From Nitrospiria bacterium (GTDB lineage: Bacteria > Nitrospirota > Nitrospiria > JACQBZ01), in NCBI GenBank assembly GCA_035498035.1, contig DATKAN010000047.1, forward strand, positions 1 through 38,435: a DNA stretch of 38,435 bases, given 5' to 3'. Below the pieces are notes generated by a model that was given only the letters and a program-made list of their open reading frames with translations, had not been told where the DNA came from and did no database searches. Within the stretch, counting starts at the first letter, position 1; each line of letters starts with the position of its first letter. This document shows positions 1 through 38,435 of this stretch, piece after piece. The position numbers were made by a program, and so were the translations under genes.

Positions 1-563
1 TCCACCTTGTCGTGATCGATCGGGAGGATGATCTTCGTTCGAAAATCGAAGGCCGTTCGGGTCAGCGAACCTTTGATCCATTGCTGCGCCAGGACGACCC
101 GCGGGTCGCCGTCTTTTTGAATGTAGACGGTGCTGGGCATCGGTCCGTCATCCCCGATCAAGAGCCGCTCCGCGCGGTCGGGGAGGGTGAAGGTGATGTC
201 CACGTTGGGATGGGCCAGGCCGAACTCGGACAGGTTCGCGGCCTGGTCCTCGACCACGCGGGTATATCGAACGTCGGCGACCGTCGTGATCAGGCTCTGG
301 ACTTCGCGCTGGTCGGCGTCGACCTCCAGGGGCTTCGTCAGCCGCCATTGTCCCTCCGGGGTTTTTCTCAGTTCGATCAGACCGGAGGGGTAGCGCAATT
401 CGACCGTGTCGACGTCGGCGCTCTCGAACTTAAAGAGGCGGTCGGCGTTCTGTTCGGCCTCGCCGGCTTTTTTCCGGTGCGGGATCTCGACGACGACGAG
501 GTAGACGCCGAGCAGCAGCAGCACGGCGGCCAGGATGAGGGTCGATGTGAATTTGCCGCGCAC
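1..563 (-). CDS. DUF4340-domain protein, 3' end beyond the window
   Basis: The visible part is 187 residues read from a GTG at 563-561, which shares one base with the stop of the upstream GldG-like gene (TAGTG). I translated it by hand. After a short basic start (VRGKFTST) comes one hydrophobic segment at about residues 8-25 (LILAAVLLLLGVYLVVVE), which looks like a membrane anchor or uncleaved signal. Next is a charged stretch ending in FKFESADVDTVEL, then an alternating beta-rich domain with the RTAFDFRTKIILP pattern typical of DUF4340. DUF4340 proteins usually sit at the end of ABC-2 exporter operons next to GldG-like proteins, as here. The C-terminus lies off the left edge, so full length is unknown. 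The function is not established; a periplasmic accessory to the exporter is inferred from position only. Confidence 0.85.
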   Translation of the reverse strand, partial: MRGKFTSTLILAAVLLLLGVYLVVVEIPHRKKAGEAEQNADRLFKFESADVDTVELRYPSGLIELRKTPEGQWRLTKPLEVDADQREVQSLITTVADVRYTRVVEDQAANLSEFGLAHPNVDITFTLPDRAERLLIGDDGPMPSTVYIQKDGDPRVVLAQQWIKGSLTRTAFDFRTKIILPIDHDKV

Positions 564-2134
564 TATAACAGCCGCCGACGTCTCCAGATCGCCATCCCGG
601 TGATGAATACGGCGCCGGGCAGGAGCAAAAGCGAGACGTACATCAGGACCGTTCCCTGGGACCTCGAGAGGAACAGCGGGGTGAAATGGGATTCCTTCGC
701 CCGGATCGAGATCAGGCCTTTCTCCTGGGCCATCCAGGTGACGGTGTTTAAGAACAGATCGCCGTTGCCGGAGAAATTGAAGGAGCCGTTCGCGGCAAAG
801 TCCGAATCCCCGTACACGACCAGCGTCGGCCGCGGAACGTCGGGCGGCTCGTTCTTCTCGGGGGCGTCGTGCGCATGGGGCTCCGGGGAACCGGAGAGTG
901 TTTTCCGGGTGATCACGGCGGCCAGGGTCAACGGCCCCTTGACGTCCTCGGCCGGATCGAAATTCAGCCGCGTCTCGGTCAGGCGGGTCTTGGACCAGCT
1001 GTTGTCGCTGGTCTGCGCGATCGGTTTATAGTCATACTCCGGGCCGCGGCCTGATTCGAAATTGACCGATTCGGCGACCGGGAAAAAGGTCGCGAGGTTG
1101 AAATTTTTCGTGATGTCATGCGCGGGATAGTTCGTCACGACGGGCACCGTGTAATCCCCGCCCAGCAGCCGGGAAACGGGGTCGACGATCAGCCCCTTTC
1201 CCATCTTAACCCCCCACTGGGATAGGAAATCGTCCAGGTTGGCCTGGGCGTCGGGGTCGAGAAGCAGCAGGACCTTCCCGTTGGAGGCCAGATAGCCGGA
1301 CAGCGCGGTTTTTTCCTGCGGGAGAAAACCTTTTTCCGGACCGGGAATAACCAGCACGGCCGTTTTGTCCGGAACCTTTCCTTCCTCCAGGAGGGAGAGC
1401 GATCCGACATCGAATCCCTGTTTCTCGAGGCTGTCCTTCACGCGGGAGAAGCCGGCTTTTTCCGGATCCGAAAGGCGGTGCTCCCCGTGATTCTCCAGGA
1501 AAAGGATTTTGCGACGTTCCTCCTGGACGATCCGGATGATCGCATTGGTCAAGGCCTGCTCGTCGATGGTCTTGATCTGGGATTCCTGTTTGCCGCTCTC
1601 GAGCACCAGGGTATCGTACTGGGTGATTCCGTATTGTTTGGCCAGCGACGGTTTTTTGTCGGGATCGACCAGAGTGAATGTGATTCGCGGGTTGTGATAG
1701 CTGTAACCACTCAACAGGTCCTTCGTCCGGGAACGGGTCGGCCCTTGATCCGAGACGAAGGCGGTGAGCTTTACGTCCCGTTTGAGGTCTTTTAAGACCT
1801 GAAGCGTTTGGGGGGCCAGGGAGAAGGAGGAGGTTTCCGAGAAATCGTATCGAAGATGATGCCGGGACAGAATGAAGTTCAGGATGCCCAGGATGGCGAT
1901 GAAGATCAGGACCATGAGGACGCTGTTGAGCCCGAGTTTGGTCGAGCGCCGCGACGAAAAAGATTTGAGGGCTTCGAAATGAACGATGAAGAAAAAGACC
2001 AACAGCCCGAGCGCCGCCAGCTCCGCCAAGGAGACATAGGCTTTCCATTCGGGATTGACTTGATAGGCGATGGCGGCGCCGATCGCCGTTAAGAATCCCA
2101 ACCAGCCGGCGCCTTTGCTCAATGTGTTCAACAT
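563..2134 (-). CDS. GldG-like ABC exporter auxiliary membrane protein
   Basis: A 523-residue protein of the ABC-transporter auxiliary family often annotated GldG. Three hydrophobic helices lie near the N-terminus (about 11-30, 36-54 and 69-90). A large soluble domain (about 95-490) begins with RYDFSETSSFSLAP, a conserved feature of this family, and contains FLENHGEHRLSDP and a Rossmann-like VLVIPGPEKGF segment. One C-terminal helix is followed by an RRRRLL tail. It lies 31 bases after the permease and is fused by one base to the DUF4340 gene. No clear Shine-Dalgarno precedes ATG 2134, only an A-rich leader with a run of eight A on the coding strand. The homologue in Bacteroidetes supports gliding, but nothing here indicates gliding; a role in exporting an unknown cargo is inferred. 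Confidence 0.88.
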   Translation of the reverse strand: MLNTLSKGAGWLGFLTAIGAAIAYQVNPEWKAYVSLAELAALGLLVFFFIVHFEALKSFSSRRSTKLGLNSVLMVLIFIAILGILNFILSRHHLRYDFSETSSFSLAPQTLQVLKDLKRDVKLTAFVSDQGPTRSRTKDLLSGYSYHNPRITFTLVDPDKKPSLAKQYGITQYDTLVLESGKQESQIKTIDEQALTNAIIRIVQEERRKILFLENHGEHRLSDPEKAGFSRVKDSLEKQGFDVGSLSLLEEGKVPDKTAVLVIPGPEKGFLPQEKTALSGYLASNGKVLLLLDPDAQANLDDFLSQWGVKMGKGLIVDPVSRLLGGDYTVPVVTNYPAHDITKNFNLATFFPVAESVNFESGRGPEYDYKPIAQTSDNSWSKTRLTETRLNFDPAEDVKGPLTLAAVITRKTLSGSPEPHAHDAPEKNEPPDVPRPTLVVYGDSDFAANGSFNFSGNGDLFLNTVTWMAQEKGLISIRAKESHFTPLFLSRSQGTVLMYVSLLLLPGAVFITGMAIWRRRRLL

Positions 2135-2165
2135 GCAGGAATCTTTTTTTTGCGGATTTTAATTT

Positions 2166-2936
2166 TTATTTCCATCGTTGGGACTCCAGGACGCGGTGCG
2201 TGATGAAAAGTCCCACGATGATGAGGGAGGCCTGGTAGACCAGGTCCTCGGTGTCGATCATTCCCCGTATGAAATTCTCGGTATGCTCGCCGATGGATAG
2301 ATACGTTAAAACCGATCCCCAGGACGTGTCCGCAGCGGCCTGGGAGATCCAGCCGATCAGCCACAGAAGGAGGACGGCGCCGAACGAAATAAAACTGGCG
2401 ATGATCTGATTCTCGGTCAGCGACGAGGCCAGCAGGCCGACCGCGATGAAGACCCCGCCCAGCAGCCAGATTCCGAGATAGCCGGTCAGGATCGGCATCC
2501 ATTGGATGGATCCGTAATACCAAAGCAACAGCGGCATATACGCGGTCAGGGCCAGCATTAGGGTGAAGACCAACAGTGCGGCCAAATATTTCCCCAACAC
2601 GATCGACAGCAGCGGGACCGGGGAGGTCAGCAGCAATTCGATCGTCTTGATCTTTTTCTCCTCGGCCAGAAGACGCATCGTGATCAGGGGCAGGGTGAGC
2701 ATCAGGATCACGGCCATGTTGTGAAAGGTGGGGCGGAAGACCAGATCGTTCAGATTGATCTGAGGAAGCGCACCCTGCACACGCATGATCTGCATGCTCT
2801 GACTGCTGGCGAAAAGGACGATGCTGTAAAACAAATAACCCGAGATCAGAACGAAAATCGCGGCCACCACGTAAGCGATCGGGGAGGCGAAAAGAATACG
2901 GAGCTCCTTTCCCATGATGGCGAGCATGCTCCTCAA
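2166..2936 (-). CDS. ABC-2 type transporter permease (GldF-like)
   Basis: A 256-residue integral membrane protein starting MRSMLAIMGKELRILF, the usual cytoplasmic lead-in of ABC-2 permeases. Six hydrophobic helices follow, with the family's cytoplasmic segment MRLLAEEKKIKTIELLLTSP between helices 2 and 3. Its ATG overlaps the stop of the ATPase gene by four bases (ATGA), indicating translational coupling, and the GldG-like gene follows after 31 bases. With the ATPase it should form the inner-membrane exporter. The substrate cannot be deduced. The alternative reading as a Nos/Nat-type sodium or copper exporter is less likely, because the GldG and DUF4340 partners point to the Gld-like subgroup. 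Confidence 0.9.
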   Translation of the reverse strand: MRSMLAIMGKELRILFASPIAYVVAAIFVLISGYLFYSIVLFASSQSMQIMRVQGALPQINLNDLVFRPTFHNMAVILMLTLPLITMRLLAEEKKIKTIELLLTSPVPLLSIVLGKYLAALLVFTLMLALTAYMPLLLWYYGSIQWMPILTGYLGIWLLGGVFIAVGLLASSLTENQIIASFISFGAVLLLWLIGWISQAAADTSWGSVLTYLSIGEHTENFIRGMIDTEDLVYQASLIIVGLFITHRVLESQRWK

Positions 2937-3910
2937 GGGGCTTCTCCTTTCAGGGCCTCAACTTTCGATTCCTCCTGTTTCGGTTCTTCCTGGGTCAATT
3001 GGAGGAAGACGTCCTCAAGCGACAGTCGGACCGCGGCCAGTTCGATCAGGCCCCATTTGAGGCGGACCGCCTGTGCGGCCAGTTCGGTCCGGATGTCGCG
3101 GCCCAGCTCGCATTCCACCATAAACACCTGCCCGTCGGCCGAGGGTTCTTCGAAAATCGAAACGACGCCCGGCACCGTTTTTAATTTTTCGGCGGTATCG
3201 GGCGAAGGCGTCCGGAGCGTCAAGCGAACCTTTTCCGACTGACGAAGCTGCGCCGAAAGCGTGTCGGGCGTGTCGACCGCCACGATCCGGCCCTTATGAA
3301 TGATCACCACGCGCTGACAGACGGCGGTGGCCTCGGGAAGAATGTGCGTGCTGAGAATGACCGTGTGCTGTCCGGCCAGTTCCTTGATCACCTGACGCAT
3401 CTCGATAATCTGCTTGGGATCCAGCCCCGTGGTCGGTTCATCTAAAATCAGGACTTCGGGGTTGTGGATCAAGGCCTGGGCGAGACCGACGCGTTGACGG
3501 TATCCCCGTGAAAGGTTGCCGATCAGGCGATGACGGACATCCGTCAGGGCGCAGCGCTCGAGCACCCGCGTCAGCGCTGTCGCGCGATCCTTCCGTTCGA
3601 TCCCTTTGATCTTGGAAACGAAGCCGAGATACTCCGTGACCGTCATCTCGGTGTAAAGGGGAGGAGACTCGGGGAGATACCCGATGTGCTTCTTGACGTC
3701 CTGGGGATGCTCGAATATATCGTAACCGGCGACGGTGGCCGTCCCGGCGGTGGCCGGCATGAAACAGGTGAGGATGCGCATCGTGGTGGTCTTTCCCGCG
3801 CCGTTCGGTCCGAGGAAGGCCAGGATTTCGCCCTTCTCGACGTTGAACGTCACGTCCTCGATGGCGGTGAGCTCGCCGTATCGTTTCGTGAGGTTTTGTA
3901 CATTAATCAT
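2933..3910 (-). CDS. ABC-2 transporter ATP-binding protein
   Basis: A 325-residue ATPase. Walker A GPNGAGKTT is near residue 35, the signature LSRGYRQRVGLAQAL near 133, Walker B with the D-loop VLILDEPTTGLDP near 155, and the switch histidine in ILSTHI. The first 220 residues are the nucleotide-binding domain. The last 100 resemble the DUF4162-type C-terminal extension found in ABC-2 exporters, ending in an acidic tail (EEPKQEESKVEALK). It is the first gene of a four-gene operon (ATPase, permease, GldG-like, DUF4340) and lies about 150 bases downstream of a strong minus-strand promoter at 4070-4099. ATG 3910 begins the conserved MINVQNLTKRYG start. It powers the exporter; the cargo is unknown. 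Confidence 0.93.
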   Translation of the reverse strand: MINVQNLTKRYGELTAIEDVTFNVEKGEILAFLGPNGAGKTTTMRILTCFMPATAGTATVAGYDIFEHPQDVKKHIGYLPESPPLYTEMTVTEYLGFVSKIKGIERKDRATALTRVLERCALTDVRHRLIGNLSRGYRQRVGLAQALIHNPEVLILDEPTTGLDPKQIIEMRQVIKELAGQHTVILSTHILPEATAVCQRVVIIHKGRIVAVDTPDTLSAQLRQSEKVRLTLRTPSPDTAEKLKTVPGVVSIFEEPSADGQVFMVECELGRDIRTELAAQAVRLKWGLIELAAVRLSLEDVFLQLTQEEPKQEESKVEALKGEAP

Positions 3911-4069
3911 CGAAGGCTCTGTTTTGTCATCGGCACAAATTCTCTATCCGCATTCAAGGAATCAATCACGTCGGTATAATCACGGCGAGTGTTCGATCGC
4001 GGAGGTTGGAGGGGCCAACCGCATGGATATGAACTGGAAGGGACTCACGGCTCTCATCGCTGGAAAAAT

Positions 4070-4099
4070 AATATATCGTTCCCGACAGGGGTTTGTCAA
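4070..4099 (-). promoter_or_regulatory. sigma70-type promoter for the ABC exporter operon
   Basis: On the minus strand a perfect -35 box TTGACA (4099-4094) is followed by an 18-base spacer and a -10 box TATATT (4075-4070). The transcript would start near 4063 and have a leader of about 150 nt before the ATPase ATG at 3910. I see no strong terminator-like hairpin in that leader. Confidence 0.7.
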
Positions 4100-4143
4100 G
4101 TTTCGGGATCGGGATTTCGATTTGAGGGAGGTGTGGTTCTTCC

Positions 4144-4581
4144 TTACCGGATCGTGAAGGTCAAGGTTTTCAGGACGGTTCCGTCCTCCGAAGTGACGTC
4201 CACTTTCCAGGGTCCGGTGGCGGAGGGGAGGATCGTCTTCGTGCTGTAGGTGCGCCAGCTCGCCGATTTAATCGGGAGGGTCACCTCCATCACCATCCGA
4301 TCTCCCTGGAACCAGAGATGCTTGATGAGGGTCGGGGGCCGATCGCTTTTGATTCGGGTAAAGCAGTAGAGTTTTCCCACGCTCGCATCGAACGCGACGT
4401 CGGGGCTAACCGGGGTCAGATTCTCGACGCGGGATGCGATCATTGCTTCCTCAACGGTGATAGGCGGTGCGGTTTTCTCCTGGGCATAGGCGAGGCGGTT
4501 TCCCAACGTCATCGTCAGGATCCCCAGCGCCAGTAAACCGTGGACAATAGCTTTTTCTTTTCCGAAGTGTCTGCGAACCAT
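4144..4581 (-). CDS. exported DUF2914-domain protein
   Basis: A 145-residue protein beginning MVRRHFGKEKAIVHG, with a signal peptide whose hydrophobic core is LLALGILTMTLG and whose probable cleavage lies after AYA. The mature part contains the DUF2914 pattern: KLYCFTRI, a VMEVTLP strand, WRTYSTKTI and GPWKVDV ending in a beta strand. It is probably periplasmic and all-beta. I chose ATG 4581 because AGGGGG lies five bases upstream; a GTG at 4584 is directly in front of it. The gene starts only 18-21 bases after the HhH gene, so both probably come from the leaderless promoter at 5080-5107. DUF2914 has no assigned biochemical function. Confidence 0.85.
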   Translation of the reverse strand: MVRRHFGKEKAIVHGLLALGILTMTLGNRLAYAQEKTAPPITVEEAMIASRVENLTPVSPDVAFDASVGKLYCFTRIKSDRPPTLIKHLWFQGDRMVMEVTLPIKSASWRTYSTKTILPSATGPWKVDVTSEDGTVLKTLTFTIR

Positions 4582-4602
4582 CACAGCCCCCTTTCCCGTC
4601 CG

Positions 4603-5073
4603 TTAGGGAGATTGCAAAGGATGCTCATTCTTTTTTAAGTTCTCCAATCCCGCCAAGATCCGGTGCTCCAATTCGGTCCCCAGTTCCGGAAGCGTTCGAA
4701 GCAGACGGGATCGGGCGAGTTGTTCAAGATCCTGGAGGTTTTCGATCTGAAATCGTTTGTAGAGCAGCAGGGCCAGTTTTGGATCGAGGCCGGGACATTC
4801 GAACGGAATCGTTTCGGACGCCGGAACGTTGCCCTCGGGTTCACGGATGGCGCCCGTTTTAAGCCCTTCAAGAATTTTTCGTTCCAGCTCCCGGCCGATC
4901 CCGTGGATCTTTTTTAACTGTCCGCGACCGGCGAGGTCGGCCGCCGAATCCCTCGAGCGTTCGAGATTCGTCGCGGCGATCCGGTAGGCCCGGACCCGGT
5001 AGGGATTGGCCCCCCCCAGCTGCAATCGATCCGCGATGGCCCGGAACGCGTCCGCGATTTGTTGATTCGTCAT
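4603..5073 (-). CDS. stand-alone helix-hairpin-helix protein resembling the PolX N-terminus
   Basis: A 156-residue protein that matches only the N-terminal part of bacterial family X DNA polymerases: residues 1-60 have the DNA polymerase beta-like eight-kilodalton fold (MTNQQIADAFRAIADRLQL, then NPYRVRAYRIAA), and 45-70 carry a helix-hairpin-helix (GRGQLKKIHGIGRELERKI). A second HhH-like unit lies at about 92-150 (CPGLDPKLALLLYKRF and LPELGTELEHRIL). The polymerase palm and PHP phosphatase domains of PolX are absent; the reading frame ends naturally and runs straight into the DUF2914 gene. It probably binds DNA or a DNA-processing partner. ATG 5073 aligns with the family start and is only six bases after the -10 box, so translation is probably leaderless. 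Confidence 0.8.
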   Translation of the reverse strand: MTNQQIADAFRAIADRLQLGGANPYRVRAYRIAATNLERSRDSAADLAGRGQLKKIHGIGRELERKILEGLKTGAIREPEGNVPASETIPFECPGLDPKLALLLYKRFQIENLQDLEQLARSRLLRTLPELGTELEHRILAGLENLKKNEHPLQSP

Positions 5074-5079
5074 GGAACT

Positions 5080-5107
5080 ATTATACCATATTCGTAAGCC
5101 AAGCCAA
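5080..5107 (-). promoter_or_regulatory. promoter giving a probably leaderless mRNA for the HhH gene
   Basis: On the minus strand TTGGCT (5107-5102), a 16-base spacer and a perfect TATAAT (5085-5080) are followed by AGTTCC and then the ATG at 5073. Transcription normally starts about seven bases after the -10 box, which falls on or beside the A of ATG. No Shine-Dalgarno fits between them. Confidence 0.6.
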
Positions 5108-5178
5108 GGGGTAGGGAGGTCGAAATGGCGGCGTTTTTATGGGTGGAAGGGGCGTGAAGAGGTCGGCAAATCCTGCGG

Positions 5179-7586
<2,408 letters not shown>

Positions 7587-7704
7587 GGATGTCTCCTTTG
7601 ATCTCATCTATCGCGTCATTTCCCAATTTGCGTTGTTGAGCATGGCTGAAGGTGCGAAACCAGGCGGCCGCATTCGGAAAATTTCTTGAATGGAAACCAC
7701 CATT

Positions 7705-7732
7705 TTTATATCACAGCCGTGATTTTTGTCAA
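7705..7732 (-). promoter_or_regulatory. metK-ahcY promoter containing an operator-like inverted repeat
   Basis: On the minus strand TTGACA (7732-7727), a 16-base spacer and TATAAA (7710-7705). The spacer contains a perfect inverted repeat, ATCAC and GTGAT separated by four bases (7710-7723), placed where a bound repressor would cover both boxes. The start site would be near 7698. Confidence 0.7.
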
Positions 7733-7765
7733 GGAAAAAGTGAATCGACTTCGTTCGCCCTCTGC

Positions 7766-10941
<3,176 letters not shown>

Positions 10942-10945
<4 letters not shown>

Positions 10946-11577
10946 ACAAACTCGATCATCTTATCAAAGTTCTCGACCGCGAGTTTCCGGATCCGAGGGT
11001 CGAGCTCCATTATAAGAAGCCGCTGGAGCTCCTGATCGCGACGATCCTCTCGGCCCAATGCACGGATGATCGCGTCAACAAGGTCACCCCCCAGCTGTTC
11101 AAAAAATATAAGAGCGCTAAGGACTATGCGACGGCCGATCCGGCCGTCCTGGAACAGGAGATCCGGTCCACCGGCTTTTACAAAAATAAGGCCAAGAGCA
11201 TAATCGGTTGCTGTCGGGCCCTGGTCGAGAAGCATGCCGGGCGGGTTCCGCAAACGATGGAAGAGCTGGTCGAGCTGCCCGGCGTCGGGAGAAAGACCGC
11301 CAACGTCATCCTGGGAAACTGTTTCGGCCGGCCGGCCATCGTGGTGGATACGCATGTCCGTCGGGTCAGTCAACGCCTTGGACTGACCCGGTCGGATGAT
11401 CCGGATGAAATCGAGACGGAACTCGGACGCTTCATTCCCGAGAAGAAATGGACCCGCGTCGCGCATCAACTGCTGCTTCACGGACGCTACTTCTGCAAGG
11501 CGAAAAATCCCCGGTGTCCGGACTGCGACCTCAAGCCGATCTGCCGTTATTTCAAGCAGGAGCGCGGGGCCGATTGA
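10942..11577 (+). CDS. nth: endonuclease III, DNA glycosylase/AP lyase
   Basis: A 211-residue base-excision repair enzyme that removes oxidised pyrimidines and cuts the abasic strand. The HhH-GPD motif ELPGVGRKTANVILG carries the catalytic Lys118; Asp136 is in VVDTHVRR. The 4Fe-4S cluster ligands are Cys185, Cys192, Cys195 and Cys201 in the standard C-x6-C-x2-C-x5-C spacing. It starts with GTG 10942, overlapping the nitrilase stop by four bases (GTGA). It is the last gene of the ligA-nitrilase-nth operon; glycosylase and ligase act at opposite ends of the same repair pathway. Confidence 0.96.
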
Positions 11578-11599
11578 TCCCGAACGGCGCCGCCTTTGT

Positions 11600-11637
11600 T
11601 TGACAAACCCGCCGGTTATCTATATAATAACGGGTTT
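11600..11637 (+). promoter_or_regulatory. perfect-consensus promoter with nested inverted repeats upstream of yicC
   Basis: TTGACA (11600-11605), 17 bases, TATAAT (11623-11628): every consensus base and the optimal spacing. An inverted repeat AAACCCG (11605-11611) and CGGGTTT (11631-11637) spans the promoter, with an inner pair GTTAT (11615-11619) and ATAAC (11627-11631). The start would be near 11635. The pairs could be an operator or an RNA hairpin ending nth transcripts. Confidence 0.75.
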
Positions 11638-11656
11638 ATAAACAAGGCGAGACTTG

Positions 11657-12535
11657 ATGATCGAAAGCATGACCGGCTACGGCCGAAGCGAAGGGAGTTA
11701 TCGCGACCTGACGATCGTCGCGGAGCTTCGGTCGACCAACCACAAGTACTGCGACATCACGATCCGGTTGCCCAAGCTTTTGCTCCCCCTCGAAACCGTA
11801 CTGAAGAAACAGGTGCAGCAGCGATTTACCCGCGGCCGGCTGGAGCTGGCCGTGTCGATCAACGGCGCCCACGAGCAGCCGAAACGACTCGATGTCGATC
11901 TTGAACTGGCCCGCCAGTATTCCCGGATTTTGAAGGACCTGAAGACCAAATTGGAATTGCCGGGCCAGATCGATCTGGGCCTGTTGATGAATTTCAGGGA
12001 CATCATCACCACCGCAGAGTTGGCGGAGACGACGGAGGCTTTGTCGGCGCAGGTTCAGGAACTCCTGAAGGAGGCCATGGACCGGCTGGAGGACATGCGG
12101 CGGAAGGAGGGTCGGGCGCTGGTCCGCGACCTTCGTCAGCGTCTTCGGGTGATCGAGCGCGCGTTGCGCCGCATCCAGACGCGCATCCCGAAAATGGTTC
12201 AAGGCTATCAGGCCCGTCTCGGCGACCGCATCGAACGTCTCACCCAGGGCGTGAAATTGGATCCGGCCCGCTTGGCACAGGAGGTGGCTGTTTTCGCCGA
12301 GCGATCGGACGTGAGCGAAGAATTGACCCGCCTCAAGAGCCACCTGAACCAGTTCAGGACCATGATCCGGGGGAAGGAAGCCGTCGGACGAAGCCTGGAT
12401 TTTCTGATCCAGGAAATGAATCGGGAGGCCAACACGGTCGGCTCCAAGGCCAGCGATGCCTCCATCGCGATGGAGGTTGTGGGCATCAAGAGTGAGTTGG
12501 AAAAATTGAGGGAACAGGTTCAGAACATCGAATGA
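11657..12535 (+). CDS. yicC: YicC-family endoribonuclease
   Basis: A 292-residue YicC homologue. The N-terminal domain has the hallmark IESMTGYGRSEG and ELRSTNHKYCDI; the C-terminal DUF1732 part ends with the highly conserved QEMNREANTVGSKASD. YicC of Escherichia coli is an RNA endonuclease that affects small-RNA stability. I use ATG 11657 rather than the adjacent TTG 11654; the ribosome site is weak (AAGGCGAG). In many bacteria yicC, a small DUF370 (RemA) gene, gmk and rpoZ are consecutive. Here DUF370 is missing and 142 bases of GC-rich structured sequence separate yicC from gmk. Confidence 0.93.
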   Translation: MIESMTGYGRSEGSYRDLTIVAELRSTNHKYCDITIRLPKLLLPLETVLKKQVQQRFTRGRLELAVSINGAHEQPKRLDVDLELARQYSRILKDLKTKLELPGQIDLGLLMNFRDIITTAELAETTEALSAQVQELLKEAMDRLEDMRRKEGRALVRDLRQRLRVIERALRRIQTRIPKMVQGYQARLGDRIERLTQGVKLDPARLAQEVAVFAERSDVSEELTRLKSHLNQFRTMIRGKEAVGRSLDFLIQEMNREANTVGSKASDASIAMEVVGIKSELEKLREQVQNIE

Positions 12536-12677
12536 CGGCCGGTATGGGATTCATCGGCAGGGGCTTGCGCCGCCCTCTCCACTGGCAGGGTTCGTTGGAG
12601 CGACGCGACCGGGCGGCTCGACTGAGCTCGCCGAAGTCCACCCCCTCCCGCTCGCCGCGCCCGCTGGAAAGAGGCTC
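12536..12677 (+). other. GC-rich structured spacer between yicC and gmk
   Basis: These 142 bases hold no convincing gene: the longest plus-strand frame (ATG 12545) gives about 50 low-complexity, Arg/Ser/Pro-rich residues. There is a hairpin of eight pairs with one bulge (GGCGGCTC at 12612-12619 pairing with GAGC-T-CGCC at 12624-12632, loop GACT). Thirty bases at 12638-12667 match 23 of 30 positions, ungapped, with 37283-37312 in the biotin operon. It ends in the gmk ribosome site (AAAGAGG). Confidence 0.55.
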
Positions 12678-13331
12678 ATGGGTGACGTCGTAGAACCCAA
12701 AGGGGAAGGAGATATCGCGTCCCGAAAAAGGGGCCTGCTTTTGGTTGTGTCCGCCCCCTCCGGGGCGGGGAAAACCACGTTGTGCCGCGAGATGGCCCAT
12801 ACCATGCCCGGTCTGCGTTATTCCATTTCCTACACCACGCGTTCGCCCCGCGCGAACGAGGTCGATGGCCGGGACTACTTTTTCATCACAGAGCCCGAAT
12901 TTATGCAAATGGTCGCCCGGAACGAATTTGCGGAATGGGCCAAGGTCCATAATAATTTCTATGGGACCCAGGCGGATTTTTTAAAGCGGACGATGGCCGG
13001 AGGGACGGATGTTCTCCTGGATGTCGATACCCAAGGGGCCAAATTATTAAAAAAGCGGTTTCCGGACGGGGTTTTCATCTTCGTCCTTCCCCCTTCCATG
13101 GCGATCTTGATGGAACGGCTTCGGGACCGGCAATCGGACACGCCGGAAGAAATCGAGCGACGCCTCCGGGTGGCTCGAGAAGAGATTCAAAATTTCAGCG
13201 ACTACGACTATATTATCATCAATGATGAAATAAAGAAGGCCATCCGCGATCTGGAATCCGTCATTTTGGCCGAGCGCATCCGGATTACCCATGCCGAGCA
13301 GGACTGGATTCGCGAACAGTTTTTGAGGTGA
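12678..13331 (+). CDS. gmk: guanylate kinase
   Basis: A 217-residue kinase converting GMP to GDP with ATP. The P-loop is SAPSGAGKTT (about residues 25-34), followed by the GMP-binding SISYTTRSPRANEVDGRDY and the lid region with LRDRQSDTPEEIERRL. An N-terminal extension of about 17 residues precedes the usual start. ATG 12678 follows an AAAGAGG site, and no later in-frame ATG, GTG or TTG lies before the P-loop except within the conserved GLLLVVSAP strand. It is followed by rpoZ, the common bacterial arrangement. Confidence 0.96.
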   Translation: MGDVVEPKGEGDIASRKRGLLLVVSAPSGAGKTTLCREMAHTMPGLRYSISYTTRSPRANEVDGRDYFFITEPEFMQMVARNEFAEWAKVHNNFYGTQADFLKRTMAGGTDVLLDVDTQGAKLLKKRFPDGVFIFVLPPSMAILMERLRDRQSDTPEEIERRLRVAREEIQNFSDYDYIIINDEIKKAIRDLESVILAERIRITHAEQDWIREQFLR

Positions 13332-13377
13332 GCCCGCGAAAAAGCTAGCGGGAGGGAAAAATGGAGGGAATGAAATA

Positions 13378-13758
13378 ATGGACATCATGTCGTTGATCAC
13401 GGATTTTGACGATACCAAGATCGACAGCCGGTACCGGCTGGTCATCATCGCGGCCCAGCGGGCCCGACAGCTGATGCAGGGGTCCAAGCCCCAAGTCACC
13501 AGCAAGTTCACCAAGGAAACCACCGTAGCCCTGGACGAGGTCCTGCAGAGCAAGACGGACTTTATGACCGGAAAGGAGGCCAAGGTGGCCATGAAAGAGG
13601 CCATGGCGGCCCGGGAGCTCGAGGAGCGGGCACGGGCCAAGGCCCGGGCCAAGGCACTGCTGCCGCAGGAAGATGAAAGCGAAATCAAAAAGGACCTCAG
13701 CGTCTACCTGAGCGACCGCAAGGAGGAAGAGCCCCCCGTCGTCGAGCCGGAAGAGTAA
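13378..13758 (+). CDS. rpoZ: RNA polymerase omega subunit
   Basis: A 126-residue protein with the omega core at residues 14-55 (DSRYRLVIIAAQRARQLMQG, then TVALDEVLQ), which helps assemble the beta-prime subunit into RNA polymerase. Beyond the core it has a long basic/Ala-rich helix (EAMAARELEERARAKARAKA) and an acidic, Pro-rich tail (EEEPPVVEPEE), so it is longer than the roughly 90 residues of many omegas. ATG 13378 has GGAGG ten bases upstream; ATG 13387 in the same frame is an alternative. It lies between gmk and coaBC, as in many bacteria. Confidence 0.92.
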   Translation: MDIMSLITDFDDTKIDSRYRLVIIAAQRARQLMQGSKPQVTSKFTKETTVALDEVLQSKTDFMTGKEAKVAMKEAMAARELEERARAKARAKALLPQEDESEIKKDLSVYLSDRKEEEPPVVEPEE

Positions 13759-13771
13759 CAGGGAAAGCGGT

Positions 13772-14998
13772 ATGGAAATGGATCTTCAAGGCAGGCACAT
13801 CCTTTTGGGTATAACGGGAAGCATCGCGGCCTACAAAGCGGTCCTGGTCCTTCGGCAACTCGTCCACGCCGGGGCGCAGGTGACGGTTGTAATGACCTCG
13901 TCGGCGCAGCAATTCATCGCGCCGCTTACCTTTCAGGTCCTGTCCCGGCGCCCTGTTTACACGAGCCTTTTCGATCCCAGCGAGGAGATTCGCCACCTGA
14001 CCTTGGCCGAGCGGGTCGATATGATTCTGATCGCCCCGGCGACGGCCAATGTCATCGGCAAACTCGCGAACGGCATCGCGGATGATCTCCTCACCACCCT
14101 CGCGGTGGCCAGTTCCTCGCCGATGGTGATCGCCCCGGCCATGGATGGGGACATGTGGACGCATCCCGTGCTGCAGCGCAATTTATCGGTTCTGGACGGT
14201 CTCGGTGTTCAGGTGCTCTCTCCCGAAGAAGGTCCTCTGGCCTCCGGCAAGGAGGGGATAGGACGCCTGGCTTCCGAGAGCCGGATCGTGGAGGCCGTCA
14301 TTACCCGGCTGAGAAAGCGGGAAGACCTGAAGGGGGAAACGGTGTTGGTGACGGCCGGACCCACTCGGGAACCGATCGATCCGGTACGCTACATCACGAA
14401 TCGATCCTCGGGGAAAATGGGCTATGCCCTGGCGCGCGCCGCCCAGGGACGCGGGGCGAGGGTCCTTTTGATCAGCGGGCCGACGCATCTTCCGGTCCCT
14501 GCGAAGGTGGAGCGGATTTCGGTCCAATCCGCGGCGGAGATGCGGGAGGCCGTATTGCGATGCTTTCCCGACGCGACCGTGCTCATCATGGCGGCGGCGG
14601 TCTCGGACTATCGTCCCGTGCAGAGATCGGAACAAAAGCTTAAAAAAGGTCGTGAACCCCTGTTCCTTGAACTTGAACCCACCGCGGATATTCTGTCGGA
14701 GGTCCGTTCGCGGCGGGGCCAACAGATTCTGATCGGCTTTGCCGCCGAGACGGAGCAGGTTGTAAGCCGGGCCCGTTCCAAACTGGAGCGGAAGGGGCTC
14801 GATCTGATCGTGGCCAACGACGTGACCCAGGAGGGAGCGGGTTTTGACCTGGACACCAATGTGGTCACATTCATAGATGCCAACGGCGACGCGACGGCCT
14901 TGCCCAAATTGTCAAAGGCCGAAGTGGCCGAGAGGATCCTCGATCGGATCAAGGAGCTGAAAAGTCGAGCGGGAACGGGAAATCGGCCAGTTCATTGA
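13772..14998 (+). CDS. coaBC: bifunctional phosphopantothenoylcysteine decarboxylase / phosphopantothenate-cysteine ligase
   Basis: A 408-residue bifunctional coenzyme A enzyme. The N-terminal FMN-dependent decarboxylase (about 8-180) has ITGSIAAYKA and His75 in RHLTLAE. The C-terminal ligase (about 190-395) has AGPTREPIDPVRYITNRSSG, AAAVSDYRP and the KLKK lysine. The decarboxylase active site is not classical: PAMDGDMW puts Asp at position 125 where Escherichia coli has the catalytic Asn, and LASGK puts Ser at 158 where the flap Cys is expected. The numbering happens to match exactly. Such variants may be a natural subfamily, so I still call the activity. It follows rpoZ by 13 bases. Confidence 0.92.
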   Translation: MEMDLQGRHILLGITGSIAAYKAVLVLRQLVHAGAQVTVVMTSSAQQFIAPLTFQVLSRRPVYTSLFDPSEEIRHLTLAERVDMILIAPATANVIGKLANGIADDLLTTLAVASSSPMVIAPAMDGDMWTHPVLQRNLSVLDGLGVQVLSPEEGPLASGKEGIGRLASESRIVEAVITRLRKREDLKGETVLVTAGPTREPIDPVRYITNRSSGKMGYALARAAQGRGARVLLISGPTHLPVPAKVERISVQSAAEMREAVLRCFPDATVLIMAAAVSDYRPVQRSEQKLKKGREPLFLELEPTADILSEVRSRRGQQILIGFAAETEQVVSRARSKLERKGLDLIVANDVTQEGAGFDLDTNVVTFIDANGDATALPKLSKAEVAERILDRIKELKSRAGTGNRPVH

Positions 14999-15022
14999 CT
15001 TTTTTCCGGGATTTGTTATGAT
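14995..15022 (+). promoter_or_regulatory. promoter overlapping the coaBC stop codon
   Basis: TTGACT (14995-15000), a 16-base spacer and TATGAT (15017-15022). The -35 box includes the coaBC stop TGA (14996-14998). The expected start near 15029 gives a short leader to the TPR gene at 15058. Confidence 0.6.
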
Positions 15023-15057
15023 GAAGCGGCCCGAACGGTTATCTCTCCTGGAGATTT

Positions 15058-16242
15058 ATGGATAAGAAAAAGGGACAGGAAAAGCCTCTTTCTCCCGAAA
15101 TCATCAAGTTGTCGGAAAAATTAAGCAAAGATCCCAAGTCAAGGCTCTTTGTGGCCTTGGCGGAGGAATACTTGAAGTCCGGGATGACCCACGAGGCCAT
15201 GATCGTATTGACCGACGGATTGAAGATTCATCCAAACTTTCATACGGCCCGGGCGACCCTGGCGAAGGTTTATCTTGAAATCGGTCAGATCGCCGACGCA
15301 AGGGGGGAGTTTGAACAGGTGATCAAGGCCGATCCCGAAAACCTCCTCGCCCACCGGAAGCTGGCCAAACTTTACAAGGACGCGGGTCGGATGGACAAGG
15401 CGCGGATTTCCTGCAAGGCCGTATTGCTGTCCAATCCCAAGGACGCCGAGATGAAACTCATCCTGGAGGAACTGGATCGCATCGAAGCGACTCAAAGACA
15501 GAAGACTCAGGCGCAAACGGTCGTTTCAAACGACGCGGTTTCCGTCGAAGCGCTGGTGGAGCAAACTACCCATACCCAGCCCGAGCCGAAAACTGAAGAG
15601 GCCGCGGCCGAAATTTCCCCGTCCCTGATGGAGGCGCCGCCGGTAACCGCGGAAGTTGCACCGGCGCCGGCGGAAGGGCCGCCGGCGGCCGAGGCTTCGT
15701 CGGCCCTCGTCGGCACCGCCGAACCCAAAGCCGCGTCTGTCGAACGGAAAGAGGCCTTTCCGTCCCTGGAGGAAATTTTGGGTGCTCCGGCGGCGGAAGC
15801 GCCCTTGACGGGGAATGCGCCGGATGTCCCTCAGCCCGGGTCGCCGAAATCCCAAAAGGCGCCCCTTGAACAAGGGCCGGCCGTCCCCACCCCCGCCGAT
15901 GAAATCACTACCGAGGCCCTGGGCGATTTGTATGTCAAGCAAGGCTTTTACGAGAAAGGGATCGCCATCTATCGGCGATTGTTGGCCAATGATCCCACGA
16001 ATCAGGTCTTGTTTAAAAAACTGGATGAAACCGTCGACCTGGCCCGGCTGCTGAACGAGGGCCCGCAACTCAATACGTCCACCCAAGCCCCGGCCGGAAC
16101 CGCCCCGCCTGCACCCCCGCCGGCCCCGAAGCCGTCATCCCCGACGGAGTCCGCGCCGGCCGATGACCGGGATCAACAAAAGATGCAGAAGATACAGCGG
16201 CTTCAATCCTGGTTGGACAGCATTAAAAAGGGGCAAGGCTGA
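15058..16242 (+). CDS. tetratricopeptide-repeat protein with a Pro/Ala-rich linker
   Basis: A 394-residue, probably cytosolic scaffold: no signal peptide or membrane helix. Residues 25-145 form about three and a half TPR units (RLFVALAEEYLKSGMTHEAM, then TLAKVYLEIGQIADA and KLAKLYKDAGRMDKA). Residues about 160-280 are a low-complexity Ala/Pro/Glu linker. A further TPR-like unit at about 285-320 (ALGDLYVKQGFYEKGIAIYR) and a short C-terminal helix (KIQRLQSWLDSIKKGQG) follow. ATG 15058 has CTGGAG four bases upstream. The stop shares one base with the Roadblock gene (TGATG), so the two products are probably partners. Function unknown; TPR and Roadblock proteins often work with small Ras-like GTPases, but none is visible in this window. 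Confidence 0.85.
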   Translation: MDKKKGQEKPLSPEIIKLSEKLSKDPKSRLFVALAEEYLKSGMTHEAMIVLTDGLKIHPNFHTARATLAKVYLEIGQIADARGEFEQVIKADPENLLAHRKLAKLYKDAGRMDKARISCKAVLLSNPKDAEMKLILEELDRIEATQRQKTQAQTVVSNDAVSVEALVEQTTHTQPEPKTEEAAAEISPSLMEAPPVTAEVAPAPAEGPPAAEASSALVGTAEPKAASVERKEAFPSLEEILGAPAAEAPLTGNAPDVPQPGSPKSQKAPLEQGPAVPTPADEITTEALGDLYVKQGFYEKGIAIYRRLLANDPTNQVLFKKLDETVDLARLLNEGPQLNTSTQAPAGTAPPAPPPAPKPSSPTESAPADDRDQQKMQKIQRLQSWLDSIKKGQG

Positions 16243-16598
16243 TGAGCCTGGCCGATTCGCTCCAGCGGGTGACCGAAGAACTCGAGGAAGCGCACGGCGT
16301 GGCCCTCGTCGGTATGGATGGGATCGTGGTCGAAGAGCTGAAACGGGATGATCAACTCGACCTCCAGGTTCTCGGGGCCGAGTTCAACGGCCTTCTCAAG
16401 ACGGCCGGCAAGCTGGGCGATTCGGTCGGGTTCGGTGGAATCACGGAACTGGTGACCAGCGCCGAACGTTTCGTGGTGCTCGTCCGGCAGGTCACCGCCG
16501 ACTATTTTTTGATTCTTGTGATCCAAGCCGGAGGAAATCTGGGAAAGGCGCGCTTCCTTCTGCGACGCGCCGCCGCGCTGCTCAAAACAGAGCTGTGA
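16242..16598 (+). CDS. Roadblock/LC7-domain protein
   Basis: A 118-residue protein made of a single Roadblock/LC7 fold: an N-terminal helix ([16 protein letters not shown]), the strand pair [15 protein letters not shown], a central helix and a C-terminal strand-helix ending [15 protein letters not shown]. Bacterial Roadblock proteins such as MglB regulate Ras-like GTPases (MglA); others act as dimeric platforms. The ATG shares a base with the TPR stop and the stop overlaps aroQ by four bases (GTGA), so three unrelated-looking genes are tightly coupled. No MglA homologue is in the window; its partner is unknown. Confidence 0.82.
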
Positions 16599-17065
16599 GG
16601 AAACGGAAAACCGTGGATCGAATACTGGTGCTGCATGGTCCGAATTTGAATCTGCTGGGAAGTCGTGAAACCTCGGTGTATGGGGCCGTCTCCTTGTCCG
16701 AGATAGACAGGCAGCTCAAAACGCTGGCCGAGAAAGAAGGGGTGGAACTGACCATCGAGCAGTCCAACTCCGAAGGAGAACTGGTGACTCTGATTCAGAA
16801 AGCGTCCGGTCGGTACCAGGCCTTGTTGATCAACCCCGCGGCCTATACCCATACCAGTATTGCGTTGCGCGATGCGGTCGCTTCGGTGAGCCTGCCCACC
16901 GTTGAAGTCCACCTGTCGAATATCTATCAGCGCGAGAGCTTTCGCCGGCACTCCTACATCGCGGAAGTCTCCGTCGGACAAGTCAGCGGGTTCGGCGCCT
17001 ACAGTTATCAATTGGGGCTGTTGGCTGCGATCCACCATTTGAGGACGAAACCGGCGAAGGCCTGA
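16595..17065 (+). CDS. aroQ: type II 3-dehydroquinate dehydratase
   Basis: A 156-residue (or 150-residue) dehydratase of the shikimate pathway, turning 3-dehydroquinate into 3-dehydroshikimate. It shows [19 protein letters not shown] with the catalytic loop Arg and Tyr, [16 protein letters not shown], and [18 protein letters not shown]. Two GTG starts are possible: 16595 overlaps the Roadblock stop, and 16613 gives the family-typical start just before RILVLHGP with GAGGAAACGG upstream. The outer boundary is listed; 16613 may be the real one. Confidence 0.95.
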
Positions 17066-17108
17066 CGGTTTTTCCATAACACCTAAAACAGCCAAGGAGG
17101 GAGTGGGT

Positions 17109-17666
17109 GTGATTTCTACGACCGAATTTCGCAACGGCGCCAAGGTGGAAATTTCCGGCGAGCCGTTCGTCATTGTCGAGTTTCAGCATGTCAAACCCGG
17201 AAAAGGAGGGGCGTTTGTCCGGACGAGGCTGAAGAGCCTCAAGAGCGGAAATGTCCTCGAGCGCACCTATCGTTCGGGCGAAACGCTGGAGGAGCCGGAT
17301 ATCGAGGAAAAGGAGATGCAGTTCCTGTATGCCCAGGGACGCGAATACCACTTTATGGACACCTCCACCTATGAGCAGTTGGCCTTTGACCAGGATCAGC
17401 TGGGGGACAGCCGGGATTTTTTAAAAGAGAACATGCTCGTAAAAATTCTGATCTACAAGGGCAAACCGCTAACCGTGGAAGTTCCGACTTTTGTGGCGCT
17501 GAAAATCAGCCGAACGGATCCCGGGGTGAGGGGAGACACGGCCAGCGGCGGGACCAAGCCGGCCGTCCTGGAAACCGGGGCCACGATCAAGGTGCCCTTG
17601 TATTTGGAAGAAGGGGATGTCATCAAGGTTGACACCCGATCCCGGGCCTATGTGGAACGGGCCTAG
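17109..17666 (+). CDS. efp: elongation factor P
   Basis: A 185-residue translation factor that rescues ribosomes stalled on polyproline stretches. It has the three OB-like domains and the tip loop HVKPGKGGAF, with Lys32 at the position that may carry a beta-lysyl, rhamnosyl-type or similar modification in relatives; no modifying enzyme gene is in the window. Start: GTG 17109 lies eight bases after AGGAGG and gives MISTTEFRNG, the usual EF-P start; the in-frame GTG 17103 is too close to the ribosome site. The TPR protein in this window has an Ala/Pro-rich linker of the kind that could need EF-P. Confidence 0.96.
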   Translation: MISTTEFRNGAKVEISGEPFVIVEFQHVKPGKGGAFVRTRLKSLKSGNVLERTYRSGETLEEPDIEEKEMQFLYAQGREYHFMDTSTYEQLAFDQDQLGDSRDFLKENMLVKILIYKGKPLTVEVPTFVALKISRTDPGVRGDTASGGTKPAVLETGATIKVPLYLEEGDVIKVDTRSRAYVERA

Positions 17667-17672
17667 GGCGTT

Positions 17673-18139
<467 letters not shown>

Positions 18140-18140
<1 letters not shown>

Positions 18141-18158
18141 CGGTCGGCTTCGGACCGT
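18140..18158 (+). other. small hairpin between accB and accC
   Basis: A perfect six-base stem ACGGTC (18140-18145) and GACCGT (18153-18158) with a seven-base loop lies directly after the accB stop. There is no real T-tract, so it is more likely an mRNA-processing or stability element than a terminator. Confidence 0.35.
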
Positions 18159-18193
18159 TTCGGAAACCCTCATCGGAGATCAAAGAGACACCC

Positions 18194-19555
18194 GTGTTTA
18201 AAAAAATTTTGGTGGCCAATCGAAGTGAAATCGCCGTCCGGATCATCCAAGCCTGCCGTGAGCTTGGAATCAAGACCGTCGCCGTTTATTCGGAGGCCGA
18301 CGCCCAAGCCCTTCATGTCCGGTTGGCGGATGAACATCTCTGCATCGGGCCGGCGGACGCGGCGCTCAGTTACCGCAATATCCCGAACATCCTCAGCGCG
18401 GCCGAGATTACGGGCGCCGAGGCCGTTCATCCTGGATACGGTTTTCTGGCCGAGAACGCGCATTTTGCGGAAGTGTGTCAGTCGGTCGGTATCAAGTTCA
18501 TCGGGCCGACATCGGAGAATATCGCCATGATGGGGGACAAGGCGAAAGCCCGGGAGATCATAACGAAGCAAGGGATCCCGGTCTTGCCCGGCAGCCAGGG
18601 GGTGATTTCGGAAGAAAAGGAGGCCCTGGAGGCGGCCAAGCGCATCGGATATCCGGTCATCATCAAGGCCACCGCGGGCGGGGGAGGACGGGGGATGCGG
18701 GTGGTGACGCAGGAGGAGGATTTCCTGTCGGCCTTCCAGACGGCCCAGGCCGAGGCGAAAACCGCTTTCGGGGACAGCGGCGTTTACCTGGAGAAATATT
18801 TCCTTGAACCCCGGCACATCGAGGTCCAAATCCTGGCGGATGAAAAAGGCCGTACGGTCTATTTGGGCGAGCGGGACTGTTCCATACAACGCCGGCATCA
18901 AAAGCTCATCGAAGAATCGCCGTCGGCCGCGGTCGGTGATGCCCTCCGGAGGGAGATCGGTCTGGTCGCCGTCGCGGTGGGTCGGTCGGTCAATTACTGC
19001 AACGTCGGCACCGTGGAGTTTCTCCTGGACAAAGATCAGCGGTTCTATTTTATGGAGATGAATACCCGGATCCAGGTCGAGCATCCGGTGACCGAGATGG
19101 TGACCGGAATCGATTTGATCAAGGAGCAGATCAAGATCGCCGCCGGCCTGCCCCTGGACTTCCGTCAAAATGACATCAAGGTGCGCGGTCACAGCTTTGA
19201 ATGCCGGATCAACGCCGAATGTCCGGACACCTTCACGCCGTCCCCCGGAACGATCTCGAACTTCCGGCCCCCGGGCGGGCCGGGTGTCCGGGTGGATTCC
19301 GCGGTGATGTGCGACAGCGTGGTTCCCCCGTATTACGATTCGCTGATCGCCAAACTCATCGTCCATGCCGAAAACCGGGATGGGGCGGTGGCCCGCATGC
19401 GACGGGCCTTGGACGAGTTCGTGATCGAAGGAATCAAGACCACGATCCCCCTTCACAAGCGAATCTTTGATGATCCCGTGTTTCAGAAAGGAAGAATCTC
19501 GACCGGCTATCTCGAAAAATTTCTCTCTTCGGAGCAGGCCCGAGTCTCCGGTTGA
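18194..19555 (+). CDS. accC: acetyl-CoA carboxylase biotin carboxylase subunit
   Basis: A 453-residue enzyme that carboxylates biotin on AccB using ATP and bicarbonate. It has [34 protein letters not shown], the glycine-rich ATP loop [14 protein letters not shown], and [18 protein letters not shown]. An upstream open frame exists, but GTG 18194 begins the conserved [10 protein letters not shown] and gives the usual length. The carboxyltransferase subunits AccA and AccD are not in the window. The accB-accC pair is followed without a gap by thiE. Confidence 0.97.
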
Positions 19556-19557
19556 AG

Positions 19558-20187
19558 ATGAAATCGTCCGTCGCCTCCGGTCTCACCTTGATCCTGGATC
19601 ACGATTCGTTGGCGGGTCGGTCCCTGACGGACGTCGCCGCGCAGGCCATGGCCGGCGGTGTGGAATCCCTTCAATACCGCGCGAAAAATCTCTCCAAACG
19701 GGATGCCTATTACCATGCCCTCCAACTTCGGGCCTTATCGCGGCGAAGCGGGGTGACCTTCTTGATCAATGACTGGGTGGATCTGGCCCTGGCCGTCGGG
19801 GCCGACGGGGTCCATCTCGGACAGGATGATCTTCCCTTGTCGGCGGCGCGTTCCCTCCTTGGGCCGGATCGGATCATCGGCATCTCGGCCCACGTCCTGG
19901 AGCAGGCCACGGAGGCCGAGGCCGGGGGGGCGGATTATCTCGGCATCGGCCCGGTTTTCTCGTCGATCACCAAACAGGACCGCCCCCCTCTCGGTTGCGA
20001 AATGCTGCGACGATTCCGCGAGCAGGTTCGGATTCCCATCGTCGCCATCGGCGGAATCTCCCCGCGTAATGTCCGTCAGGTGATGACGACCGGGGTCGAT
20101 GGAGTTGCGGTGGTTTCGGCGATTCTCTCCCAGTCCGATGTGAAACGCGCGACGGCCGATTTGGAAAAAATCCTCCGATCCGGTTGA
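19558..20187 (+). CDS. thiE: thiamine-phosphate synthase
   Basis: A TIM-barrel enzyme of 209 residues that joins the thiazole and pyrimidine halves of thiamine. Recognisable are VESLQYRAKNLSKRD with the substrate-binding Gln-Tyr-Arg, FLINDWVDLALAVGADGVHLGQDD, the pyrophosphate-binding YLGIGPVFSSITK and VAIGGISPRNV. ATG 19558 is taken; a TTG at 19552 overlapping the accC stop is possible. It is the only thiamine gene here and is not obviously related to its fatty-acid neighbours; some close TenI paralogues look alike, but the QYR and LIND motifs favour ThiE. Confidence 0.88.
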   Translation: MKSSVASGLTLILDHDSLAGRSLTDVAAQAMAGGVESLQYRAKNLSKRDAYYHALQLRALSRRSGVTFLINDWVDLALAVGADGVHLGQDDLPLSAARSLLGPDRIIGISAHVLEQATEAEAGGADYLGIGPVFSSITKQDRPPLGCEMLRRFREQVRIPIVAIGGISPRNVRQVMTTGVDGVAVVSAILSQSDVKRATADLEKILRSG

Positions 20188-20399
20188 ACCGGCCGGGGAC
20201 AATCGGACTCTTGATCATTTCCCCTTCCCTCCATTGTCCTCTCGGATGAGAGGATCGCCCTGATGAATTCGGAGCGTTCCGCCGATCACCGAATACAAAT
20301 TGTTACAATTTTTTACATCTTGGAAAAGCTTCCCTTTTAAAACTTTGGTAGGATAAGTTTAGTGAACAGCGAGGGCTTCGGGTCCAATTCGGGAGTCAG
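20188..20399 (+). promoter_or_regulatory. regulatory spacer before the stress two-component system
   Basis: These 212 bases contain a seven-pair hairpin TCCTCTC/GAGAGGA (20237-20254, loop GGAT, no T-tract), a perfect AT-rich palindrome AAATTGT-T-ACAATTT (20297-20311) and two TTACA repeats exactly ten bases apart (20303-20307 and 20313-20317). One-turn direct repeats fit binding by OmpR/PhoB-type regulators, suggesting autoregulation of the next gene. A weak promoter TTTACA (20312) with TTTTAA (20335) at 17 bases is possible but poor. Confidence 0.4.
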
Positions 20400-21098
20400 A
20401 TGAAGGCCACCGTTCTCATTATTGATGACGACGCCAAGCTGAACCAACTGCTGGTCGATTTTCTCGGAGATTATGGATTCAACGTTCTCACGGCCGCCCG
20501 TCCCGATGAGGGATTGAGGAAACTCAAGCAACAGGTGCCGGATCTGATCATCCTGGACGTCATGCTTCCCGGAATGAGCGGTTTTGAGGTTTGCAAATTG
20601 ATCCGTCGGTCCTATACGGTTCCGATCATTATGTTGACGGCGAGGGGCCTGGTGACCGATAAGATCGTGGGTTTGGAGCTGGGGGCGGACGATTATCTTC
20701 CAAAACCTTTTGAGCCGCGAGAATTGGTGGCGCGTATTCAGTCCGTTCTCCGCCGGGCTCGGGGGGGGGACGAACCTTCCGTCAAAAAATTCGGGAGGTT
20801 GGAGGTCGACTTTTCCAAACGGAGCGCGAAGCTGGACGGGGCCCTCGTTGATCTGACAACGAACGAGTTTGCCGCATTGGCGTTGATGGTCAAAAACAGC
20901 GGCAAGGTGTTGAACCGGGACCAGATCCTGCAGGAGTTGCGGGGGATGGAGTATGACGCGTTCAATCGTTCCGTCGACATCACAATGAGCCGGTTGCGCC
21001 ACAAATTGCGGGACGATCCCAAAAACCCTTCCTTCATCAAGACCGTGTGGGGAACGGGCTACGTCTTTATCGCAGGTGAGGAACCCGATGGGGAATAA
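20400..21098 (+). CDS. OmpR-family response regulator (CpxR-like)
   Basis: A 232-residue regulator. The receiver domain (1-118) has the acidic pocket Asp9-Asp10-Asp11, phospho-acceptor Asp53 in ILDVMLPGMSG, Thr80 and Lys102 in LPKPFEP. The C-terminal winged helix (about 132-228) has VDLTTNEFAAL, NRSVDITMSRLRHKL and the terminal wing TVWGTGYVF. Its stop lies inside the start of the sensor kinase gene (overlap of 11 bases). Resemblance to CpxR, plus a CpxA-like kinase and a Spy/CpxP homologue 2.5 kb downstream, supports a role in envelope stress. Confidence 0.93.
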   Translation: MKATVLIIDDDAKLNQLLVDFLGDYGFNVLTAARPDEGLRKLKQQVPDLIILDVMLPGMSGFEVCKLIRRSYTVPIIMLTARGLVTDKIVGLELGADDYLPKPFEPRELVARIQSVLRRARGGDEPSVKKFGRLEVDFSKRSAKLDGALVDLTTNEFAALALMVKNSGKVLNRDQILQELRGMEYDAFNRSVDITMSRLRHKLRDDPKNPSFIKTVWGTGYVFIAGEEPDGE

Positions 21099-22413
21099 CT
21101 GGATCACAATGATTTTCCATTCGATTTTTACCAAGCTGCTGCTCGTCCTGATCGTTGCCGGCATCTGCATCAACCTCTCGGTGACCTCCTTCATCCGGCA
21201 CGAGCACGCAACGAACGAGCCGGCCATGCGCAATTCCATCATCAATCATCTGAACTACATCGTTAAAGATCTTGGCGATCCTCCCGACCCGGAACGGGCC
21301 CGGGAAATCGCCCGAGAGGCGTTGATCCAGATCCGTTATCAGAGCCCGGATCTGAACTGGTCCACTTCAGAGACCCTCTCCCTCTCTCCTCAGATGAAGT
21401 TGCGACCGTCGCGGAAGCGCCCGAATGTTCTGATCGGAGAGGACCGCGGCCGCCATATCTTTGTGATGGAGGACCGCGGGGGGCGCTTCATTTTTGAATT
21501 GGGCCACGAGTTCAATTGGACGGCCGTAAACGTAGAGGCTGTCGGCCGTTTGATCGCCCTGCTGACGGCGATTCTCGCCGGGACCTATATTCTCATCCGG
21601 AGAATTTTGAACCCCGTCAAGGCGCTCACCGAGGGTGTCAGAGCCGTGAGTCGCGGAAACCTCGATCACCGCGTTCAGCTCCGGCGTTCCGACGAGCTGG
21701 GAGAATTGGCCGGTGCCTTCAACGCCATGACGGAGCGGCTGCGAAACATGCTCCGGGCGAAGGAGCAGCTGCTGCTGGACGTGAGCCATGAATTGCGTTC
21801 TCCGTTGACGCGGATGAAGGTCGCGTTGGAATCCCTGTCCGAAGGTTCCGCGAAGAAAAGCATACGGGAGGACGTGGAAGAAATGGAGAAGATGGTGACC
21901 GAGGTTCTCATGACGGCCCGTTCGCACTTCACCCACGGCCAGCTCAATCTCCAGCCGGTCAATCTGATTGACCTTATCAGGGGGGTGGCCTCGGTCTTCG
22001 AGGGCCGTCTCCCCCGCATTCGGATGGGCGACATGCCGGACCGCGTTGAGCTGAATTTGGACGCCGCCCGGGTTAAAACGATGCTGAAAAATGTGTTGGA
22101 TAATGCCGTGAAATACTCGTTCAACTCCAGTCGACCCGTGGAAATTTCGATGGAGCGCCGCGGAGCCTATTGGACGATCCATATACGGGATAATGGCGTC
22201 GGAATTCCGGAAGATGAGCTCCCGTACATCTTTGAGCCCTTTTACCGCGTCGATAAATCACGTTCCAAAGACACCGGGGGGTATGGATTGGGGCTGAGCC
22301 TGTGCAAGACCGTGATGGAGGCACACCAGGGAAAGATCGAGGTGGAGAGCGCCCCGGACCGGGGCACCACCGTTTCCCTGTTCTTCCCCGTCAACAATCA
22401 TACGGGGTCTTAG
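21088..22413 (+). CDS. sensor histidine kinase (CpxA-like)
   Basis: A 441-residue inner-membrane kinase. Transmembrane helix 1 is at about 14-35, a periplasmic sensor at about 36-148, transmembrane helix 2 at about 150-172, HAMP at about 171-224, the dimerisation/phosphoacceptor domain with His234 in DVSHELRSPLTRMK, then the ATPase with NVLDNAVKYS, DNGVGIP, FEPFYRVD and GYGLGLSL. ATG 21088 is preceded by AGGTGAGG at six bases; GTG 21076 is a weaker alternative. Overlap with the regulator gene implies coupled expression of a cognate pair. The periplasmic sensor is short and acts presumably on envelope damage. Confidence 0.93.
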   Translation: MGNNWITMIFHSIFTKLLLVLIVAGICINLSVTSFIRHEHATNEPAMRNSIINHLNYIVKDLGDPPDPERAREIAREALIQIRYQSPDLNWSTSETLSLSPQMKLRPSRKRPNVLIGEDRGRHIFVMEDRGGRFIFELGHEFNWTAVNVEAVGRLIALLTAILAGTYILIRRILNPVKALTEGVRAVSRGNLDHRVQLRRSDELGELAGAFNAMTERLRNMLRAKEQLLLDVSHELRSPLTRMKVALESLSEGSAKKSIREDVEEMEKMVTEVLMTARSHFTHGQLNLQPVNLIDLIRGVASVFEGRLPRIRMGDMPDRVELNLDAARVKTMLKNVLDNAVKYSFNSSRPVEISMERRGAYWTIHIRDNGVGIPEDELPYIFEPFYRVDKSRSKDTGGYGLGLSLCKTVMEAHQGKIEVESAPDRGTTVSLFFPVNNHTGS

Positions 22414-22441
22414 GCTTACTGGGGGAAAGGAGCGTAAATCA

Positions 22442-22843
22442 GTGGAGCGAATCATCATGGTCCGAGATCCATTCGGGATGGGAAACTTTAGGAGCCCGGC
22501 CCCCGCTTATCTGGTCTTGATCAGCACGGCAAGAGAACTGACGTGCGAAGATTTGTTGGAGCTTATCGAGACAACAGGAAATTACGGTGCGAAGGTGCAT
22601 ATCGCTCTTGAATCATGGCAAATCGTGGTCGAGGTAGCCGCAGCCTGCCATCAACGGGTTCGGGAGGCGATCTGGCACTTGGGCCATTACTGCGTTAGTT
22701 TCTTGGAAAAGATCGATCGGATACCCACATTTTTGGTCGCGGAAGATGGAAATAATGGAAAGGCGTCGAGCGCTGTCCTGAACGACAATGAAAGGAGAGG
22801 ACTTCGATGGGTGCAAGAGTCGGATTCTCGGCTGAACGTATGA
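22442..22843 (+). CDS. hypothetical protein after the sensor kinase
   Basis: A 133-residue soluble protein with no signal peptide, membrane helix or family I recognise. It begins GTG 22442 after AAAGGAG (nine bases); ATG 22457 in the same frame is possible. Residues about 22-105 look like an alpha/beta unit (YLVLISTARELTCEDLLELI, then IVVEVAAACHQRVREAIWHL), followed by a polar tail. It contains three Cys. It starts 28 bases after the kinase stop and its end overlaps the zinc-ribbon gene by 37 bases in another frame, so it is probably in the same transcript. Base composition is less GC-rich than its neighbours, which may indicate later acquisition. Confidence 0.6.
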   Translation: MERIIMVRDPFGMGNFRSPAPAYLVLISTARELTCEDLLELIETTGNYGAKVHIALESWQIVVEVAAACHQRVREAIWHLGHYCVSFLEKIDRIPTFLVAEDGNNGKASSAVLNDNERRGLRWVQESDSRLNV

Positions 22844-23061
22844 AAGTGACCCATGACCCTTTTGAAAATGGGTTCCGTGGCGCCTTGATCTGCTCGCGAT
22901 GCGGAGGATTCATGGTGGTGGAATCTTGTTACGATTTCAATGTTCTACGGTGTGTGCAGTGCGGAGACCTTGTGGATCCGGTTATTCTCAGAAACCGTCA
23001 ACACGGCTCGCCCGAAATGCGAAAGATGAACGGGCTGAGCCAGCCCAGGAAGGCCGCTTAG
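22807..23061 (+). CDS. small zinc-ribbon protein
   Basis: An 84-residue protein with two Cys pairs, Cys29-x2-Cys32 (LICSRCGG) and Cys49-x2-Cys52 (RCVQCGD), plus Cys41 between them: a typical zinc-ribbon arrangement. No other domain is visible. AAAGGAGAGG nine bases before ATG 22807 is a strong ribosome site even though it lies inside the previous reading frame. Such small ribbons bind nucleic acid or protein partners; no specific function can be given. It belongs to the cluster between the CpxRA-like pair and the Spy-like gene. Confidence 0.65.
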   Translation: MGARVGFSAERMKVTHDPFENGFRGALICSRCGGFMVVESCYDFNVLRCVQCGDLVDPVILRNRQHGSPEMRKMNGLSQPRKAA

Positions 23062-23656
23062 GAGTTCGATGAAAAACGACGTCCTGAGATGGAAACCTTC
23101 CGCTGCGTTGCTCAGACGCTGGTGAATCGGGCCGTCGGCGATTTGCCTGCTTTAGGGCGCGGTACCGCTGGCCAATTGTGTCGGCGAGGGCACCGAGCTC
23201 CGCGGTCCACTGCAGTGGCACCAAGAATCCGGCGCAGCGTCTATGCGGAACAGGCCCAGGCGTCTGACCCGGTCCAGGTCGACAGCACCATCGTTCAAGT
23301 GGGGCCGCCTGGCCCTTCCAGAAGCCCTCGTTGAAATCAAAGTGACGGCTCAGGTTGAGAGGCCTGAAGCCGATTCTACCGAGTCATCCAGTGAGCTCGA
23401 TGGCCGGAGGGGTGGCGGTGGCCGACGGGGTCGGGACGGCGGGTTCCCTCCCTTTTAACGGACATGACTATGACCGGCCTCTTAAACTGATCAAGGCAGG
23501 TAACGGCGGTTTTAGGTCGTTCATACCGGAGGGTGGGAATCGGATACTGATCGGGGGGCCGCTTTCTTTTCAATCCGTGATATTGAAAAAAATCAGAAGA
23601 AATGAAGGCCGGTGAGAACAGCCTCTGATGTTCTCAATGCATAGGAGGAAATCAAA
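23062..23656 (+). other. region of about 580 bases without a convincing gene; inverted repeats near its end
   Basis: Several short frames (for example 23089-23334, 23243-23458 and 23355-23615) overlap each other, look compositionally biased and resemble nothing I know; none has a good ribosome site. It could be a decayed gene or a long untranslated region. Near its right end are a perfect eight-base inverted repeat TTTTCAAT/ATTGAAAA (23567-23589, seven-base spacer) and a seven-base one TGAGAAC/GTTCTCA (23613-23636, ten-base loop). Both precede the Spy-like gene and may control it. Confidence 0.4.
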
Positions 23657-24235
23657 ATGTCAAATCCAACCGGGACAAATGGTTTTCGGTTATTTCGGAT
23701 GCTCGTCCTCGGGGGCCTGATGGTCGGGGGGGTCGGTCTGGTAACCGTTGTTCGTGCCGATTCAGACCCGGGTCCAAGGGCCATGACGGGTCGCCACTGT
23801 GATGGGCACCGCGGAGGCATGCGCGACATGGTCGGTCACGCACTGCACGGGTTGATTCGGTCCCAGAAGGAACTCGGTTTGTCGGCGGAGCAGGTATCGA
23901 GGATCAAGGCCATCGCGCTCGGGCACGAGAAGGATCGCATCCGGGAAAAAGCGGACATGAAGCTGGCCGAGGTGGATGTCCGGGCGGACGTCTTCAACGA
24001 GAAGGTTGAACTGCCGACCATTGAGGAGGCTTTGAAGAAGTCCGAAAGCGCCCGTACGGCCTTGCGTCTCGAGGGCGTGAAGGCCCTGCGTTCGGCGTCA
24101 GCGGTTCTGACGCCGGACCAGCGTGAGAAATGGCGGGAGGGGATGGGGTCGAGACACGAAGCGGGGGTCGGGCGAAGGGGGTACGGCCACGGACCCATGG
24201 CGAACCCTCAAGATCGGCCCGAAAAAGAAGGCTGA
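23657..24235 (+). CDS. Spy/CpxP-family periplasmic protein
   Basis: A 192-residue exported protein. A signal peptide (hydrophobic core MLVLGGLMVGGVGLVTVV, cleavage near VRA-DS at about 34) leads into an all-helical domain with the two family LT/LS-x2-Q motifs LSAEQ (75-79) and LTPDQREKW (151-159). The mature N-terminus is His-rich (GRHCDGHRGGMRD) and the C-terminus is Gly/His/Arg-rich, which may bind metal. The ribosome site AGGAGG eight bases before the ATG is strong. Spy is an ATP-independent chaperone and CpxP a feedback inhibitor of CpxA; either could fit with the CpxRA-like pair upstream. Confidence 0.85.
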   Translation: MSNPTGTNGFRLFRMLVLGGLMVGGVGLVTVVRADSDPGPRAMTGRHCDGHRGGMRDMVGHALHGLIRSQKELGLSAEQVSRIKAIALGHEKDRIREKADMKLAEVDVRADVFNEKVELPTIEEALKKSESARTALRLEGVKALRSASAVLTPDQREKWREGMGSRHEAGVGRRGYGHGPMANPQDRPEKEG

Positions 24236-24263
24236 TTGTCGAGAAGGGGTGGGAACTTGATCG

Positions 24264-24284
24264 GGGGCGGCGGTACGCCGCCCC
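24264..24284. other. very stable GC hairpin after the Spy-like gene
   Basis: GGGGCGGCG (24264-24272) and CGCCGCCCC (24276-24284) form a perfect nine-pair stem with a GTA loop, 28 bases after the stop codon. No T-tract follows on either strand, so it is a transcript-end stabiliser or REP-like element rather than a standard terminator. Confidence 0.45.
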
Positions 24285-24332
24285 TGGCGCAGGGAGGGAT
24301 TTCATGGACCCTTCGGAGCGGGCTGAATGTAT

Positions 24333-24362
24333 TTGACAACGGGGACGGTGATCCACTATATT
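24333..24362 (+). promoter_or_regulatory. promoter for the marR-efflux operon
   Basis: TTGACA (24333-24338), 18 bases, TATATT (24357-24362), giving a start near 24369 and a leader of about 30 nt. Just downstream is an AT-rich inverted repeat TTAG-ATAAG-CTAA (24362-24374), in the position of a MarR-type operator. Confidence 0.65.
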
Positions 24363-24400
24363 TAGATAAGCTAATAATTAATTCAACATACCACTCGGAA

Positions 24401-24865
24401 ATGATGGCGGTTCGATCGACAGACGAGCGTTGCGCCCGGGAAATCATGGAAGCAGTTCCCGTTGTAATGCGCTTCATCCGGAACGAGATGCGGCGGCAGG
24501 GGTCCTTGTTTCTCTCGGTTCCCCAATTGCGAACGTTGGTCTATCTCGATCGTTTTCCGGGAACCGATCTCTCCGGGGTCGCAGACCATCTGGGCGTCAC
24601 CCCGCCCACGGCGTCCGCGGTTGTAAAACGTCTGGTGGACCAAGGTCTGGTCAAACGTGAAGCGCATCCTCGGAAGCGCCGCCATGTGGTGCTTACCCTG
24701 ACGCGAAGCGGCTCCCGGCGCTACCGACACGTCCGCGGAGCGGCGTGCACGTCTGTGAGGACCGCCCTGGCCGATCGATCCGCTCCGGAATTGCGAAAAA
24801 TCACGGAAGGGATCGTTCTGCTTGGGAAGGTTTTTAAAGGGGTTGTCACACGTGAAGATCGTTAA
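24401..24865 (+). CDS. MarR-family transcriptional regulator
   Basis: A 154-residue winged-helix regulator: SVPQLRTLVYLDRFPG, the recognition region DLSGVADHLGVTPPTASAVV and the wing KREAHPRKRRHVVLTLT are typical of MarR. Dimerisation helices lie at both ends. ATG 24401 is the start after the promoter; a weak GGAA lies in front. Seven bases later begins an RND pump operon, so the natural inference is a ligand-released repressor of its own operon, possibly via the AT-rich repeat near 24362-24374. The ligand cannot be deduced. Confidence 0.9.
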   Translation: MMAVRSTDERCAREIMEAVPVVMRFIRNEMRRQGSLFLSVPQLRTLVYLDRFPGTDLSGVADHLGVTPPTASAVVKRLVDQGLVKREAHPRKRRHVVLTLTRSGSRRYRHVRGAACTSVRTALADRSAPELRKITEGIVLLGKVFKGVVTREDR

Positions 24866-24872
24866 AAGGAAC

Positions 24873-26105
24873 ATGACGGGGGGGGGAGTAAGATGCCATG
24901 TTGGGATCCCTCCGATATTCGCCTTGTCTCGAGGTTTCGGTCCGCGTTCGTTGAAAACGGCGGCGGTGTTTTGGGCGGGCCTGGCCTTCCTCTCGGCCTG
25001 CTCCGGGGAGTCGGCCGGACAAAGCCCGAAAAAGGATTCCAAGGGGGTCCCCGCCGTTCCGATCCTTGTAAGCGCCGTCGTCCAAAAGCCCATGCCCGTC
25101 CAACTACACGCCATCGGGAACGTGCAGGCCTATTCCACGGTCATCGTCAAAAGCCTCGTCGAAGGAACGCTGACGGAGGCCTATTTCAAGGAGGGCCAGG
25201 AGGTCAGGAAAGGGGATCTCCTCTTTAAGATTGATCCGCGCCCCTTCGAGGTGCAGCTCAAGCAGGCCGAGGCAAATCTGGCGCGAGACCTTGCGCAATC
25301 CGAAAACGCCCGGCAGGAAGCCAATCGCTATCAGGACCTTCTTCAAAAACAATACGTCAGTCAGGAACAGTACGAACAACTTCGCGCCACCGCGACAGCC
25401 TATGAAGGCACCGTGCTCGCGGACCAAGCCGCCATCGACCAAGCCAAGCTTCAACTCGAATACTGTTCGATCCGCTCGCCCATTGACGGGGTCGCCGGGA
25501 CGTTGCTGGTCTACCCGGGAAATCTTGTCAAGGTGAACGACCCCGACCATCCCCTGGTGACGATCAATCAAATTCATCCGATCTATGTGGCCTTTTCGGT
25601 TCCCGAGAAGAATCTATCGGAAATCCGGGAATATCAGGCGCACGGTCCGTTAAACGTGGAAGCGACGATTCCCCACAGTCCGGTGACTCCGGCGAGAGGC
25701 CGACTGACGTTTGTGGACAACACCGTCAACGACACGACCGGCACGATTCAACTTAAAGCGCTCTTCCCGAACGAGGGGAAAAAGCTCTGGCCGGGTCAGT
25801 TCGTGAACGTGGTTTTGATTTTGACGACACAGCGCGATGCGATTGTGGTGCCATCCCAGGCCGTTCAGACGGGACAGCAGGGTTCATACGTGTTCGTCGT
25901 CAAATCCGACCGGACGGTGGAATCCCGTCCGGTTGTCGTGGCTCGGGAAGTGGGCGGTGAATCCGTGATCGAGCGGGGTTTGTCCTCCGGCGAGCAGGTG
26001 GTGACGGACGGTCAGCTCCGGCTCGCTTCGGGAACGAGGGTCGAGATTAAATCCGTCGCCCCGACCGCCGCCGATCCGGAAGAGGGGTCGGATAAAAACC
26101 CATGA
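24873..26105 (+). CDS. RND efflux adaptor (membrane fusion protein), lipoprotein type
   Basis: About 410 residues. A lipobox LSAC follows the hydrophobic AAVFWAGLAFL, so the protein is probably acylated and anchored in the periplasm. Then a barrel-sandwich hybrid domain (VKSLVEGTLTEAYFKEGQEVRKGD), a coiled-coil hairpin (LARDLAQSENARQEANRYQDLL), the second lipoyl half (IRSPIDGVAGTLLVYPG) and beta-barrel segments. It bridges the pump and the outer-membrane factor. The start is uncertain: ATG 24873 and GTG 24852 both give a long pre-lipobox segment, and a run of nine G (24878-24886) lies just after them. Its stop overlaps the pump gene (ATGA). Confidence 0.92.
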   Translation: MTGGGVRCHVGIPPIFALSRGFGPRSLKTAAVFWAGLAFLSACSGESAGQSPKKDSKGVPAVPILVSAVVQKPMPVQLHAIGNVQAYSTVIVKSLVEGTLTEAYFKEGQEVRKGDLLFKIDPRPFEVQLKQAEANLARDLAQSENARQEANRYQDLLQKQYVSQEQYEQLRATATAYEGTVLADQAAIDQAKLQLEYCSIRSPIDGVAGTLLVYPGNLVKVNDPDHPLVTINQIHPIYVAFSVPEKNLSEIREYQAHGPLNVEATIPHSPVTPARGRLTFVDNTVNDTTGTIQLKALFPNEGKKLWPGQFVNVVLILTTQRDAIVVPSQAVQTGQQGSYVFVVKSDRTVESRPVVVAREVGGESVIERGLSSGEQVVTDGQLRLASGTRVEIKSVAPTAADPEEGSDKNP

Positions 26106-29100
26106 GCATTCCTGAACTGTTCATCCGTCGGCCGATCATGACCACCCTCGTGATGTCGGCCATCCTGCTCTTCGGCATCGTGAGCTATAGCCTGCTCCCC
26201 GTGAGTCAGCTCCCCAACGTCGATTTTCCGACGATACAGGTTTCGGCGAGTCTTCCGGGCGCCAGCGCCGATACGATGGCCTCCTCCGTGGCCACGCCCC
26301 TCGAGCGCCAGTTCTCGACGATTGCCGGCATCGACTCGATGACCTCGACCAGCGCGCTGGGGGTCACCCAGATCACCCTTCAGTTCAGCCTGGATCGGAA
26401 CATCGACGCCGGGGCGCAGGACGTCCAGTCGGCCATCGCAGCCGCGGCGAAGAACCTGCCCCCTGGAATGCCGACGCCCCCGACCTATCAGAAGGTCAAT
26501 CCGGCCGAGCAACCCATTCTGTTCCTGGCGTTGAGCTCGGCGAGCCTTCCCCTATCGACCGTCGACGAATACGCCGAGACTCTGATGGCGCAGCGCATCT
26601 CCATGATCAACGGCGTGGCGCAGGTCCAGGTCTTCGGCGCGCAGAAGTATGCCGTGAGGGTCCAGCTCGATCCCGATGCCCTGGCCTCCCGCGGCATCGG
26701 CATCGATGAGGTCGAGAAGGCCTTGGAACAGGGCAACGTAAACATACCGACGGGAACCCTCTATGGAACCCATCAAGCCTTTACCGTTCAGGCCACCGGC
26801 CAATTGACCGATGCGTCCGCTTATCGCCGTCTCATCGTGGCCTATCGCAACGGTTCTCCGGTCCGTCTGGAGGAGTTGGGTCGAATAATCGACAGCGTAC
26901 AGACCGACAAGGTGGCCAGCTGGCATGATTCGACCCGCGCGATCGTCCTGGCCATTCAGCGCCAGCCGGGCACCAACACGATCGAGGTGGTGAACGCGAT
27001 CAAGAAGCTGCTCCCGACCTTCCGAATCCAGATGCCGGCCGCCGTGGATCTGGCCATTCTCTACGACCGTTCGGAGTCGATCCGGGAGTCGGTCCACGAC
27101 GTCCAGTTTACGCTGCTTCTGGCGGTCGGCCTGGTGGTCCTGGTGATTTTCCTTTTTTTGAGAAATCTCTCGGCCACCGTGATCCCCAGCCTGGCGCTCC
27201 CCATGTCGCTCATCGGGACCTTTACCGTCATGTACCTGTTGGGCTACAGCATCGACAATCTTTCCCTCCTGGCCATGATCCTGTGCGTCGGATTCGTCGT
27301 GGATGATGCCATCGTCGTGCTGGAGAACATCGTGCGGCATATGGAAAAGGGCAAGGGCGCGCTTGCGGCGGCGCTGGACGGCTCGGCCGAAATCGGCTTC
27401 ACCATCCTGTCGATGACCCTCTCGCTGGCGGCGGTCTTTATCCCAGTTCTTCTCATGGGCGGGGTTCTTGGACGGCTCCTTCATGAATTCGCCGTGACGA
27501 TTACGTCGGCGGTCCTTGTTTCCGGCTTCGTCTCCCTGACGCTTACGCCGATGCTTTGCAGTCGTTTTCTGCGCCCCCCGGACCATCGGAAACACGGCCG
27601 GCTGTATAATTTATCGGAGCGTTTTTTCGAGGGCATTTTAAGGCGTTATGAGAGAAGCCTTAAGCGATTTTTGAACTTTCGCCGGGCCATGATGGTATTG
27701 TTCATCCTTCTCCTTATCGCGACGGGATATCTTTTTTCCGCCATGCCCAAAGGATTCATCCCGACCGAAGACGTCGGCATGATTTTTGGGTTCACCCAGG
27801 CTTCGGACGACATTTCATTCGATTCCATGAGGGAACATCAACAGGCGGTGGCGGCGATCCTCCGGCAGGATCCCGCCGTCAAGTCGTTTATGTCCTCCAT
27901 CGGCGCGGGCGGCCCGAATGCCACGTTGAATACCGGAAGGGTGTTCGTCCTCCTCAAACCGCCCTCGGAGCGGCCGAGCTCGGAGGCAGTGATCCAGCGT
28001 TTGCGGCCCAAGTTGATGGCGGTTCCGGGGATGACCGTCTTTTTGCAGGACCTGCCGATCATTCGCATCGGGGGAAAGTTGACGAAGAGCCAGTACCAGT
28101 ATACGCTGCAGGACGCGGATACGGACGAACTCTATCACTGGGCCTCCGTTCTGGAGGACAAAATGGGCCTGTTGCCGGGTTTTCAGGATGTGACCACCGA
28201 TCTGGAAATCCGAAATCCCCAGGTGGTTGTCGATATTGACCGGGATCGGGCCTCCGCGTTGGGGGTCACGGCGGATCAGATCGAAAACGCCTTGTACGAC
28301 GCGTACGGGGAAAGGCAGGTTTCAACGATCTACACGCCCACCAACCAGTACTGGGTGATCATGGAACTGGAACCTCAGTACCAACGGGATCCCGCGGCGG
28401 TTTCCAAACTCTACATCCGCTCCGCGAACGGACCTTTGGTTCCGCTGGGCGCCGTGGCGAGACTGACGCAGGGGGTCGGTCCCCTGACCGTGTCCCATCT
28501 CGGACAGCTTCCGGCCGTTACCATTTCGTTCAACCTTCAACCCGGCGTCTCACTCAGCGATGCCGTGGCCCGCGTCGAAAAACTTGAACACGAACTGCGT
28601 CTCCCCGTAACGCTCAGCGCAAGCTTTCAAGGAACGGCTCAGGCGTTTCAGTCCTCGCTTCAGGGGCTTTGGCTTCTCTTGCTTCTGGCCGTTCTGGTGA
28701 TTTACATCGTGCTGGGGATTCTCTATGAAAGCTTTGCGCATCCGCTGACGATTCTTTCGGGTCTTCCCTCCGCCGCCTTCGGCGCGCTGCTGACCTTGCT
28801 CATCTTCCGTACGGAGCTCAACGTCTACGGCTTCGTCGGACTTCTGATGCTTCTGGGCATCGTGAAGAAGAACGCCATCATGATGATCGATTTTGCCCTC
28901 GAAGCCCAGCGCAAAGAGGGAAAAAGCCCGCTGGATGCGATCGTCGAAGGGTGCCTGATCCGGTTCCGGCCGATCATGATGACCACGATGGCGGCCTTCA
29001 TGGGAACCCTGCCGATCGCGCTCGGATTGGGCGCGGGGGCCGGGGCCCGCCGCCCGCTGGGTCTCACGGTCGTGGGCGGGCTGATGGTCTCTCAACTGGT

Positions 29101-29257
29101 GACTTTATACATTACTCCGGTGATTTACCTATATCTGGAATCGCTCCAGGAACGTCTGAGCGGCAGACGAAGGCGCCGTCCGCCCGCGTTACGGGAACAG
29201 CTCGCGGATGGGAAATCCCTGGAGACACGGACGTCGGAACCCACGATGGTGAAATAA
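26102..29257 (+). CDS. RND multidrug efflux pump, HAE1 type (MdtB/MdtC-like)
   Basis: A 1051-residue inner-membrane proton antiporter with the standard twelve-helix plan. The start MSIPELFIRRPIMTTLVM, the periplasmic PN1/PN2 region (LPGASADTMASSVATPLERQ), transmembrane segment 4 with the paired Asp for proton relay in GFVVDDAIVVLENI (about residue 400), the second half with PKGFIPTEDVG, and LGIVKKNAIMMIDFAL in transmembrane segment 10 are all present. The charge pattern is that of drug exporters (HAE1) rather than metal exporters. ATG overlaps the adaptor stop by four bases. It should use the outer-membrane factor encoded 23 bases downstream. Confidence 0.96.
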   Translation: MSIPELFIRRPIMTTLVMSAILLFGIVSYSLLPVSQLPNVDFPTIQVSASLPGASADTMASSVATPLERQFSTIAGIDSMTSTSALGVTQITLQFSLDRNIDAGAQDVQSAIAAAAKNLPPGMPTPPTYQKVNPAEQPILFLALSSASLPLSTVDEYAETLMAQRISMINGVAQVQVFGAQKYAVRVQLDPDALASRGIGIDEVEKALEQGNVNIPTGTLYGTHQAFTVQATGQLTDASAYRRLIVAYRNGSPVRLEELGRIIDSVQTDKVASWHDSTRAIVLAIQRQPGTNTIEVVNAIKKLLPTFRIQMPAAVDLAILYDRSESIRESVHDVQFTLLLAVGLVVLVIFLFLRNLSATVIPSLALPMSLIGTFTVMYLLGYSIDNLSLLAMILCVGFVVDDAIVVLENIVRHMEKGKGALAAALDGSAEIGFTILSMTLSLAAVFIPVLLMGGVLGRLLHEFAVTITSAVLVSGFVSLTLTPMLCSRFLRPPDHRKHGRLYNLSERFFEGILRRYERSLKRFLNFRRAMMVLFILLLIATGYLFSAMPKGFIPTEDVGMIFGFTQASDDISFDSMREHQQAVAAILRQDPAVKSFMSSIGAGGPNATLNTGRVFVLLKPPSERPSSEAVIQRLRPKLMAVPGMTVFLQDLPIIRIGGKLTKSQYQYTLQDADTDELYHWASVLEDKMGLLPGFQDVTTDLEIRNPQVVVDIDRDRASALGVTADQIENALYDAYGERQVSTIYTPTNQYWVIMELEPQYQRDPAAVSKLYIRSANGPLVPLGAVARLTQGVGPLTVSHLGQLPAVTISFNLQPGVSLSDAVARVEKLEHELRLPVTLSASFQGTAQAFQSSLQGLWLLLLLAVLVIYIVLGILYESFAHPLTILSGLPSAAFGALLTLLIFRTELNVYGFVGLLMLLGIVKKNAIMMIDFALEAQRKEGKSPLDAIVEGCLIRFRPIMMTTMAAFMGTLPIALGLGAGAGARRPLGLTVVGGLMVSQLVTLYITPVIYLYLESLQERLSGRRRRRPPALREQLADGKSLETRTSEPTMVK

Positions 29258-29279
29258 GCTCTTTTTTTGAGGTAATCGC

Positions 29280-30620
29280 ATGGATCTCAAATATGGCCGA
29301 TTGAACGTTTTGCTGTTTCTGATCCCCATGTTGCTGAATGCATCCGACGGGTTTGCGGAGGAGCCCGCCACGGCCGCCGATCGTTTGACGCTTCAAGAGG
29401 CCGTTGATACCGCGCTCGGTCATCATCCCAGCCTTCAGGCGGCGCGGGGAGCGCTGCAGATCCAAGAGGCCCTGATCGGGGAAGCTCGTTCGAATTATTT
29501 CCCCCAACTGAACCTCCAGACCACCTACACGCGGGCGACGGGAAACACCTCCACCAGTGTCCAGTCCAGCCAGGCCCTGGCAATACCCCGTCAAACTCCG
29601 AAACCCTCCAACACGTCCTTTAACAATTACGCGGCCACCCTGACACTCCAGCAACGGATCTTCGATTTCGGGAAATCCATCGCCGACGTGGAATCGGCCC
29701 GCGAATCGATGCAGGGAAGCGACTTGAGCGAGATGGCCTCCCGACAGATTGTGGCCATGAATGTCAAGGTGGCCTACTTTGGACTTTTACAGGCCCGGCG
29801 TCTGGTCCAGGTCCAAGAGGAAACGGTCAAACAGTTTAAAGAGCATCTCGATCAGGCGGAAGGATTCTTCCGGGCGGGTACCCGCACGCGCTACGATGTT
29901 ACAACGGCGGAGGTAAATCTCACCAATGCGAAACTCGAATTGATCAAGGCCAGAAATGCCGAGGTGGTGGCCCGCGTCACACTGGCCAATGCCATGGGCG
30001 TCCCGGATCGGCCGATCGGGGAGATGGAAGATCTGCTGACCTTTAAAAGGGTCGAGATCTCCGAGGCCCAGGCCATCGATGAAGCCCTTGCAAACCGACC
30101 GGATCTGTTGTCCCTGGCCGCGCAGCGTCGCGCGGCCGACGCGACGATTCGCTCCGCACGCCGGACTTATTACCCGGTTCTCGACGGTGTGGCGGATTAC
30201 ACGTGGCGCGGCCAGGACTATCCGTTGGTCTGGAATTGGGATGTGGGACTGACGCTGACGTTCCCATTATTTTCAGGCTACCTGACCCAATCCCAGGTCG
30301 CGGCGGCCCGGGCCAATATGATTGTGGCCGATTCCAATGAAGAGGGGCTAAGACAGAATGTGATCCTTGAGGTCCACCAGGTATTTTCTAATCTTATGGA
30401 GGCCGATGAGCGGGTACAAACCTCCGATGTCGTCGTTCGCCAGGCCGAAGAAAACCTTGATCTGGCGAACGGCCGATTTCAGGCCGGCGTGGGGACAACC
30501 GTGGAACAAACCGATGCCCAGGTGCTGTTGACAAACGCCAAGACCTCCCAGGTTCAGGCCCTGTATGACTACCGTGTGGCCGAATCCCAGTTGCAGAAGG
30601 CGATGGGTCGAAAATATTAA
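29280..30620 (+). CDS. TolC-family outer-membrane efflux protein
   Basis: A 446-residue outer-membrane channel. A signal peptide (VLLFLIPMLLNASDGFA, cleavage near 26) leads into two repeated TolC domains: LTLQEAVDTALGHHPSLQAA and ARSNYFPQLNLQTTYT in the first, RRTYYPVLDGVADYT and TLTFPLFSGYLTQSQVAAARA in the second, with long helical coiled-coil stretches between. GAGGTAATCGC before ATG 29280 is a good ribosome site. It is the only outer-membrane factor in the window and lies between the RND pump and the MacAB pump, so it may serve both. Confidence 0.93.
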   Translation: MDLKYGRLNVLLFLIPMLLNASDGFAEEPATAADRLTLQEAVDTALGHHPSLQAARGALQIQEALIGEARSNYFPQLNLQTTYTRATGNTSTSVQSSQALAIPRQTPKPSNTSFNNYAATLTLQQRIFDFGKSIADVESARESMQGSDLSEMASRQIVAMNVKVAYFGLLQARRLVQVQEETVKQFKEHLDQAEGFFRAGTRTRYDVTTAEVNLTNAKLELIKARNAEVVARVTLANAMGVPDRPIGEMEDLLTFKRVEISEAQAIDEALANRPDLLSLAAQRRAADATIRSARRTYYPVLDGVADYTWRGQDYPLVWNWDVGLTLTFPLFSGYLTQSQVAAARANMIVADSNEEGLRQNVILEVHQVFSNLMEADERVQTSDVVVRQAEENLDLANGRFQAGVGTTVEQTDAQVLLTNAKTSQVQALYDYRVAESQLQKAMGRKY

Positions 30621-30658
30621 TTTGAAATTTAATGTTTACTGTATAAGGCATTAATAAT

Positions 30659-31843
30659 ATGATTTTTATAAAAAATAAATGGTTCCTGATCGCGGCCCTC
30701 CTGATCCTTGTTGGAATCGGAGTTTTTTTCTTCCGGAGCGATCAAACGGTCGCGCAGTATAAAACCAAAACGGTGAAAGAGGGGGAAATCACGGCGACCG
30801 TTTCGGCGACCGGAAAGGTCAACGCGGTTGTGACCGTTCAAGTGGGAAGCCAGGTTTCCGGGACGATTCAACGGCTCTTCGCCGATTTCAACTCCCGTGT
30901 CAGGAAGGGACAGATTGTTGCCCAGATCGACCCCGCTCTTTTTGAGGCCCAGGTCGAACAAGCCCGCGCGAAGCTGGCGAACGACGAGGCCAACCAGGAA
31001 AAGGCACGGGTGGTCGTGGTTGATGCCAAACGCAACCTCGGTCGGATGGAGGAACTCCTTTCCAAGAACTTGGTCGCCCAGAGCGACAAGGATACGACTC
31101 AGACGGCGTATGACTCCGCCCTGGCCGAACTGAAGGCCGCCGAGGCGCAGGTTTTACAAGACCAGGCCTCTCTCAAGTTGGCCGAGACGAACCTCCGTTA
31201 CACGACGATCCGATCGCCGGTCGATGGGATCGTCATATCCCGAAACGTGGACGTGGGCCAGACCGTGGCCGCTTCCCTTCAGGCTCCGACCCTATTTACC
31301 ATCGCCCAGGATCTGACCGAAATGCAGGTCGACACCAGCGTCGACGAGGCCGACATCGGAAAGGTCCGGCTGGGTCAGGAGGCGGAGTTCACCGTGGATT
31401 CCTATCCCACGAGCCCCTTTCATGGAACGGTCCACGACATCTACAACCAACCGCTGGTGGTTCAGAACGTCGTCACTTATGACGCCATCATCCGGGTTAA
31501 AAATCCGGATCTCAAGCTCAAACCGGGTATGACCGCCAATATCACGATCAAAGTCGGTCATCGGGATCGTGCCGTCAAAATCCCTAATTCCGCGCTTCGT
31601 TACAGTCCCGAAAAAACTTCCGGGAACGAGGGCCCGTCCGATGCGGGAAAGGCCGACGCGGCCAAGGTCTGGGTCCTGGCGAACGGCAAGGCGGTCGGGG
31701 TTCCGGTGACCCTGGGGCTGAACGACGGAAGTTATACCGAGGTGGTTTCCGGGGCGTTGAAGCCCGGCGATGAAGTCATTATCGAGAAAATCCAACAGAA
31801 TGAGTCCCAGAGCGGGAAAAGACCGCCGTTCATGCGGTTTTGA
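30659..31843 (+). CDS. macA: MacA-like periplasmic adaptor of an ABC efflux pump
   Basis: A 394-residue adaptor with one N-terminal membrane anchor (WFLIAALLILVGIGVFFF), a lipoyl/barrel-sandwich domain (VGSQVSGTIQRLFADFNSRV), a long coiled-coil hairpin (about 95-175), IRSPVDGIVISRNVDVGQTV, and a C-terminal beta-barrel ending in KRPPFMRF. The membrane anchor, the length and the adjacent ATPase and permease match MacA of macrolide or peptide exporters. It starts 38 AT-rich bases after the outer-membrane factor gene and 28 bases before the ATPase. Substrate unknown. Confidence 0.88.
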   Translation: MIFIKNKWFLIAALLILVGIGVFFFRSDQTVAQYKTKTVKEGEITATVSATGKVNAVVTVQVGSQVSGTIQRLFADFNSRVRKGQIVAQIDPALFEAQVEQARAKLANDEANQEKARVVVVDAKRNLGRMEELLSKNLVAQSDKDTTQTAYDSALAELKAAEAQVLQDQASLKLAETNLRYTTIRSPVDGIVISRNVDVGQTVAASLQAPTLFTIAQDLTEMQVDTSVDEADIGKVRLGQEAEFTVDSYPTSPFHGTVHDIYNQPLVVQNVVTYDAIIRVKNPDLKLKPGMTANITIKVGHRDRAVKIPNSALRYSPEKTSGNEGPSDAGKADAAKVWVLANGKAVGVPVTLGLNDGSYTEVVSGALKPGDEVIIEKIQQNESQSGKRPPFMRF

Positions 31844-31871
31844 TTCATAGAAACTCGCCGGGATATAAAAA

Positions 31872-32636
31872 ATGACGCAGCCGTTGATCCAAATCGAGAA
31901 TTTGTGGAAAATTTATCAGACCGGTGAGATTGAGTTGGCCGCTCTGAAAGGGGTTACCCTTTCCATTACGCAAGGGGAGTTTATCGCCATCATGGGGCCG
32001 TCCGGTTCCGGGAAATCAACCATGATGCACATCCTGGGCTGTTTGGACCGGCCGACCCGGGGGCGTTATCTATTAGACGGAGTGGACGTGGGAGGTCTTA
32101 GCCCCAACGATCGGGCACGGATCCGCAACCACAAGATTGGATTCGTATTTCAGGGATTTAATCTCCTGCACCGGACGACCGCCATCGAGAACGTGGAGCT
32201 ACCGATTCTCTATGACGGCTTGTCGGGCCGCGAGCGGGCCGCGAAGGCCGGAGAAGCGCTGGAAAGGGTCGGTTTGGGAGACCGACGATACCACTACCCA
32301 AACCAGCTCTCCGGAGGCCAGCAGCAGCGGGTGGCGATCGCCCGGGCGCTTGTCATGCAGCCGCCTTTGATCCTGGCGGATGAGCCGACCGGCAACCTGG
32401 ATACCCGGACGTCGATCGAGATCATGGCCCTCTTTCAGGAATTGAATCGGGAGGAAATCACACTTCTTGTGGTGACTCATGAACCGGACATCGCCCGTTA
32501 TGCCCGGCGAATTATAAATTTTCGGGATGGGACCGTCCGCTCGGATCAGTCGGTCGCCGATCATGTCGATGCGCGAGAGGCTTTATCAAAAGAGCGGGTT
32601 GAGTCTTCACCGGAGAGCGAGAGGAAGGCTCCATGA
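31872..32636 (+). CDS. macB: MacB-type ABC transporter ATP-binding protein
   Basis: A 254-residue ATPase of the LolD/MacB group: Walker [10 protein letters not shown], the Q-loop FQGFNLL, signature [15 protein letters not shown], Walker [16 protein letters not shown] and switch histidine VVTHEP. The N-terminal 220 residues are the nucleotide-binding domain; the polar tail ([21 protein letters not shown]) has no known role. In Escherichia coli the ATPase and permease are one polypeptide; here they are separate genes with a four-base overlap (ATGA). It drives a mechanotransmission pump with MacA and the permease. Confidence 0.92.
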
Positions 32637-33850
32637 ACTTCCTCATGATTTTCAAAATCGCGGGAAGGGCACTGGCCCGCAATACCATGAGATCTGTCCT
32701 CACCATGCTGGGGATCATCATCGGTGTTGCGGCCGTGATCGCCATGGTGGCGGTGGGGCAGGGCGCTAAAGCGCAAATCGAGTCCCAGATCGCCAGCATC
32801 GGGTCCAACCTTCTGATGGTTTTTCCGGGCAGCACGACCCAGGGAGGGGTTCACGCCGGTTCCGGCTCGGTGACCACCCTGACGGAGGACGACGCGTTTG
32901 CGATTCAGAAAGAGCTGGGTTCGGTTCGATTTGCCGCACCGTCGCTTCGAACCGTGGCCCAGGTGGTGAGCGCGAACCAGAACTGGTCCACGGCCGTCAC
33001 GGGAAGTACGCCGGACTATTTCACAGTCCGCGATTGGTCGTTCGAGTCCGGGGGCTCCTTTACCCAATCGGATTATGACGGGGCGACGAAAGTGGCGGTG
33101 GTCGGCAAGACGGTGGCCACCAACCTGTTTGGCTCCCAGGACCCGATGGGTCAGATCATCCGGATCCAAAGCGTTCCGTTCAAGATCGTCGGGGTTCTTT
33201 CGCCGAAAGGCCAATCGGCGATGGGACAGGATCAGGACGACACCGTGATCATCCCCCTCTCAACCCTCCAGAAACGGATCATGGGCGTGACCTACGTTCA
33301 GGCCATTATGGTTTCGGCCAACTCTCCCGAGGAAACCGTCACGGCGGAACAGGAAATCCGTCTGCTGCTCCACCAAAGACATCACATCCCCCCCAAACAA
33401 GACGACGACTTCACCGTCCGGAATATGACCGATATCGCGGCCGCCGCCGAGGCGTCCTCTCAGATTATGACGCTGCTCCTGGGAAGCATCGCATCGGTCT
33501 CCCTGATTGTCGGGGGCATCGGGATCATGAACATCATGCTGGTTTCGGTCACCGAACGAACGCGGGAAATCGGCATCCGGATGGCGGTCGGGGCGAAGAG
33601 TCGGGATATTCTTTTTCAGTTTCTCGTGGAGGCGGTGGTTCTTTCGTTGGCGGGGGGAGTCCTTGGCGTGATCCTGGGGGTGGCCTGTTCCCGTGTCATT
33701 TCGGCCTTCGTTCATTGGCCGACGATCATATCGCTGAGTTCGATCATGCTGGCCTCCGCCTTCTCGATTGCGATCGGCGTCTTTTTCGGTTTGTACCCCG
33801 CACGACGGGCGGCCTCATTGGATCCCATCGAGGCCCTTCGGTATGAATAA
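32633..33850 (+). CDS. macB: MacB-type ABC transporter permease
   Basis: A 405-residue FtsX-like permease: transmembrane helix 1 with the family segment LTMLGIIIGVAAVIAMVAVG, a periplasmic MacB core domain (about 50-265), and three C-terminal helices with GGIGIMNIMLVSVTERTREI and VGAKSRDILFQFL, ending YPARRAASLDPIEALRYE, the typical C-terminus. Together with the ATPase it equals one MacB. Four-helix topology with a large periplasmic domain supports transport of substrates from the periplasm through the outer-membrane factor. Confidence 0.93.
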   Translation: MNFLMIFKIAGRALARNTMRSVLTMLGIIIGVAAVIAMVAVGQGAKAQIESQIASIGSNLLMVFPGSTTQGGVHAGSGSVTTLTEDDAFAIQKELGSVRFAAPSLRTVAQVVSANQNWSTAVTGSTPDYFTVRDWSFESGGSFTQSDYDGATKVAVVGKTVATNLFGSQDPMGQIIRIQSVPFKIVGVLSPKGQSAMGQDQDDTVIIPLSTLQKRIMGVTYVQAIMVSANSPEETVTAEQEIRLLLHQRHHIPPKQDDDFTVRNMTDIAAAAEASSQIMTLLLGSIASVSLIVGGIGIMNIMLVSVTERTREIGIRMAVGAKSRDILFQFLVEAVVLSLAGGVLGVILGVACSRVISAFVHWPTIISLSSIMLASAFSIAIGVFFGLYPARRAASLDPIEALRYE

Positions 33851-33873
33851 TTCGAAAAAAGGTCGCCGCCTCC

Positions 33874-33902
33874 TTGACAAAAAAAAGCCCGTTCTCTATA
33901 CT
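33874..33902 (+). promoter_or_regulatory. strong promoter for the DUF3553/HD-GYP pair
   Basis: TTGACA (33874-33879), 17 bases, TATACT (33897-33902): one mismatch to the full consensus. The start would be near 33909, about 60 nt before ATG 33971. No terminator is evident between the macB permease stop and this promoter. Confidence 0.7.
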
Positions 33903-33970
33903 GCGACCGATTTTGGCTTCGATTATTTATTGTGATCAGATAACCGAACAAGGACGGCAAGGAACCCGGA

Positions 33971-34207
33971 ATGCAGAGGCTTTTCCTAAAGTTGGGTGAT
34001 CAGGTCATTCACCTGAGGTACCCGCAGTGGGGGGTCGGCGTTGTGACCGAACAACGTTCTTCCACCATGGCGGGTGGGTTTTGCTTTGTCCGGGTCGCCT
34101 TCCGGGATGGTGTGGAGCGATCTTTCATCAACGATCTGGATAACTATAATTGCTGTTATTATGCCGGCATCCGCCTTCAGGAGGACTCCAGGCCCATCCA
34201 TCGTTAA
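33971..34207 (+). CDS. DUF3553-like small protein
   Basis: A 78-residue protein resembling the DUF3553 domain, a CarD-like beta barrel: GDQVIHLRYPQWGVGVVTEQ, then CFVRVAFRDGVERSFIND. CarD-type domains bind RNA polymerase, and DUF3553 proteins are generally uncharacterised. The ORF's own ribosome site is modest (AAGGAACCCGGA). It is followed 80 bases later by the REC-GAF-HD-GYP gene and shares its promoter. Confidence 0.6.
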   Translation: MQRLFLKLGDQVIHLRYPQWGVGVVTEQRSSTMAGGFCFVRVAFRDGVERSFINDLDNYNCCYYAGIRLQEDSRPIHR

Positions 34208-34287
34208 AGGCGGATTGGCTCTCTGTTTTAATCAATCTACTTGCCAGGTTCCATCGGAACATTCAGCGAGGAAAGGGTGAAAGAGGC

Positions 34288-35763
34288 ATGAGCCAAAGCA
34301 TCCTGATTGTCGATGATGAGGAACACATCCGGCGTTTGTGTGCTGAAATTCTCAAGCGCGAATCCTACCAAACCTATACCGCGGCCAGCGCCAAGGCGGC
34401 CGTGGAAATGTCCCGATTGCAGCATTTTGACCTTCTTCTGACCGACATCGGCATGCCGGGGATGGACGGTCTAAGGCTCCTCCAGACCATCAAGGACGTC
34501 CAGAAAGAGATTGCGTCCGTGGTGATGACGGGTTACGGTACGATCGATAATGCCGTCGAGGCCATGAAACTGGGGGCGCAAGGATTTGTAATTAAACCTT
34601 TTTCCCAGGAGGAATTGGTCCGATCGGTCGCGGATGCCCTTGAGAGATACCGGCTCCTTCGTGAAAACATGCGCCTGAAGTTATTGGTTCCCCTTTTTGA
34701 AGTGGGGAAAACCCTTCTCTCCGATCTGCATCTGAAATCGCTGCTAGAGACCTTTGTCCGGGTGGTATTAAAAGAGACCCGGTCGGATGCGGCGGCCGTG
34801 ATACTCATGGAGGATCGGACCCATGCCGTCAAGGCGGATTCCTGTCTTATTCTGCCGGAGGGATTTCCGAAAGAGACTTTTCAACGAATCGAAGAGACAT
34901 TCAGTCGGCGGGTGCTGGAAGAAAAGACGCCGCTGATTCTGGCCGAAGAGGATTCCCTGACCCATGAAATGAAAATCTTTCTCCAGCAGTCCGGCCTGGC
35001 CTCGGTGGCGGTCCTGCCCTTTGTCTCGAAAGACCGGGTCACCGGCATCTTAATTCTTTGCAAAAAACACGGCAACGCTCCGTACAAACAAAGCGACCTG
35101 GAGCTGACCACCATCCTGTGCGGGCAAGCCACCATCGCCATCGAGAATGCCAAACTGTTTGAAGTGATCGAAACGAAGAACCGGGAATTGGAGGACTTTT
35201 ATTTCGAGACGGTCAATGCCTTGGCCCAGGCGATTGAGGTAAAGGATGTCTATACCGGCGGCCATGGCGATCGGTTGGTCGATCTGGCAATCTCCATTGC
35301 GGAGCGTCTGAACGTCTCGGACGAGGAGAGGGTCTGGCTGAAGTACGCGGCCGCCTTGCACGACATCGGCAAGATCGGGGTGAAGGAAACGATATTGACC
35401 AAGCCCGGCAAACTGACCCCGGAAGAGTATGAGGAAATGAAAACCCACCCCGCGAAAGGGGCCGAAATCCTCCGGGAAGTGAAGTTTCTGGCTCCGGTCG
35501 TTCCGATCGTCTATCATCACCAGGAAAGGTATGACGGAAAAGGATATCCGTCGGGTCTGTCGGGCCATCAGATTCCGATCGGGTCGAGGATCGTCGCGGT
35601 GCTGGACGCTTTTGATGCCATGACGACCAACCGTCCCTACCGCCGGGGCCTCCCGATGGATGTGGCCATCAATGAATTGCGTCGCCATTCAGGGGTCCAG
35701 TTTGATCCCCAGGTGGTGGAGGCCTTCATTCAGGTGATGAGCGAGAGTCAGCACACCGCCTAA
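34288..35763 (+). CDS. REC-GAF-HD-GYP response regulator, probable c-di-GMP phosphodiesterase
   Basis: A 491-residue protein. The receiver domain (about 1-120) has phospho-acceptor Asp53 (LLTDIGMPGMDG) and Lys103. A GAF-type sensor domain lies at about 140-295. The HD-GYP domain (about 305-490) shows His358-Asp359 in AALHDIGKIGVKE, HHQERYDGKGYPSGL with the GYP motif at 419-421, and TNRPYRRGLPM. HD-GYP proteins hydrolyse cyclic-di-GMP. ATG 34288 (MSQSILIVDDEE) is chosen; an upstream in-frame start at 34150 would overlap the DUF3553 gene. No cognate kinase lies next to it. Its 3' end overlaps bioD antisense for 75 bases. Confidence 0.93.
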   Translation: MSQSILIVDDEEHIRRLCAEILKRESYQTYTAASAKAAVEMSRLQHFDLLLTDIGMPGMDGLRLLQTIKDVQKEIASVVMTGYGTIDNAVEAMKLGAQGFVIKPFSQEELVRSVADALERYRLLRENMRLKLLVPLFEVGKTLLSDLHLKSLLETFVRVVLKETRSDAAAVILMEDRTHAVKADSCLILPEGFPKETFQRIEETFSRRVLEEKTPLILAEEDSLTHEMKIFLQQSGLASVAVLPFVSKDRVTGILILCKKHGNAPYKQSDLELTTILCGQATIAIENAKLFEVIETKNRELEDFYFETVNALAQAIEVKDVYTGGHGDRLVDLAISIAERLNVSDEERVWLKYAAALHDIGKIGVKETILTKPGKLTPEEYEEMKTHPAKGAEILREVKFLAPVVPIVYHHQERYDGKGYPSGLSGHQIPIGSRIVAVLDAFDAMTTNRPYRRGLPMDVAINELRRHSGVQFDPQVVEAFIQVMSESQHTA

Positions 35764-36429
35764 ACGCCCCTTATCCACGCTCACCCCGGCCATAAACGGA
35801 ACCGTTCCCAGCACCGGTATCGGACACAATCTGGATATGACCCGGGGATTGGTTTTTTCCGCCAGGCTTCGTGAGGACGGCCGGCATTGGTTGAAGATAA
35901 TGCCCAGGACCGTCGCGCCGGCCTTCCGAGCCCAGCGGAGGGTCAACAGCGTATGGTTCAATGTTCCAAGACGGGTGGAGGCGACCACGACCAACGGCAG
36001 TCTTAGAAGGAGGGCGAGATCGATGGCCGACACCGTCGGGGTTATGGGCGTCAACAAGCCGCCGATCCCTTCGACTACGACGACCCGGTGCCGGGATGCG
36101 AGATGTTTGTACGCTTCCGTGATGCGGCTCAAATCGATAGTCCTCCTTTCATTTTCGGCAGCCACCAACGGGGCCGCCGGAGTCTTCAATCGATAAGGAC
36201 ATACCCAATTCATCGGATCGCCATTGCCGGCCGCTTTCAATAAAAACCGGGCATCGGGAGCGATCCATTTTCCTTTCCGAAACCGACAGCCAGTCTGAAT
36301 CGGTTTCATCACCCCCACATCAAGGCCTCTTTTCTTGAATTCCGCCGCCAACCCGGCGGCCACGATTGTCTTGCCAACGCCGGTGTCCGTTCCGGTAATA
36401 AAAATACCTCGAGGGGTTGTGCGGGGCAT
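35689..36429 (-). CDS. bioD: dethiobiotin synthetase
   Basis: A 246-residue ATPase that closes the ureido ring of dethiobiotin, the next-to-last step of biotin synthesis. P-loop FITGTDTGVGKT, substrate loop KPIQTGC, and VVEGIGGLLTPITP are diagnostic. The ATG shares one base with the SDR stop (TAATG). The stop at 35689 lies within the convergent HD-GYP gene, so the last 25 codons overlap it. Together with BioF (7-keto-8-aminopelargonate formation) it represents two steps of the pathway; BioA and BioB must be elsewhere or beyond the right edge. Confidence 0.94.
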   Translation of the reverse strand: MPRTTPRGIFITGTDTGVGKTIVAAGLAAEFKKRGLDVGVMKPIQTGCRFRKGKWIAPDARFLLKAAGNGDPMNWVCPYRLKTPAAPLVAAENERRTIDLSRITEAYKHLASRHRVVVVEGIGGLLTPITPTVSAIDLALLLRLPLVVVASTRLGTLNHTLLTLRWARKAGATVLGIIFNQCRPSSRSLAEKTNPRVISRLCPIPVLGTVPFMAGVSVDKGRLGGVLTLAHHLNEGLHHLGIKLDP

Positions 36430-37166
36430 TAAAACATCCGGCTGTCGAGATTAAAAATTTGTCCGGATACGCCTGTCATCTTCGATAAACAATAGATGAA
36501 CTCGGCGACCTCGGCCATCGGTGGGGGATGACCCAACAGATTCCGCCCGGTCAATTCTTCCCGCATCGGCTTCGAAAGGTCCGTCGTCATTCCGGTGGTC
36601 TGGAAGCCTGGAAAAACCACATTCAGGCAGACATTCTCGGGACCCCATTCCGCGGCGACGGATCGGATGAGGCCCGTCAGTCCGGCTTTGGCGGAGGCAT
36701 AATTGGACTGTCCCGCCCTTCCGTGAACCCCGGCGATCGAACCGATTGCAATGACATGCCCGCCGTGTTGTCGAATAAACTGCTCGCCGACCGCCTTTAA
36801 ACCGTTCCAGATGCCCGTAAGATTTATCTTGAGCGTGGAATCCCATGCTTCCTCCGAAGTCCGGAGGAGCAGGCCGTCTTGCCGGACGGCGGCATTGGCT
36901 ACCAGAACGTCCAGCCGGCTCCATCGGCTCAGCGCGGTCTCGGTCATGGATTTCATCTCAGCCAAAGATCGAACATCGGCCCGATGAACGATAACTTCCG
37001 AGCCGAGCCGTTCCAGATCACCGGCCAGTTTGTCCGCGGACTCTTTGTTCCGGTAAAAGTGAACGACGATCCGGCATCCCGCCAGTCCAAAACGCAGTGC
37101 CGTTGCTCGCCCCAAACCTCCGCTTGCGCCGGTGATTATGACGACACGTCTGTCATGGGGGCTCAC
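36429..37166 (-). CDS. FabG-like short-chain dehydrogenase inside the biotin operon
   Basis: A 245-residue SDR with the NADP site TGASGGLGRATALRFG, NAAV, the catalytic Ser in IGSIAG and the Tyr-Lys pair in SNYASAKAG. It is as long as FabG, the 3-ketoacyl-ACP reductase. GTG 37166 gives VSPHDRRVVIITGAS and the usual length; an upstream open frame runs into a structured spacer and is not chosen. It lies between bioF and bioD with a one-base overlap to bioD. Making pimeloyl-ACP needs a FabG step on a methyl-ester chain, so a dedicated reductase is possible, but the true substrate is unknown. Confidence 0.85.
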   Translation of the reverse strand: MSPHDRRVVIITGASGGLGRATALRFGLAGCRIVVHFYRNKESADKLAGDLERLGSEVIVHRADVRSLAEMKSMTETALSRWSRLDVLVANAAVRQDGLLLRTSEEAWDSTLKINLTGIWNGLKAVGEQFIRQHGGHVIAIGSIAGVHGRAGQSNYASAKAGLTGLIRSVAAEWGPENVCLNVVFPGFQTTGMTTDLSKPMREELTGRNLLGHPPPMAEVAEFIYCLSKMTGVSGQIFNLDSRMF

Positions 37167-37330
37167 GTCGCCACCATTTTCTGTGGGGGCCCGTGCGGGG
37201 CTTCGCTCCTCCGATGCCCCCACACCCCGCGCTCGGACGGGCAAAGCCCGATCCTCGCTTTTACCGGCGAAGCCGGACGGCGCCTCCCCCTCTCCCTCGC
37301 TTGGCTCGCTGGATATCTGCCCCGCATGGA
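37167..37330 (-). repeat. GC-rich multi-hairpin element between bioF and the SDR gene
   Basis: Three perfect hairpins can be read: CCGGC/GCCGG with a three-base loop (37264-37276), CGGGC/GCCCG with a three-base loop (37238-37250), and TGTGGGGGC/GCCCCCACA with a 25-base loop (37182-37224), the last ending 16 bases before the SDR start. Part of it (37283-37312) matches the yicC-gmk spacer at 23 of 30 positions. No T-tract follows. It resembles a dispersed intergenic element rather than a gene. Confidence 0.5.
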
Positions 37331-38435
37331 TTATAAGACCCCCAGCGAGCGGGCGATCCGCCCGAGGGATTCCAGCGCGCGATCGATGTCTTCAGGGGTG
37401 TGGGAGGCCATGATCGTGGTGCGGATGCGGCTGGTTCCCTTGGGCACGGTGGGTGGGCGGATCGCCGGAGCGAATATGCCGTCTTTGAGAAGACGCTGCG
37501 ATACGGTCATGGCCAAGCGGTCATCTCCGATCATGATCGGAATAATCGGCGTCTCGCTGTTCAGGATATCGAAACCGAGCGACTTTAAGCCGTTCGCGTA
37601 ATGATTTCGGTTCTTCCAGAGACGTTCCCGGAGTTGGGGTTCCTCCTCCAGAACGTCGAACGCCGCCAGCGCCGCGGCCGTCACGGCGGGAGGAAGCGCG
37701 GTCGTGTAGATGAATGTCTTGGCTTTGTTGATTAAATAATCAATCAAGATGCGGCTTCCGGCCACATACGCCCCAAAACCGCCGAGGGCTTTGCCGAGCG
37801 TTCCCATTTGGATGACGCCTCCGGGTTTGAGCCCGAAATGCTCCAAGGTGCCGCGGCCTCCTTTGCCGAGCACACCTGTGGCATGCGCTTCGTCCACAAA
37901 AACAACCGCCCCGTGGCGTTCGGCGAGTTCCACGAGCCGGGGTAAAGGGGCGATGTCGCCGTCCATGCTGAAAACGCCGTCCGTCACGATGACCGTCGCT
38001 TGTTTGGCCGGTTTTTTTCCCAACAGGCGGTCGAGTTGGTCCAGATCGCCATGTTCGTAGACGCGGAAACGGCATCCGCTCGAGCGGCAGCCGTCGATGA
38101 GGCTGGCATGACACAAGCGGTCCGCGATGACAAGACCCTCCGATGGAATCAAACAGGACAGAATTCCGAGATTGGCCATGTAACCCGTGCTGAATAACAG
38201 GGCCGCTTCCGTTTGCTTGAACTGGGCGATCCGTTTTTCAAGAGATTCATGGGAGGGGGTGTTTCCGGATATCAATCTGGAGGCCCCGCTGCCGAAGCCG
38301 TACCGACGGATGGCGGCGATTGCGGCCTCTTTGATTCGGGGGTGATCGGCCAAACCCAGGTAGTTGTTCGACGCGAGCAGGATCACCGATCGTCCTTCAA
38401 TCATGACACGGCCGGAGTGACCGCGGGGGTCCGGC
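37331..38435 (-). CDS. bioF: 8-amino-7-oxononanoate synthase, 5' end beyond the window
   Basis: A PLP enzyme joining pimeloyl-thioester and alanine to make 7-keto-8-aminopelargonate. Visible motifs are LLASNNYLGLADHP, GSGASRLISGNTPSHE, FVDEAHATGVLGKGGRGT and the PLP-lysine region MGTLGKALGGFGAY. The frame is open to the right edge: residues before the internal Met at 38404 (PDPRGHSGRV) fit the N-terminal BioF strand, so that Met is not the start. About 30 N-terminal residues are off the window. It is upstream of an SDR and bioD in the same direction; close relatives are Kbl-type AKB ligases, but the bioD neighbour settles BioF. Confidence 0.93.
   Translation of the reverse strand, partial: PDPRGHSGRVMIEGRSVILLASNNYLGLADHPRIKEAAIAAIRRYGFGSGASRLISGNTPSHESLEKRIAQFKQTEAALLFSTGYMANLGILSCLIPSEGLVIADRLCHASLIDGCRSSGCRFRVYEHGDLDQLDRLLGKKPAKQATVIVTDGVFSMDGDIAPLPRLVELAERHGAVVFVDEAHATGVLGKGGRGTLEHFGLKPGGVIQMGTLGKALGGFGAYVAGSRILIDYLINKAKTFIYTTALPPAVTAAALAAFDVLEEEPQLRERLWKNRNHYANGLKSLGFDILNSETPIIPIMIGDDRLAMTVSQRLLKDGIFAPAIRPPTVPKGTSRIRTTIMASHTPEDIDRALESLGRIARSLGVL

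Follow-up and report, generated by a model that had tools for sequence, protein, structure and literature searches.

Two small overlapping genes lie between a two-component system and a gene for a Spy-type exported protein in a Nitrospiria genome, and both are genuine genes under purifying selection. They encode a 133-residue protein and an 84-residue zinc ribbon, and the most likely reading is that the two products modulate the two-component system as accessory proteins. Of more general reach than the pair is the zinc-ribbon family with its links to regulators. The stretch of DNA that was analysed, hereafter the window, is 38,435 nucleotides long and corresponds to one contig (C47) of a 2.67 Mb genome that is 99% complete. 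Its features are listed in Table 1.

Table 1. Features of the window, with coordinates, strand and the basis of each assignment.
Feature	Position	Strand	Basis
OmpR-family response regulator (receiver and winged helix)	20400..21098	+	Pfam Response_reg and Trans_reg_C above cut-off; 81% identical G001 orthologue
Sensor histidine kinase (N-terminal TM, periplasmic domain, second TM, HAMP, HisKA, HATPase)	21076..22413	+	Pfam; hydrophobic stretches
133-residue protein, predicted cytosolic, putative ferredoxin-like core at ~residues 20-90	22442..22843	+	GTG start; homologues; structure model
84-residue putative zinc ribbon, CxxC-x16-CxxC, 28-residue N-terminal extension before the first Cys	22807..23061	+	ATG start; 37-bp overlap with the preceding gene; motif
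Stub of an RND membrane-fusion-protein (MFP) gene, intact in G001	23069..23141	+	Nucleotide alignments; codon 19 (23123-23125) is a stop in frame, no similarity beyond ~23140
Spy/LTXXQ-type (Metal_resist) exported protein	23657..24235	+	PF13801 E 1.9e-8 above cut-off, LTXXQ below; hydrophobic N-terminus
MarR-family regulator (ORF extent; start probably later)	24236..24865	+	Pfam MarR_2 above cut-off
RND membrane-fusion protein (ORF extent; start probably later)	24822..26105	+	HlyD_D23, HlyD_3
RND efflux pump subunit	26102..29257	+	~50% identity with a Manganitrophus protein matching Pfam ACR_tran
Outer membrane efflux protein	29280..30620	+	Pfam OEP

Conservation and selection at the locus

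We used a genome from the window's genus (G001) as the reference for gene order, overlap, identity and dN/dS. There the response regulator, the kinase, the 133-residue protein and the zinc ribbon follow each other as in the window, with protein identities of 81, 79, 72 and 73%, respectively, and the overlap of the two small genes has the same length. The nucleotide identity ranged between 69 and 88% per 100 bp from position 20444 to ~23140 and was at background level beyond. Shine-Dalgarno-like sequences precede both small ORFs, GGAAAGGAG at 22424-22432 for the 133-residue protein and GAAAGGAGAGG at 22790-22800 for the zinc ribbon. An earlier reading of the sequence alone had described two overlapping coding ORFs with ribosome sites, and the comparison agrees with it.

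The dN/dS ratios between the window and G001 (bootstrap ranges in brackets) were 0.13 (0.08-0.20) for the response regulator, 0.11 (0.08-0.16) for the kinase and 0.27 (0.13-0.56) for the zinc ribbon. For the gene of the 133-residue protein we observed 0.48 (0.29-0.74) over its whole length and 0.23 (0.13-0.47) for the core alone. Because none of the 300 replicates reached a ratio of 1 for any of these, we regard both small ORFs as genes under purifying selection, the 133-residue protein being more loosely constrained outside its core. The dS of its gene was 0.39 compared to 1.18 for the kinase, despite a similar nucleotide identity. The two genes had also been described as less GC-rich than their surroundings. 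This is correct within the window (52.1% for the first gene and 53.6% for the second, against 58.3%), but the difference is slight and nothing unusual, because the response regulator reaches only 55.0% and the G001 orthologues show 54.7% and 59.5%, respectively.

The zinc ribbon of G001 has an MFP gene (HlyD_D23/HlyD_3) a few bases downstream, and behind it the first part of an RND pump gene. An unrelated stretch of 0.5 kb separates the MFP stub of the window from the Spy-type gene, whose product meets Pfam Metal_resist and stays below the cut-off of the Spy chaperone model NCBIfam PRK10455 (16.8 bits against 174). Positions 29280-33850 hold a further export set, in which the outer membrane efflux protein is followed by an HlyD-type adaptor and MacB-type-looking ABC genes (ABC assigned by eye).

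Structure, distribution and neighbours of the two families

Neither protein has a hydrophobic stretch above 1.6, and both are thus predicted to be cytosolic and to lack a membrane segment, in line with the location proposed earlier. No Pfam or NCBIfam model reached its cut-off for either of them, and those listed as matching their relatives did so weakly, so both families are unnamed. The label "orphan" has to be dropped, since distant homologues of both proteins occur elsewhere.

For the 133-residue protein the fold had been called unknown. A model of the core (89 residues, three-row alignment) showed the order beta-alpha-beta-beta-alpha-beta with a pLDDT of 76.4 and a pTM of 0.68; the whole protein folded poorly from its single sequence (pLDDT 44.5). 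Searching with the core model, Foldseek returned generic ferredoxin-like matches, none of them with E <0.001. The best match by VIA-align was an F420-dependent sulfite reductase (Z 9.5, rmsd 2.0 Å over 66 residues), closely followed by YebC (9.4), a homoserine kinase (9.3) and LarC (8.8). The structure prediction thus supports a ferredoxin-like fold class, and we assign no specific family because unrelated families tie at Z 8-9.5 and the Foldseek matches are generic. Two candidate families were rejected. The stretch matched in the F420-dependent sulfite reductase is presumably its NIR_SIR_ferr half-domain (PF03460), which was suggested by the pattern LT-x-x-DLL...VHI...SWQ together with the top Z score. 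It is a lead only, lacking sequence support: PF03460 gave no listed match in 11 family members at E up to 10 (HMMER filters on) and hhalign returned a probability of 4%. As for an HMA metal carrier (PF00403), the protein has no CxxC and no listed Pfam match, and the similarity to CopA (E 0.02) is not significant.

The family of the 133-residue protein is rare. With a clean profile we detected it at 14 places in 10 of the 269 genomes of the class, of which the window's genome accounts for three places and G001 for two; one copy in another genome (G008) carries internal stops. Across a sample of the phylum 9 of 295 genomes gave a match at E up to 0.01; two of these, which are marginal and outside the class (E 0.005-0.006), were left out of the tally of homologues. 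The protein alone as a query against genome contigs found nothing, a narrower alignment found two Nitrospirota loci (a Nitrospirae bacterium and Candidatus Manganitrophus), and the phages and plasmids searched gave no match. Several copies adjoin regulatory genes. A paralogue on contig C9 of the window's genome comes after the genes of P-II and of a GAF/sigma-54 activator, and its G001 counterpart is followed by an AmtB gene as well. Another paralogue (contig C10) has an overlap with a CBS-domain gene that runs in the same direction, and the Manganitrophus-type copies of two genomes (G046 and G050) converge on an OmpR-type response regulator, labelled KdpE by eye. The copies in family f8 adjoin a globin gene.

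The 84-residue protein had been taken for a zinc ribbon, and its two CxxC pairs point to the same assignment. Eight family members share the invariant columns C29, C32, M36, C49, C52, G53, D57 and R64, and the protein of the window follows this pattern of CxxC...CxxCG with a subsequent D and R. The Pfam and NCBIfam matches listed for these eight members are all weak (best E 0.001). The family is multi-copy in Nitrospirota: all 40 relatives carry it with 2-19 copies each, the window's genome has nine, and with a stricter cut-off it was found in 62 of 100 genomes of a phylum sample.

This zinc-ribbon family often adjoins gene regulators. We studied 40 neighbourhoods, taken down the ranked family matches wherever the match lies ~10 kb or more into its contig; the sample excludes the window's genus as well as two neighbours of matches already taken, and it is not random and contains many orthologous pairs, so that a binomial value calculated on it does not stand for a real probability. 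The same-strand neighbour was a TetR-type gene in 9 cases and a sigma-54 activator in another 9, thus 18 of 40 together, as found with one query protein per regulator type, by which other regulators would escape. The TetR-type gene lies on the downstream side at one locus (L133). At L139 a MarR-type gene (Pfam MarR_2) is directly upstream of the zinc ribbon, and L164 has a response regulator as neighbour. The other 20 neighbourhoods showed varied genes, and the non-regulator neighbours of many zinc ribbons include RadC and Hsp20 among others (by eye). Counting as near what lies within 2.5 kb, we found eleven sigma-54 genes, two of which (L139 and L164) are not direct neighbours. The control consisted of 325 kb from the same fetched stretches at more than 5 kb from the zinc ribbons, and it contained no TetR and no sigma-54 gene; genes that did occur there were 5 for response regulators, 2 for kinases and 2 of the RND type. 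No homologue of the 133-residue protein occurred in the 40 neighbourhoods and therefore the two families are not obligate partners.

Pairs of a TetR-type gene and a zinc ribbon were observed in families f1, f3, f6, f7, f8 and f9. The order of sigma-54 activator, zinc ribbon and NuoF-like gene (NuoF by eye) is conserved in several families of the class (among L129-L168). A possible fusion was seen at L140, where the zinc ribbon lies within a 307-residue open frame on the minus strand (~9883-10806), which starts like a short-chain dehydrogenase and comes directly after a TetR-type gene.

The two-component circuit and the role of the pair

The kinase sensor region was found at 13 loci in 12 of the 269 genomes of the class Nitrospiria, and we read the neighbourhoods of all 13. 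The following counts are lower bounds, as some contigs end early (e.g. G421 with 6,996 bases). MFP or pump genes of the RND type are near seven loci (window, G001, G023, G423, G093, G442 and G443), and Spy/LTXXQ/Metal_resist genes are near nine (window, G015 C8, G325, G421, G093, G065, G263, G442 and G443), including the gene of G093, which is below the Pfam cut-off. A zinc ribbon is present at four loci (window, G001 and both loci of the distant genome G015) and the family of the 133-residue protein at two (window and G001). The pair adjoins the kinase in one genus only, in two of its three genomes. At the locus of G023, which belongs to the Manganitrophus genus, the kinase orthologue runs into MFP-RND-RND with neither small gene between.

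The two-component system had been called CpxRA-like, a label that fits its probable function and not its family. Its proteins scored 180.2 and 166.1 bits against the CpxR and CpxA equivalog models of NCBIfam (cut-offs 341 and 486), 187.9 bits against BaeR (380) and 170.6 and 163 bits against the two BaeS models (500 and 603), in all cases below the cut-off. We liken the pair to the Cpx and Bae circuits because its relatives adjoin the Spy/LTXXQ-type or MFP/RND genes counted above. This linkage suggests an envelope-stress-type circuit as a functional kind, which would presumably control those genes. The earlier proposal that the two small proteins are new components of such a circuit is borne out as far as they are co-located with it; they are not a conserved part, and at the kinase the pair is a lineage-specific add-on.

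A GTTAC-type direct repeat 5' of the regulator in the window and in G023 was considered as a regulator box and rejected, as the exact spacing pattern gave 0 matches in the window and was not found in front of the regulator elsewhere among the loci. At three f12-family loci (L123, L126 and L127) a gene for an outer-membrane-efflux-like lipoprotein (by eye) comes after the kinase, then an adaptor and an RND pump in divergent orientation, and therefore the type of the kinase-linked pump differs between families.

We tentatively favour the reading in which both small proteins are cytosolic accessory modulators of the two-component and efflux circuit. Within the genus the operon would run from the response regulator through the kinase, the 133-residue protein and the zinc ribbon to the RND adaptor and pump, with the small genes as distal genes of the two-component operon. 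The circuit would act as an envelope-stress-type switch for the Spy-type chaperone and RND efflux. Possible binding partners of both small proteins are the transcription machinery, the kinase and the response regulator, and through them the two may adjust the output to the pump; the zinc ribbon comes from a family that is repeatedly paired with different regulator types (TetR, sigma-54 activators and here a two-component system). We infer the binding from linkage; the direction of the effect and any metal or redox input are putative as well. Several observations argue for the modulators: gene order and the 37-bp overlap are kept in G001 under purifying selection, the zinc ribbon of G001 and the kinase of G023 run into RND export genes, the kinase loci often have Spy/LTXXQ-type (9 of 13) or MFP/RND genes (7 of 13) nearby, neither protein has a predicted membrane segment, and both the zinc ribbons (18/40) and the paralogues of the 133-residue protein (PII/sigma-54, CBS, KdpE-like) adjoin regulators. 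The reading is weakened by the confinement of the pair to one genus, most kinase relatives lacking it, by a dN/dS of the 133-residue protein several times that of the kinase, and by the fact that the families are not obligate partners and many zinc ribbons lie beside non-regulators.

The main rival is that two unrelated housekeeping-type small genes were inserted between kinase and pump and have no role in the circuit. It owes this rank to the restriction of the pair to a single genus at the kinase locus, and both the direct passage from kinase to pump in G023 and the looser constraint on the 133-residue protein agree with such hitch-hiking. A zinc-ribbon family with 2-19 members per genome could also land in many places. 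We nevertheless consider hitch-hiking somewhat less likely than the modulators: the overlapping co-directional layout is kept in both genomes that have the pair, zinc ribbons also occur at the two kinase loci of the distant G015, and the members of their family cluster with regulators.

Alternatively, both proteins could be stress effectors rather than regulators and buffer metal or protect cytosolic proteins as targets of the circuit. The nearby Spy-type and pump genes are effectors and ferredoxin-like folds include the HMA metal carriers, to which the weak CopA similarity would point. Given that this similarity falls short of significance, that the HMA CxxC motif is missing and that, more widely, both families occur in regulatory and not in metal-handling contexts, we find this explanation doubtful. 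Spurious ORFs are highly improbable, as the short zinc-ribbon ORF and the GTG start of the other gene are outweighed by conserved reading frames under selection, distant protein homologues and a confident core model.

The accessory modulators may be part of something broader. It is conceivable, if rather speculative, that the zinc ribbons of Nitrospirota are plug-in accessory subunits of unrelated transcription regulators (TetR, sigma-54, MarR and two-component systems), joined in this genus by a ferredoxin-like plug-in that also occurs next to PII/sigma-54 and KdpE-like regulators, which would provide the envelope-stress and efflux circuit with a cytosolic metal or redox input.

Comparison with known systems

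Envelope-stress circuits are known mostly from Proteobacteria. The locus offers a testable counterpart in Nitrospirota, within the class to which the manganese oxidiser Candidatus Manganitrophus belongs, and its links are to RND pumps and Spy-type proteins. It also draws attention to a zinc-ribbon family that is unnamed and numerous and that, being found time and again next to different regulators, may have a general accessory role. Among the papers listed in our literature search, none dealt with either family in Nitrospirota.

With the small zinc ribbons of the YgiT type, TIGR04104 and Zn_Ribbon_TF the 84-residue protein shares two CxxC pairs in a short protein, though the listed profile matches are weak. 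The predicted core of the 133-residue protein has the same beta-alpha-beta-beta-alpha-beta topology as the sulfite reductase half-domain, HMA, ACT and YebC, though the sequence link to PF03460 or PF00403 is not significant. MzrA (acting with EnvZ) and MgrB (with PhoQ) resemble the present case in that a small protein lies beside or acts on a two-component system. MzrA was among the generic fold matches of the core with a Z of 7.0, which is within the background (rmsd 2.2 over 65 residues). MzrA and MgrB are membrane proteins, whereas the 133-residue protein has no predicted membrane segment.

The closest parallels are BaeSR-mdtABC and CpxRA-CpxP/Spy. For Salmonella and E. coli the available part of PMC3160322 reports that spy and mdtA are both under the control of BaeR and CpxR. 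The window shares with these systems an OmpR-type regulator with a HAMP kinase and their linkage to both a Spy/LTXXQ-type protein and an RND pump. The pair of the window differs in scoring below the cut-offs for CpxR, CpxA, BaeR and BaeS, and the window carries in addition two small, putatively cytosolic genes that are not named in that part of PMC3160322.
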